This document shows positions 1 through 64,000 of a stretch of 64,000 bases of DNA, piece by piece. Origin of the DNA: Bradyrhizobium sp. LLZ17 (GTDB taxonomy: Bacteria > Pseudomonadota > Alphaproteobacteria > Rhizobiales > Xanthobacteraceae); NCBI RefSeq assembly GCF_041200145.1, contig NZ_CP165734.1, positions 620,001 through 684,000 on the forward strand, written 5' to 3'. Every line of letters starts with the position of its first letter. The stretch's first letter is position 1. The position numbers and the translations under genes are program-made. The notes beneath the pieces are model-generated. The model worked only from the letters and a program-made list of their open reading frames with translations. It ran no database searches and was not told the DNA's origin.

Positions 1-31
1 GTCGCAGGTTCGAGCCCTGCCACTCCTGCCA
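1..31 (+). tRNA. tRNA-Trp, 3' end only (left attachment site)
   Basis: The window opens inside a tRNA: T-arm GGTTCGAGCCC, acceptor strand CACTCCT and discriminator plus CCA ending at 31. The matching copy at 16174-16218 also contains the anticodon region CTCCAAA with CCA, which identifies the tRNA as tRNA-Trp. The 5' part lies before the window, so this is presumably the functional gene, rebuilt by integration. Confidence 0.85.
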
Positions 32-384
32 AGCAATCTCAATGACTTAGCAGGAATTCGACGGGGCCGCGCTACCGGAAAATTGGCCCTAGGTAGCGCC
101 CGGGTAGCAGCGCGATAGTTGTCCGCCATCTCCAGCAGGTCGGCTCGTTCCAATCTTTCGCCAGTTCCGGTTCAGCCGCTCGATGCGCCCGAGCTCGTCG
201 ATGTCGTGCCGGACTTTCGCGACCGAACCGGGACGGGAGTGGCTTTACGAGAAATTAGGACCGATTAGGTCTTATCCGTCGTTCGACTAGATCGCCCAAG
301 TCAACTCTGCGAAGGTCGGGTACCGACATCCTTCCGCGCCACATAGATACTGCGTAACATAGCCGCGAAACGCCGCGAGGTTGC
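32..384. other. Left end of the element, non-coding, with possible integrase arm sites
   Basis: I see no convincing gene here. An inverted copy of GGTAGCGC is at 69-76 (GCGCTACC) and two direct GGTAGC copies start at 92 and 103, one helical turn apart. The same 11-base spacing occurs at 16028 and 16039 beside the integrase, so these are candidate arm-type binding sites. Confidence 0.45.
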
Positions 385-654
385 ATGCCATCTGAAAAGA
401 AAATTAAGATTGAGTTCGTGCCAGGCCAAATCGTTGAAGGCCACGAAGTGAGTGTGGACGAGTCGACTGAGAAGTGGAGCGAATATATGCTGTCCGATGG
501 TACCGTCTTGCGCGGTAAGATCACGATCATCGGCGCCGTCAGGGTCGAGGGCCATTGGGATCCTCAAGGAAACCCCATGTACCAGATGAACATGGCGCCC
601 ACGGTCGTAATTTCGAGTTCTCCTGACAGGTTGAAGCAGAGAACAGGCAAATGA
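385..654 (+). CDS. Small protein of unknown function, first gene of a three-gene module
   Basis: This 89-residue soluble protein contains a stretch around residues 25-45 (DESTEKW, LSDGT) that I recall from small hypothetical proteins in other bacteria. There is no signal peptide or membrane segment. Its stop codon overlaps the start of the next gene (ATGA at 651-654), and that gene in turn overlaps a third, so the three are almost certainly co-translated. I do not recognise a function. It is the lead gene of a cargo module at the left end of the element. Confidence 0.7.
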   Translation: MPSEKKIKIEFVPGQIVEGHEVSVDESTEKWSEYMLSDGTVLRGKITIIGAVRVEGHWDPQGNPMYQMNMAPTVVISSSPDRLKQRTGK

Positions 655-1160
655 GATTGCGCACTCAAACCAACAAATTGGTTACTCAATACGCGGTCAA
701 TGCTTGTGCTCTCGAAAAGGTTCGGGAGACTGAGCAGTTTAGCCTGCTAACTGGGGCTTCCTTTGCGCCGATCGAATGTCGCACCATCTCATTCATGGGT
801 TATCAGACCATCGGCCTGACGGTAGTGTGCGAGATGGACAGCACAAAGGTGCTGGTAGATCACGACTGGGCACTCTTCCAGGAGCTGGTGCGGCAATGGC
901 ATAGTCAGCGGGGCACAACATCTTCGCCGCTCGACATGGCGATGTGTCCTGCCTATCAGCAAATGCTCGCAATGGGCGAGCGCGCTGTACCTCTTATTCT
1001 GAAGCAATTAGAGCTTGAAAGCGATGACCCAGATCATTGGTTCTGGGCACTGAATTTTCTTACCGGTGAAGATCCCGTCCAAGATGAAGATCGCGGAAAT
1101 ATGAGAAAGATGAGTGCCGCATGGCTGCGCTGGGGCCGCAACAACCTACTTGTGATTTAA
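651..1160 (+). CDS. Hypothetical protein with HEAT-like C-terminus, second gene of the module
   Basis: The product has 169 residues. The C-terminal half contains GERAVPLILKQLE, WFWALNFLTGEDPV and AWLRWG, a helical pattern reminiscent of a HEAT-type repeat and of a recurrent uncharacterised family. The start ATG overlaps the preceding stop. The 3' end overlaps the next gene by 40 bases, which implies coordinated translation. No signal peptide or membrane segment is visible. A partner or immunity role for the downstream Cys/His protein would be inference only. Confidence 0.75.
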   Translation: MRLRTQTNKLVTQYAVNACALEKVRETEQFSLLTGASFAPIECRTISFMGYQTIGLTVVCEMDSTKVLVDHDWALFQELVRQWHSQRGTTSSPLDMAMCPAYQQMLAMGERAVPLILKQLELESDDPDHWFWALNFLTGEDPVQDEDRGNMRKMSAAWLRWGRNNLLVI

Positions 1161-1675
1161 CCGGGGGAAGTTGGAGGCAGGCTGACCATCCAAAACTGAA
1201 TGACAATAATGGTCGCGTCACCAGTCCGAAGAAAAACTCCTACAACTGCATAGCTTGGGCCGCCACCGGGTCTACGGAGTCCGAGTGGTGGTGGCCCACG
1301 CTTCCGGGCATGCCAAAAGTTAGCTATTGGCCGCCTGAAGCGCCATCGGAACTCACGATCTCAGCGTTCGAAAAGGCCTTCCAAAGCGTGGGTTATGCCA
1401 GCTGCAAGGATGGCAAGCCTGAAGAAGGATTCGAGAAGATCGCACTTTATGCGAAGAAAACTCCATCCGGACCGATCCCAACTCATGCGGCCCGCCAACT
1501 CGCTGGTGGGAAGTGGACGAGCAAAATGGGACCCCTTCAGGACATAGAGCATCACAAGCCGGGGCACGTGACAGGCCCCGTATACGGAGCAGTAGTTGGT
1601 TACATGAAGCGGAGGCTTCAGGACCCTCTGACAACCGCGGAGGACGCCGGTCCTTCGCAAGCTAACGAAAGCTGA
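1121..1675 (+). CDS. Papain/NlpC-like domain protein of unknown function (DUF7689-type), third gene of the module
   Basis: The product has 184 residues. The core motif SYNCIAWAA places Cys43 at the start of a predicted helix. A strand EKIALYA and PTHAARQL (His122) follow, then WTSKMG and DIEHH (Asp141, His144). The order Cys, His, polar residue on adjacent strands resembles papain-fold NlpC/P60 or CHAP enzymes, although overall similarity is weak. From memory it matches a Pfam domain of unknown function (DUF7689), which was not checked. There is no signal peptide, so it should act in the cytoplasm. The start at 1121 lies inside the upstream gene, and I see no later in-frame ATG before the conserved region. 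Confidence 0.75.
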   Translation: MAALGPQQPTCDLTGGSWRQADHPKLNDNNGRVTSPKKNSYNCIAWAATGSTESEWWWPTLPGMPKVSYWPPEAPSELTISAFEKAFQSVGYASCKDGKPEEGFEKIALYAKKTPSGPIPTHAARQLAGGKWTSKMGPLQDIEHHKPGHVTGPVYGAVVGYMKRRLQDPLTTAEDAGPSQANES

Positions 1676-1797
1676 TAGCCCGAAGATACTAAGCTTATCC
1701 CATTTTCCACACCCACGACGCGCAGTAGCTCTCGCGCGCTCCGAGGCCCAAGCCATTGACGATTTGACTCTCGCCGGCGCCTCGTTTGGATGGCGGC

Positions 1798-2049
1798 ATG
1801 AGCAAGGCGGAGAACCGGGCGGCTGCGAAAGCCTATCACCAGGAGCAAGAACGGAAGCGCCGAGAACTAGCACGGGCTGAAGCTATCAAAGCGGACCTGG
1901 TCGAGCTCGAGCGGCTTCGGCGCTACCTGATGTTCGGCAAGAAGGTCGGCGAACCGGCGCACGAGCTCATCGACGCAATTGATGACTATGTGCAGAAGCT
2001 GACCGGTGACCGCACGACGCTCCACACGCATAACCATCGGTGCGGATAA
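1798..2049 (+). CDS. Small charged hypothetical protein
   Basis: The product has 83 residues. The first half is rich in Glu, Lys, Arg and Ala and should form a long helix or coiled coil. I chose the ATG at 1798 because GGATGGCGG precedes it closely; an in-frame ATG 12 bases earlier is also possible. I recognise no family. It stands alone between the three-gene module and further small cargo genes. Confidence 0.55.
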   Translation: MSKAENRAAAKAYHQEQERKRRELARAEAIKADLVELERLRRYLMFGKKVGEPAHELIDAIDDYVQKLTGDRTTLHTHNHRCG

Positions 2050-2271
2050 TGGTCCCCCGGAAGCTGCGGCAAGCGCTGCGCCCCTTAGGAACTCGCGCCC
2101 GGGACGCTGCTTGATGTTTGCCGGCTTGCCCCAGAGCTGGCAGAGCGGCCCCGGCGGTAACCCCATCTCCCTTGAAGGCCGGGGCCGTCTCTCCGCCTTG
2201 ACGTGGAGCTGTCTGAAGAGACAGGGTACTGTCCCATTCTTGTGTTTTCTATTTTCCTCCGAGGTGTTTCC

Positions 2272-2484
2272 ATGGCCAAAACGAATTGTTTGATTGTCCG
2301 GGCCTACGGCAGAAAACTGGATCATCTGCGTGGTGAAGCCTCCCGCATTGCTGGGGGAAGCAAGGCCGATTGGTGGGTCGAGCGAGCTGACAAGGGCACG
2401 AGATTTTGCTTCGACGATGCTGCTGCCAAGAATTCCTTCGCCTTGATCTGCGAAAACTCCGCCGTCCCGTGCCTTGAAGCTTAG
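2272..2484 (+). CDS. Small hypothetical protein
   Basis: The 70-residue product starts at the ATG preceded by a GAGGTG ribosome-binding site. The sequence contains WWVERADKGTRFCFDD and reads as a compact alpha/beta protein. No family is recognised, and there is no signal or membrane segment. An upstream in-frame start at 2203 exists but lacks a comparable ribosome-binding site. Confidence 0.6.
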   Translation: MAKTNCLIVRAYGRKLDHLRGEASRIAGGSKADWWVERADKGTRFCFDDAAAKNSFALICENSAVPCLEA

Positions 2485-2563
2485 GCCCGCCAGCGTTAAC
2501 CAAGGCGCCTGAGGCTCGCCCTCTCAGCTCTTGTGCCGCTGCCTCCGTGATATAGTCCCTGGC

Positions 2564-2851
2564 ATGCGTCTCCGACACTTTGCAATACAGATGCTGGTCT
2601 ATTGGCTGTCAGTCGCCCTCGGCTTGTATCTGATTGCAACTGCGACCAGCGTAGCGGTGCTTTTGCTGATCATAGGCGGCCTTCTACTCGGATGGCTTTA
2701 CTGGTGGGCCATTTTACGCGTCCGATGGGACATGCAATGGAAGCGTGACAGGCTTCGTCGCATCCGCGAAATCCAAGCTAACTCTAATCAGTTCTGGAAG
2801 GAGCCGCCGGGTCAACATGCAGCCGATGGGCAGCACAGGGTTGGCTTCTAG
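2564..2851 (+). CDS. Small membrane protein of unknown function
   Basis: The product has 95 residues from the ATG at 2564. Two hydrophobic segments (about residues 7-27 and 29-50) are followed by a basic cytoplasmic-type tail (KRDRLRRIREIQ). No family is recognised. It precedes another small two-helix membrane protein in the same direction. Confidence 0.55.
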   Translation: MRLRHFAIQMLVYWLSVALGLYLIATATSVAVLLLIIGGLLLGWLYWWAILRVRWDMQWKRDRLRRIREIQANSNQFWKEPPGQHAADGQHRVGF

Positions 2852-2908
2852 GCCTGGGGACATTGACCAACAGACTTGCTAAAGTCGGCCAATTCCCGGG
2901 AGGCTCTG

Positions 2909-3112
2909 GTGAAAGACGTCAGTTTTTGGATTGCGACGCTTGCCGCCTTTTCATCTGCGGTTCTTGGAGTAAGCGCTGGAGTGCTGAGAATGCGTGACAA
3001 TGAGGACAAATTGATCGACGATCTAAGGCGGCAGTCTCACCTCGCTGCATGGGCAGCAGCCTTCGCTGGCATATCTGTGCTCGCGCAGGCGATCGAACGA
3101 ATGTTGAAGTAA
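2909..3112 (+). CDS. Small two-helix membrane protein
   Basis: This 67-residue protein has a GTG start chosen because GGGAGG ends five bases upstream; the earlier in-frame TTG at 2876 has no such site. Hydrophobic segments near residues 4-25 and 45-60 flank a charged loop (RMRDNEDKLIDDLRR). The function is unknown. Confidence 0.5.
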   Translation: MKDVSFWIATLAAFSSAVLGVSAGVLRMRDNEDKLIDDLRRQSHLAAWAAAFAGISVLAQAIERMLK

Positions 3113-3178
3113 CAGCCAACCGTTCAGATCTTGCGATCGTCGACAGGGCAACACCGCGGGGCCGCAACCTCGCTCCCC

Positions 3179-3484
3179 CTACTGCGGCAGGCACAGTCCG
3201 GTGTACGCGTGGAAGTCGTACCCCTCCGGGCAGACCGCTGAGCCAAGCCGATTCCAACGCGGTGGAACGCCCCCGCCGTAGCCGCCGCCGGCGTACCCGC
3301 GGCGACCGCCAGAATACCCGCGGGAGATACACAGACCATCGCCAGCGTAAAAGTCGAAGCCGTTCGGGCACACGGCCGAGCCCTGCCAATTCCAGCGAGG
3401 CGGCACAGCTTGCTGGGCCGATGCGGCCCCATTGGATACCGAGAAAACAGCCATTGCAACTGCAGCGGCGGCTACGGATTTCAC
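3179..3484 (-). CDS. Secreted GSAVCP tandem-repeat protein A
   Basis: The product has 101 residues. A signal peptide ends near ASA/QQ. Two repeats of about 28 residues follow, each with WN, GSAVCP, an aromatic-Asp-aromatic pair and a second Cys (…GLC). They are joined by a Gly/Tyr-rich linker (GGRRGYAGGGYGGG). Each repeat has two Cys, so one disulfide per repeat is plausible in the periplasm. I prefer the GTG at 3484, about eight bases after GAGGGGAGA; a TTG at 3490 is too close to that site. It is divergent from a related gene starting at 3627. Confidence 0.8.
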   Translation of the reverse strand: MKSVAAAAVAMAVFSVSNGAASAQQAVPPRWNWQGSAVCPNGFDFYAGDGLCISRGYSGGRRGYAGGGYGGGVPPRWNRLGSAVCPEGYDFHAYTGLCLPQ

Positions 3485-3626
3485 GACCAATCTCCCCTCG
3501 TGACGGCGAGCATCTCTCCTGACCGCTGAACTGTAGCTGAACGACGAAACGGTCCGCCCGTAAACCGGCGACGAATTCAGGAGGTGTTCAGGTTGTTAGC
3601 CCTAAGTCGCGGACCCGGAGAGGTAC

Positions 3627-3923
3627 ATGTCGATACTTCAGGTAGTGCTGACGGTTGCTTTGACTTTCCTGGCCGCGGGCCCGGCTTTGGCTGGGTTGAT
3701 TGACGAGCCTCGAGCTCCGTTACCTGAGGTTCGAGCATCTTGGAACAGGGCCGGTTCGGCCGTCTGCCCGCCAGATTACGATTACGTTGCACGGATTCGT
3801 CGCTGTGTTGCGCGTTCGGCTATGGTGGGCGCCGTCCCTGCGCAGCGAAATCGCAGCGGCTCGGCTGTTTGCCCGCCGTACTACGACTACTTGGTGCGGT
3901 ACAGGGTCTGTCTTCCACGATAA
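3627..3923 (+). CDS. Secreted GSAVCP tandem-repeat protein B
   Basis: The product has 98 residues. The signal peptide probably ends at ALA/GL near residue 22. Two repeats carry NRxGSAVCPP, YDY and a following Cys, the same plan as the divergent gene at 3179-3484 but with a short linker and a more basic composition. A GGAGAGG ribosome-binding site precedes the ATG. The function is unknown. The shared architecture and divergent placement suggest an old duplication or a two-subunit extracytoplasmic system. Confidence 0.8.
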   Translation: MSILQVVLTVALTFLAAGPALAGLIDEPRAPLPEVRASWNRAGSAVCPPDYDYVARIRRCVARSAMVGAVPAQRNRSGSAVCPPYYDYLVRYRVCLPR

Positions 3924-3964
3924 TCTCGATTATCGAGGAGCGAGCAACCCGTGAAATCTCAACG

Positions 3965-3998
3965 AAAAACCCGCCGGCTACCGGAGCCGGCGGGTTCT
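3965..3998. terminator. Bidirectional terminator between convergent genes
   Basis: A perfect 12-base stem (AACCCGCCGGCT at 3968-3979, AGCCGGCGGGTT at 3985-3996) encloses a five-base loop. The AAAAA at 3965-3969 gives a U-run for leftward transcripts from the gene ending at 4148. For the rightward gene ending at 3923 the U-run is weak. Confidence 0.75.
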
Positions 3999-4147
3999 CA
4001 ATGCCCATGCGTACCACGGTACTCGTCACCAATCCGCGATGATCGATCGTACCGCGCACCCGTTGACGGCTGGTTACCGCCTCAGCCGCCTTCTATGCGT
4101 CATCAGCCGCTGCCGGTCGCGCTTTCGGTGGATCTTGCGCCGGCGCT

Positions 4148-4855
4148 TCATAGTCCGCGCTCCCTCAAGATCCGGTCGACCATGGACTCGATCTTGCGTT
4201 TCTGAGCGTCCGGCAAGGTCCGCACCACCGCCGCAAGCTCTGCACCTGTCATGTTGGGGCCCAGCACGATCGGATCAGCCTCGAAGACGCGCCCCTTGCC
4301 TCCGAGCAACCATTCCACGTTGACGCCGTGCTTCTCGGTGAACTCGGCTATCGCGTGATGCTTGAGCGAGAGGGTCGGTTTAATCTCCTGGTGCGACAGG
4401 TCGCGAGCCGCGGCGACGTGCCTGATGCGCTGCCGCATCGCTGCTTTGAATTCCCGCCGATGTTCGAGCTCCTCGGTTTTAGAGCGGCGCTGTGGTTCAA
4501 TGAGTGGTGCCGGCGCAGGGGGCGACGACTGGGCTGCGGCAATCGCGGCCTGGAGTTTGCTTTCGGCGGTCGTGAGTAACTTGTCGCGCGCGGCCGCGTG
4601 CTCCCGGTCGCGCTGCAATTGCTGTTGGATGGACCTGAGCTTGGTCCGCGCCTTGCCGATATCCCGACGGACGTCATACGATAGAGCCGCCTCGTCAGCT
4701 TTCACGATCGAATTGTAGCTGCGGAAGACCAGGGTGTGTATGGCCGGTCCGCTTTGCCTGCGGCTGACGGTCTGGCGGAAATTGCCGGGCCGGTCGTTCT
4801 CGGAAGACAGAGCACGGGCAGATGGCCGGGCGAACAGTTCGAGGATGTTGCTCAT
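4148..4855 (-). CDS. Probable DNA-binding regulator with C-terminal HTH-like region
   Basis: The product has 235 residues. The middle (about 65-110) is a charged helical stretch. The C-terminal third (RIRHVAAARDLS, then FTEKHGVNVEWLLGGKG) matches the layout of XRE-type helix-turn-helix regulators, in which VEWLL-GKG marks the end of the domain. The ATG at 4855 overlaps the upstream stop (ATGA), so the two genes are translationally coupled. An upstream in-frame start would add 15 basic residues. It may control this element or its cargo. The target is unknown. Confidence 0.65.
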   Translation of the reverse strand: MSNILELFARPSARALSSENDRPGNFRQTVSRRQSGPAIHTLVFRSYNSIVKADEAALSYDVRRDIGKARTKLRSIQQQLQRDREHAAARDKLLTTAESKLQAAIAAAQSSPPAPAPLIEPQRRSKTEELEHRREFKAAMRQRIRHVAAARDLSHQEIKPTLSLKHHAIAEFTEKHGVNVEWLLGGKGRVFEADPIVLGPNMTGAELAAVVRTLPDAQKRKIESMVDRILRERGL

Positions 4856-5385
4856 GCCCGCACCCCGCTCTGTTCGATCGCCGCGGCGACGCTCGTGCAA
4901 AGCGTCTTCACGACCTTGACGCTGCCGGACTCATCGAGCCCTGGCGGCATCTGCCAGTCCTCGAGCGTCGTAATGTATTTCAGCAGGGCTGCGACGCCGG
5001 CGAGAGTCGAGGGCCGGAACGTGAAAAGGACATCTATTTGCTCAAACAGCGCGTCGCTCGTCCGCGAGGTCTCGTCCTCCGCATCCGAACGGTCCGGGTG
5101 CGCGTGCTCCAACGGCGCCCACCTGTCGACGGCGGCGGTGTATTCGACGGAAAGCAGTTTGTACCGATCGATCGCCGCAAAGACGGGATCGGGCACAGCC
5201 GCGGCGGCCGGCAGTGCAACGGGCAGCACGGTCAGGGCGCCGAGCATGCTCCGGCGGGATAGGCCCTGAGCGGGCTTGCGGCACTCGCTGGCGCGTTCGG
5301 GATTTTCCCGCAGTCTGGTGGCGGATTGGGACGGAAACGAATCCACGGACTCCGCTCGCGGCGGATTAGGTCTTTCGATGGTCAT
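4852..5385 (-). CDS. Hypothetical protein with internal Tat-like motif
   Basis: The product has 177 residues from the ATG at 5385. An SRRSMLGAL stretch followed by a short hydrophobic Ala-rich segment (about residues 45-65) resembles a twin-arginine signal that is unusually far from the N-terminus. The rest is helical and acidic. The gene overlaps the HTH regulator downstream by four bases. No family is recognised. If the Tat-like segment is functional the C-terminal part would be periplasmic. Confidence 0.55.
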   Translation of the reverse strand: MTIERPNPPRAESVDSFPSQSATRLRENPERASECRKPAQGLSRRSMLGALTVLPVALPAAAAVPDPVFAAIDRYKLLSVEYTAAVDRWAPLEHAHPDRSDAEDETSRTSDALFEQIDVLFTFRPSTLAGVAALLKYITTLEDWQMPPGLDESGSVKVVKTLCTSVAAAIEQSGVRA

Positions 5386-5907
5386 GGTGGTGCTCGCGGT
5401 TTGAACCGGCTTCTGAAGGCCGGGCGCCAGCGGGACGGCACTGGCACCGGGAGTTTCAGAACACGTCCGCGAGAACGTGCGCCATCGGCCTTTACCCCGA
5501 AGGGCTGTTGCATAGCCGTGGCACTCCCGGCATAGTGAGCCGGTCGCAGCCCACGGCAAAATGGGCGCGGTACAATTTCAGCGGACAAGGAAGCCCGGCA
5601 AGGCTCTTGGCCCGCCTATCGCGGATGAAGCGCAATCCCCGGCAAGGGACCGCTTCGGGAGTTCTGAAGCTCCGCGATCATCCCATCATGATTTGCTTAA
5701 CGAAGTCCATCCCCTTTCGGGGCCGAGCCACGGACGACGTCGCCCGGGGGCCCGCCTCAATCGTGCAATGTCGCGGCCTGAACCCGTTTCGCAATGTAGC
5801 CCGCTGACCGCCAGATGCCGTAGGCGAATATTTCAAGCTGACTTGGAACCTCGCAATTGGGGGCCTAGTTGATCATCTTTGTACGTGCTCACGTTGATGG
5901 AGGAGCC
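5386..5907. other. Intergenic region without a convincing gene
   Basis: This is the divergent gap between the Tat-like gene (leftward) and the membrane protein at 5908 (rightward). It should hold both promoters, but I could not pick out convincing -35/-10 pairs. Reading frames here have no recognisable protein features. Confidence 0.5.
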
Positions 5908-6597
5908 ATGCTTGAACTAGTGTTCAAATGGGGACCGCCCATCGTAGGCGTGATGACACAACTCGTGAAGGCCTTCGATGACAGATCGACACTCCCAGAG
6001 CGCGTCCGCCGCATCTTGTACAAGGAGTTTTTGACCGGTCAGGAGGAGCTTGATCGTGCCAAGGCGGCCGAAGAGGATATCAGAAAGGTAGCAATCGAGC
6101 AGGACGAAGAAAAAATTCGCGGCCTGTTGGAGTATCGACGCCTCCGCCTTGAGCACGCCATGAACCTCTTCGCAGTTGCGGCCAACGCGCTCAAAGGAGT
6201 AGAGCGAGCTTGGTCACTCTATTATTTCGCGATCTGCGCCGCCAAGCTGGGCTACTCAATACCAGCGGAGCGCGAGCTTCTGAAGGCGAAAACTGAAAGC
6301 AAGAAGCTGCGGAAGGATCTTCTGGCGAAGGCGCCGGGAAGGATTGGAATGCTTACCGTCATGTTTGCAATTTCGGCAGGCGTTCTAACTTCACTGGTAT
6401 GGGGCTGGTGGTTACCCGGATTATTGGTCGGGCTCATTTGGCTGTTCGCGGCCGCTGTGTTCAACAGCGCGAACCCAGAAGATGCCGCTGAACTGGTCGC
6501 ACTACGCGAGCTGGACGAAACGATTGCACCTGATGATCCGAAATCACGATGGCCCGTGCCGCGATGGGCTCTGCAGTACGCAAGCGCCAAGAGTTAA
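5908..6597 (+). CDS. Hypothetical membrane-anchored protein with long helical domain
   Basis: The product has 229 residues. The N-terminal 140 residues are largely helical and charged (LTGQEELDRAKAAEEDIRK and similar). Two hydrophobic segments near residues 145-190 include SLVWGWWLPGLLVGLIWLF and should span the inner membrane, leaving a short soluble C-terminus. The ATG at 5908 follows GGAGG. I recognise no family. It is rightward, unlike the phage-type genes after it, so it is probably cargo. Confidence 0.65.
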   Translation: MLELVFKWGPPIVGVMTQLVKAFDDRSTLPERVRRILYKEFLTGQEELDRAKAAEEDIRKVAIEQDEEKIRGLLEYRRLRLEHAMNLFAVAANALKGVERAWSLYYFAICAAKLGYSIPAERELLKAKTESKKLRKDLLAKAPGRIGMLTVMFAISAGVLTSLVWGWWLPGLLVGLIWLFAAAVFNSANPEDAAELVALRELDETIAPDDPKSRWPVPRWALQYASAKS

Positions 6598-6669
6598 AGG
6601 CGTTCTCGGTTCTGACATCGCACAACACGCGCGCATCGGCCATCATGCCGATTGCCGGGCATGATGAGA

Positions 6670-7347
6670 TCAATACAGCCCGCCGATGCCGCTGGGGTCT
6701 CCGACCGCTGATTTTGCCGCTTGGCCGACAACCGCAGCTTCTGGGGCGACGAACAAGGACGCAATCTTGAACGCCGAGCTGATAAAATCGCCGGCAGCTC
6801 CAATCTTGCTTGCCGACCTGGTGTCGCTCGCAAGCTGGTCAGTTTCCGACGCGATATGCTGCTCGCCAGCCGCCGTGGTGCGCGCCGCATCTGCCATTGC
6901 CTTGTAGGAGTCAGCCTGTTCCTGATAGCCGGCCTCGGTGATCAATCCTTGCTGCCCGAGCACGGCCTTGGTGAGCGCGCCCTGCGATGCACTGTCGCGA
7001 AGGATGTCGAGTGCAGAACCAGACGCTGCAAATCCGGCGCCGGCAAAGTCCGCTCTCTGCTGGCCGATCTGCATGGTATTGCTGCGCTCCAGTTGCATTT
7101 GCTGGATTGCTGTCGACTGTTCGGTGAATTTCTCGTTTGCCTCGGCAAGCGAAGTCGCGCGATCGTAATTCGTCGCCTCGGCAAGATCGCCGGTGGCCTT
7201 CAACCGCAGCCCCTCGGCCTGGATGTTGAGGCCCTTCGCCTTCAGGTTGCCTTGTGCGAGGTCGCCGAAGCCGCTGAACAAGCTGGAAACCGCGTCGCCC
7301 CCATTGTCGAACGTGGACGACGAGACGGAAGGAAGAAGGTTCGGCAT
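6670..7347 (-). CDS. Phage internal virion/DNA-ejection-like protein
   Basis: The product has 225 residues. It is Ala/Gln/Ser-rich and helical with no signal peptide. NLKAKGLNIQAEGLRLKA, then FAGAGFAASGSALDILRDSA and QGALTKAV, form a pattern I recall from podovirus internal virion or DNA-transfer proteins. It is the last gene of a leftward run of small phage-type genes. No portal, capsid or tail gene accompanies it, so it may be a remnant or a satellite-borne virion protein. The assignment is by resemblance only. Confidence 0.55.
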   Translation of the reverse strand: MPNLLPSVSSSTFDNGGDAVSSLFSGFGDLAQGNLKAKGLNIQAEGLRLKATGDLAEATNYDRATSLAEANEKFTEQSTAIQQMQLERSNTMQIGQQRADFAGAGFAASGSALDILRDSASQGALTKAVLGQQGLITEAGYQEQADSYKAMADAARTTAAGEQHIASETDQLASDTRSASKIGAAGDFISSAFKIASLFVAPEAAVVGQAAKSAVGDPSGIGGLY

Positions 7348-7350
7348 CGC

Positions 7351-7596
7351 CTAAGCCCACACCCCAATCAGGTCGTGAAGGGTCTGCCGTGGGCCATCGA
7401 GCCCATTGACCGCAGCGGATGCTAAAATCGAGCGGCAGTGTGCAACGTCCGCGGCTTTCACGGCCGCAGCGTATGCTGCATAAGTCGCCGGTGTGCCGTC
7501 GTACGCAGCCTTTGCCGTCCCGAGCGCGGCCTGCCTCGTGCCTTCTGCGGCGACGATGTTCGCTTTGTGGGCCGATTCTTGTGCCGATGTGGTCAT
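7351..7596 (-). CDS. Small Ala-rich phage-type protein
   Basis: The 81-residue product is rich in Ala, with repeated AAY/AAV helical segments and no signal peptide. It ends four bases before the ejection-like gene and shares its operon. The function is unknown. Confidence 0.6.
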   Translation of the reverse strand: MTTSAQESAHKANIVAAEGTRQAALGTAKAAYDGTPATYAAYAAAVKAADVAHCRSILASAAVNGLDGPRQTLHDLIGVWA

Positions 7597-7611
7597 TGCG
7601 ATCTTCTCCTG

Positions 7612-7836
7612 TCAGGAAAGATAGACTTGCTTCGGTGGCTCGCTGTGCAGAAAGCCAGCGGGCACCTCCGAATATGCTTTTCGCAGCGCGTAGGCCTCCG
7701 CGGTGACGTCGGCAGTTTCGCACCCCTTGTGCCGGCGCAGGCTCTCAATCGATCGGCATTCCTCTGAACTGAGCGATGCAACGACCGTTCTGCATTCGCC
7801 CGTGGTGCGGTGTTCAAATTGGCACTGGTATCGCAT
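7612..7836 (-). CDS. Small Cys-containing phage-type protein
   Basis: The product has 74 residues with four Cys (MRYQCQF, GECR, EECRS, KGCE) that could bind metal. I chose the ATG at 7834-7836 because it overlaps the upstream stop as TAATG, the same coupling seen at other junctions of this operon. The function is unknown. Confidence 0.6.
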   Translation of the reverse strand: MRYQCQFEHRTTGECRTVVASLSSEECRSIESLRRHKGCETADVTAEAYALRKAYSEVPAGFLHSEPPKQVYLS

Positions 7837-8306
7837 TAGGCTTGCTCCGTTTTCAGTGGGGACGACAAGATCACGTTCGCGACGAGCAAATGACGCTTCG
7901 CCTCGACATCGCCACTCATCAGGCGCTTCACCCAGTCGGGGTTGCTCATGTGATCGGCTTTCCATTTCGTTGCCATGTCGATCTCGGCCTGGCTCGCCGG
8001 GCGGCCTTCCAGCGTTTCCTGGATCGAGAGCGGCGTGAAGCCGGCATCCTTCAGCAAACTCGCGGTGCCAACCATTGCCCTCAAATCGGACGACGACATC
8101 TCCGGCAGAACGCCGGCCATTGCGGCGCCTACATCGTCCGCCTTGGCCGCAATTTCGTGCAGATCCTGAAACTCGCGGACTTGGGCGGGGCCGCCGGCCA
8201 GAAACCCATCCCGCCATTTGGGGTCAGATTTCAATTGGTCGAGGCGGGTCACCGCTTCGGCGGGGGTCGCCGGCAAGGCCGGCGTCGGAACAACTGGCTC
8301 AGTCAT
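7836..8306 (-). CDS. Phage-type hypothetical protein
   Basis: The product has 156 residues, soluble and helical, beginning with a Pro/Ala-rich segment. DPKWRDGFLAGGPAQVREFQ is a motif I associate loosely with phage hypothetical proteins. It overlaps the upstream gene by eight bases and the downstream gene by one (TAATG). The function is unknown. Confidence 0.6.
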   Translation of the reverse strand: MTEPVVPTPALPATPAEAVTRLDQLKSDPKWRDGFLAGGPAQVREFQDLHEIAAKADDVGAAMAGVLPEMSSSDLRAMVGTASLLKDAGFTPLSIQETLEGRPASQAEIDMATKWKADHMSNPDWVKRLMSGDVEAKRHLLVANVILSSPLKTEQA

Positions 8307-8505
8307 TTGGCACCTCGTGAATGTTCCTCACGCCGATGGCCTTGCAAGCGTCGGCATAGCGCGCGAGCACGGCGGGCGTTTTCAGGGCTTTCTGAACACC
8401 GCACATGAGGGGATGGGCGCAGTACGGCATCTCGGTGATGACGCAGCGCTCGGCATTGCAGCCGGCGGGGCAGGTCTCTTTCGTCATGCCCTTGAAGTCG
8501 GTCAT
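8299..8505 (-). CDS. Small Cys-rich phage-type protein
   Basis: The product has 68 residues with six Cys, arranged as CPAGC, RCV, PYC, LMC and DAC, consistent with zinc binding. The ATG overlaps the stop of the upstream gene (TAATG). The function is unknown. Confidence 0.6.
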   Translation of the reverse strand: MTDFKGMTKETCPAGCNAERCVITEMPYCAHPLMCGVQKALKTPAVLARYADACKAIGVRNIHEVPND

Positions 8506-9293
8506 TACGCGGCCTCCCGTTGGGCATTGGCTGCAGCCATGTCGCGCTCGTTCAACCGTTGGACCTGCTCCTCGAGGCTGCTGAGGATCGCCTGATCGGC
8601 AAGCCGTAATTCGTCGGCGCCCGGCGGGACTGCTTCCGGCTTCATCCGCACTAATTCCGAGGTGGGCTTGGCGAACTCCATCACGATCCTTCCGAGGCCG
8701 TCCTTGCGCTCTGGAGCGAGCCGCCACAGTTCCGCCAGCAGCAGGCGGGAGGCCGGACCGAACGCAGGGCCATAGGCTCCTTCAGGGCCAATTGCCATTT
8801 GCGGGATGGTGGTCCCGGTGGGCACCGCTATCTGTGCCGTGAGGGTCGCTTCGGCAAACCCGCCGTATTCGGCAGCGGCCTGGCCGAGCAATTCCAGTGC
8901 GCGGGCCATTTTCTTGCCTCGCACCTCCATTGCCTTGCGAAATGCCGACAGCTGCTCGTCACGCATCTGCGCCGCGCCCGCGGCGGCCGCCTGCCGATCA
9001 AGCCGCTCTGCCAGGGCAAGCGCGCGCGTCAGTTCGGACACGCGCAGCTCAGCCGCGGAGAGCGCAATACGGTGTTCGGCGAGGGTCTTCTCCGCATCTG
9101 GTCCGCCTTCAATGTGGTCGAGCGCGAGCGCGGCGACGTGGGTATCAAGAGCGGCGAGGGCGGCGATCGCCTCGTCGAGCTTCTTCCGCGCCAGAGGAGC
9201 ACGGAGCCCATCGGGCGCTCGACGCTCCGGTGACGTTTCCAGGCGCGGGGGCATCTGGGGCGAGGAGGGCGGCTTCCGCGACAGAATCGCCAT
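8505..9293 (-). CDS. Phage-type coiled-coil protein
   Basis: The product has 262 residues from the ATG at 9293. Residues about 25-130 are charged and Ala-rich and predict a long coiled coil; the C-terminal third is more globular. The start lies one base after the stop of the 54-residue gene upstream, and its own stop overlaps the next start. A structural or scaffolding role in a virion is conceivable, but nothing in the sequence proves it. Confidence 0.6.
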   Translation of the reverse strand: MAILSRKPPSSPQMPPRLETSPERRAPDGLRAPLARKKLDEAIAALAALDTHVAALALDHIEGGPDAEKTLAEHRIALSAAELRVSELTRALALAERLDRQAAAAGAAQMRDEQLSAFRKAMEVRGKKMARALELLGQAAAEYGGFAEATLTAQIAVPTGTTIPQMAIGPEGAYGPAFGPASRLLLAELWRLAPERKDGLGRIVMEFAKPTSELVRMKPEAVPPGADELRLADQAILSSLEEQVQRLNERDMAAANAQREAA

Positions 9294-9294
9294 G

Positions 9295-9459
9295 CTAGGC
9301 CACCATCGCATTGGACTGCTTTGCCGCCTCGAGGTGATCCTTGACCAGGCAGCGCAAATAGTTCGCCAGTTTCCGATGCTGTGCCGCCGCAAGCCGCTCC
9401 AGCGCTTGCCGGTCGTCCTTCTCCACCCGCAGCACGATCTGCTCGTCAAACTGCTTCAT
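9295..9459 (-). CDS. Very small ribbon-helix-helix-like protein
   Basis: This 54-residue gene fits exactly between its neighbours: it starts two bases after the upstream stop and ends one base before the next start. The sequence opens with a strand (EQIVLRVEKDD) followed by two helices (RQALERLAAAQHRKLANYL and VKDHLEAA). That is the Arc/CopG/MetJ ribbon-helix-helix order, so a DNA-binding role as a small phage regulator is likely. The family assignment comes from pattern only. Confidence 0.6.
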   Translation of the reverse strand: MKQFDEQIVLRVEKDDRQALERLAAAQHRKLANYLRCLVKDHLEAAKQSNAMVA

Positions 9460-9461
9460 CT

Positions 9462-10055
9462 TCACTTCTCCGAATTCGAAGCGCCTACATTGCGTTCGGC
9501 GGCCATCTCCAGCAACGCACCACGTGTTCGCCGCGGCCGCATCTTGGGACGAAGGCGCGGGACCCAGCGCGACCGCATGCGCGCCGCTATTTCGGGATCT
9601 TCGACAAACTCAACTCTCGCGATGCCGAGCGCGAGCGCGCCGAGGATCAAGCTGAGCGACTGCGGCCCCAGCCGCCTCAGCGGCTCCGGCGAGAGGACCT
9701 TGCTGGCATAGCCAGACGCCCAACCGGTCAGGTGGTCGATCGATTCGTGCGTCAGGGAAAGGGCGTCACGGCGCCGGCGGATCAAGTCGAGCAGTTCGTC
9801 CGGCGTCGTGACGACACGCGGCACCGCCGGAGGCTCTCCGGGGCCTGCCGGAGCGGCCGCTGGTGCGCTGGCATTTGCTGGAGGTGGTGTGAACTCCGCC
9901 TGAACTGGCGCCGCTCTTGCAGCCTTCGCGCGCTCGAACTGCGGCGGCACGCTGAGTGCACCGGCGCGCCACCGCTGTTCGCCGCGCGTGCCCTCGTTCG
10001 ACGTGAACGCGCTCTGCCCGATGATTTCCTCGAGGAGGTCCAGCTGCTCACCCAT
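9462..10055 (-). CDS. Phage-type DNA-binding protein with HTH-like segment
   Basis: The product has 197 residues. A Pro/Ala-rich linker (about 45-80) separates an N-terminal segment from a region (TPDELLDLIRRRRDALSLTHESIDHLTG…YASKVL) that reads like the helix-turn-helix of a Cro/C1-type regulator, as also seen in Bradyrhizobium phage genes. The C-terminus is Arg-rich. It lies upstream of the phage-type operon and downstream of an operator-like palindrome (10538-10562), so it could be the regulator of this unit. Confidence 0.6.
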   Translation of the reverse strand: MGEQLDLLEEIIGQSAFTSNEGTRGEQRWRAGALSVPPQFERAKAARAAPVQAEFTPPPANASAPAAAPAGPGEPPAVPRVVTTPDELLDLIRRRRDALSLTHESIDHLTGWASGYASKVLSPEPLRRLGPQSLSLILGALALGIARVEFVEDPEIAARMRSRWVPRLRPKMRPRRTRGALLEMAAERNVGASNSEK

Positions 10056-10263
10056 TGCGGCTGGCCAACGCAGTCGATTGCAATGCCGGACCGGATTTTT
10101 TGAAAGCCGCCGCCAAAATTTTCAGTGGCGCTTCGGCAACAGGTTTTTTGGGGGAGCCGCGAAAGAGAATGGGGAGGTCGGTAATACAGACAGTGGTTCG
10201 ATCTTCCCCCACCCCCCGTACCACCCCGGTCTTTTTCGTTGAAATCATCGATCTATCGGCCAT
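10048..10263 (-). CDS. Possible small phage-type protein
   Basis: The product would be 71 residues from the ATG at 10263, with an alternative ATG at 10248. Its stop overlaps the start of the next gene by eight bases, which fits the tight packing of this operon. The sequence includes a basic segment RGSPKKP. A rightward frame covers the same stretch, and I cannot exclude that neither is coding. Confidence 0.35.
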   Translation of the reverse strand: MADRSMISTKKTGVVRGVGEDRTTVCITDLPILFRGSPKKPVAEAPLKILAAAFKKSGPALQSTALASRNG

Positions 10264-10754
10264 CGCCATGCTTGGCGGCCGCGCCAACGATCGTCTCGCG
10301 CGTCTGCTTCCAAGAGTTGTTCGGTTCATGAGAGAGCGCGCGCGTGAAATGGTTCGCCGCTCCATCGGCTCGATACCTGGCCGTGATCTTCCCATGGCTT
10401 CCGGTGCTACCTGTGCGCTACCGATTGGCGAGCAAATCAGCGCTGGCAGAGCTTACACCACAGTAAACCATTGAAGCAATTGACATGCATTGCAATTGGC
10501 TGCAAAGCGGCACCTGTCCACAAGACTGATGGTCTACTGATAACGGTGATAACTGGTTATCATTGCCGGCTTCAGCGAAATGCGAGCCTTTGCCGAGGGC
10601 TGAGCGACAAGCCGGAGAGCGAAGCCGGATCTCGCGGTTACGTGTGTGTGGGTCAGATTGAGTTTGTTCTAGACCCAAGACTTCCACCTCGGCAAAGACC
10701 TCGATCGGCTAGCTCGGTGTGAGACAACTCCGTGAGCAGCGTATACAGAGACCC
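10264..10754. other. Intergenic region between the two leftward operons of the element
   Basis: About 490 bases without a convincing gene separate the replication genes (ending at 10755) from the phage-type operon. It contains an operator-like palindrome and, at 10476-10498, two GCAATTG copies flanking ATGCAT. A leftward promoter for the phage-type genes is expected here, but I could not fix its -10 and -35. Confidence 0.5.
10538..10562. promoter_or_regulatory. Operator-like palindrome with a tandem half-site
   Basis: TGATAAC occurs at 10538-10544 and again at 10547-10553. The second copy faces GTTATCA at 10556-10562 across two bases, giving a 7+2+7 palindrome with one extra half-site. This layout is typical of phage repressor operators. 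Its position upstream of the phage-type operon supports a control function, which is inferred. Confidence 0.5.
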
Positions 10755-11381
10755 TTACGCTGCGCATGGACTTGTCTCAGCGGCCGGCTTGCCCAGGCGA
10801 TACCAGCGAGCACGGCTCATGCCGAGGGCTTCCCATGGCTTGCTGCGGCTCACCGATTGAGCTTCGTACTCGGCGCGTGTCTTGGAACCATTGGCACGTC
10901 GGCGTTGCTCCTCACGCTGCCGAGCGCGCTGCTTGCGGCGGGCCAGACGTTCGGCCTTCCCTACGTCTACGCCACCGATCGTGGTGATCTTCAACCGGGT
11001 CCGGTCGACGTCCATCAGGTTCAGACGCTTGCCTATGGTATCAGGGCCCCATCTGTAAGGCTTGGCGATGAGCTTGGCAGTAAGGGCCTGCACCTCGTCG
11101 GCGGGCATCCATGGTGCCCAGAGAGACAGCCAGGACGGAATTCGCCGTTGGGCGTTCGGCCGCCATGCCAATGCATTCACCATGACGAAGGCGTCGTCCC
11201 GGCCGGCATCATCGTCGGGCAGCTCACGACCGTATCGGTCCGCGAGAATGCGTTGGATCTCGTTTGGGCGTGCCGCGGCCACACTGAAAGGCTCCCGGTC
11301 GCGCTTGCGCCGGTCGCTGGCGTTCCGCACGTCTATCTCGTGCAGCTTCGCCTTGACGATGTGCGGGGCGGGGCGGGTCAT
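10755..11381 (-). CDS. Phage-type protein with possible C-terminal HTH
   Basis: The product has 208 residues. The last third is strongly basic ([18 protein letters not shown]). It ends with a [18 protein letters not shown] segment that resembles a helix-turn-helix of the kind found in phage replication-accessory proteins. Its ATG overlaps the stop of the primase gene (ATGA), so it belongs to the integrase-helicase-primase operon. The function is unknown; a role in replication initiation or plasmid-like maintenance is possible. Confidence 0.6.
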
Positions 11382-12307
11382 CCGCGGAGCGCGTCGTTCC
11401 AGTCGGTGCCGACGCGATCCGGGATCCGCACATCTACTACAACTCGTCCGGCGAGCCGCGCGGCGAGGGCATAGGCGGCGCGCTGGCCGGCGCCGTTGAG
11501 GTCGTGGTCGCCGAAGATCACCAGGCGGCGGACCTCGGCCGGTGGCTCGAACTTTTCCACACCGCCATCGCTCAGTGCCGCCCAGGTCGGGACCGAAAAC
11601 AACTGCATGGCCGCAAAGGCGGTCTCGATACCCTCGGCGACGCCCATCTCGTCAGCGGGCGCGACCAGCCGCACCGCGCCGCCGGCGGGGACCATGCCCG
11701 GGCAGAACATCCTGACCTTGTCGACCGGGGCCTTCTTGCCGTCGCTGGTGATGTAGGTCCGATGGATGGTTGCCGGCCGGCCTGATGCGTCCGTGACCAT
11801 GGCTAGCATGCCGGGATGCCACGACACGGGCGGGCCGCTGTGGCGCACCCTGAGCGCGGTGCGGAGGGGTCTGGGGTAGGTGCCTACATGAAGCCCGCGT
11901 CCAATCATCCACATGTCGGCGGGGTCGCCCGGCTGTACTGGCCGGCTTGCCTGCCAAAGCTTATTGAGGGCCGCGCGCTGCTCCGCTGCCGACCGCTCGG
12001 TGGCGATCTGCTCGAGCGGCGCTTCTCCCAGGATGCGCTCAATCCGCGTGGCAAGTTCCTTGAAGGGCTGGCCGGTGAAGCGCAGTGCGAGGGTGATCCC
12101 CTGGCCGGCCCCGCATTGCGAACAAATCCACGTGCCGTCGCCGCGCTTGTTGTCGAACCTCCAGCGATCGCGGCCGCCTGGGCAAAGAGGGCAGGGTCCG
12201 TTTTTTCCGCTGAGATAGCTTTTGTGGATGCCGAGGGCCGGCAAGATGGAGGTCCAGCGCCCGCGGGCGCGCTCGTGCAGCGGCGTGTTGTTGTAGGTCA
12301 CCGCCAT
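11378..12307 (-). CDS. Zinc-finger/Toprim phage primase
   Basis: The product has 309 residues. The N-terminal zinc finger uses Cys39, Cys42, Cys62 and Cys65 (CPLC…CSQC), the template-recognition module of DnaG-like and P4-like primases. The Toprim part follows: GVAEGIETA carries the catalytic Glu near residue 219 and [11 protein letters not shown] the DxD near residue 264. It makes RNA primers for replication of the element. No helicase domain is fused, but a separate SF2 helicase gene overlaps its 5' end by ten bases. Confidence 0.85.
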
Positions 12308-13776
12308 GACGACGACCCCTTCGCCTTCGCAAAAGCGATCTGCCGCGACTTAACCCACGAGCGGGTTGCTGCAGATGCCGCGAGGGTCGGATGGTTGTTC
12401 CAGTTCCATGGCGGGAAGTGGCCGAACTTGACCTTGTACTGCTGAGCCGCCCAACCGTCCTTGTAACCGCGCTCCTGCGCGATCGACCTAAGTTCGCTGT
12501 AGAACCTGAACTGCTCCTGCTGCTCAGCCGATTTTACAGCACTGCGTGATCTGAACTCGACGAGCTCGCCGTCCTTGCTGACGACATCGCACTTCGGTTC
12601 GGGCTTGAAGCCGCAAGCCGGGCAATTCGGGGTCTTCGGCGGCTTCAGGAACGTACACTTCGGGCACTTCTTCGGCAGCACCTCCTTCGCCTTCGGCTCC
12701 GCCTTCTGGCGCTCCCTGCCGTCGTCGAGCTTGTCGTGGTGGATGTCGGTGACAAAGCCGAGGCGAAGGTGATTGTCGCTGTGGTCGAGGATCAAGCAGT
12801 CATCTTTGCCGTCGGCCGTACGCAGGCCGCGACCGATCATCTGGACGAACAACATCTCGGACTTGGTTGGCCGGGCGAGGATGATGGCGCGAACGTCCCA
12901 ATCGACGCCAACCACCAAGACGCCGACGTTGCAGACGATCTCAACCTCTCCGGCGTGAAACCGCTTTGCGATAGCCTGGCGTTCCAACGCCGGGGTGTTG
13001 CAGTCGATGTATTCCGCGACGACGCCAGCGGCGACGAACTTTTGCTGTAGGTTTTTCGCGTGCGCCCGATCGACGGCGAAGCACAGCGTCGGCCGGCCAC
13101 GCCCGCGCTCCATCCAGGTGTCGACGACGTCCGCGACGAGTGCCGACTTGTCCATCGCCTTCGACAGGTCGTCCTGTTGATAGTCCCCCGCCTGTGTGCG
13201 CACGCCGGTCAGGTCGGGCGAGGAGGGGGCAAACACGCGGAAGCGCGAGAGGTAGCCGGCGTCGATCAAGTCCTGCGTAGTCGCCGCAATGATCAGCTTG
13301 TTGTAGATCTTGCCCAGCCCCTTCGACCACGGCGTCGCCGAGAGGCCGACGACCGGGATGTTCGCCATGTCGGGTCGCGCCAGCCAATCCTTGATGAACT
13401 CGAATTGCTGGTGTGCCTCGTCGATGATGACGAGATCGAAATCTTGTATGTGCTTGCGGCGCGCCAACGTCTGCACGCTCGCGACCTGGACCGGCCGGCT
13501 GTAATTCGTAAGGTGGTGATCTGCCTGGATGACACCGAGATCGCGAATGCCGTCGGCGTAGAAGCGCTGCACCGTCTGGTTGATGAGCTCAATAGCGGGG
13601 ACGATGAAGATAATGCGCCAACCTGCAGCGAGCGCCTCCAAGATCAGCTCGGCCGCAGTCTTGGTCTTGCCTGCACCGGTCGGTGCCATCAGCATAATTC
13701 GGCGTTCGCCTTCCTTGATGGCAAGGCGGATTTCGCGAATAGCTCGCTCTTGGTGGGGACGTAGGGTCGCGCCCAT
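12298..13776 (-). CDS. SF2 DEAD/DEAH-box helicase
   Basis: The product has 492 residues. Motif I APTGAGKT is at 31-38, motif II DEAH at 119-122, motif III SAT at 146-148 and motif [10 protein letters not shown] near 315. A Cys4 zinc-binding segment (CPKC…CPAC) near 373-392 and a Trp-rich C-terminus follow. This is the ATP-dependent helicase paired with the primase in many phage and island replication modules. The start ATG has an AAAGG ribosome-binding site. Confidence 0.85.
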
Positions 13777-13910
13777 GAGGTGCCTTTCGGCGGGCGGGCC
13801 TTGCGAACGACTGCGGGAACGATTACGACAACAGCGTCGATGTGGTGGTCGGCAAGCTGAAACGTTCCCACGGTCCGTGTGCGAAGACCTCGCGCGCGGG
13901 CTGTGTCGTT

Positions 13911-14141
13911 TTAGGAGGCTGCGGGAACGACGCCCTGCTCAACCTCGAGCTGGCGCATGTGGGCGTCGAGCAGCGACTGGCGCCACAGGAGCTTGCCGTT
14001 GATGCGGGTGGGGCGGGGCACCTTGCCGGTGCGCACCAAAACGCGGAAATGGCTTTCCGAGTAGCCGTAATAGCTGGCTGCGCCCGCCGTCCCAAAATAG
14101 GGGTCGCGAACTGCGATGTTGTCGTGCGTAGAAATCTGCAT
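13911..14141 (-). CDS. AlpA/excisionase-like HTH protein
   Basis: The product has 76 residues from the ATG at 14141; an upstream TTG at 14210 would make 99. TAGAASYYGYSESHFRVLVRTGKVP, followed by RINGKLLWRQSLLDAHM, is the winged-helix pattern of MerR/AlpA-like excisionases: select-by-helix, then Arg-Ile-Asn-Gly-Lys and a wing. It lies in the integrase operon, where a recombination directionality factor is expected. The function is by family resemblance. Confidence 0.7.
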   Translation of the reverse strand: MQISTHDNIAVRDPYFGTAGAASYYGYSESHFRVLVRTGKVPRPTRINGKLLWRQSLLDAHMRQLEVEQGVVPAAS

Positions 14142-14226
14142 TTCCGTCACCGATTTGCGGTTATCGATGACGATGGGGTACGGCCCTGTCGGCGAATCGT
14201 CGGACGGCAAGGGCTGGTAAAGGCCG

Positions 14227-14805
14227 CTATCTAGTTGCCGGCCTCAATCGATTTGAGCAGGCGAGGAACTTGCTCGCGAATGCGCGCCTCGCCGAGCGAC
14301 TCATTGCGATGGTCGAGCAACTCTGCCACCCAGCGCTCAACGTCAGCCTGCCGGCGCCAGCCAGGATCATCATTTTCGTCCGTTGGCGGCCCGCGCCGCC
14401 CGACTTCCTCTCGCAAAGCGAGCTCAACGGCATCCCAATCGGCCTTGGGACGCCGGCCCCCTTCGCCTTTGGGCCTGCCTGCGACGTCCCGGGCTGTCGA
14501 CCTAGCCAGTCGAGCAGATCGTCCTCGCTTATGGTCGATCGAGCGGGTACGGGCGTCAGATCGTAAGAAGTTTTATTACCATCTGCGTCGATGCCAGCCT
14601 TTAACTGCGCACCGGGCCGCATGTTCATGCCGACAATGCCGTCGTCGGCCATCAGCAGCACAGATCGATCTGGGCTTGTTCTGAAGCGAACTTCACCGGA
14701 CGCCTTAGCATCTCGCAGTATTTTTTGGGAGCGCCCAACGCTGCCCCCGGCGCGGGTTCGAACCAATTCCATAGCTTCATCGGGGGAAAGCCACCGCTCG
14801 CTCAT
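14227..14805 (-). pseudogene. Element accessory gene, frameshifted
   Basis: The frame from the ATG at 14805 gives a plausible N-terminal half (WLSPDEAMELV, ISEDDLLDWLG) but changes into a non-native Ser/Arg-rich tail. The expected C-terminus (RRPKADWDAVE, DENDDPGWRRQADVERW, ending EAGN at 14231) is in another frame beginning right at the C-run 14457-14461 (a G-run on the coding strand). One extra base in that run would restore a protein of about 190 residues. The start overlaps the integrase stop (ATGA). It is either a true mutation, a sequencing error or a slippage site. The function of the family is unknown. Confidence 0.7.
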
Positions 14806-16016
14806 GCCGCGGCCTCCGCGGGCTGCTCGGTCACGATCCTGTCCAGATGCTTAGCCCAACGGTCGAGTGCTATGCGCTTCTCGTCGGCGTAGAGGTAGGT
14901 CTGGTAGGTTCGCTCAAGTTTCGGCGGCAGATGATTCAAGCAAGCTTCGACGATGTGCGGCTCAGTTCCTATTCGCTGCAGTCCGTTTGCAAACGAACGC
15001 CTCAGATCGTGAATTGTCCACGGCGTGAGCTTGTGCCCGGCCTCGGCGATGCGCCTGTCGAGCGCCGCCTTCGCTTTTGACCATCCCGAAAAACCGCGCG
15101 TTGTGCCGTGACCGAAAACAAAATCTTCGCGCGCTTCCACTGCGGCGGCCAGAAGCTCTACTGCCAGATCGGAGAGCGGGACCATGTGTTCGCAGCCGTT
15201 CTTCGAGCGAGCGGCGGGCAACATCCATTCAGCTTTTGCGAGGTCAATCTCTGAGGTAGCTGCGTGGCCAACCTCATCGCGACGACCGCCGGTGAGGAGA
15301 AGTAGCTTTACAATTTTACCGAATTGATCGTCGCGACACGCCTTCCAAACAATGGCAAGTTCTGAATCGCGGAGGGTGCGCTTGGGCTTGTCATCCTTTT
15401 CCGCGGCGCCGTCATAGAGCGCAAAGACGTTCTTCTCGAGTATCCCACGGCCCATGCACCAGTGCATGAATGCGCGACCGGTCGACCACACATGGCTGGC
15501 AGCGCCTGGGCCGGCGCTCCGCGAGATCTTCTTATACAAGCTGGCGATATCGTCCTGGGTGATAGTGCGAATTGCCCTAGATGAGAGCGGCCTGCAGTGG
15601 TCTTCCAGATGACGCTTCACCTCAGCATAGGAGCGAGGGCGCATCGGCTTCTTGTTTTGCTTAATTGGGTGCAGCTTCTCGTCTAGGTATTCGGCGACAA
15701 GCTCGCCGAAGTGGTCTTTGTGCTTGGCCTGAGCCTGCCGCCGCAGATCGATAGGGTTCTCACCCTTCGCCACATGTCCCGCTGCGATCTTAGCCTCAGT
15801 CTTGGCTTGCTCGCGATTGAATTTGGCAACGTCGCCGATTTCGAACTTGTAGGTGCGACCGCCCTTGGTCATCCGATACTGGTAGACCCACTTTTTCCTG
15901 CCGCTGCGATAGACCCTGACGCCGAAGTTTTCGATCGAGTTATCGAAAAAGATCTTACCGTCCGGATCATCGGTAGCGAGAGCCAGTTTCTTCACAGCAT
16001 TGTCGGTGAGATTCAT
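14802..16016 (-). CDS. int: P4-type tyrosine integrase
   Basis: The product has 404 residues. An N-terminal DUF4102-like arm-binding domain is followed by a core-binding domain and the catalytic domain. Catalytic residues seen: Arg245 (GGRRDE), Lys272 (SKNG), His336 and Arg339 (HDLRR), His362 (LNH), and nucleophile Tyr374 (TYLYADEKR). It catalyses integration at, and excision from, the tRNA-Trp 3' end. I prefer the ATG at 16016; an earlier in-frame start at 16055 would run through the GGTAGCGC repeats. It heads the leftward operon. Confidence 0.92.
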   Translation of the reverse strand: MNLTDNAVKKLALATDDPDGKIFFDNSIENFGVRVYRSGRKKWVYQYRMTKGGRTYKFEIGDVAKFNREQAKTEAKIAAGHVAKGENPIDLRRQAQAKHKDHFGELVAEYLDEKLHPIKQNKKPMRPRSYAEVKRHLEDHCRPLSSRAIRTITQDDIASLYKKISRSAGPGAASHVWSTGRAFMHWCMGRGILEKNVFALYDGAAEKDDKPKRTLRDSELAIVWKACRDDQFGKIVKLLLLTGGRRDEVGHAATSEIDLAKAEWMLPAARSKNGCEHMVPLSDLAVELLAAAVEAREDFVFGHGTTRGFSGWSKAKAALDRRIAEAGHKLTPWTIHDLRRSFANGLQRIGTEPHIVEACLNHLPPKLERTYQTYLYADEKRIALDRWAKHLDRIVTEQPAEAAA

Positions 16017-16027
16017 AGGCTGCTTTC

Positions 16028-16121
16028 GGTAGCGCACAGGTAGCGCTGGCACCATCAGGGAACATCAAAAATCGCTACCCATGATCACCGAAAACTGATG
16101 GTAGTCTACAAAAATCGGCTA
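16028..16121. promoter_or_regulatory. Candidate right-end integrase arm sites
   Basis: Two direct copies of GGTAGCGC lie at 16028-16035 and 16039-16046, with an inverted CGCTACC at 16073-16079, matching the motif cluster at 69-108 on the other end. A second repeat, CAAAAATCG followed by (G)CTA, is at 16066 and 16109. The cluster lies between the preferred integrase start at 16016 and the attachment site, where arm sites are expected. Function is inferred. Confidence 0.45.
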
Positions 16122-16173
16122 TTATGCACAGCATAGATACCGATAAGCACCGATCGTCACTAGGACCATCAAA

Positions 16174-16218
16174 CTCCAAAACCGGGGGTCGCAGGTTCGA
16201 GCCCTGCCACTCCTGCCA
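16174..16218 (+). repeat. Right attachment site: 3' fragment of tRNA-Trp
   Basis: The segment begins at the anticodon loop (CTCCAAAACC, 16174-16183) and runs through the T-arm and acceptor strand to CCA at 16216-16218. The last 31 bases equal positions 1-31. The sequence before 16174 does not form a D-arm or a 5' acceptor strand, so this is a fragment left by site-specific integration, not a second tRNA gene. The true core repeat may be about 45 bases, but only 31 can be compared because the left copy is cut by the window edge. Confidence 0.9.
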
Positions 16219-16548
16219 GCTAATCCCCGCCGCCTGCGACCAGAACGCCCGGAAGCTCGTGCCGCGGTTCACCATGACCGGGTAAGCCATTGATCCCGAT
16301 CAGGTCCGCAAGTCGCGGCCGCGAGCATGCCGGCCGGCTCGCATCTTGACCTTTGGCGGCATCCGCAGTATCTACCCCGCACTCGCAGCCGGCCCGTTGA
16401 GATGCGGATATCCGGCGCGGCTTTGAAATCCCCGAACAATCGAGCCCGGTTTCCGGCTCATCCTTCGAGACAGAGGGCTGGGCCAACGGCGGCTGTTCGG
16501 ATCCCCGAAATTCATTCGCGTCTGTCGACGGACGTTGGACATCAAACG
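16219..16548 (+). promoter_or_regulatory. secE upstream region with sigma-70-like promoter
   Basis: TTGACC at 16346-16351 and TATCTA at 16369-16374 are separated by 17 bases and lie about 175 bases before secE. It is the best promoter match in this region. It sits on the core side of the attachment site, so secE and nusG should still be expressed although the element has cut them off from tRNA-Trp. No gene is seen in these 330 bases. Confidence 0.6.
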
Positions 16549-16740
16549 ATGGCAGTCAGCCCGTTCAAGTTCTTGCAGGAAGTGCGCTCGGAGACCGCCA
16601 AGGTCACCTGGCCGACCCGCCGCGAGACGACGATCACCACCATCATGGTGTTCATCATGGTCGCCGTGGCGTCGGTCTTCTTCTTCGCTGCCGACCAGAT
16701 CATCCGCTACCTCATCACTTTCCTTTTGGGCATTCACTGA
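16549..16740 (+). CDS. secE: Preprotein translocase subunit SecE
   Basis: The 63-residue product has a short amphipathic N-terminus (KFLQEVRSETAKVTWPTR), the conserved SecE signature before the membrane, and then one transmembrane helix (about 30-60). This is the single-helix form usual in alphaproteobacteria. It clamps SecY in the SecYEG channel of the inner membrane. The stop overlaps the nusG start by one base. Confidence 0.93.
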   Translation: MAVSPFKFLQEVRSETAKVTWPTRRETTITTIMVFIMVAVASVFFFAADQIIRYLITFLLGIH

Positions 16741-17297
16741 TGGCAACAGCCGCTGCAACCCAATCGTCCGACAAGCGCTGGTATATCGTCCACGCCTATT
16801 CGAACTTCGAAAAGAAGGTTCAGGAATCAATCCGCGAACAGGCCAAGCAGCGCGGGCTTGAGGATCTTTTCGAGCAGATTCTCGTGCCCACCGAAAAGGT
16901 CACGGAAGTGCGCCGCGGCCGCAAGATCGACGCCGAGCGCAAGTTCTTCCCGGGCTACGTGCTGGTGAAGATGAAGCTGACCGACGAGGCGTTTCATCTG
17001 ATCAAGAACACGCCGAAGGTGACGGGCTTCCTCGGCGCCGAAAACAAGCCGATGCCGATCTCGGAAAACGAGGCCATGCGCATCCTGCACCAGGTGCAGG
17101 AGGGCGTGGAACGGCCGAAGGCGTCGGTGTCGTTCGAGATCGGCGAGAACGTGCGCGTGGCCGATGGCCCGTTTGCCTCGTTCTCGGGCGTTGTCGAGGA
17201 AATCGACGAGGCGCGCTCGCGCGTGAAGGTCGCGGTGTCGATCTTCGGCCGCGCCACGCCGGTCGAACTGGAATTCGGTCAGGTCGAGAAGGTCTGA
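16740..17297 (+). CDS. nusG: Transcription termination/antitermination factor NusG
   Basis: The product has 185 residues, a standard length. The NGN domain (WYIVHAYSNFEKKV start) is followed by a KOW domain (VADGPFASFSGVVEEID). NusG binds the RNA polymerase clamp, raises elongation rate and links to Rho or to ribosomal S10. It is translationally coupled to secE. A small inverted repeat (GCGTGAG 17307-17313, CTCACGC 17322-17328) lies just after the stop. Confidence 0.95.
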   Translation: MATAAATQSSDKRWYIVHAYSNFEKKVQESIREQAKQRGLEDLFEQILVPTEKVTEVRRGRKIDAERKFFPGYVLVKMKLTDEAFHLIKNTPKVTGFLGAENKPMPISENEAMRILHQVQEGVERPKASVSFEIGENVRVADGPFASFSGVVEEIDEARSRVKVAVSIFGRATPVELEFGQVEKV

Positions 17298-17429
17298 TCG
17301 GACGGAGGCGTGAGGCTTCGGTCTCACGCAACAAGAGGCCGTGGGGAGGGAGAGGGCGGTTGCCAGCCGCATCCGACCCAGACCACGAACCTGAAACCGC
17401 TGGCCCCGCCGGCACAACAGGAGTGATAC

Positions 17430-17858
17430 ATGGCAAAGAAAGTGACCGGATACCTGAAGCTTCAGGTCCCGGCCGGTGCGGCGAATCCTTCGCCGCCGAT
17501 CGGTCCCGCGCTTGGTCAGCGCGGTCTCAACATCATGGAGTTCTGCAAGGCGTTCAACGCCCAGACCCAGAAGGAAGAGAAGAACACCCCGATTCCGGTG
17601 GTGATCACGATCTACGCCGATCGTTCGTTCACCTTCGAGATGAAGACGCCCCCGATGTCGTTCTTCCTCAAGCAGGCCGCCAAGATCCAGTCCGGTTCGA
17701 AAGCTCCGGGCCGTGACAAGGCCGGCGCGGTGACCAAAGCGCAGGTGCGCGAGATCGCCGAGAAGAAGATGAAGGATCTCAATTGCGACTCGATCGAATC
17801 GGCCATGAAGATGGTCGAGGGCTCTGCCCGTTCGATGGGTCTGGAAGTGGCGGGGTAA
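17430..17858 (+). CDS. rplK: 50S ribosomal protein L11
   Basis: The product has 142 residues with the N-terminal [22 protein letters not shown] segment and the C-terminal rRNA-binding domain ending in [12 protein letters not shown]11 forms the GTPase-associated centre with 23S rRNA and is the thiostrepton and RelA-signalling site. rplA follows after six bases. Confidence 0.96.
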
Positions 17859-17864
17859 GGGCTC

Positions 17865-18557
17865 ATGGCAATCGGAAAGCGTTTGAACAAAGCCCGCGAA
17901 GGTGTTGACCGCGAAAAGCTTTATCCGCTCGCGGATGCCATCAAGATGGTCAAGGAACGCGCGAAAGCGAAGTTCGACGAGACCATCGAGGTCGCGATCA
18001 ATCTCGGCGTCGATCCGCGTCACGCCGACCAGATGGTCCGCGGCGTCGTGACCCTGCCGAACGGCACCGGCCGTACGCTCCGCGTCGGCGTGTTCGCCCG
18101 CGGCGCCAAGGCCGATGAGGCCAAGGCTGCGGGTGCCGACGTCGTCGGCGCCGAAGACCTGGTCGAGAAGGTGCAGAACGGCACGATCGAATTCGACCGC
18201 TGCATCGCCACTCCCGACATGATGCCGCTGGTCGGCCGTCTCGGTAAGGTGCTCGGCCCGCGCGGCCTGATGCCGAACCCGAAGATCGGGACCGTGACCA
18301 TGGACGTCACCGGTGCGGTCAAGGGTGCCAAGGGCGGCTCGGTCGAGTTCCGCGTCGAGAAGGCCGGCATCCTGCAGGCCGGCGTCGGCAAGGCCTCGTT
18401 CTCCGAGGAGAAGCTGGTCCAGAACATCAAGGCTCTGGCCGACGCTGTTTCGAAGGCCAAGCCCGCCGGTTCCAAGGGGACCTACATCCAGCGCGTTGCG
18501 GTGTCCTCGACGATGGGCCCCGGCGTGAAGGTCGAGCCGGGCACCATTCTCGGCTGA
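17865..18557 (+). CDS. rplA: 50S ribosomal protein L1
   Basis: The product has 230 residues, full length. [28 protein letters not shown] and the C-terminal [12 protein letters not shown] are characteristic. L1 forms the mobile stalk at the E site. In many bacteria it represses its own rplKA message; I did not identify the operator here. A strong terminator follows. Confidence 0.96.
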
Positions 18558-18578
18558 GGTTTGGAAATTGCATGAGTT

Positions 18579-18616
18579 GAGGGGCGGAATCGGGCAACCG
18601 ATTCCGCCCCTCATCG
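18579..18616 (+). terminator. Terminator after rplA
   Basis: A perfect 15-base stem (18579-18593 with 18598-18612) closes a GCAA tetraloop and is followed by ATCGTTT. It ends the secE-nusG-rplKA unit before the dehydrogenase gene. Confidence 0.8.
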
Positions 18617-18647
18617 TTTGTGGCGGCGTTTACCGGAAACAACAACA

Positions 18648-19601
18648 ATGGCTGACAAGGTCCTGATCTACTCCCGCTTTCCCAAGTCGATGATGGCGCG
18701 CTTCGCGGAGCGATTCGACCTGCTCGACACCGGTGGCAAGCCGGCGCCGGAGCTGTTTTCGGCCGACGAACTCGGCGGCGTTCGCGCGATGCTCACCGCT
18801 GGCGGCACGCCGCTCGAAGCCGAGGCGATGGACCTGTTTCCACAACTCGGCGCCATCGTCTGCTACGGCACCGGCTACGATGGCATCGACCTTAAGGCGG
18901 CCGCCGCGCGCAACATCGCGGTTGGGCACAGCCCCGGGGCCAATGCGGCCTCGGTCGCCGACATCGCCATGACCCTGATGCTTGCGACGACGCGGCGGAT
19001 CCTGGTCGCCGATCAGTATGTTCGCAGCGGCGATTGGGCTGCGTCGAAACCGTCGCCGATGATGCGGTCGCAGGCCGGCATGCCCGGCCGCCGCATAGGC
19101 ATCTACGGCATGGGCGAGATCGGCCGCAAGATCGCCGCGCGCTGCGCGGCTTTCGAGAGCGAGGTCGGCTATTTCAGCCGCAGCAAGTACGATCTGCCGT
19201 ACAACTATTTCCCGTCGCTGGAAGCGCTCGCCGACTGGTGCAGCGTGCTGATGATCGCGGTCCGCGCCGGTCCTGAGACCCAGCACGTCGTCGACGCCGG
19301 TATCCTCAAGCGTCTGGGCGTGGACGGCTATGTCGTCAATATCTCCCGCGGCTCGGTGATCGACGAGAAGGCACTCGTTGCGGCCCTGAGCGACAAGGTC
19401 ATCGCCGGGGCCGGCCTCGACGTCTACGACAAAGAACCGCACGCGCCCGACGCGCTGACCGCCCTTCCCAACGTGGTGCTGGCGCCGCATATCGGCGGAC
19501 ACACCCTCGAATCGCATGTTGCCATGCAGAATTGCGTGCTGGCGAACCTGACCGCGTTTTTCGAGGGCAAGTCGTTGCCGTATGAAGTCAAAACGCCCTG
19601 A
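18648..19601 (+). CDS. D-2-hydroxyacid dehydrogenase family protein
   Basis: The product has 317 residues. The catalytic domain is split around a Rossmann fold with IGIYGMGEIGRK (GxGxxG near 154-159). ISRGSVIDE and the C-terminal PHIGGHT supply the conserved Arg and the His of the Glu/His pair. It reduces 2-oxoacids with NAD(P)H; glyoxylate/hydroxypyruvate reductase activity is likely, but the substrate cannot be fixed from sequence. Its place between rplA and rplJ is unusual. It has its own space between a terminator upstream and a long leader downstream, so it is probably transcribed separately. Confidence 0.85.
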   Translation: MADKVLIYSRFPKSMMARFAERFDLLDTGGKPAPELFSADELGGVRAMLTAGGTPLEAEAMDLFPQLGAIVCYGTGYDGIDLKAAAARNIAVGHSPGANAASVADIAMTLMLATTRRILVADQYVRSGDWAASKPSPMMRSQAGMPGRRIGIYGMGEIGRKIAARCAAFESEVGYFSRSKYDLPYNYFPSLEALADWCSVLMIAVRAGPETQHVVDAGILKRLGVDGYVVNISRGSVIDEKALVAALSDKVIAGAGLDVYDKEPHAPDALTALPNVVLAPHIGGHTLESHVAMQNCVLANLTAFFEGKSLPYEVKTP

Positions 19602-20177
19602 ATCGGTCCTTTTGGGCCAAGATCAAGCCCCGGCACCAATCGATTGGAACTGGTGCGAATTTTGCTCTTGGCAATCAGGCCGAGAGCGGTTAAAGAACCG
19701 CCTCCGGACGCACCGGCCTTGGCTGGCGCGTTCGTGCACGCATTCCGAAAACCCGACACGACAGGAGATCATTCCTTTTCAGGACATCCGCAAGGATTTG
19801 CCGGAAAGGAAGGAAAGCCATCGGTTGGTGGGATGCGGGCAGAGGTCAGGCGGTTCGCCGGCTGGCCTTGTCCTGTCCAAGACTGCAGGCGCCCGCGGGA
19901 AGTTTCGATTTCCCAACGGCTTAATCGCATGGCCTGCATAGACGGGTGAAGACCGGATTTCACGTCGCGCTTCGCCTTCGGGCAGGTGCGAAATGGGTTT
20001 GGTTCGGACCTCGACACGCCGTGGGCTCTAGCGGGCTCCCGGAGGGCAGGCTTTGAATTGTCGTCTTGCCCGGCGTGTCCGATGGGTTTTGACCCTGAGG
20101 TTCAGGTTTGGGCGGGACGATGGGTGCAACCCGGCGGTCCCGCTTTTGCGATGACCGCCAACCGGAAAGAGCTTGCT
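19602..20177 (+). promoter_or_regulatory. rplJ leader region
   Basis: This 576-base gap should hold the promoter and the ribosomal-protein L10 leader RNA of the rplJL-rpoBC operon. A possible promoter is TTGGCA 19668-19673 and TTAAAG 19690-19695, 16 bases apart (weak). Within the leader, GACACGCCG (20013-20021) can pair with CGGCGTGTC (20071-20079). In other bacteria L10-L12 binds such a leader to repress translation; the exact fold was not modelled. Confidence 0.5.
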
Positions 20178-20696
20178 GTGGAACGAGCGGCAAAAAAGGA
20201 AGCGGTCGAACAGCTCAATGGGGTCTTCAAGGCCACGAGCGTCGCGGTCGTTGCCCAATATTCCGGCCTGACCGTTGCCCAGATGCAGAAGCTGCGTACG
20301 CAGATGAAGCAGGCTGGCGCCTCGGTGAAGGTCTCGAAGAACCGTCTCGCCAAAATTGCTCTTGAAGGCACTGACGTCGTTGCCATCGGCCCCATGCTGA
20401 AGGGACCGACCGTGATCGCTACTTCGAACGATCCGGTAGCGGCGCCAAAGGTCGCCGTCGAGTTCGCCAAGGCGAACGAAAAGTTCGTCATCATTGGCGG
20501 ATCGATGGGAACGACCGTCCTGAATGTCGACGGCGTGAAGGCGCTTGCCTCGCTGCCGTCGCTTGACGAACTGCGTGCCAAGATCGTCGGCCTCCTCGTG
20601 GCCCCGGCGACCAAGCTTGCGCAGCTCGCAAACGCGCCCGCGGGCAAGCTCGCGCGCGTCATTCAGGCTTATGCCTCAAAGAGCGAAGCGGCCTGA
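20178..20696 (+). CDS. rplJ: 50S ribosomal protein L10
   Basis: The product has 172 residues from a GTG start at 20178, giving the expected N-terminus [14 protein letters not shown] and the usual alphaproteobacterial length. The frame is open farther upstream, but that extension is not L10-like. L10 anchors the L7/L12 dimers to the ribosome stalk and, with L12, represses its own operon through the leader. Confidence 0.92.
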
Positions 20697-20747
20697 CGCC
20701 CTTCGCAAAACTCAAACCCGAACCAGACTAGTTAAGGAAACAGAACA

Positions 20748-21119
20748 ATGGCTGACTTGCAGAAGATCGTTGACGACCTCTCGAGCCTCACTGTGCTCGA
20801 AGCTGCCGAACTCGCGAAGCTCCTCGAAGAAAAGTGGGGCGTGTCTGCCGCTGCGGCCGTGGCCGTTGCCGGTCCTGCCGCTGCTGCCGCCGCTCCGGCG
20901 GAAGAGAAGACCGAGTTCACGGTCGTTCTGGCCGCCGCCGGCGAGAAGAAGATCGAGGTCATCAAGGAAGTCCGCGCTATCACCGGCCTGGGCCTGAAGG
21001 AAGCAAAGGACCTCGTCGAGGGCGCGCCGAAGCCTGTCAAGGAAGGCGTGAACAAGGACGAGGCCGAGAAGCTCAAGGTCCAGCTCGAGAAGGCTGGCGC
21101 GAAGGTCGAGCTCAAGTAA
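20748..21119 (+). CDS. rplL: 50S ribosomal protein L7/L12
   Basis: The product has 123 residues. The N-terminal dimerisation helices ([20 protein letters not shown]), an Ala/Pro-rich hinge (about 38-50) and the C-terminal factor-binding domain ([21 protein letters not shown]) are intact. It recruits EF-G and EF-Tu to the ribosome. Confidence 0.96.
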
Positions 21120-21621
21120 GCGCAGCTTACTCGAGCGAGATCCCGGGCAAGCGTCAGCGCGACCCGGGATCCCGACCCGCAGATTCAGTGGCTGTTTCCA
21201 GCCATGGAGCGGCGGGTCTGATGCAAAAGGCGTGCGACGGAACATCCCGACGCAGGCCGAACACGAAAAAGTGTGGGGATTTGAGGGTGTACCCCTCGGA
21301 TCTCCACTATTGTCGCCCCATATCGGGTCGGCAGCACGAAAGCGCGGTGGGCAGGGATGCGATTTCCCTGGAAGCCGTTGGGAGAGCAGGCTATTTCGGG
21401 CTTTTGCAGTCCGTGAAAACGATCGTTGTGACGGGCGGGCGTGCCTATGCGCCCCGCGCGTCGTTTTGCGTTTTGAAGGTCTGAAGAACAGATTCAGGAC
21501 ATGACGGCCTGAAACTGGACTTTTGGTCCCCAAAACGGGTTCGAAAAATTCAACCCGGGGAGCGGCGGCAGCTGCGTTCCGGAGGGCGCGCCCACACCGG
21601 GCGCCGAAATGAGAGGCCACG
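21120..21621 (+). other. rplL-rpoB intergenic region
   Basis: No gene is seen in about 500 bases. An inverted repeat, GATCCCGGG at 21139-21147 and CCCGGGATC at 21163-21171, is close after rplL. It may act as the attenuator or processing site that usually lowers rpoB expression relative to rplL. Confidence 0.5.
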
Positions 21622-25737
<4,116 letters not shown>

Positions 25738-25748
25738 CGCGATCTATC

Positions 25749-25773
25749 ATGCCCGGCCGCCTCGGCCGGGCAT
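25749..25773 (+). repeat. rpoB-rpoC intergenic palindrome
   Basis: ATGCCCGGCC (25749-25758) and GGCCGGGCAT (25764-25773) form a perfect 10-base stem with a five-base loop. There is no U-run, so it is not a normal terminator. It may be a processing or extragenic palindromic element. Confidence 0.6.
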
Positions 25774-25865
25774 CGGCGCCCCTCCCAAGGCCTTGAGGGC
25801 AGGGCGCCCCGCATAGTGATTTTCGAATTTGCTGCCGGAGGCGACCGGCACGCGAGGAGAAGACG

Positions 25866-30062
<4,197 letters not shown>

Positions 30063-30093
30063 TGGTTCATCCGTAAGAATACCGAGGACAATG

Positions 30094-30122
30094 AAAAGGC
30101 CGGCGCAAGCCGGCCTTTTTGC
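30094..30122 (+). terminator. Terminator after rpoC
   Basis: An 11-base stem (30094-30104 with 30109-30119) closes a GCAA tetraloop and carries a run of T at 30116-30120. It lies 30 bases after rpoC and ends the rplJL-rpoBC operon. Confidence 0.9.
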
Positions 30123-30251
30123 TGCTTTGTTTGCCTGTTGCGTTGCGGCGCCAACCTTTGTTCATCTTTCCTTCAGGCGCAAAAGCGCTTCTGCTAGGGA
30201 GCTTAGACCGGTGGTCCCGCGGGGGGCAGGGCCGGAGACCACGGAACTGAC

Positions 30252-32306
30252 ATGCTTGATCTCGCAATCGTAGGCGGCGGCCCCGGCGGGCTGATGAGCG
30301 CCTGGTATCTGAAGCGTAAGCTCGGCGACCTCTGCCGCATCACGATCTATGAGGCCTCCGACCGGCTCGGCGGCAAGATCGTCACGCGCAAATTCGATTC
30401 CGCACCCGCAATGTACGAGGCGGGCGTTGCGGAGATCTACGACTACTCGATGACCGGGCCCGACCCGTTGCGCGAGCTGATCCAGCATTTTGGCTTGCAA
30501 ACCATTCCGATGGACGCCGAGCAGGTGCAGTTCGGCGGCGAGCTCCTCAACGACGTCGCCGGCATGCGCCGCAAATACGGCGCGAAGACTGCGGCCGCAA
30601 TCGAGGCGTTCCGCCAACGTTGTGCCGAGAAGATGTCGCCGATCGAGTACTACGAAGGCGTCGGCGCGCACGACAACGAGAACCCCTGGGCCTACAAGAC
30701 GGCCGAGCAAGTGCTCGACGAGGAGGTCGAGGACGAGACCGCAAAACGATTTTTCAAGGTGATGGCGCGCTCCGATATCGCCACCGAGAGCCACAACACC
30801 AACGGGCTCAACGCGCTCAAGAATTATTTGATGGATGTCGACGGCTATATCGGCCTCTACTCCATCCAGAACGGCAACGAGCAGATCATCGAGTGCCTCC
30901 AGTCGGAGGTCGATGCCGACATCCAGCTCAATCACCGTGTGCTCGCCGTCGGCAAGGCGCCGACCGGGCGCTATCAGCTCAAGATGATGAACGGCAAGGG
31001 ACCGGAGACGCGCGACTTCGATCTCGTGCTGGTCTGCCTGCCGCATTCATGGCTCGCGACCATGGGCTGGGAGGGCGAGCAGCTTCGCAAGTCGATGGTC
31101 AAGCACGTCTCCTATTTCGACCGGCCGGCGCATTATTTGCGCGTCTCGATCCTGTTCGATTCCCCATTCTGGGGCGACAAGATTTCCGGCGCCTGGTTCA
31201 TGTCGGAAGCCTTTGGCGGCTGCTGCGTCTACAACGAGGGCGCACGCCACGACGTCGGCAAGCACGGCGTGCTGAATTGGCTGATTCCCGGTTCCGATGC
31301 GCTCGCCTTCGCCAATTTGTCTGACCAGGAGCTGATCGACGCCGCGCTGAAATCGCTGCCGGCTTCCCTCGGGAATGCGCGCACGCATTTCATGGAAGGC
31401 AAGATCCATCGCTGGCTGTCCTCGGTGAACGCTATACCGGGCGGCCTGCCCGTGCGCGACGTCATGACCAATCACCGGCCCGAGCCGAAGGAACATCCCG
31501 GCATCGTGGTGGTCGGCGACTATCTGTTCGATTCGACACTGAACGGTCTGCTCGACTCCTCGGATGCGGCGACCGACATCATCCTGACCGAGATGATGCG
31601 CCTGCGCCGCGTGCGCAGCCAGGACGCCAAGCCGCTGTCGGACAAGATCGACCGCGACTATTTCGAGAACTATCGCGGCCAGGGACCTTACAGCGAAGCG
31701 TGGCAGCGCTTCACCGATCCCGACTATTTGACGAAGCTGATCGGCATCGTCTGGGGCAAGGCGCAGGGTGCCAAGCTGCTGGTCGCGGGCTCGGCGAGCG
31801 GCGAGCTGGTCGGCGCGCTCCGCGAACGCGGGTTCGATGCCTTCGGGATCGAGAACAACCGCGCCATCCACGCCAAAACGCCGAAGGCGCTGAAGAAGTA
31901 CAACAAGCTCGGCTCGATCACCGACATGCCGTTCAAGGACGGTGCGTTCGACTTCGTGTTCGAGACCAGCCTCTGTCATATTTCCCCGAAGCAGGTGGTC
32001 CGTGCGATCCGCGAGCTGAACCGCGTGGTCAAGACCGGCCTCGTATTCGGCTCGATCACGTCCGACATGGCACCGGCGCTGATCGACCGTTACGACCTGT
32101 TGCGCGGCGTCAAGAAGCTCGGCACCTGGTGGGAATGGTCCGAGCTGTTCTTCGGCAACGGCTTCGACCTTGCGATGCACCGCAAGGACTGCACCGACGC
32201 GCTCTGGGAGGCGACGCTTGCCGCGAACAAGGGCCCCGGCCAGTGGTATGCCGACGCCGACAGCTTGCGCTATTCCTTCTTCGACAAGATCGAGGACGAA
32301 GACTAG
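30252..32306 (+). CDS. Flavin amine oxidase-like / SAM methyltransferase fusion protein
   Basis: The product has 684 residues. The N-terminal part (about 1-440) is an FAD-dependent amine-oxidase-type oxidoreductase: LAIVGGGPGGLMSAWYL, then YEASDRLGGKI, and a C-terminal FAD motif (VVVGDYLFDSTLNGLLDSSDAA). The C-terminal part (about 500-684) is a class I methyltransferase: LLVAGSASGELVGAL as motif I and DMPFKDGAFDFVFETSL as the region that binds SAM. No signal peptide or membrane segment is seen. Substrates are unknown. It is followed by an ABC exporter in the same direction, which suggests that it makes something that is exported. The fusion is not one I recognise. Confidence 0.75.
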   Translation: MLDLAIVGGGPGGLMSAWYLKRKLGDLCRITIYEASDRLGGKIVTRKFDSAPAMYEAGVAEIYDYSMTGPDPLRELIQHFGLQTIPMDAEQVQFGGELLNDVAGMRRKYGAKTAAAIEAFRQRCAEKMSPIEYYEGVGAHDNENPWAYKTAEQVLDEEVEDETAKRFFKVMARSDIATESHNTNGLNALKNYLMDVDGYIGLYSIQNGNEQIIECLQSEVDADIQLNHRVLAVGKAPTGRYQLKMMNGKGPETRDFDLVLVCLPHSWLATMGWEGEQLRKSMVKHVSYFDRPAHYLRVSILFDSPFWGDKISGAWFMSEAFGGCCVYNEGARHDVGKHGVLNWLIPGSDALAFANLSDQELIDAALKSLPASLGNARTHFMEGKIHRWLSSVNAIPGGLPVRDVMTNHRPEPKEHPGIVVVGDYLFDSTLNGLLDSSDAATDIILTEMMRLRRVRSQDAKPLSDKIDRDYFENYRGQGPYSEAWQRFTDPDYLTKLIGIVWGKAQGAKLLVAGSASGELVGALRERGFDAFGIENNRAIHAKTPKALKKYNKLGSITDMPFKDGAFDFVFETSLCHISPKQVVRAIRELNRVVKTGLVFGSITSDMAPALIDRYDLLRGVKKLGTWWEWSELFFGNGFDLAMHRKDCTDALWEATLAANKGPGQWYADADSLRYSFFDKIEDED

Positions 32307-32443
32307 CCGTTTGAGATCGGATGAGCTCGTCCAATTGCTTTGCCGAATTCACCCTGATCGCATAGAATCGGTGCAGTAGCGGCTTTCCGCTATTTCTCTC
32401 CTTTTCTCTGCGGTCATGCCGGCCGTCAGCATCGGTTGGTTTC

Positions 32444-34456
32444 ATGGCGTCCAGGCCTCTCTCTCCCGACAAACAGAAGCTCGCCGCGCAAGAGGCGGCA
32501 GAGCTGGAACAGAAGATCGCCGCGGTCGAAAGCCCCGACCTTGAAGAGGACGACGAAGACGAGGACGACGAGCTGGAGCTCGACGACGAGGATGAGGACG
32601 AAGACCTCGTCGTCTTTACCGCCCGCGAAGCCGCCGGCGCGCTCGCAACCATCTGGGGTTTCGTCAAACCCCATCTCGCCAATTACAAGCGGATATTGGC
32701 GTACGTGGCGTTCGGCGTACTGATCGAGACGCTGTTCAACGTCATCATGCCGCTCAGCCTGAAATTCCTGATCGACGACGCGCTCGGCGAGGAGGATTTC
32801 CAGGCGCTCTACAAGATCCTCGGCGTGCTCGCGGTCGCGGGGATCTTCACCTCGATCGTGGCGGTCTGGTACGAGCGCTGGGACGCGCGGTTAGCCGCCT
32901 GCGTCATCTCCGACGTCCGCAAGCGGCTGTTCGAGCACGTTCAGGACCTGCCGGCGGCGTATTTCGGGCGTACCAAGCGCGGCGAGATTCTGTCGCGCTT
33001 TTCCGTCGACCTCGCCGCCTTCGAGGGCTCGGTCAAGAGCTTCGCCAACAGCGCGGCGTTGCCGCTCCTGGAGTTGATCGCAGGCATCATCCTGATGTTC
33101 TTCCTCAACTGGCAGCTCGCGTTGGTCGCGCTGCTGGTGTTTCCGATCACGCTGATCGGCCCCCGCATGCTCACGCCGCATGCGGTGCAGGCCAATTACG
33201 AGCAGAAGCTCAACGAATCCGCGCTGCTCGGCATGGTGCAGGAGAACGTGGCGGCCCAGGCCGTGATCAAGGCGTTCAGCCTGCAACGCAGGATGTTCGG
33301 CTTCTTCACTTTCCGCAACGATGCGACCCGCAACAGGATGGCGTCGGCGGCGTTCCTGTCGACCATGGTGGAGCGCACCGTCACCATCTCGGTGCTGCTT
33401 TTGCACCTCGTCGTGCTCGCGATCGGTGCCTATCTCGCGACCAAGGGCCAGATCACCATCGGCACCTTCGTGACCTTCGAGAGCGCATTCTGGGAGGTGT
33501 CCTACAACATCGCCCACGTGATGCACTTCATCCCGGTCTCGATCTCCTCGGCCGCGGCCGTCCGCCACATCCAGGAACTCCTGGACGAGCCGACGCGCGG
33601 CGCCGATCGTCCCGGCGCGCCCGATCTGCCGCGCATCAGCCACGACATCACCTTCGACCGTGTGACCTTCCGGTACGAAGGCAGCCAGACGCCGGTGCTG
33701 GACAATCTCAGCCTCAAGCTCGACGTCGGCAAACGAATCGCCATCGTGGGCCCCAGCGGCTCCGGCAAGAGCACGCTGCTCAATCTGATCCTGCGCCTCT
33801 ATGTGCCGGACGAAGGGCGCCTCACCATCGACGGTGTCGATGTCCGCAAGGTGACGCTGGAATCGCTGCGCCGGAGCATGGCCGTCGTGTTCCAGGAGAA
33901 CATGCTGTTCAACATGTCGATCCGCGAGAACATCCGCCTCGGCAAGGAGGGCGCGACCGACGAGGAGGTGGAGGAGGCGGCCAGGAAGGCCGAGATCCAC
34001 CGCTACATCGTGAGCCTGCCGCAGCGCTACGACACGTCGGTGGGCGAGCGCGGCGATACCCTGTCGGGCGGCCAGCGCCAGCGCATCGCGATCGCACGCG
34101 CGATTATCCGCAATCCGTCCGTGCTGCTGCTCGATGAAGCGACCTCGGCGCTGGACCAGACCACGGAAGCGGCGATCAACCGCACGCTGCTGAAGGTTGC
34201 GAAGGGGCGCACCATGATCTGGTCGACCCACCGCCTGACGTCGGTGGTGGAGATGGACGAGATCATCGTGATTTCAGGGGGCCGGGCGATCGAGCGCGGC
34301 TCGCACGCCGAGCTGCTCAGCAAGAACGGCACTTATCGCAAGCTGTGGGACGATCAGACCCATCAGCCGCACGGCGCTCCGGCTCACGCCGAGGACGACA
34401 GTGACGACGATCTCGACGAGGATGATGAGGACGAGGACGACGAGGAGGAGGAGTGA
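32444..34456 (+). CDS. ABC exporter, permease/ATPase fusion, with acidic tails
   Basis: The product has 670 residues. Residues about 35-58 are almost all Asp/Glu. Six transmembrane helices lie at about 85-370. The nucleotide-binding domain has GPSGSGKST (near 437), LSGGQRQRIAIARAI (near 540), VLLLDEATSALD (near 560) and STHRLT. The last 25 residues are again almost all Asp/Glu. The core is MsbA/lipid-type, a homodimer in the inner membrane. The substrate is unknown; the upstream oxidoreductase-methyltransferase may make it. The 3' end overlaps the convergent gene by 73 bases. Confidence 0.85.
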   Translation: MASRPLSPDKQKLAAQEAAELEQKIAAVESPDLEEDDEDEDDELELDDEDEDEDLVVFTAREAAGALATIWGFVKPHLANYKRILAYVAFGVLIETLFNVIMPLSLKFLIDDALGEEDFQALYKILGVLAVAGIFTSIVAVWYERWDARLAACVISDVRKRLFEHVQDLPAAYFGRTKRGEILSRFSVDLAAFEGSVKSFANSAALPLLELIAGIILMFFLNWQLALVALLVFPITLIGPRMLTPHAVQANYEQKLNESALLGMVQENVAAQAVIKAFSLQRRMFGFFTFRNDATRNRMASAAFLSTMVERTVTISVLLLHLVVLAIGAYLATKGQITIGTFVTFESAFWEVSYNIAHVMHFIPVSISSAAAVRHIQELLDEPTRGADRPGAPDLPRISHDITFDRVTFRYEGSQTPVLDNLSLKLDVGKRIAIVGPSGSGKSTLLNLILRLYVPDEGRLTIDGVDVRKVTLESLRRSMAVVFQENMLFNMSIRENIRLGKEGATDEEVEEAARKAEIHRYIVSLPQRYDTSVGERGDTLSGGQRQRIAIARAIIRNPSVLLLDEATSALDQTTEAAINRTLLKVAKGRTMIWSTHRLTSVVEMDEIIVISGGRAIERGSHAELLSKNGTYRKLWDDQTHQPHGAPAHAEDDSDDDLDEDDEDEDDEEEE

Positions 34457-35622
34457 CCGAGGAAGTTCGGCTCCAGATGGATCACGCCGCCAAGCCGCCG
34501 CAATAATCCCTGGGCCGACCACGCAAAGAAGCGCGCCCAGCGCTGCGCCATCCAGTAGGGGCTGGTCGCGATCGAAACCGAGCGGAAGTCGAACGCCTTT
34601 GCCACCGACCATTCATCGCAGGCCCGCTTGACCGGATCGGCATAAAAGGTGGCGATCTTGTCCGCGTCCATCCCATCGGAGGCCAGCCACTGCGGAATGT
34701 AGACGCTGCAAAGCCGTTCGACGTCGGTGAACACCTTGTCGCAGCCGGTGCCGGCGACCGGGCAGGAGGTCGAGAAGGCATCACCCACCAGCACCAGGCC
34801 AGGCTGATGGCTGGCGTCATTCACATAGAGATCAACTGGGCGGATCCTGATCTCGCCGGCGATGTCGAACGGGCCGGTGATACGCTTGAGCCGCGGCAGG
34901 GCGGCATCCAGTGTCGCAGCCGGCGCCCGGCGTAGCTCGCGCAGCCAGGGATCGTCGAAGCCGCGGTAGACGAACAAATTGGCGCGCATCCGCGGGCCGA
35001 TCGGAAACAGCGAGATGTAGGGGATGCGGTCGCTCGGCCGCTCCGAGAAATAGGTCAGCGCCGGGAAATCGAACGAGGTCCGCTCCGTTGGCACGATGTC
35101 GAACCCGATCGAGATCGAATGGCAGGCGCTGACGATGTTTCGCGTGATGCCGAGCTGGTGGCGCAGGCCGACGTTCAATCCGTTCGCGAGCACGACCAGG
35201 CGGGCGGAGATCGTCGCGTCGTTGGCAAGGGTGATTCTCTGCCGCTCCGGGCTTGTTTCGATCGACACCGCCTTGGCCCAGACGCGCTCGACGTTCTCGG
35301 GGATCTCGTCGCGGATGACGTTGACCAGGCAATCGTAGAGAATGTTGAACTGCCGGCTCGGCGCCTTGTCGAGCAGGCGACCGAATCGCGCGATCCAGTT
35401 CTCGCCGGCAAAAGTCGCGTGGCGCAGCACTGACTCGGCAATTCCAGTGCGCGCGAATCGCTCGATTTGGATGTGACCGCTGAGTTTTTCGACGCGAAAA
35501 TCGGCCGGATAGGTGGCATGCGGATCAATCAGCACCGTCGAAATACCGGCGCGGCCGAGCATTGCAGCGGCCGTCGAGCCGGCGAGCCCTCCGCCGATGA
35601 TCGCAATGTCGGTGTACCGCAT
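34384..35622 (-). CDS. FAD-dependent oxidoreductase (geranylgeranyl-reductase/halogenase-like)
   Basis: The product has 412 residues. The N-terminal IAIIGGGLAGSTAAAMLGRAG is a Rossmann FAD site. LVLVGDAFSTSCPVAGTGCDKV (near 290) is the GD motif of group A flavin monooxygenases and related reductases or halogenases. The last 25 residues are nearly all Ser and are encoded antisense to the acidic tail of the ABC exporter. The start is MRYTDIAIIGG at 35622. It is convergent with the exporter, so it may or may not belong to the same pathway. The substrate is unknown. Confidence 0.75.
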   Translation of the reverse strand: MRYTDIAIIGGGLAGSTAAAMLGRAGISTVLIDPHATYPADFRVEKLSGHIQIERFARTGIAESVLRHATFAGENWIARFGRLLDKAPSRQFNILYDCLVNVIRDEIPENVERVWAKAVSIETSPERQRITLANDATISARLVVLANGLNVGLRHQLGITRNIVSACHSISIGFDIVPTERTSFDFPALTYFSERPSDRIPYISLFPIGPRMRANLFVYRGFDDPWLRELRRAPAATLDAALPRLKRITGPFDIAGEIRIRPVDLYVNDASHQPGLVLVGDAFSTSCPVAGTGCDKVFTDVERLCSVYIPQWLASDGMDADKIATFYADPVKRACDEWSVAKAFDFRSVSIATSPYWMAQRWARFFAWSAQGLLRRLGGVIHLEPNFLGHSSSSSSSSSSSSSRSSSLSSSA

Positions 35623-36259
35623 GACGCAAATCTCTGCCGAACGGGTAGATTGACGCTCGAAGAGGAAAAAAAGCCTTAGTAGCGGTTATAAAAGTATATT
35701 TCATCCGGGTATAATGTGCATCTGGGCTGGTGAAGAGGCCGCGGCTCACTATGTCGGTAGGGTGTGCGGGGAGGGGCGCCAAACGCGGTGTGGCTCCGGC
35801 GCAAGCTGCGCTCCTGACTGTGGTTTCACCTTGACTCGACTGATTCCGACTTATAGAAAGCGCATCACTTAACGACAGGCGGTGAGCATCGCCAGCGTCG
35901 GTACGGAGCACCTGCCTGACCCCCTCGGGGTCGCCTGGCAGGCACCAACCTCGACGAATGCCGCTCAAACGCTGTCGATCATAGCTAGGCAATGCCAGGC
36001 GTTTTAGTTCTCTTGAGCATGTTCTCTTGAGATCGAACTCGGATGCATGACCTCGGTGCGTGGGCTGCGGCATTTCGCTGATCAGCTCAAGAATCGCGGT
36101 CCTCTGTGGCGTCGAAGCGCTTTCCGCTCAGTGATGAGTGGTTGGCGCGATTTCGCTTTGTGCGGTTGTTCCGTGCATGGCGGCCTCGTCGGGCGGGTAG
36201 CTTGAGAAGAATTTGCGGACCCGGTGACGGGCCGCGGCAGAAAAAGGGTGAAGGCCAGA
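35623..36259. promoter_or_regulatory. Upstream region of rpsL and of the divergent FAD gene
   Basis: No gene is seen in about 640 bases. One rightward promoter candidate is TTGACT 35831-35836 with TATAGA 35852-35857, spacing 15 (short; a shifted -10 gives 16-17). An AT-rich stretch at 35685-35716 contains TATAAT and may hold the leftward promoter. No operator was identified. Confidence 0.4.
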
Positions 36260-36631
36260 ATGCCGACGATCAACCAGCTGATCGCACAACCGCGGGAAGT
36301 GCAGAAGTCGCGCAAGAAGGTGCCGGCGCTGCAGCAGTCGCCGCAAAAGCGCGGCGTTTGCACGCGCGTCTACACCACGACCCCGAAGAAGCCGAACTCG
36401 GCGCTTCGTAAGGTCGCCAAGGTGCGCCTGACCAACGGCTTCGAGGTGATCGGCTACATCCCGGGCGAGGGCCATAACCTCCAGGAGCACTCCGTGGTCA
36501 TGATCCGCGGCGGTCGCGTCAAGGATTTGCCCGGCGTGCGCTACCACATCCTCCGCGGCGTTCTGGATACCCAGGGCGTCAAGAACCGTAAGCAGCGTCG
36601 TTCGAAGTACGGCGCCAAGCGTCCGAAGTAA
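36260..36631 (+). CDS. rpsL: 30S ribosomal protein S12
   Basis: The product has 123 residues from ATG 36260 ([12 protein letters not shown]); the frame upstream of this ATG is not S12. [13 protein letters not shown] and [14 protein letters not shown] carry the two lysines that are usually changed in streptomycin-resistant strains, both wild type here. S12 monitors codon-anticodon pairing at the A site. It is the first gene of the str operon. Confidence 0.96.
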
Positions 36632-37117
<486 letters not shown>

Positions 37118-37149
37118 CGGCGACACACTCGGACTCGCAAGGAACGCCT

Positions 37150-39222
37150 ATGCCCCGCCAACATGCCATCGAGGACTACCGCAACTTCGGTATCATGGCG
37201 CATATCGACGCCGGCAAGACCACGACGACCGAGCGCATCCTCTATTACACCGGCAAGAGCCACAAGATCGGCGAAGTGCACGAAGGTGCCGCGACGATGG
37301 ATTGGATGGAGCAGGAGCAGGAGCGGGGCATCACGATCACCTCGGCTGCGACCACTGCGTTCTGGGCCGGCAAGCGACTGAACATCATCGATACCCCGGG
37401 CCACGTCGACTTCACCATCGAAGTCGAGCGTTCGCTGCGCGTACTCGACGGCGCCGTCTGCGTGCTCGACTCGAACCAGGGCGTGGAGCCCCAGACCGAG
37501 ACCGTCTGGCGCCAGGGCGACAAGTACAAGGTTCCGCGGATCGTCTTCGCCAACAAGATGGACAAGACCGGCGCCGACTTCTTCAAGTGCCTGGCCGACA
37601 TCGTCGACCGCCTCGGCGCCAAGCCGATTGCGATCCAGCTTCCGATCGGCGCTGAGAACAACTTCAAGGGTCTCGTCGACCTCGTGAAGATGAAGGGCAT
37701 TGTCTGGAACGATGAATCGCTCGGTGCGAAGTTCGACTATGTCGACATTCCGGAAGATCTCGTCGAGCAGGCCAAGGAATACCGCGAGAAAATGGTGGAA
37801 GCCGCCGTCGAGCTCGACGACGATGCGCTTGCTGCTTTCCTCGACGGCAACGAGCCGGACGAAGCGACGCTGAAGCGGCTGATCCGCAAGGCGGTGCTGA
37901 CCGGCGCGTTCTATCCCGTGCTCTGCGGCTCGGCTTTCAAGAACAAGGGCGTGCAGCCGCTGCTCGACGCCGTCGTCGACTATCTGCCGTCGCCGATCGA
38001 CGTGCCCGCGATCAAGGGCACCGACGACCGCGGCAATGAGGTCTTGCGCAAGGCCGACGACAAGGAGCCGCTCGCGCTGCTGGCGTTCAAGATCATGGAC
38101 GATCCGTTCGTCGGCACCATTACCTTCTGCCGCATCTACTCGGGCGTGCTCCAGAGCGGCACCGGTGTCGTGAACTCGACGCGCGAGAAGAAAGAGCGCA
38201 TCGGACGCATGCTGCTGATGCATGCGAACAACCGCGAAGACATCAAGGAAGCCTATGCCGGCGACATCGTCGCGCTGGCCGGTCTGAAGGAAGCGCGCAC
38301 CGGTGACACGCTGTGCGATCCCGACAAGCAGGTGATCCTCGAAAAGATGGAATTCCCCGAGCCGGTCATCGAGATCGCGATCGAGCCGAAGTCGAAAGCC
38401 GACCAGGAAAAGCTGGGCGTGGCTCTGGCGAAGCTCGCCGCGGAGGATCCGTCCTTCCGCGTGTCGACCGACCAGGAGTCCGGCCAGACCATCCTCAAGG
38501 GCATGGGCGAACTCCACCTCGACATCAAGGTCGACATCCTCAGGCGCACCTACAAGGTCGACGCGAACATCGGCGCACCGCAGGTGGCGTTCCGTGAGCG
38601 CGTGACCAAGAAGGCCGAGGTCAAGTACACCCACAAGAAGCAGACCGGCGGTACCGGTCAGTTCGCCGAAGTGTCGATCATCGTCGAGCCGAACGAGCCC
38701 GGCAAAGGCTACGAGTTCGAGTCGAAGATCGTCGGCGGCGCGGTGCCGAAGGAATACATCCCCGGCGTCGAAAAGGGCATCAACAGCGTCTTGAGCTCTG
38801 GCGTCGTGGCGGGCTTCCCCGTGGTCGACGTCAAGGTGCAGCTCGTCGACGGCAAGTATCACGATGTCGACTCGTCGGCGCTCGCCTTCGAAATCGCGTC
38901 GCGCGCGGCCTTCCGCGAAGCCTTGCAGAAGGGCAAGTCCGTCCTGCTCGAGCCGATCATGAAGGTCGAAGTGGTGACCCCGGAAGACTATACCGGCTCG
39001 GTCATCGGCGACCTGAATTCCCGGCGCGGTCAGATCCAGGGTCAAGACATGCGCGGCAACGCCAACGTCATCAACGCGATGGTGCCGCTCATGAACATGT
39101 TTGGGTACGTGAACAACCTGCGCTCGATGAGCCAGGGGCGCGCGACCTTCACCATGCAATTCGATCACTACGCAGAAGCGCCGGCAAACGTGTCGGCAGA
39201 AGTCCAGAAGAAGTTTGCCTGA
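37150..39222 (+). CDS. fusA: Elongation factor G
   Basis: The product has 690 residues with all five domains. GTPase motifs: [13 protein letters not shown] (G1), DTPGHVDF (G3), NKMD (G4). It drives translocation of tRNA and mRNA and, with RRF, ribosome recycling. It is the third gene of the str operon. A long antisense frame opposite it is not a gene. Confidence 0.97.
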
Positions 39223-39262
39223 TTGTCGTCGGTCTCGAACTGACGATTGAACGGAGAGTCAA

Positions 39263-40453
<1,191 letters not shown>

Positions 40454-40456
40454 TCA

Positions 40457-40520
40457 CGCGAATAGGGAATGGCGAGTGGCGAGTGGATGAAATCCATTCG
40501 CTGTTCGCTACTCGCCACTC
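40457..40520. repeat. Extragenic palindromic repeat after tuf
   Basis: CGCGAATAGGGAATGGCGA begins at 40457 and recurs at 53306 after rpsM. Within it GAGTGGCGAGT (40474-40484) pairs with ACTCGCCACTC (40510-40520), and a small GGAT…ATCC hairpin lies in the loop. It is the same family of element as at 53306-53373. Confidence 0.7.
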
Positions 40521-40538
40521 ACTAAGAAAGACACGGCA

Positions 40539-40847
40539 ATGAACGGCCAAAATATTCGTATCCGTCTCAAGGCGTTCGACCATCGAATTCTCGATACGTC
40601 GACCCGCGAGATCGTGAACACGGCGAAACGTACCGGCGCGCAGGTTCGCGGACCCATTCCGCTGCCCACCCGCATCGAGAAGTTCACCGTCAACCGTTCG
40701 CCGCACGTCGACAAGAAGAGCCGCGAGCAGTTCGAGATGCGCACTCACAAGCGCCTGCTCGACATCGTCGATCCGACCCCTCAGACCGTCGACGCTTTGA
40801 TGAAGCTCGACCTGGCCGCCGGTGTCGACGTCGAGATCAAGCTCTAA
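40539..40847 (+). CDS. rpsJ: 30S ribosomal protein S10
   Basis: The product has 102 residues, full length ([14 protein letters not shown] … GVDVEIKL). S10 (NusE) is in the 30S head and also binds NusB in antitermination complexes. It is the first gene of the S10 operon and follows the palindromic repeat after tuf. Confidence 0.96.
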
Positions 40848-40900
40848 GATTTTTGGATCACGTTCGCGCCTAGCGGACAGAAAGAACAGGAAGCACGCCG

Positions 40901-41617
40901 ATGCGCTCCGGAGTGATCGCACAAAAGGTCGGGATGACGCGGGTCTTTACAGAGGCCGGCGAACATATCCCCGTGACCGTGCTGAAGCTCGGCAATTGCC
41001 AGGTCGTAGCCCACCGCACTGAAGAGAAGAACGGCTACGTCGCGCTCCAGCTTGGTGCCGGCAGCCGCAAGACCGTGTATCTGCCCAAGGCAGAGCGCGG
41101 CCAGTTCGCGGTCGCCAAGGTGGAGCCGAAGCGGCAGGTCGAGGAATTCCGCGTCTCCGCGGATGCCATGATCCCGGTTGGTGCCGAGATCCTGGCCGAC
41201 CACTTCGTCGTCGGCCAGTTCGTCGATGTCACCGGTACCTCGGTCGGTAAGGGTTTTGCCGGCGGTATGAAGCGCTGGAACTTCGGCGGTCTGCGCGCCA
41301 CCCACGGCGTGTCGGTCTCGCACCGTTCGATCGGTTCGACCGGTGGTCGTCAGGACCCGGGCAAGACCTGGAAGAACAAGAAGATGCCCGGCCACATGGG
41401 TGTCGATCGCATCACCACGCTCAACCTTCGCGTCGTCCAGACCGATGTCGAGCGCGGCCTGATCCTCGTCGAAGGCGCCGTTCCCGGCTCCAAGGGCGGC
41501 TGGATTCGCGTGCGCGATGCCGTCAAGAAGCCGCTGCCGAAGGAGGCTCCGAAGCCTGGCAAGTTCAAGGTTGCCGGCGGCGAAGCCGAGGCTGCGGCCC
41601 AGCAAGAGGGAGCGTGA
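40901..41617 (+). CDS. rplC: 50S ribosomal protein L3
   Basis: The product has 238 residues. [16 protein letters not shown] and the tip loop with GQDPGK-type sequence ([20 protein letters not shown]) are conserved. A C-terminal Ala/Glu extension (about 25 residues) is usual in alphaproteobacteria. L3 reaches the peptidyl-transferase centre. rplD starts one base after its stop. Confidence 0.95.
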
Positions 41618-41618
41618 G

Positions 41619-42239
41619 ATGGAATTGAAGGTCACGACCCTCGAGGGCAAGGAAGCCGGCTCGGTCCAGCTTTCCGACACCATTTTCGGCCTTGAGCCGC
41701 GCCAGGACATCCTTGCACGTTGCGTGCAGTGGCAGCTCAACAAGCGTCAGGCCGGCACGCACAAGGCCAAGGGCCGCGCCGAGATCTGGCGCACCGGCAA
41801 GAAGATGTACAAGCAGAAGGGCACCGGCGGTGCTCGTCACGGCTCGGCCCGCGTGCCGCAGTTCCGTGGCGGCGGCCGTGCCTTCGGTCCGGTGGTGCGT
41901 TCGCACGCCACCGGCTTGCCGAAGAAAGTCCGCGTGCTTGCGCTCAAGCATGCGTTGTCGGCCAAGGCCAAGGACGGCGATCTGCTGGTGATCGACAAGG
42001 CCGCGCTGGAAGCCGCCAAGACCAAGGCGCTGCTCGGTCACTTCTCGGGCCTCGGCCTGACCAACGCGCTGATCATCGACGGTGCCGAGCTCAACAACGG
42101 TTTTGCCGCTGCCGCTCGCAACATCCCGAACATGGATGTGCTGCCGATCCAGGGCATCAACGTCTATGACATCCTGCGCCGTCGGAAGCTGGTTCTGACC
42201 AAGGCCGCCATCGATGCGCTGGAGGCGCGCTTCAAATGA
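41619..42239 (+). CDS. rplD: 50S ribosomal protein L4
   Basis: The product has 206 residues from ATG 41619. [16 protein letters not shown] and the exit-tunnel loop [12 protein letters not shown] are conserved. L4 lines the peptide tunnel and, in E. coli, represses the S10 operon. Its stop overlaps the rplW start (ATGA). Confidence 0.95.
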
Positions 42240-42538
42240 CGAAGAACATCGAGCCCCGCCATTACGACGTGATTGTCGCCCCGGTCGTGACCGAAAAGGC
42301 GACGCTGGCGTCCGAGCACAACAAGGTCCTGTTCAAGGTGGCCGCGAAGGCGACCAAGCCGCAGATCAAGGAAGCGATCGAGAAGCTGTTCGACGTCAAG
42401 GTCAAGAGCGTCAACACGCTGGTCCGCAAGGGCAAGACCAAGATCTTCCGCGGCAATCTCGGCTCGCAGTCGAATACCAAGCGCGCGATCGTGACCCTCG
42501 AAGAGGGCCACCGGATCGACGTTACCACCGGTCTGTAA
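42236..42538 (+). CDS. rplW: 50S ribosomal protein L23
   Basis: The product has 100 residues, with the [11 protein letters not shown] start and [14 protein letters not shown]23 surrounds the exit of the peptide tunnel and docks trigger factor and SRP. It overlaps rplD by four bases. Confidence 0.95.
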
Positions 42539-42550
42539 GGTCGCACGACG

Positions 42551-43384
42551 ATGGCACTGAAGACATTCAATCCCACGACGCCGGGCCAGCGCCAGCTGGT
42601 CATGGTCGATCGTTCGGCGCTCTACAAGGGCAAGCCGGTCAAGGCGCTCACCGAAGGCAAGCACTCCTCGGGCGGTCGCAACAACACCGGCCGCATCACC
42701 GTGCGTTTCCGTGGCGGCGGCCACAAGCGGACGCTGCGGACCGTCGACTTCAAGCGTGACAAGATCGACGTTCCCGCGACCGTCGAGCGGCTCGAATACG
42801 ATCCGAACCGCACCGGCTTCATTGCGCTGATCAAATACGAGGACGGCGTGCAGGCCTACATCCTGGCGCCGCAGCGCCTGGCCGTGGGTGACACCATCAT
42901 CGCCGGCAACTATGTCGACGTGAAGCCGGGCAACGTCATGCCGCTCGGCAACATGCCGGTCGGCACGATCATCCACAACATCGAGACCAAGATCGGGAAG
43001 GGCGGCCAGCTCGCGCGTTCCGCGGGCACCTATGCCCAGCTCGTCGGTCGCGACCAGGACTACGTGATCATCCGCCTGAACTCGGGCGAGCAGCGCCTGG
43101 TGCACGGCCGTTGCCGCGCCACGATCGGCGCGGTGTCGAACCCGGATCACATGAACACCTCGATCGGCAAAGCCGGCCGCACACGTTGGATGGGCCGTCG
43201 TCCGCACAACCGCGGCGTCTCGATGAACCCGATCGACCATCCGCACGGCGGTGGTGAAGGTCGTACCTCGGGCGGTCGCCACCCGGTGACCCCGTGGGGC
43301 AAGCCGACCAAGGGCAAGAAGACCCGCACCAACAAGTCGACCAACAAATTCATTCTCCTAAGCCGCCACAAGCGGAAGAAGTAA
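42551..43384 (+). CDS. rplB: 50S ribosomal protein L2
   Basis: The product has 277 residues. [14 protein letters not shown] carries the histidine needed for peptidyl-transferase assembly. The Lys-rich C-terminus ([13 protein letters not shown]) is typical. L2 joins the subunits and binds domain IV of 23S rRNA. Confidence 0.96.
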
Positions 43385-43396
43385 GGAACGCCGGAC

Positions 43397-43675
43397 ATGG
43401 TTCGTTCAGTCTGGAAAGGCCCGTTCGTCGAGGGTTCTCTGCTCAAGAAGGCAGATGCCGCGCGCGCTTCCGGCCGTCACGACGTCATCAAGATCTGGAG
43501 CCGTCGCTCGACTATCCTGCCGCAGTTCGTCGGTCTGACCTTCGGCGTCTACAACGGCCAGAAGCACGTGCCGGTGGCGGTCAACGAGGAAATGGTCGGT
43601 CACAAGTTCGGCGAGTTTTCGCCGACCCGTACTTTCCATGGCCATTCGGGCGACAAGAAAGCCAAGAAGGCTTGA
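43397..43675 (+). CDS. rpsS: 30S ribosomal protein S19
   Basis: The product has 92 residues with [17 protein letters not shown] and the conserved [15 protein letters not shown]19 is in the head of the 30S subunit with S13 near the A-site tRNA. rplV follows after ten bases. Confidence 0.96.
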
Positions 43676-43685
43676 GGATTAAACG

Positions 43686-44075
43686 ATGAGCAAACCTAAG
43701 CGCGAACGGAGCCTCGCCGAGAACGAGGCGAAGGCGGTCGCCCGGATGCTGCGGGTGAGCCCGCAGAAGCTCAACCTGGTCGCCCAGCTCATTCGCGGCC
43801 GGAAGGCGTCTGCGGCACTCGCCGACCTGCAGTTCTCGCGCAAGCGGATCGCGGTCGACGTGAAGAAGTGCCTGGAGTCGGCGATCGCGAATGCCGAGAA
43901 CAACCACGACCTGGACGTCGACGATCTCGTCGTGACCCAGGCTTTCGTCGGCAACGGTCTCGTGATGAAGCGCTTTGCACCGCGCGGCCGTGGCCGCTCG
44001 GGCCGTGTCTACAAACCATTTTCGCAGCTGACGATCATTGTGCGTCAGGTCGAAGCCGAAGCAGCAGCGGCTTAA
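43686..44075 (+). CDS. rplV: 50S ribosomal protein L22
   Basis: The product has 129 residues. [16 protein letters not shown] and the tunnel hairpin [11 protein letters not shown] are conserved. L22 forms part of the peptide tunnel wall and is a macrolide-resistance locus; the hairpin appears unaltered. Confidence 0.95.
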
Positions 44076-44093
44076 GGGACGCAGGAGAAAACG

Positions 44094-44813
44094 ATGGGTC
44101 AAAAGATCAATCCGATCGGTCTGCGTCTGGGCATCAACCGGACCTGGGATTCCCGCTGGTATGCCGGCAAGCAGGAATACGGCAAGCTGCTGCACGAGGA
44201 CGTCAAGATCCGCGAGATCCTGCACAAGGAGCTCAAGCAGGCGGCCGTCGCCCGCATCGTGATCGAGCGTCCGCACAAGAAGTGCCGCGTCACCATCCAC
44301 TCGGCTCGCCCGGGCGTGGTGATCGGCAAGAAGGGCGCCGACATCGACAAGCTGCGCAAGAAGGTCGCGGACATCACCGCGTCCGACGTCGTCATCAACA
44401 TCGTCGAGATCCGCAAGCCGGAGCTCGATGCGACGCTGGTGGCCGAATCGATCGCGCAGCAGCTCGAGCGCCGCGTCGCGTTCCGCCGTGCCATGAAGCG
44501 CGCCGTGCAGTCGGCGATGCGTCTCGGCGCGGAAGGCATCCGCATCAACTGCTCGGGTCGCCTGGGCGGTGCGGAAATCGCGCGCATGGAATGGTACCGC
44601 GAAGGCCGCGTGCCGCTGCATACGCTGCGCGCCGACATCGACTACGGCGTTGCGACCGCGTTCACGACCTTCGGCACCTGCGGCGTCAAGGTCTGGATCT
44701 TCAAGGGCGAGATCCTCGAGCACGATCCGATGGCCCAGGACAAGAGAATGGCCGAAGGCGAGACGGGCGGCGGTGGCGGCGGCCGGCAGCGCCGTGACAA
44801 CGCTGCGGCCTGA
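44094..44813 (+). CDS. rpsC: 30S ribosomal protein S3
   Basis: The product has 239 residues. The [16 protein letters not shown] start and the KH-domain [13 protein letters not shown] are intact; a Gly/Arg-rich tail ends the protein. S3 lines the mRNA entry channel. Confidence 0.96.
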
Positions 44814-44845
44814 CGCCAGCACAGAGAATTTGAGGGCTTGAAGCC

Positions 44846-45259
44846 ATGATGCAACCTAAGAAAACGAAGTTCCGGAAGGCGCATAAGGGCCGTATCCACG
44901 GCGTGGCGTCTTCGGGTGCGACGTTGGCGTTCGGCCAGTTCGGCCTGAAGGCGACCGAGCCTGAGCGCGTCACCGCGCGCCAGATCGAAGCCGCTCGCCG
45001 CGCGCTGACCCGCCACATGAAGCGCGCCGGCCGGGTCTGGATTCGCGTGTTCCCCGACGTTCCGGTGTCGAAGAAGCCGGCCGAAGTCCGCATGGGCTCC
45101 GGCAAGGGCGCGCCGGAACTGTGGGTGGCGCGCGTCAAGCCGGGCCGGGTGCTGTTCGAGATCGACGGCGTCAACACCCAGACCGCGCGCGAGGCGCTGA
45201 CGCTGGCGGCCGCCAAGCTGCCGATCAAGACGCGCTTCGTCGAACGCATTGCGGAGTAA
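44846..45259 (+). CDS. rplP: 50S ribosomal protein L16
   Basis: The product has 137 residues. [17 protein letters not shown] and [22 protein letters not shown] are conserved. L16 helps place the tRNA acceptor arm at the A site. Its stop ends six bases before the rpmC start. Confidence 0.96.
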
Positions 45260-45264
45260 TGGCC

Positions 45265-45471
45265 ATGGCCCAGATGAAGATCGAAGACATCCGCGCGCTG
45301 AGCCCCGACCAGCAGGATGATGCTGTGCTGAACCTGAAGAAGGAGCGCTTCAACCTGCGCTTCCAGCGCGCCACCGGCCAGCTCGAGAATACCTCGCGGC
45401 TGCGCGAGGCCCGTCGTGACATCGCCCGGATCAAGACCGTCGCCGCGCAGCAGCGCGCGAAGAAGAAGTAA
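45265..45471 (+). CDS. rpmC: 50S ribosomal protein L29
   Basis: The product has 68 residues from ATG 45265. An alternative ATG at 45259 overlaps the rplP stop but is only three bases after GGAG, so the later start fits better. [20 protein letters not shown] is the conserved helical hairpin. L29 is at the tunnel exit beside L23. Confidence 0.93.
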
Positions 45472-45484
45472 GAGGCTTACGAAG

Positions 45485-45733
45485 ATGCCAAAACGTACTT
45501 TGCAAGGCGTGGTCGTCAGCGACAAGACAGCCAAAACCGTCGTGGTGCGCGTCGACCGCCGCTTCACGCACCCGATCTACAAGAAGACGATCCGCCGTTC
45601 GAAGAACTACCACGCGCACGACGAAGGCAACGAGTTCAAGCCGGGCGATGTGGTGTGGATCGAGGAATCGAAGCCGATTTCGAAGTTGAAGCGCTGGATC
45701 GTGATCCGGGGCGAACACAAGAAAAGCGCCTGA
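45485..45733 (+). CDS. rpsQ: 30S ribosomal protein S17
   Basis: The product has 82 residues from ATG 45485. [20 protein letters not shown] is the OB-fold start and [11 protein letters not shown] the end. S17 binds the 5' domain of 16S rRNA. It is the last gene of the S10 operon; rplN begins 83 bases later. Confidence 0.95.
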
Positions 45734-45816
45734 TCTGTTGGCTTTGGCCGACTGACTTCAGGTAAATGTTGAGCGCCGGCTAGGCTGGCGCAAAGAGAAG
45801 AGGACGAGGTGCATCA

Positions 45817-46185
45817 ATGATTCAGATGCAGACCAACCTCGACGTGGCCGATAATTCTGGCGCACGCCGTGTCATGTGTATCAAGGTGCTCGGGGGCTCC
45901 AAGCGCCGCTACGCCACGATCGGCGACATCATCGTCGTCTCGATCAAGGAAGCGATTCCGCGTGGCAAGGTGAAGAAGGGCGACGTGATGAAGGCCGTCG
46001 TGGTGCGCGTCCGCAAGGACATCCGCCGCGCTGACGGTTCGGTCATCCGCTTCGACCGCAACGCCGCCGTCCTGATCAACAACCAGGCCGAGCCGGTCGG
46101 CACCCGTATCTTCGGGCCCGTGCCGCGCGAGCTGCGCGCCAAGAACCACATGAAGATCATCTCGCTCGCGCCGGAGGTGCTGTGA
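45817..46185 (+). CDS. rplN: 50S ribosomal protein L14
   Basis: The product has 122 residues, [17 protein letters not shown] to ISLAPEVL. L14 forms an intersubunit bridge and is the target of silencing factor RsfS. It is the first gene of the spc operon. Its stop overlaps the rplX start by one base. Confidence 0.96.
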
Positions 46186-46499
46186 TGGCTGCGAAGATCC
46201 GCAAGGGCGACAAGGTCGTCGTGCTGACCGGTCGCGACAAGGGCCGCACCGGCGAAGTGTTCGAGGTGCGTCCGGACGCCGGCACGGCGCTCGTGCGCGG
46301 CATCAACATGGTCAAGCGTCACCAGAAGCAGACGCAGGCCCAGGAGGGCGGCATCATCTCGAAAGAGGCGCCGATCCAATTGTCCAACGTCGCCTATATC
46401 GGCAAGGACGGAAAGCCGACGCGCGTCGGATTCAAGATTCTGGCGGACGGCAAGAAAGTTCGCATCGCCAAGAGCTCGGGAGCTGAGATCGATGGCTGA
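46185..46499 (+). CDS. rplX: 50S ribosomal protein L24
   Basis: The product has 104 residues. [20 protein letters not shown] is the KOW motif. L24 is an assembly initiator near the tunnel exit. It overlaps rplE by eight bases. A GTG three bases upstream of the chosen ATG is possible but unlikely. Confidence 0.95.
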
Positions 46500-47049
46500 G
46501 ACCGCTTACACCCCGCGCCTGCGCGCGGAATACGACGCGAAGATCCGGACGGAGATGACCGAGAAGTTCGGTTATGACAACGTCATGCAGGTTCCGCGGC
46601 TGGACAAGGTCGTGCTGAACATGGGCGTTGGTGATTCCGTCAACGACCGCAAGAAGGCCGAGAACGCCGCTGCCGAATTGACCCAGATCGCCGGCCAGAA
46701 GGCGATCGTGACCTATTCGCGCGTCGCGATCGCGACCTTCAAGCTGCGTGAGAACCAGCCGATCGGCTGCAAGGTCACGCTGCGCAAGGCCCGTATGTAC
46801 GAGTTCATCGATCGCCTGGTGACGGTCGCGCTGCCGCGCGTCCGCGACTTCCGCGGCCTGAACCCGAAGAGCTTCGACGGCCGCGGCAACTATTCGCTCG
46901 GCATCAAGGAACACATCATTTTCCCCGAAATCGACTTCGACAAGGTCACCGAAGCCCGCGGTATGGACATCACCGTCTGCACCACGGCCAAGACCGACGA
47001 CGAGGCGAGGGCCTTGTTGACCGCTTTCAATTTCCCGTTCCGGCAGTGA
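46492..47049 (+). CDS. rplE: 50S ribosomal protein L5
   Basis: The product has 185 residues. [15 protein letters not shown] and [14 protein letters not shown] are conserved. L5 binds 5S rRNA and touches the P-site tRNA. It starts inside rplX. Confidence 0.96.
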
Positions 47050-47095
47050 GACGCTGACCTAAAGCCTCTCAAACGCGGATACCCAGGAGCCAAGC

Positions 47096-47401
47096 ATGGC
47101 AAAGAAGAGTTCAATCGAGAAGAACAACCGGCGCAAGCGGATGACGAAGAACGCCGCCCCGAAGCGCGAACGGTTGAAGGCGATCATCGGCGACAAGACG
47201 CTGCCGATGGAGGAGCGGTTTGCCGCGACCCTGAAGCTTGCCGAGATGCCGCGCAATTCGTCGGCGACGCGCATTCGTCTGCGTTGCGAGCTGTCGGGCC
47301 GTTCGCGCTCGAACTATCGCAAGAACAAGCTGTCCCGTATCGCGCTGCGCGAACTTGGCTCCAAGGGCATGGTCCCGGGCCTCGTCAAGTCGAGCTGGTA
47401 A
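47096..47401 (+). CDS. rpsN: 30S ribosomal protein S14
   Basis: The product has 101 residues, the long zinc-independent form without the CxxC pairs. [23 protein letters not shown] is conserved. It lies in the 30S head. rpsH begins 14 bases later. Confidence 0.95.
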
Positions 47402-47415
47402 GGAGGGTCGTTTAG

Positions 47416-47859
47416 ATGTCCACGCACGATCCAATCAGCGATCTGATCACCCGCATCCGCAACGCGCAGATGCGCGCCAAGAACAAGGTCTCCACGCCTG
47501 GTTCGAAGATGCGCGAGAACGTCCTCGAAGTGCTGAAGAGCGAGGGCTACATCCGCGGTTACGCGACGCTCGAGCATTCCTCGGGCCGCAGCGAGATCGA
47601 GATCGAGTTGAAGTATTTCGACGGCGAGCCCGTCATCCGCGAGATCGAGCGGGTCTCCAAGCCCGGGCGTCGCGTTTACGCCTCGGTGAAGAACCTGCCG
47701 CGGGTCAATAACGGACTCGGTATTTCGGTGTTGTCGACGCCGAAGGGGATCATGGCCGACCACAGTGCGCGTGAAGCGAACGTGGGCGGTGAAGTCCTCT
47801 TCACGGTGTTCTGGAGAAGGATTTTTGATCCATGTCACGAGTTGGCAAAAGGCCGGTAG
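47416..47859 (+). CDS. rpsH: 30S ribosomal protein S8, C-terminally extended by loss of the usual stop
   Basis: The first 132 residues are a normal S8 ([17 protein letters not shown] … [11 protein letters not shown]). The usual end is TTC TGA, but here the sequence reads TTC TGG AGA. The frame therefore continues for 15 residues ([15 protein letters not shown]) to a TAG at 47857-47859, inside rplF. One extra G at 47812-47813 would explain it. The part after 47811 is exactly what a normal stop plus ribosome-binding site for rplF would look like. S8 binds the central domain of 16S rRNA and, in E. coli, represses the spc operon. Sequencing error is possible. Confidence 0.9.
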
Positions 47860-48365
47860 CGGTGCCGTCGGGTGTGACCGCGTCCGTCGACGGGCAGACC
47901 GTCAAGATGAAGGGGCCCAAGGGCCAGCTTCAGTTCGTCGTCCATGACGACGTCGAGGTGAAGCTCGACAACGGCCAGGTCAAGGTGAACCCGCGGGTCG
48001 AGACCAACCGCGCGCGGGCGCTGTACGGTACGGCTCGCGCCCAGGTGGCGAATCTGGTCGAAGGCGTCACCAAGGGCTTCGAGAAGAAGCTCGAAATCAC
48101 CGGCGTCGGTTACCGCGCCGCGCTGCAGGGCAAGAACCTGCAGCTCGCGCTCGGCTACAGCCACGACGTGGTCTACACGATTCCGGAAGGGATCACGATC
48201 ACCGTGCCGAAGCCGACCGAAATCACGGTGACGGGCAGCGACATCCAGCGTGTCGGCCAGGTCGCCGCCGAGATCTGCTCCTATCGTCCGCCGGAGCCCT
48301 ACAAGGGCAAGGGCGTGAAGTATGTTGGCGAATTCATCTTCCGCAAGGAAGGCAAGAAGAAGTAA
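47832..48365 (+). CDS. rplF: 50S ribosomal protein L6
   Basis: The product has 177 residues. [14 protein letters not shown] and the C-terminal [16 protein letters not shown] are conserved. L6 is near the sarcin-ricin loop. The start is preceded by GAGAAGGA, which lies inside the extended rpsH frame; the two genes overlap by 28 bases. Confidence 0.96.
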
Positions 48366-48376
48366 CGGAGCCGGTC

Positions 48377-48739
48377 ATGTCGAAAGCCAAGGTTACGAAT
48401 GCCCGGCGCAAGCGGAGTGTGCGGCTGAAGTTGCGCCGCTCCGGTGGCGGCCGTCCGCGTCTGTCCGTGTTCCGCTCGTCGAAGCACATCTACGCCCAGG
48501 TCATCGACGACCTGAAGGGCGAGACGCTGGCCTCTGCCTCCTCGCTCGAGAAGTCGATGCGCGACGGCGGCAAGACCGGCGCCGACATCGATGCGGCGAA
48601 GGCGGTCGGCAAGCTGCTGGCCGAGCGCGCTGCCGAGAAGGGCGTCAAGGAAGTCGTGTTCGATCGCGGCAGCTATCTCTATCACGGGCGCGTCAAGGCG
48701 CTGGCCGACGCGGCGCGTGAGAGTGGGCTGAGCTTCTAA
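48377..48739 (+). CDS. rplR: 50S ribosomal protein L18
   Basis: The product has 120 residues. [20 protein letters not shown] and the C-terminal [16 protein letters not shown] are conserved. L18 binds 5S rRNA. Confidence 0.96.
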
Positions 48740-48783
48740 CAGAATTTGAGGATTGAGGCGCAAGCCTCTGAAGGATTGGAAAA

Positions 48784-49374
48784 ATGGCAGAACGCGAACA
48801 ACGTGGTGGACGCGATCAACGCGGCGGTCGTGACCGCCAGCAGCGCGAGGAGCGTGACAGCGAGTTCGTCGACAAGCTGGTCCACATCAACCGCGTGGCC
48901 AAGGTCGTCAAGGGCGGCAAGCGCTTCGGTTTCGCAGCGCTGGTCGTGATCGGCGATCAGAAGGGCCGCGCCGGCTTCGGTCACGGCAAGGCACGCGAAG
49001 TTCCTGAGGCGATCCGCAAGGCCACCGAGTCCGCCAAGCGCAATCTGACCCGCGTGTCGCTGCGCGAGGGCCGCACGCTGCACCACGACATTGCGGGCCG
49101 TCATGGCGCGGGCCGGGTCTATCTGCGTGCTGCTCCGGCCGGTACCGGCATCATCGCCGGCGGCCCGATGCGCGCCGTGTTCGAGACGCTCGGCGTCCAG
49201 GACGTGGTGGCGAAGTCGATCGGCTCGTCGAACCCGTACAACATGGTGCGCGCGACTTTCGACGCGCTGAAGCACCAGGATTCGCCGCGTTCGGTCGCAG
49301 CCCGCCGCAACATTAAGGTGTCCACCCTGCAGGCCCGTCGCATCGGCGGCGATGCCGAAGTGGCTGCCGAGTAA
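48784..49374 (+). CDS. rpsE: 30S ribosomal protein S5
   Basis: The product has 196 residues. A charged Arg/Gln-rich N-terminal extension (about 25 residues) precedes [22 protein letters not shown] and [18 protein letters not shown]5 affects decoding accuracy and spectinomycin binding; the loop near Val-Lys-Gly-Gly-Lys is unaltered. Confidence 0.95.
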
Positions 49375-49399
49375 CGGAATCTTTTCGGAGTAGACCACG

Positions 49400-49594
49400 A
49401 TGGCCAAAGCCGCAAAGACGATCAAGCTTGAGCAGACCGGCAGCGCGATCCGCCGCCATCACTCGCAGCGTTCGACGCTGATCGGGCTCAAGCTCAACAA
49501 GATCGGCCGCGTCAGCGAACTGCCGGATACTCCGGCCGTCCGCGGCATGATCGACAAGGTTCACCATCTCGTCCGCATCGTCGACGAGAAGTAA
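49400..49594 (+). CDS. rpmD: 50S ribosomal protein L30
   Basis: The product has 64 residues, with [30 protein letters not shown] typical of alphaproteobacterial L30. It lies 25 bases after rpsE. Confidence 0.94.
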
Positions 49595-49600
49595 GCAAGG

Positions 49601-49646
49601 CGCGTGATCCCGCAAGCCGGGTACCGGTTTTCGGGCGAGATCATGA
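49601..49646. repeat. Rhizobiales-type intergenic palindromic repeat
   Basis: Between rpmD and rplO, CGTGATC (49602-49608) and GATCATG (near 49639-49645) flank the palindromic core CCGGGTACCGG (49618-49628). From memory this resembles a repeat family with GATCATG ends and a CCGG…CCGG-type centre that is common between genes in Bradyrhizobium relatives. It was not searched. Confidence 0.55.
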
Positions 49647-49668
49647 GCAGGAAACAAGGAGCAGGGCG

Positions 49669-50154
49669 ATGAAGCTCAGCGATATCGCCGACAACGCCGG
49701 CTCGCGCAAGAAGCGTATGCGCGTCGGCCGTGGCATCGGTTCGGGCAAGGGCAAGCAGGCTGGCCGCGGTGGCAAGGGCCAGACCGCGCGCTCGGGCGTG
49801 CGCATCAAGGGTTTCGAAGGCGGCCAGATGCCGATGCATCGCCGTCTGCCGAAGCGCGGCTTCACGAACATCTTCCGCGTCGAGTTCGTCGAGATCAACC
49901 TCGACCGGCTCCAGGAAGCGGTCGATGCCAAGAAGGTCGACGCCGGGAGCGTTGTGAACGTCGAGGCTTTGGTGAAGGCCGGCGTGCTGCGCCGCGCCAA
50001 GGGTGGTCTGCGGCTGCTTGGCCGCGGCGAGCTCAAGGCCAAGCTCAACATCGAAGTGCACGGCGCCTCGAAGACCGCGATCGCGGCCGTTGAGAAGGCC
50101 GGCGGCTCGGTGAAGATCCTCGCCGCTCCCAAGGAAGAAGGCGAGGCGGCGTAA
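49669..50154 (+). CDS. rplO: 50S ribosomal protein L15
   Basis: The product has 161 residues. Gly/Lys/Arg-rich N-terminus ([22 protein letters not shown]) and conserved [19 protein letters not shown]15 is a late assembly protein. secY follows after a 147-base gap that should contain a leader. Confidence 0.95.
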
Positions 50155-50301
50155 CAACTGCGTCATTGGCCCGCGCCTTGCGGGCCATACGCATGCGGGA
50201 CGATGGACTTATCGAAGCCGAGCACCAGATAATGTCCGGCGTCTGCCGATTTGCCCGGCTGCGGGCATGACGGCGCAAACGGCGGCGGGAGAAAGTCCAA
50301 A

Positions 50302-51633
50302 ATGGCCTCAGCAGCGGAACAACTGGCAGCCAACCTCAATTTCGGCGCGTTCGCCAAAGCCGACGAGCTGAAGAAGCGCATCTGGTTCACCCTGGGTGCG
50401 TTGCTGGTCTATCGGCTCGGCACCTACATTCCGCTGCCCGGCATCGACCCCAACATCTGGGAGCAGGTGTTCAAGTCGCAGGCCGGCGGCATCCTCGGCA
50501 TGTTCAACATGTTCGCCGGCGGCGGCATTCACCGCATGGCGATCTTCGCGCTGAACATCATGCCGTACATTTCGGCTTCGATCATCATCCAGCTCCTGAC
50601 CACCGTCTCGCCGCAACTCGAGGCGCTGAAGAAGGAAGGCGAGTCGGGCCGCAAGCTGCTGAACCAGTACACCCGCTATCTCACGGTGATCCTGGCCGCG
50701 TTCCAGTCCTACGGTATTGCGGTCGGCCTCGAAGGCGCCGGCAACGTCGTCAGCGACCCCGGCATGTTCTTCCGTCTCTCCACCGCGATCACCCTGACCG
50801 GCGGCACCATGTTCCTGATGTGGCTCGGCGAGCAGATCACCTCGCGCGGCATCGGCAACGGCATCTCGCTGATTATCCTGTCCGGCATCGTCGCCGAGCT
50901 GCCTTCGGCGCTCGCCAACATGCTCGAGCTCGGTCGTCAGGGCGCGATGTCGACCGGCCTGATTCTGGTCGTGATCGTGATGGCGGTCGCCGTGATCGCC
51001 TTCATCGTGTTCATGGAGCGCGCCCAGCGCCGGCTCCTGATCCAGTATCCGAAGCGCCAGGTCGGCAACAAGATGTTCGAGGGCCAGTCCTCGCATCTGC
51101 CGCTCAAGCTCAACACCTCGGGCGTCATCCCGCCGATCTTCGCATCCTCGCTGCTGTTGCTGCCGACCACGGTTGCGAATTTCAACGCGGGCCGCGGTCC
51201 GGAGTGGTTCCAGTGGATCACGACGCAGCTCGGCCACGGCCGTCCGCTGTTCCTGATTCTCTATCTCGCGCTGATCGTGTTCTTCGCGTTCTTCTACACC
51301 GCGATCGTGTTCAACCCGACCGAGACCGCGGACAACCTGAAGAAGCACGGCGGCTTCATCCCGGGCATCCGTCCCGGCGAGCGCACCGCCGAATATATCG
51401 ACTACGTGCTGTCGCGCATCACCGTGCTCGGTGCGATCTACCTCGCGATCGTCTGCTTGATCCCGGAGATCCTGATCTCCTACGCCTCGGTGCCGTTCTA
51501 CTTCGGCGGCACCTCGCTGCTGATCGTCGTCAGCGTCACCATGGACACGGTGGCGCAGGTGCAGGGCTATCTGCTGGCGCATCAGTATGAGGGGCTGATT
51601 CGGAAGTCGAAGCTGCGGGGCCGCCGCCGCTGA
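50302..51633 (+). CDS. secY: Preprotein translocase subunit SecY
   Basis: The product has 443 residues from ATG 50302 (MASAAEQLAANLNFGAF); the frame upstream is not SecY. Ten transmembrane helices are evident, with GGGIHRMAIFALNIMPYISASII and a C-terminal loop EGLIRKSKLRGRRR that contacts SecA or ribosomes. It is the channel-forming subunit of SecYEG in the inner membrane. Confidence 0.97.
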   Translation: MASAAEQLAANLNFGAFAKADELKKRIWFTLGALLVYRLGTYIPLPGIDPNIWEQVFKSQAGGILGMFNMFAGGGIHRMAIFALNIMPYISASIIIQLLTTVSPQLEALKKEGESGRKLLNQYTRYLTVILAAFQSYGIAVGLEGAGNVVSDPGMFFRLSTAITLTGGTMFLMWLGEQITSRGIGNGISLIILSGIVAELPSALANMLELGRQGAMSTGLILVVIVMAVAVIAFIVFMERAQRRLLIQYPKRQVGNKMFEGQSSHLPLKLNTSGVIPPIFASSLLLLPTTVANFNAGRGPEWFQWITTQLGHGRPLFLILYLALIVFFAFFYTAIVFNPTETADNLKKHGGFIPGIRPGERTAEYIDYVLSRITVLGAIYLAIVCLIPEILISYASVPFYFGGTSLLIVVSVTMDTVAQVQGYLLAHQYEGLIRKSKLRGRRR

Positions 51634-51772
51634 GGCGCGGCGTCCTCTTTCGACTTATATCGCCGATTCACCGCGCCCAGCTGCGCGGTTTCCGCGAGAT
51701 GCGGACGGACCGTTCGGTCACATCGGCAGCGCTGCTTTCACTGCGCTTCAATCACTGATTTCAAAGCCGTTG

Positions 51773-51802
51773 TTGGCGTCCGGGCATCCGCTCCCCTATG
51801 AT
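51773..51802 (+). promoter_or_regulatory. Possible promoter for adk
   Basis: TTGGCG (51773-51778) and TATGAT (51797-51802) are 18 bases apart in the 267-base secY-adk gap, about 100 bases before adk. The match suggests that adk has its own promoter as well as read-through. Confidence 0.4.
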
Positions 51803-51900
51803 ATGGGTAGCGGTGTGGCGCCGATTATGGTTTGCACTGTTGCTGATCTTCAAACACAGGTGCGCGACATATCGCTCACCAATCCGGGGGGCGTACGCCG

Positions 51901-52746
51901 ATGAGAATTATACTTCTGGGGCCGCCGGGGTCGGGCAAGGGGACCCAGGCGCAGCGGCTGGTGCAGCGCTATGGCATCATCCAGCTCTCGACCGGCGAAA
52001 TGTTGCGCGCGGCCGTGGCGGCCGGTACGCCGGTCGGGCTGAAGGCCAAGGAGATCATGGCCCGCGGCGGCCTCGTGCCCGACGACGTCGTGGTTGGAAT
52101 CATCTCCGACCGGATCGACCAGCCCGACGCGCGCAATGGTTTCATCCTGGACGGCTTCCCGCGCACCGTGCCGCAGGCGGAAGCGCTGGATGAGCTGCTC
52201 AAGCACAAGCACCTCAAGCTCGACGCCGTGATCGAGCTTCGCGTCAACGAGAGCGCCTTGTTGAACCGCGTCGAGACCCGCGTGGCGCAGATGCGGGAAC
52301 GTGGCGAGGAAGTCCGGGTCGACGACACGCCGGAAGTCCTGACCAAGCGACTCGCCAGCTATCGCAGCCTGACGGAACCCCTGATTCACTACTATTCCGA
52401 GCGGCGGAAGCTTTCGACCATCGATGGCATGATGGCCATCGACGAGGTGACCCGCGCCATCCACCGCCAGTTGCTGGCGCTGGGGGCGGTCGAACCCAAA
52501 GGCCACGCCCGGAGCTCGGTCACAGCAGCTGCCGGCAAGAAGGCGGTCACGAAGGCCAAAGCTGCCAAAAAGCCGGCGAAAACGGCCAAAAAACCTGCCA
52601 AAGCGACCAAAAAGCCAGCGAAGAAGGCTGTGAAGGCGACCAGGAAGACGGCGAAGAAGGCGGCCAAGAAGGCCGCCAAGAAGGCTGTCAAAAAGGGGGC
52701 CAAGAAGGCCGCAAAAAAGGTCACGAAAAGGCGAGCTAAGCGCTAG
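51901..52746 (+). CDS. adk: Adenylate kinase with histone-H1-like basic tail
   Basis: The product has 281 residues. Residues 1-200 are adenylate kinase: [10 protein letters not shown]-loop at 7-15, then FILDGFPRT, and the short-LID form ([25 protein letters not shown]). It interconverts ATP + AMP and 2 ADP. From about residue 200 a tail of about 80 residues consists almost entirely of Lys, Ala, Pro and Thr in KKPAK, KKAAKK-type repeats, like histone H1 or AlgP. It may bind nucleic acid, ribosomes or polyphosphate. Many Adk proteins have no such tail. Confidence 0.92.
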
Positions 52747-52933
52747 CAGCGGTTGACGAAAGCCCCCTGAATCCCTTAATAAGCCCCGCATCCAAGTCGG
52801 ATAGTTTCAGACGATGCCGGGCCCCAGGAAGACCAGGGGTGGGCGTCGTGTTCGCGTTTGTGAACACCTGCCCGAGAAACCAAGCACTTAAAGCCTGATT
52901 CCTGACGAGGGATCGGCAACAGGAGAGAAGGCC

Positions 52934-53302
52934 GTGGCCCGTATTGCCGGCGTGAACATTCCCACCAACAAGCGCGTGCTGATCGCGCTTCAGTACATCC
53001 ATGGCATCGGCGAGAAGATTGCCGGCGAAATCATCGAGAAGGTGAAGATCCCGGCGGATCGTCGTGTCAATCAGCTCAGCGATGCCGAAGTGCTTCAGAT
53101 CCGCGAAGTCATCGACCGCGACTACCTCGTCGAGGGCGATCTGCGTCGTGAAGTCGGTATCAACATCAAGCGTCTGATGGACCTCGGCTGCTATCGCGGC
53201 CTGCGTCATCGTCGCGGTCTGCCGGTGCGCGGCCAGCGTACCCACACCAATGCGCGCACGCGCAAGGGCCCGGCCAAGGCCATCGCCGGCAAGAAGAAGT
53301 AA
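52934..53302 (+). CDS. rpsM: 30S ribosomal protein S13
   Basis: The product has 122 residues with a GTG start ([25 protein letters not shown]). The C-terminal [17 protein letters not shown] binds the P-site region. It opens the alpha operon after a 187-base gap behind adk. Confidence 0.95.
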
Positions 53303-53305
53303 ACT

Positions 53306-53373
53306 CGCGAATAGGGAATGGCGAATGGCGAGTAGGGAGCATCCCTATTCGCCATTCGCAGCTCACCATTCGC
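53306..53373. repeat. Extragenic palindromic repeat after rpsM
   Basis: An 18-base stem (53321-53338 with 53342-53359, one G-T mismatch) has a three-base loop. The left flank CGCGAATAGGGAATGGCGA matches the element after tuf (40457). A further partial copy (GCTCACCATTCGC) follows. It lies between rpsM and rpsK, so the alpha operon message would contain the hairpin. Confidence 0.75.
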
Positions 53374-53433
53374 ATCCACAGGTGTAGCCGCTGGCATTAC
53401 GGCGGCGTTTGAGATCTCCAGGAAAGGTACTCT

Positions 53434-53823
53434 ATGGGCAAGGAAGCCACCCGCGTTCGTCGTCGTGAGCGCAAGAACATCGCCTCCGGCGTCGCGCACG
53501 TGAACTCGTCGTTCAACAACACGACCATCACCATCACCGACGCGCAGGGCAACACCATTGCCTGGTCCTCCGCCGGCACGATGGGCTTCAAGGGCTCGCG
53601 CAAGTCGACCCCGTACGCCGCGCAGGTCGCAGCTGAAGACGTGTCCAAGAAGGCGCAAGAGCACGGCATGCGCACGCTGGAAGTCGAAGTCGCCGGTCCC
53701 GGTTCGGGTCGTGAGTCGGCGCTCCGCGCGCTCCAGGCCGCAGGCTTCACCGTCACCTCGATCCGCGACGTGACCACGATCCCGCACAACGGTTGCCGTC
53801 CGCGTAAGCGTCGGCGCGTCTGA
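53434..53823 (+). CDS. rpsK: 30S ribosomal protein S11
   Basis: The product has 129 residues. [21 protein letters not shown] and the C-terminal [11 protein letters not shown] are conserved. S11 is on the platform at the Shine-Dalgarno helix. It follows the repeat after rpsM by 60 bases. Confidence 0.96.
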
Positions 53824-53934
53824 TACGAAGTTGCGGGCGCATCGTCGCCCGCAATGACTTTTTGCAAAGCCGCGGGAATGACCTGCGGCCTTTCTCCAAC
53901 GCCAGTGTCTGCGACAGCAGTTTGACTGGCCTGT

Positions 53935-54966
53935 ATGGGTGAAACAGTGACGATCCAGAAAAATTGGCAAGAACTGATTCGGCCGAACAAGCTCCAGGTC
54001 CAGCCCGGCAGCGATTCGAACCGTTTTGCGACCATCGTCGCGGAGCCGCTCGAGCGCGGCTTCGGCCAGACGCTCGGCAATGCGCTGCGCCGCATTCTGC
54101 TCTCCTCGCTCCAGGGCGCGGCGGTGCAGTCGGTGCATATCGACGGCGTGCTGCATGAGTTCTCCTCGATCGCCGGCGTCCGTGAGGACGTCACCGACAT
54201 CGTGCTCAATATCAAGGACATCGCGATCAAGATGCAGGGCGAAGGCCCCAAGCGCATGGTCGTGAAGAAGTCCGGCCCCGGCGTGGTCACCGCCGGCGAC
54301 ATCCAGACCGTGGGCGACGTCGTGGTGCTCAATCCGGATTTGCAGATCTGCACGCTGGACGAGGGCGCCGAGATCCGCATGGAGTTCACGGTCGCGACCG
54401 GCAAGGGCTACGTGCCGGCCGAGCGCAACCGTCCCGAGGACGCGCCGATCGGTCTGATCCCGGTCGACAGCCTGTACTCGCCGGTCCGCAAGGTCTCCTA
54501 CAAGGTCGAGAACACCCGCGAGGGCCAGATCCTCGACTACGACAAGCTGACCATGACGATCGAGACCAACGGCGCGCTGACGCCGGATGATTCCGTGGCC
54601 TATGCCGCGCGCATCCTCCAGGACCAGCTCAACGTGTTCGTCAACTTCGAAGAGCCGCGCAAGGAAGTCGCCCAGGAGATCATCCCGGACCTCGCCTTCA
54701 ACCCGGCCTTCCTCAAGAAGGTGGACGAGCTCGAGCTGTCGGTGCGTTCGGCCAACTGCTTGAAGAACGACAACATCGTCTACATCGGCGACCTCGTGCA
54801 GAAGTCGGAAGCGGAAATGCTCCGCACCCCGAACTTCGGCCGCAAGTCGCTGAACGAGATCAAGGAAGTGCTGGCCCAGATGGGTCTGCATCTCGGCATG
54901 GAAGTGCCGGGCTGGCCGCCGGAGAACATCGACGAGCTCGCCAAGCGCTTCGAGGATCACTACTGA
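53935..54966 (+). CDS. rpoA: DNA-directed RNA polymerase alpha subunit
   Basis: The product has 343 residues, with N-terminal [16 protein letters not shown] and [21 protein letters not shown] for dimerisation and assembly, then a linker and the C-terminal domain ([24 protein letters not shown]). It nucleates RNA polymerase assembly and contacts activators and UP elements. Confidence 0.98.
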
Positions 54967-54983
54967 TCCGAACTCACCACAGG

Positions 54984-55010
54984 CTAAAGCGCGAAATCAT
55001 CGCGCTTTAG
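54984..55010 (+). terminator. Hairpin after rpoA
   Basis: A perfect 11-base stem, CTAAAGCGCGA (54984-54994) with TCGCGCTTTAG (55000-55010), and a five-base loop. There is no U-run. It may be an extragenic palindrome or a weak or processing site between rpoA and rplQ. Confidence 0.5.
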
Positions 55011-55087
55011 CGGGCGAACGCAGGCAGCCCACCTGAGCAACATGTCCGACGAACCGTCGCGGCAATCTTTACGTAAGGAATAGACAC

Positions 55088-55504
55088 ATGCGTCACGGCA
55101 AGGTTCATCGGAAGCTCAACCGCACCGCCGAGCACCGCAAGGCGATGTTCGCCAACATGGCGGCCGCGCTGATCAAGCACGAGCAGATCGTTACCACGCT
55201 GCCGAAGGCCAAGGAGCTGCGCCCGATCGTCGAGAAGCTCGTCACCCTCGGCAAGAAGGGCGGCCTGGCCATGCGCCGCCAGGCGATCTCCGAGATGCGC
55301 GACAAGGATCAGGTCCGCAAGTTGTTCGACACGCTGGCCACCCGCTACAAGGACCGCCAGGGCGGCTACACCCGTATCATCAAGGCTGGCTTCCGCTACG
55401 GCGACAACGCGCCGATGGCCGTCATCGAGTTCGTCGACCGCGACGTCGACGCCAAGGGCCAGGACTCCGGTCCGGTGCAGGCGAAGGAAGCCGAGGCGGC
55501 GTAA
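55088..55504 (+). CDS. rplQ: 50S ribosomal protein L17
   Basis: The product has 138 residues: [25 protein letters not shown] and [23 protein letters not shown] are conserved. L17 lies at the tunnel exit. It is the last gene of the alpha operon, and a terminator follows. Confidence 0.96.
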
Positions 55505-55531
55505 GCCGGTCGGTATCAAGTTTCGAGAAAG

Positions 55532-55555
55532 CGGCGCCTTGGGCGCCGTTTTTTT
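55532..55555 (+). terminator. Rho-independent terminator after rplQ
   Basis: CGGCGCC (55532-55538) pairs with GGCGCCG (55542-55548) and is followed by seven T. It ends the alpha operon and so the long ribosomal cluster. Confidence 0.88.
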
Positions 55556-55586
55556 GTCGGCGCAGTTGTTTCATCGGCTACTGAGG

Positions 55587-55614
55587 TGTCGTCCCGGCGA
55601 AGGCCGGGACGACA
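55587..55614. repeat. REP-like palindrome
   Basis: TGTCGTCCCGGC (55587-55598) pairs with GCCGGGACGACA (55603-55614) across a GAAG loop, a perfect 12-base stem. It resembles an abundant extragenic palindrome of Bradyrhizobium genomes (from memory). Confidence 0.65.
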
Positions 55615-55704
55615 CTATCCATCTTCCCTCACGCATCGGTGAGCGCTGATTGCCAGGACGCTGGCAACGCCCAATATCTCCGTCGACATCAACGGAGATC
55701 GCGC

Positions 55705-56493
55705 ATGAACATCGACCTTTCCGGAAAGACTGCCCTCGTGACCGGTTCGACAGCCGGCATCGGCCACGCCATTGCCAAGGGCCTTGCCGCGTCGGGCGCC
55801 AGCGTCGTGATCAACGGGCGCGGCCAGGACAAGGTGGATGCGGCGGTGCGCAAGCTGGAAACAGCGGGGGGCAAGGTTCGCGGCATCGCCGCTGACGTCT
55901 CGACCGCGGCCGGATGCAAGGCGCTTGTCGCGGCGCTGCCGGAGGTCGACATCCTCATCAACAATGCCGGCATCTTCGAGCCAAAGGACTTTTTCGACAT
56001 CCCCGACGAGGACTGGAGCCGCTTTTTCGAGGTCAATGTGATGAGCGGCGTGCGGCTGTCGCGGGCGTATTTGAAAGGCATGCTCCAGCGCAATTGGGGC
56101 CGCATCGTCTTCATCTCCTCGGAGTCCGGGCTCAACATTCCCGTCGAGATGATCCATTACGGCATGAGCAAGACGGCGCAGCTCTCGGTCGCGCGGGGCC
56201 TGGCGCAGCTCACCGGTGGCACCGGCGTCACCGTCAATTCGGTGCTGCCGGGTCCGACCATGTCGGAAGGCGTCGCGACCTTCGTGAAGGATCTGGCCAA
56301 GCAGAACGGGCAGTCGGTGGATGAGGCCGCGGCCAATTTCGTCAAGCAGCATCGGCCGAGCTCGCTGCTGCAACGCTTCGCCAGCGTCGAGGAGATCGCC
56401 AATATGGTGGTCTACGTCGCGTCCAAGCAGGCGTCCGCGACCAACGGCGCGGCGCTTCGCGCGGAAGGCGGCATCGTCAATACGATCGCGTGA
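55705..56493 (+). CDS. Short-chain dehydrogenase/reductase
   Basis: The product has 262 residues. The nucleotide site TGSTAGIGHAI (near 13-23), NNAG (near 90), and catalytic Ser plus YGMSK (Tyr-x-x-x-Lys, near 152-156) define a classical SDR. The substrate is unknown. The ATG at 55705 follows GGAG. The small DUF1330 gene follows after nine bases, so the two may form an operon. Confidence 0.9.
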   Translation: MNIDLSGKTALVTGSTAGIGHAIAKGLAASGASVVINGRGQDKVDAAVRKLETAGGKVRGIAADVSTAAGCKALVAALPEVDILINNAGIFEPKDFFDIPDEDWSRFFEVNVMSGVRLSRAYLKGMLQRNWGRIVFISSESGLNIPVEMIHYGMSKTAQLSVARGLAQLTGGTGVTVNSVLPGPTMSEGVATFVKDLAKQNGQSVDEAAANFVKQHRPSSLLQRFASVEEIANMVVYVASKQASATNGAALRAEGGIVNTIA

Positions 56494-56502
56494 GGCGTGC
56501 AG

Positions 56503-56799
56503 ATGCCGGCCTATGTGATTTCCGAGGTCGAGGTGCGCGACCAGGCCGCGATGCAGGCCTATCGCACGCTCGCCGCACAAACCATTGCGCGCTATGGCGG
56601 CCGCTACCTCGCGCGCGGCGGCGCCACCGAATTGGTGGAGGGCGGCCCGCCGCCCAAGACCATCATCATTGTGGAGTTTCCTTCGATGGCTCGCGCGCGC
56701 GAATGGTACGCATCGGCTGAATATGCCGAGGCCCTGAAACTGCGGCGAACGGCTCTGGAGCGGCGGCTGATGTTCGTCGAGGGCGCAGTTCCGGACTGA
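56503..56799 (+). CDS. DUF1330 family protein
   Basis: The product has 98 residues. The ferredoxin-like fold of the family is recognisable in PAYVISEVEVRD … YGGRYLARGGATEL … IIIVEFPSMARAREWYASAEY. The function of the family is not established. An upstream in-frame GTG at 56497 is possible. Confidence 0.85.
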   Translation: MPAYVISEVEVRDQAAMQAYRTLAAQTIARYGGRYLARGGATELVEGGPPPKTIIIVEFPSMARAREWYASAEYAEALKLRRTALERRLMFVEGAVPD

Positions 56800-56855
56800 C
56801 TGGTCTGCTCGCTTGCCGCTTTCATTTGCGCTGCGACCGGCTAAAGATCGGCCTC

Positions 56856-58184
56856 ATGATCATGGTCAGGTCTCTTCGCAACAAGCGGCGGTTGAGAATC
56901 ACGTCTGCCCGCTGGCAGCGGCGGGCGATTTTTCTGTTGGGCGGGATTGTCGTTGGCGCCGCGGCCGTGGCCCTGGCCCAACTCGCCGACCTCGCCCAGC
57001 ACGCCTTCAGGCTGCTGCTTGCCTATTCGCGCTATGCGGTCCTGCTGGTGACGCCGCTCGGCTTCATGCTGTCGGCCTTTCTCACCATCCGGGTGTTTCC
57101 CGGTGCCCAGGGCAGTGGAATTCCGCAAGCCATTGCCGCGCGGCATCTGAGCGATCAGGCGGCGCGGGGGCGGCTCGTCTCGATGCGCATTGCCGTTGGC
57201 AAGATGATCCTCACCCTGTTTGGACTGCTGTGCGGGGCATCGGTCGGGCGGGAAGGGCCCACGGTGCAGGTCGGCGCCTCCGTCATGTTCGCGATCGGCC
57301 GCGTCTCGCCGCGCCGTCAACCCGGATTGATCCTGGCCGGCGCGGCAGCTGGGGTCGCCGCGGCGTTCAATACCCCGCTGGCCGGCATCGTGTTCGGGAT
57401 CGAGGAGATGAGCCGCGCTTTCGAGACGCGCACCAGCAGCCTCATCATCGCCGCGGTCATCGCGGCAGGCCTGACGTCGTTGGCGTTGATGGGCAACTAC
57501 ACCTATTTCGGCAGCAGCGCGATGTCGCTCGCCCGCGGCATCGACTGGCTGGCGGTGCCCGCCTGCGGCGTGGCTGGGGGTGTGCTCGGCGGGCTCTTCA
57601 GCCGAACCGTCATCACCATGTCGCGGGGGCTTCCCAATTCCGTTGGGCACGCCATCAAGGCCCACCCGCTGTGGTTCGCGCTGGCCTGTGGCTTTGCCGT
57701 TGCCGGCTGCGGCCTGGTCTCCGGCGATACCATCTATGGCACCGGGTACGAGCAGGTGAAGATGTCGCTGGAGCACGGTTCGCCTCTGCCGCAGGATTTT
57801 GGCGTGCTCAAATTTCTCGCGACGACCTTCGCCGCGATTAGCGGCATCCCCGGCGGCATCTTCTCACCTTCGCTGGCCATCGGTGCCGGCCTCGGCAGCA
57901 ATGTCGCGCAGCTGTTTCACGATGCACCGCTCGGCGCGATCATGCTGCTCGGCATGGTATCCTATTTTGCCGGTGTCGTGCAGGCGCCGATCACCGCGTT
58001 CGTGATCGTGACCGAGATGACCGACAATCACGGCATGGTGGTGCCGTTGATGACGGCGGCGCTGATTGCGCACTTCGTGTCTCGATTGATCTGCGAAGAG
58101 GGCATCTATCACGCCCTCGCAAAGGGCTTTATCGAGCGGGCGACGCTTTCGCCGGAGACGAAGCCGCCGCCCGCCTCGGATTGA
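56856..58184 (+). CDS. ClC family chloride channel/antiporter
   Basis: The product has 442 residues from ATG 56856; TTG 56826 and ATG 56862 are alternatives. The selectivity motifs GSGIP, GREGP (with the gating Glu), and GGIFSP are all present. GIEEM carries the internal Glu that marks proton-coupled antiporters, so chloride/proton exchange rather than a channel is likely. About ten membrane helices. The C-terminus is short without CBS domains. It lies 57 bases after the DUF1330 gene. Confidence 0.9.
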   Translation: MIMVRSLRNKRRLRITSARWQRRAIFLLGGIVVGAAAVALAQLADLAQHAFRLLLAYSRYAVLLVTPLGFMLSAFLTIRVFPGAQGSGIPQAIAARHLSDQAARGRLVSMRIAVGKMILTLFGLLCGASVGREGPTVQVGASVMFAIGRVSPRRQPGLILAGAAAGVAAAFNTPLAGIVFGIEEMSRAFETRTSSLIIAAVIAAGLTSLALMGNYTYFGSSAMSLARGIDWLAVPACGVAGGVLGGLFSRTVITMSRGLPNSVGHAIKAHPLWFALACGFAVAGCGLVSGDTIYGTGYEQVKMSLEHGSPLPQDFGVLKFLATTFAAISGIPGGIFSPSLAIGAGLGSNVAQLFHDAPLGAIMLLGMVSYFAGVVQAPITAFVIVTEMTDNHGMVVPLMTAALIAHFVSRLICEEGIYHALAKGFIERATLSPETKPPPASD

Positions 58185-58187
58185 AGC

Positions 58188-59201
58188 CTACCACCCCTCC
58201 AGCACGATCTTGCCGCGCGACTTGCCGCTCTCGAGCAGCGCATGGGCGCGCTTGAGGTTGGACGCGTTGATCGTGCCGAAGGTCTGGTCGAGGGTGGTAC
58301 GCAAGACGCCCTTGTCGATGAGGTCGGCGACGTCGCCCAGCAGGTGATGCTGCGCGATCATGTCCGGCGTCTGGAACGAGGAGCGCGTGAACATCGATTC
58401 CCAGTGCACCGAGATCGCCTTGCCCTTGAACACGCTCACGGTGAATTCCGGGGGATCGTCGATCAGGCCGAACTTGCCCTGCGGCGCCATGATATCGGCG
58501 ATCGCCTTGTAGTGCTGGTCGGTGAAGGTGAGGCTCGCCACCAGCGCGACGGGCGGCAGCCTGAGCTTCTCGATCTGCTCCTTCATCGGCTTGCCATGGT
58601 CGATCACCGCATGCGCGCCGAGATCGAGGCACCATTTTTGCGATTCCGGCCGCGTCGCGGTGGCGAGCACGGTCAGTCCGGTCAGGCGGCGGGCGAGCTG
58701 GATCAGGATCGAGCCGACGCCCCCGGCACCGCCGGTGATCAGCAGCGTGCGCGGATCGACGCTCTTGCCGGGCACCGCGCCGAGCCGATCGAACAACAAT
58801 TCCCACGCGGTGATGGAAGTCAGGGGCAGGGCGGCGACCTGCGCGAACGAGAGCGACTTCGGCTTGTTGCCGACGATGCGCTCGTCGACCAGGTGGAATT
58901 CGGAATTGGTACCCTGGCGCAGGATCGAGCCGGCGTAGAACACCTCGTCGCCCGGCTTGAACAGCGTCACCTCGGACCCGACGGCGTCGACCACGCCGGC
59001 GGCGTCGTAGCCCAGTATTTTCACCTCACCTTCGGGCGGGGCGGCGCGCTTGCGTACTTTGTAATCGACCGGATTGGCCGAGATCGCCTTCACGGCAACA
59101 CGGATGTCGCGTCCCTTTGGCTCGGGTTTTGCGGTCTCGAAATCGATCAGCGAATTCGTATCCTCGATTGGAAGCGACTTTTTGTAGCCGACGGCCTTCA
59201 T
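58188..59201 (-). CDS. Zinc-type alcohol dehydrogenase-like (MDR) oxidoreductase
   Basis: The product has 337 residues. A GroES-like N-terminus (ISANPVDYKVR, LGYDAAGVVDAVGSEV) is followed by a Rossmann domain (LLITGGAGGVGSILIQLARRL). Zinc ligands typical of true alcohol dehydrogenases are absent, so it is likely a quinone-oxidoreductase-type NADPH enzyme. The substrate is unknown. It is convergent with the ClC gene (three bases apart), and the porin follows in the same leftward direction upstream. Confidence 0.88.
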   Translation of the reverse strand: MKAVGYKKSLPIEDTNSLIDFETAKPEPKGRDIRVAVKAISANPVDYKVRKRAAPPEGEVKILGYDAAGVVDAVGSEVTLFKPGDEVFYAGSILRQGTNSEFHLVDERIVGNKPKSLSFAQVAALPLTSITAWELLFDRLGAVPGKSVDPRTLLITGGAGGVGSILIQLARRLTGLTVLATATRPESQKWCLDLGAHAVIDHGKPMKEQIEKLRLPPVALVASLTFTDQHYKAIADIMAPQGKFGLIDDPPEFTVSVFKGKAISVHWESMFTRSSFQTPDMIAQHHLLGDVADLIDKGVLRTTLDQTFGTINASNLKRAHALLESGKSRGKIVLEGW

Positions 59202-59229
59202 GGCTTGTCTCCATCAATGGTAGATCGCA

Positions 59230-60843
59230 TCAGAACGCAAATTGCGTGCGCATCGCCACGGCATCGAATTTCGAACCGACATCGGCGGTCGAGACCGGCG
59301 AGGCCTGCTTGGAGATATTGCCATGCAGGTAGTCGAGCATGAAGCGGACATTGCCGTTGACATACCAGTTGAGCGCGAGCGTGTAGACGGTCTGGCGTCC
59401 ACCGGCGACGCCACTGGCGGTCGCGAGCTGATCGTTGAGGTCGATCTGGCTCACGCGTCCAGCGACTTCCCACGCGCCCCAGCCGCCGCCGTCGAGCGAA
59501 AACGGATGCGCCGGCTTGACGCCGTTATAGGCGGCGTTGGCCGCGTTGTAGCTGCGACCTTCGCCTGTCAGGACGTAGCCGGCCTGCGCGTAACCGCCCT
59601 GGAACTTCAGGCTCGAGGCACCGACCAGCGGCACGCCGGTGTTGGCGGTGCGATCGACATTGTACCAGAAATACTCACCCTGGAGGATCAGCGGACCGTA
59701 GGTCGCGGCCGCCTCGAGACTGTACACCTGCGCGCCCGAGACATTGGCGATCGCACCGGTCGACACCAGCGTCGTCGGGTCGAGACGCAATTCCGGACGG
59801 TCGCTCAGCGTGACCGTCTGTGTGTTGGCGATGAGATTGCGCGGCGGCTGCATCAGCCACTGCGCATCGGCGCCGAGATGCACCGAATAGTCCTTGCCGC
59901 TGATGGGATTGCCTGCAACACGCGCCACGGCCCCGTACTGCTCGCTGGTGCCGGCTGGCGCGGCGCTCGAGGCGGAGTGGATCGCGCCCGCCGCAGGTCC
60001 CGTGACATAGCCGCCGATCCAGAGCTGGTCGTTGTACCACCGCGTGCCGGCCGCGGAGCGGAAGTCGCCGGCGGCGATGTTGGTGGCGATGACGCCAGGC
60101 GAAGCCCGCTCCATGAACATGATGTCGTTGGAGCTCGTGGCTTCGTCCAGCGTGTAGGGCAGGTCCATGATGCCGGCTTCGACCGCCATCCTTCCGCCGA
60201 ACGGCTTCAAGCCGGTGTAGCTGAGATAGGCGTTCTCGAGGCCCGAGATGCCGCCGCCGGGCAGCGATCCCGGAGCTGCCCCGCCAAATCCGTCGGAGGT
60301 GCCGCCGAAATCATAGACCAGTGCGAAATTCCAGTCGTTGAAGAATTTGCCGGCGAGCCCGATGCGGGCGCGGCGGACGTTCTCGCCGCTGTCGAGCCTC
60401 TGCGGCACGGTGGCCGCGGTGTTGGGACGATAGTCGTAGCCGCCGACATCCCAATGCACGCGCCCGGTAATGGCGACGCAGTTCGCCTGGTCGGCGGTGC
60501 AGATCGTCGGCCGGTTGTTCGGCATCGTTACGACAACGCCGGATGCCGGTGCAGGGCCCTTGACTGGAATCGCAGCATTGGCGTTGGCGACGACGGCCTT
60601 CGCTTCGGAGCGGGCTTCGGCTTTGGCTTCAGCCTTTACCTCGGCCTTGGTCTTCGCCGTGGCCGCTGCGTTCGCAGTGGTCTGGCTTTGCAGTCTGTCG
60701 AGCTTCTGCTCGAGCATTTTCAATTGCTGCTTCAGCAGTGCGATCTCCTGCTCGCTATTGCTCGCCGATTCTGCCTGCACTTGCGAGGCCGCCAGCGCGC
60801 CCGCGAGACCAATCGCCGTGGCCATGAATCTTGCTTTGCTCAC
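59230..60843 (-). CDS. Phosphate-selective-type porin (OprO/OprP family)
   Basis: The product has 537 residues. A signal peptide ends at about VQA/ES (residue 24). A coiled coil (EIALLKQQLKMLEQKLDRLQ) and an Ala/Lys segment follow, then the beta-barrel with GRVHWDVGGYDYRPN and many alternating aromatic strands, ending in TQFAF with a terminal Phe as recognised by the BAM complex. It should form an anion-selective pore in the outer membrane. The ion is inferred from family. Confidence 0.82.
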   Translation of the reverse strand: MSKARFMATAIGLAGALAASQVQAESASNSEQEIALLKQQLKMLEQKLDRLQSQTTANAAATAKTKAEVKAEAKAEARSEAKAVVANANAAIPVKGPAPASGVVVTMPNNRPTICTADQANCVAITGRVHWDVGGYDYRPNTAATVPQRLDSGENVRRARIGLAGKFFNDWNFALVYDFGGTSDGFGGAAPGSLPGGGISGLENAYLSYTGLKPFGGRMAVEAGIMDLPYTLDEATSSNDIMFMERASPGVIATNIAAGDFRSAAGTRWYNDQLWIGGYVTGPAAGAIHSASSAAPAGTSEQYGAVARVAGNPISGKDYSVHLGADAQWLMQPPRNLIANTQTVTLSDRPELRLDPTTLVSTGAIANVSGAQVYSLEAAATYGPLILQGEYFWYNVDRTANTGVPLVGASSLKFQGGYAQAGYVLTGEGRSYNAANAAYNGVKPAHPFSLDGGGWGAWEVAGRVSQIDLNDQLATASGVAGGRQTVYTLALNWYVNGNVRFMLDYLHGNISKQASPVSTADVGSKFDAVAMRTQFAF

Positions 60844-61152
60844 GTCATCACTCCTTCGGTTGACGAGCTTCCCAAGTCGAAAGCGCAGAGCCTAAGAACG
60901 ATCGATGACTGCTCCGCGACGGCGCATCACGGTTGCCGGTTCCCACTGATGTAAATTCGTCGCAACCGAATCCGTCCGTCCAGAATGCAAGATGACGGGC
61001 GTCATGCCAATGCGCGGCGAGGCAAATTGTCGGCCCGCTCGCAAAGCTTGCAGCCCGAAAGGCGCCAGAAGCGGGCTGAATATTGCCGTCCGGCGGCCTT
61101 CTAATGGGGGGCGAACGCGCCTATATTCCGGCGTCTTTTCCGAGAGGTAGGA
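60844..61152. promoter_or_regulatory. Divergent region between porin and protease genes
   Basis: About 309 bases without a gene. It should hold the promoters of both divergent genes; TATATT near 61122 is a possible -10 of the protease, but I see no clear -35. Confidence 0.35.
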
Positions 61153-62559
61153 ATGTTTCGATCGATCTGGACCGCCGTCGTGACGGCATCGTGCCTTGCT
61201 TTTTCGGCCAGTCTCAATCTGGCGTCCGCCCAGGACCGTCGCGTCCCGTCGTCGCCGGCAGAGCTGCGGTTGTCGTACGCGCCAATCGTCCAGCGGGTGC
61301 AGCCCGCGGTCGTCAATGTCTATGCCGCCAAGATGGTGCAGAATCGCAACCCGCTTCTGGACGACCCGATCTTCCGTCGCTTCTTCGGCGTCCCGGGCCA
61401 GCAGCCCGAGCAGATGCAGCGTTCGCTCGGCTCCGGGGTCATCGTCGACGCTTCCGGCCTCGTCGTCACCAATGTCCACGTCATCGAAGGCGCCGACCAG
61501 GTCAAGGTGTCGCTGTCGGACAAGCGTGAGTTCGAGGCCGACATCGTGCTGAAGGATACCCGCAGCGATCTCGCGGTGCTGCGCCTGAAGGACACCAAGG
61601 AGAAGTTTCCGACGCTCGACTTCACCAATTCGGATGAGCTGATGGTCGGCGATGTCGTGCTGGCGATCGGCAATCCGTTCGGCGTCGGCCAGACCGTGAC
61701 CCACGGCATCATCTCGGCGCTCGCGCGCACCCAGGTCGGCATCACCGACTACCAGTTCTTCATCCAGACCGATGCCCCGATCAATCCCGGCAATTCCGGC
61801 GGCGCGCTGGTCGATATGAGCGGCAAGCTCGCCGGCATCAACACCGCGATCTATTCGCGCTCCGGCGGCTCGCAGGGCATCGGCTTTGCGATTCCGGCGA
61901 ATATGGTGCGTGTGGTCGTCGCCTCCGCCAAGGGCGGCGGCAAGGCGGTGAAGCGTCCTTGGCTTGGTGCACGTCTCCAGGCGGTGACACCCGACATCGC
62001 GGAAAGCCTCGGCTTGCGCTCGCCGTCCGGCGCGCTGGTCGCAAGCGTGGTCCCGAATGGGCCGGCCGCCAAGGCCGGGTTGAAATCCTCCGACCTGATC
62101 GTTGCGATCGACGGCCAGAGCGTGGATGACCCCAACGCGTTCGACTATCGCTTCGCGACGCGGCCGCTGGGCGGTACGGCGCAGATCGACGTGCAGCGCG
62201 GCGGCAAGCCGGTGAAGCTGGCGGTGGCGCTGGAGACCGCGCCGGATTCGGGCCGCAACGAGCTCGTCATCACGACACGCTCGCCGTTCCAGGGTGCGAA
62301 GGTCTCGACCATCACGCCTGCGGTTGCCGACGAGCTGCATCTCGATGCCGACACCGAAGGCGTCGTCATCACCGAGCTCGGCGACGACTCGCCGGCAGCC
62401 GGTGTCGGCTTCCAGAAGGGTGACATCATCCTCGCCGTCAACAGTCAGAAGATCGGCAAGACCGGCGATCTCGAGAAGGCGGCGGCCGCAAGCCAGCGGC
62501 TGTGGCGCATCACGCTGGTGCGCGGCGGCCAGCAGATCAACGTCACGCTGGGCGGATGA
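61153..62559 (+). CDS. DegP/HtrA-type periplasmic serine protease
   Basis: The product has 468 residues. A signal peptide (ends near ASA/QD) is followed by a trypsin-like domain with catalytic His (VVTNVHVIEG), Asp (RSDLAVLRL) and Ser (NPGNSGGALVD). Two PDZ domains follow; the second includes GVVITELGDDSPAAGVGFQKGD. It degrades or refolds misfolded envelope proteins. rarA starts within its stop (ATGA). Confidence 0.93.
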   Translation: MFRSIWTAVVTASCLAFSASLNLASAQDRRVPSSPAELRLSYAPIVQRVQPAVVNVYAAKMVQNRNPLLDDPIFRRFFGVPGQQPEQMQRSLGSGVIVDASGLVVTNVHVIEGADQVKVSLSDKREFEADIVLKDTRSDLAVLRLKDTKEKFPTLDFTNSDELMVGDVVLAIGNPFGVGQTVTHGIISALARTQVGITDYQFFIQTDAPINPGNSGGALVDMSGKLAGINTAIYSRSGGSQGIGFAIPANMVRVVVASAKGGGKAVKRPWLGARLQAVTPDIAESLGLRSPSGALVASVVPNGPAAKAGLKSSDLIVAIDGQSVDDPNAFDYRFATRPLGGTAQIDVQRGGKPVKLAVALETAPDSGRNELVITTRSPFQGAKVSTITPAVADELHLDADTEGVVITELGDDSPAAGVGFQKGDIILAVNSQKIGKTGDLEKAAAASQRLWRITLVRGGQQINVTLGG

Positions 62560-63893
62560 GTCCGAAGCGACCACAGGAGACGCCGACGCTGTTTGCCGCG
62601 GCGGGGCTCGATCACGAAGCTCCGCATCCGCTGCCGGACCGGCTGCGGCCGCGTGCGCTGGCGGAGGTCGTCGGTCAGGATCACATCCTCGGCCCCGATG
62701 GCGCGCTGACCCGCATGCTGGAGACGCGCACGCTGGGCTCGCTGGTGTTCTGGGGGCCGCCGGGCACTGGCAAGACCACGGTGGCGCGGCTGCTGGCGGA
62801 TGCGACCGACCTGCATTTCGAGCAGATCTCCGCGGTGTTCTCCGGCGTCGCCGATCTCAAGAAAGCCTTTGAAGCCGCGCGCGCCCGCCGCGAGATGGGA
62901 AAGGGCACGCTGTTGTTCGTCGACGAGGTGCACCGCTTCAATCGTGCCCAGCAGGATTCATTCTTGCCGGTGATGGAAGACGGCACGGTCGTCATGGTCG
63001 GCGCCACCACCGAGAATCCGTCCTTCGAGCTCAACGCGGCGCTTTTGTCGCGCGCGCGTGTGCTGGTATTTCATTCGCTCGACGCGGCTGCGATCGAGAA
63101 GCTGTTCGTGCATGCCGAAGCGGTCGAAGGCCGCAAGCTGCCGCTCGATGCGGAAGCGCGCGCCGTGCTCGTGCGCATGGCCGACGGCGATGGCCGCGCC
63201 GCGCTGACGCTCGCCGAAGAGGTCTGGCGCGCCGCCCGCAAGGACGAGATCTTTGACGCCGCCCAATTGCAGGACATCTTGCAGCGCCGCGCGCCGATCT
63301 ACGACAAATCCGCCGACGGCCACTACAACCTGATCTCGGCCCTGCATAAATCGGTGCGCGGCTCCGATCCCGACGCCGCGCTGTATTATCTCGCGCGCAT
63401 GCTCGATGCAGGCGAGGACCCGCTGTTTCTGGCCCGCCGCGTCGTGCGCATGGCGGTCGAGGACATCGGGCTCGCCGATCCGCAGGCGCTCGTCATCGCC
63501 AATGCCGCAAAGGATGCGTTCGACTTTCTCGGCCATCCCGAGGGCGAACTCGCCATTGCGCAAGCGGTGGTCTATCTCGCCACTGCCCCGAAATCGAACG
63601 CGGTCTACACCGCCTTCGGCGCCGCCATGCAGACGGCAAAGCAGGCTGGCTCGCTGCTGCCGCCAAAACACATCCTGAATTCACCGACCAAGCTGATGAA
63701 GTCGGAAGGCTACGGCGCGTCTTACGAATACGACCACGACACCCCGGAGGCCTTTTCGGGGCAGGACTACTTTCCAGAGGCCCTCGGCCGTCAGACCTTC
63801 TACGACCCGCCGGACCGCGGTTTCGAGCGGGAGATCCGCAAGCGGCTGGATTACTGGGCCAAGCTGCGCAAGGAGCGGGGCGGCTCGCGCTAG
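62556..63893 (+). CDS. rarA: Replication-associated recombination protein A (AAA+ ATPase)
   Basis: The product has 445 residues from ATG 62556. WGPPGTGKTT (Walker A), LLFVDEVHRFN (Walker B) and GATTENPSF (sensor 1) are followed by the MgsA/WRNIP1 tetramerisation domain (NLISALHKSVRGSDPDAALYYLARML). It acts at stalled forks with RecA and SSB. It is translationally coupled to the protease gene. Confidence 0.93.
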   Translation: MSPKRPQETPTLFAAAGLDHEAPHPLPDRLRPRALAEVVGQDHILGPDGALTRMLETRTLGSLVFWGPPGTGKTTVARLLADATDLHFEQISAVFSGVADLKKAFEAARARREMGKGTLLFVDEVHRFNRAQQDSFLPVMEDGTVVMVGATTENPSFELNAALLSRARVLVFHSLDAAAIEKLFVHAEAVEGRKLPLDAEARAVLVRMADGDGRAALTLAEEVWRAARKDEIFDAAQLQDILQRRAPIYDKSADGHYNLISALHKSVRGSDPDAALYYLARMLDAGEDPLFLARRVVRMAVEDIGLADPQALVIANAAKDAFDFLGHPEGELAIAQAVVYLATAPKSNAVYTAFGAAMQTAKQAGSLLPPKHILNSPTKLMKSEGYGASYEYDHDTPEAFSGQDYFPEALGRQTFYDPPDRGFEREIRKRLDYWAKLRKERGGSR

Positions 63894-63945
63894 AAACGGC
63901 CATTTCGCCGTGACGGGGGCCGGCTTTTAGGGTACGCAGGCAACC

Positions 63946-64000
63946 ATGAGCCGCCGCATCAAGAGAATGAACCCAAAGCCCCGTTCGCGTGACGAGCGCG
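63946..64000 (+). CDS. Start of an unidentified gene, cut by the window end
   Basis: An ATG at 63946 opens a basic N-terminus (MSRRIKRMNPKPRSRDER). In relatives a pseudouridine synthase with a similar basic start can follow rarA, but 18 residues are not enough to decide. Confidence 0.35.
   Translation, partial: MSRRIKRMNPKPRSRDER

Follow-up and report, generated by a model that had tools for sequence, protein, structure and literature searches.

The window analysed here is a stretch of 64,000 nucleotides from Bradyrhizobium sp. LLZ17 (contig NZ_CP165734.1, positions 620,001 to 684,000), the genome of which is a single contig of 7.8 Mb. Near its left end lie three genes on the forward strand: gene 1 (385..654, 89 aa), which encodes a small accessory protein; gene 2 (651..1160, 169 aa), a proposed antitoxin that combines a variable N-terminus with a conserved helical toxin-partner domain; and gene 3 (1121..1675, 184 aa), which encodes a DUF7689 protein that we propose to be a papain-like cysteine toxin. 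These coordinates bear out the overlaps of 4 and 40 bases described in a first-pass annotation of the sequence, and the 40-base overlap of genes 2 and 3 stands because position 1121 is the sole in-frame ATG, GTG or TTG ahead of the Cys motif of gene 3. From this layout we infer strict co-translation of the three genes. Across related loci, the nearest start of gene 3 overlaps the stop of its partner gene in 64/81 cases (window locus included), with the start taken as the ATG nearest to the partner stop, a choice biased towards closeness. A short palindrome (378-393) overlaps the start of gene 1, and a scan for promoters and terminators gave nothing above chance level.

The window starts within a tRNA-Trp gene (identified by ARAGORN at -44..31), and the 3' end of this gene coincides with a left attachment-like repeat (1..38, +). 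Its direct counterpart, 92% over 38 nt, is found at 16188..16225 (+), beside a tyrosine integrase gene on the minus strand (14802..16055; PF00589, E 5.6e-13; PF13356, E 7.8e-13). The resulting 16.2-kb element also encodes a DEAD/ResIII helicase and a Toprim primase, and the ORFs beyond the right repeat look like secE, nusG and rplK. Given the tRNA-Trp/attL repeat on one side and the integrase at the far end, the trio is therefore cargo at the left edge of the element, lying between tRNA-Trp/attL and the remainder of the 16.2 kb, in agreement with the earlier suggestion that the genes are carried at an element end.

Gene 3 matches DUF7689 (PF24738) over the entire profile (1-118 of 118) with an E-value of 4.8e-39 and 134.2 bits, compared with a curated Pfam cut-off of 22.6, and the domain proper spans 1214..1609 (+; G000:C1:621214-621609). 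As sole query, the protein retrieves 2199 database matches. The residues singled out in the first-pass annotation for their NlpC/P60-CHAP-like order, namely Cys43 (codon 1247..1249, +), His122 (1484..1486, +) and Asp141 and His144 within Asp141-Ile-Glu-His144 (1541..1552, +; Asp141 at 1541-1543 and His144 at 1550-1552), occur at the positions claimed and are strongly conserved. Among 93 aligned relatives, comprising full-length-looking matches and locus fragments and excluding short fragments and fusions, all 93 have His122, Asp141 and His144, and 92 have Cys43. Five further residues that had not been listed (Cys95, Lys106, Trp132, Ser134, and Lys135) are likewise present in 93/93. In two fusion proteins outside this set, P0183 and P0248, Arg replaces Asp141 and the other three residues are unchanged.

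The predicted structure of the gene 3 protein (P0003; pLDDT 89.4, pTM 0.82) has a papain-like topology, in which Cys43, the proposed nucleophile, sits at the start of helix 43-49, and later strands bear His122 (117-126), the proposed general base, and Asp141/His144 (140-144), the proposed third catalytic position. A papain fold, as had been suspected from the order of the residues, is thus predicted. The accompanying likeness to NlpC/P60-CHAP enzymes stood as far as topology is concerned but not as family membership, since DUF7689 is the sole Pfam match at E ≤ 1 and neither NlpC/P60 nor CHAP was matched. The top rows of a structural comparison of the model include 9l5u, a papain-like toxin/immunity pair, and 8ssk, a CdiA-CT; at the sequence level, profiles A6, A7, and A9 had no match among PDB chains at E ≤ 10. 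The protein is presumably cytoplasmic. DUF7689 is carried by 19 IMG/VR contigs, and a tblastn search of P0003 against 72,556 plasmid and 50,697 phage records found none.

The C-terminal part of gene 2 is a conserved domain (858..1157, +), for which we propose a toxin-neutralising role, with a mean column identity of 49% over 41 rows (alignment A7). It had been described as a HEAT-like end, a likeness that is apparent by eye; the domain itself proved real, but its membership in HEAT did not, as no HEAT family was matched at E ≤ 1 by the window protein (P0002) and none in the partner proteins scanned. No Pfam match above cut-off was obtained for the partner domain at all. In the model of P0083, a fusion of partner and DUF7689, the segment is all helical; this model was built from a mixed alignment of 98 rows, and its placing of the domains was not taken as an interface because its pTM is 0.65.

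In a profile search, the gene-2 domain immediately preceded DUF7689 in the same orientation in 80/80 genome loci from many phyla, a sample that is biased to near relatives because it represents the best 80 of 374, and in 19/19 IMG/VR viral contigs. Co-occurrence of all three genes, as raised at the outset, holds with few exceptions for genes 2 and 3 but not for gene 1, a homologue of which lies upstream of the pair in 14/80 genome loci (the window locus being additional) and 4/19 viral contigs. It is genes 2 and 3 together that form the constant unit. Three further samples were not ranked by similarity and share some genomes with the 374-locus search. Among 299 Pseudomonadota genomes, the partner lies beside DUF7689 in 3/3 cases (the window locus, L085 and L086, where L085 is the genome of L003 again). 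In 244 cyanobacterial genomes, it is present at 16/17 places positive by our own DUF7689 profile, and at the one miss (L114) the sequence stops 173 nt upstream, where the contig seems to end. In 247 acidobacterial genomes, it is present at 11/13 places (10/12 distinct ones, with one RHS-linked case, L193, counted apart), and both misses, L191 and L196, are fragments. Another 19 places, 19/19 with a partner, largely repeat genomes of the 374-locus search and were kept out of the totals.

The two genes do not always occur together. Of the 244 cyanobacterial genomes, 14 have DUF7689, 17 the partner domain and 13 both, compared with about one expected by chance; a strong partner is found alone in two genomes, a weak partner alone in two and a doubtful DUF7689 alone in one. 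This asymmetry fits an antitoxin role of gene 2, being what an antitoxin would show. An exception to it is L084, a locus of a same-genus genome with a divergent DUF7689 and no partner. L084 and L118 are both DUF7689 matches without a partner that our own DUF7689 profile missed; the former (1456-1989, minus strand) scores above the Pfam cut-off and adjoins a helicase read as UvrD-like. The partner stands without DUF7689 at L127, L128, and L129. Next to the partner-alone genes of L127 and L129 lies a gene for a C-5 cytosine DNA methylase, assigned at E 2.7e-72 in L129 and by likeness in L127; L127 also has a Gp49-like gene just under cut-off. At L189, L190/L194, L105, L052, and L215 the partner is present and DUF7689 is broken by stops or frame changes. 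Weak matches in frames of 907-908 aa (L218-L220, E ~1e-3) were taken as chance, our own profiles being negative on L218.

The N-terminus of the partner varies among loci, as judged from 153 grouped segments in which some genomes are represented twice. The head of one partner (L111) is SocA_Panacea (Pfam, E 1.7e-23), and it also matches the NCBIfam SocA model at E 4.6e-20, yet below that model's cut-off; three others (L042, L068, and L108) carry DUF433 (E 1.6e-21 to 2.5e-22). A group of nine has Phd-like heads, seven of which match a Phd model without reaching its cut-off (E 1.5e-4 to 6.6e-3) and two of which (L038 and L128) have no Phd model match. On an IMG/VR contig (L202:4100-4999), Sigma70_r2 (E 1.3e-10) is fused to the gene-2 domain. 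Heads resembling ribbon-helix-helix proteins were seen by eye in L053, L077, L110, L112, and L119, and no Pfam model recognises them as such; many other N-termini had no match. Gene 2 of the window has no Panacea, DUF433, Phd-like or sigma-70 head, and profile scans found in it no DNA-binding or known antitoxin domain. At a further locus (L176:1246-2136, minus strand), the gene-2 domain follows in frame after an IS1595-type transposase zinc ribbon, and DUF7689 comes next. In addition, 11 loci share a gene of about 248 aa (e.g., L055:4776-5528 and L032:4764-5519), which lies directly upstream of the partner gene in all six positions examined, and two copies of it are TIGR04255 (E 2.1e-39 and 8.7e-47).

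Partner and DUF7689 are also found in a single chain. There are six such fusions (P0083, P0145, P0147, P0156, P0183, and P0248), a count that leaves out P0151, the DUF part of which is damaged, and P0077. Database listings show DUF7689 joined to methyltransferase domains (P0206), to SEC-C motifs (PF02810; P0186 and P0201) and to a long C-terminal part (P0153) as well. Single-chain fusions and near-obligate pairing would also be expected of an enzyme complex without toxicity, with gene 3 supplying a peptidase, amidase or acyltransferase of house-keeping or regulatory function and gene 2 its obligate activator or substrate adaptor; the accessible text of the 2023 classification of papain-like folds lists many non-toxic roles among them (PMC10318531). 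However, the distribution of DUF7689 is patchy: it is present in 2/146 genomes of the same genus (the window genome and the divergent L084), in 3/299 of Pseudomonadota (window genome included), in 14/244 of cyanobacteria and in 9/247 of acidobacteria. Its presence on IMG/VR contigs and on a tRNA element, the antitoxin heads of the partner and the partner-alone loci argue in the same direction, and we regard a non-toxic enzyme with a dedicated subunit as the least probable of the readings weighed here. Gene 2 is found in 2/195 genomes of the same genus, the window genome and L222. In the latter (G969:C1), the partner is followed by DUF7689, and this pair is probably prophage-borne, because a nearby frame was read as terminase-like.

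Alternatively, gene 1 or gene 2 might sense phage, with gene 3 as a protease effector that is released on infection, leading to abortive infection. Such a multi-component defence system is compatible with a toxin-antitoxin cassette and contrasts with a plain addiction module. Sensing or regulation is suggested by the sigma-70 and Panacea heads, and the C-5 DNA methylase beside two partner-alone genes (L127 and L129) and the TIGR04255-type gene in 11 loci (two confirmed) point the same way. PADLOC, however, offers no matching model: none of its families (PADLOC-DB 2.0.0) was matched at E ≤ 1 by P0001, P0002, P0003, P0083 or P0141. On balance, we consider a dedicated defence function possible, though less likely than not.

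Gene 1 had no Pfam, PADLOC or PHROG match at E ≤ 1 and NCBIfam matches below cut-off only; its family is small and unnamed. In one protein (P0141) the family is fused to the gene-2 domain. It also heads cassettes with other third genes, a ParE-like one in L181 (E 2.9e-9) and HEPN-like ones in L175 and L182 (E 0.076 and 0.01, below cut-off), and therefore gene 1 is probably an operon regulator or a stabiliser of the antitoxin. Five of the 247 acidobacterial genomes have the family: in two it precedes the pair, in one it lies at a contig end, and the other two are those of L181 and L182.

A link to RHS toxins is provided by L193, where a frame of 4777 aa contains RHS repeats (E 3.1e-40) and, behind them, ends in DUF7689 (E 4.8e-11, profile 5-95 of 118). 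Its location (G790:C5:2663-3085, minus strand) is the toxin-tip place of RHS proteins; the domain retains the Cys, His, and WTSK motifs, and the Asp/His pair is not evident. This is the only RHS-DUF7689 case found, and a second RHS-like end was read just downstream of it. Such an arrangement, together with the appearance of 9l5u and 8ssk among the top structural rows, raises the question of whether the trio might be an orphan polymorphic-toxin cassette. On that view, DUF7689 would be an RHS/CDI-type tip that has come loose, with gene 2 as the matching immunity gene, and the cassette would be retained for protection from kin and not for addiction or defence. Immunity genes usually come after the toxin gene. 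At the loci examined, by contrast, DUF7689 stands alone with its partner upstream, as does the 184-aa protein of the window, which is without an RHS/CDI delivery domain. Further, relatives of the partner bear antitoxin and transcription heads, and the gene-2 domain is not adjacent to DUF7689 in L193. Although Imm-HEAT is a known immunity class according to the available portion of PMC3482391, which also gives an NC-H-DxQ signature for Tox-PL1, an origin of the window trio as an orphaned tip with its immunity gene appears improbable.

Taken together, we hypothesize that the trio forms a toxin-antitoxin cassette of the type II kind, with gene 3 as a papain-like toxin, gene 2 as its antitoxin and gene 1 as an accessory, and we put the probability of this reading at roughly three in four. 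It draws on the order of the genes and the near-obligate pairing, on domain swaps and fusions, on conserved residues and the predicted topology, and on one RHS tip, from which we infer toxicity, neutralisation, binding, catalysis, target, regulation and a role in defence. The core of the first-pass annotation, an undescribed toxin-immunity or defence module, gains support from the pairing of genes 2 and 3, the papain-like topology and the position at the element edge. In the proposed mechanism, gene 3 would act as a cytoplasmic toxin with an active site formed by Cys43, His122, and Asp141/His144, and it would probably cut or deamidate an essential host protein or a phage-sensed one. The helical C-terminal domain of gene 2 would bind and silence it, and the N-terminus, swapped in relatives for Panacea, DUF433, Phd-like or sigma-70 modules, might serve regulation. 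Genes 1 and 2 would be translated first, so that antitoxin precedes toxin, and the frame overlap would couple gene 3 to them. Once gene 2 is lost, for example through loss of the element or upon infection, the cysteine enzyme would be freed and damage a cytoplasmic protein.

A broader version of this hypothesis is more tentative, and we hold it with somewhat less than even confidence. DUF7689 may represent the first recognised type II-like toxin class built on an intracellular papain-like cysteine peptidase or deamidase, its antitoxin relying on a plug-in domain with at least four unrelated heads, and gene 1 may be common to at least three toxin classes. Because the neutralising domain is joined to unrelated sensor or regulator heads, different signals would then free the same protease.

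Consistent with an undescribed system, the three proteins had no PHROG match and no NCBIfam match above cut-off, and a literature search, with subscription papers and preprints outside its scope, found no mention of DUF7689 or TIGR04255. The pair was not recognised in titles and abstract beginnings, among the matches listed, on toxin-antitoxin systems with papain-like, protease or NlpC toxins; the words papain, peptidase, cysteine, and DUF433 are absent from the main text of NetFlax, and 'antitoxin' from that of the 2023 papain-like classification (PMC10318531). A family without a described function hereby gains a testable role. If the hypothesis is true, a shared catalytic domain would link intracellular toxin-antitoxin cassettes with RHS toxins, and a single neutralising domain would be re-used behind several known antitoxin heads. 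Most toxins in the toxin-antitoxin field are RNases, kinases, or gyrase poisons, and a protease-like toxin would be added to them.

The modular type II systems (Panacea/SocA, DUF433-VapBC10, and Phd; NetFlax) resemble the present cassette in their antitoxin-first, often overlapping two-gene units, in their patchy spread and in antitoxin relatives that combine a toxin-partner domain with an exchangeable head. For example, the accessible parts of the respective papers report that the DUF433 (COG2442) antitoxin VapB10 neutralises its toxin in E. coli (PMC3834315) and that Panacea antitoxins neutralise diverse toxins (PMC10440598; PMC8832971). Here, by contrast, the toxin is DUF7689 with a predicted papain-like fold, the partner domain is without an above-cut-off Pfam match, and gene 2 of the window has none of their heads. 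Papain-like polymorphic toxins (Tox-PL, CdiA-CT, the 9l5u pair, and Tse1/Tae of T6SS) share with gene 3 the Cys-His-Asp order, the predicted fold and, as proposed here, the pairing of a small catalytic domain with a neutralising protein, whereas the window protein has no delivery domain, an upstream partner gene and no PDB sequence match at E ≤ 10. With NlpC/P60 and CHAP enzymes it shares a predicted papain-like topology, the Cys at a helix start and the His on a strand, but it has no match to these families at E ≤ 1 and is presumably cytoplasmic. A three-gene toxin-antitoxin operon is exemplified by paaR-paaA-parE. Gene 1 differs from the extra gene of that operon in having no recognised domain and in being present in a minority of loci, but the two arrangements are alike in the small additional gene that lies ahead of antitoxin and toxin.
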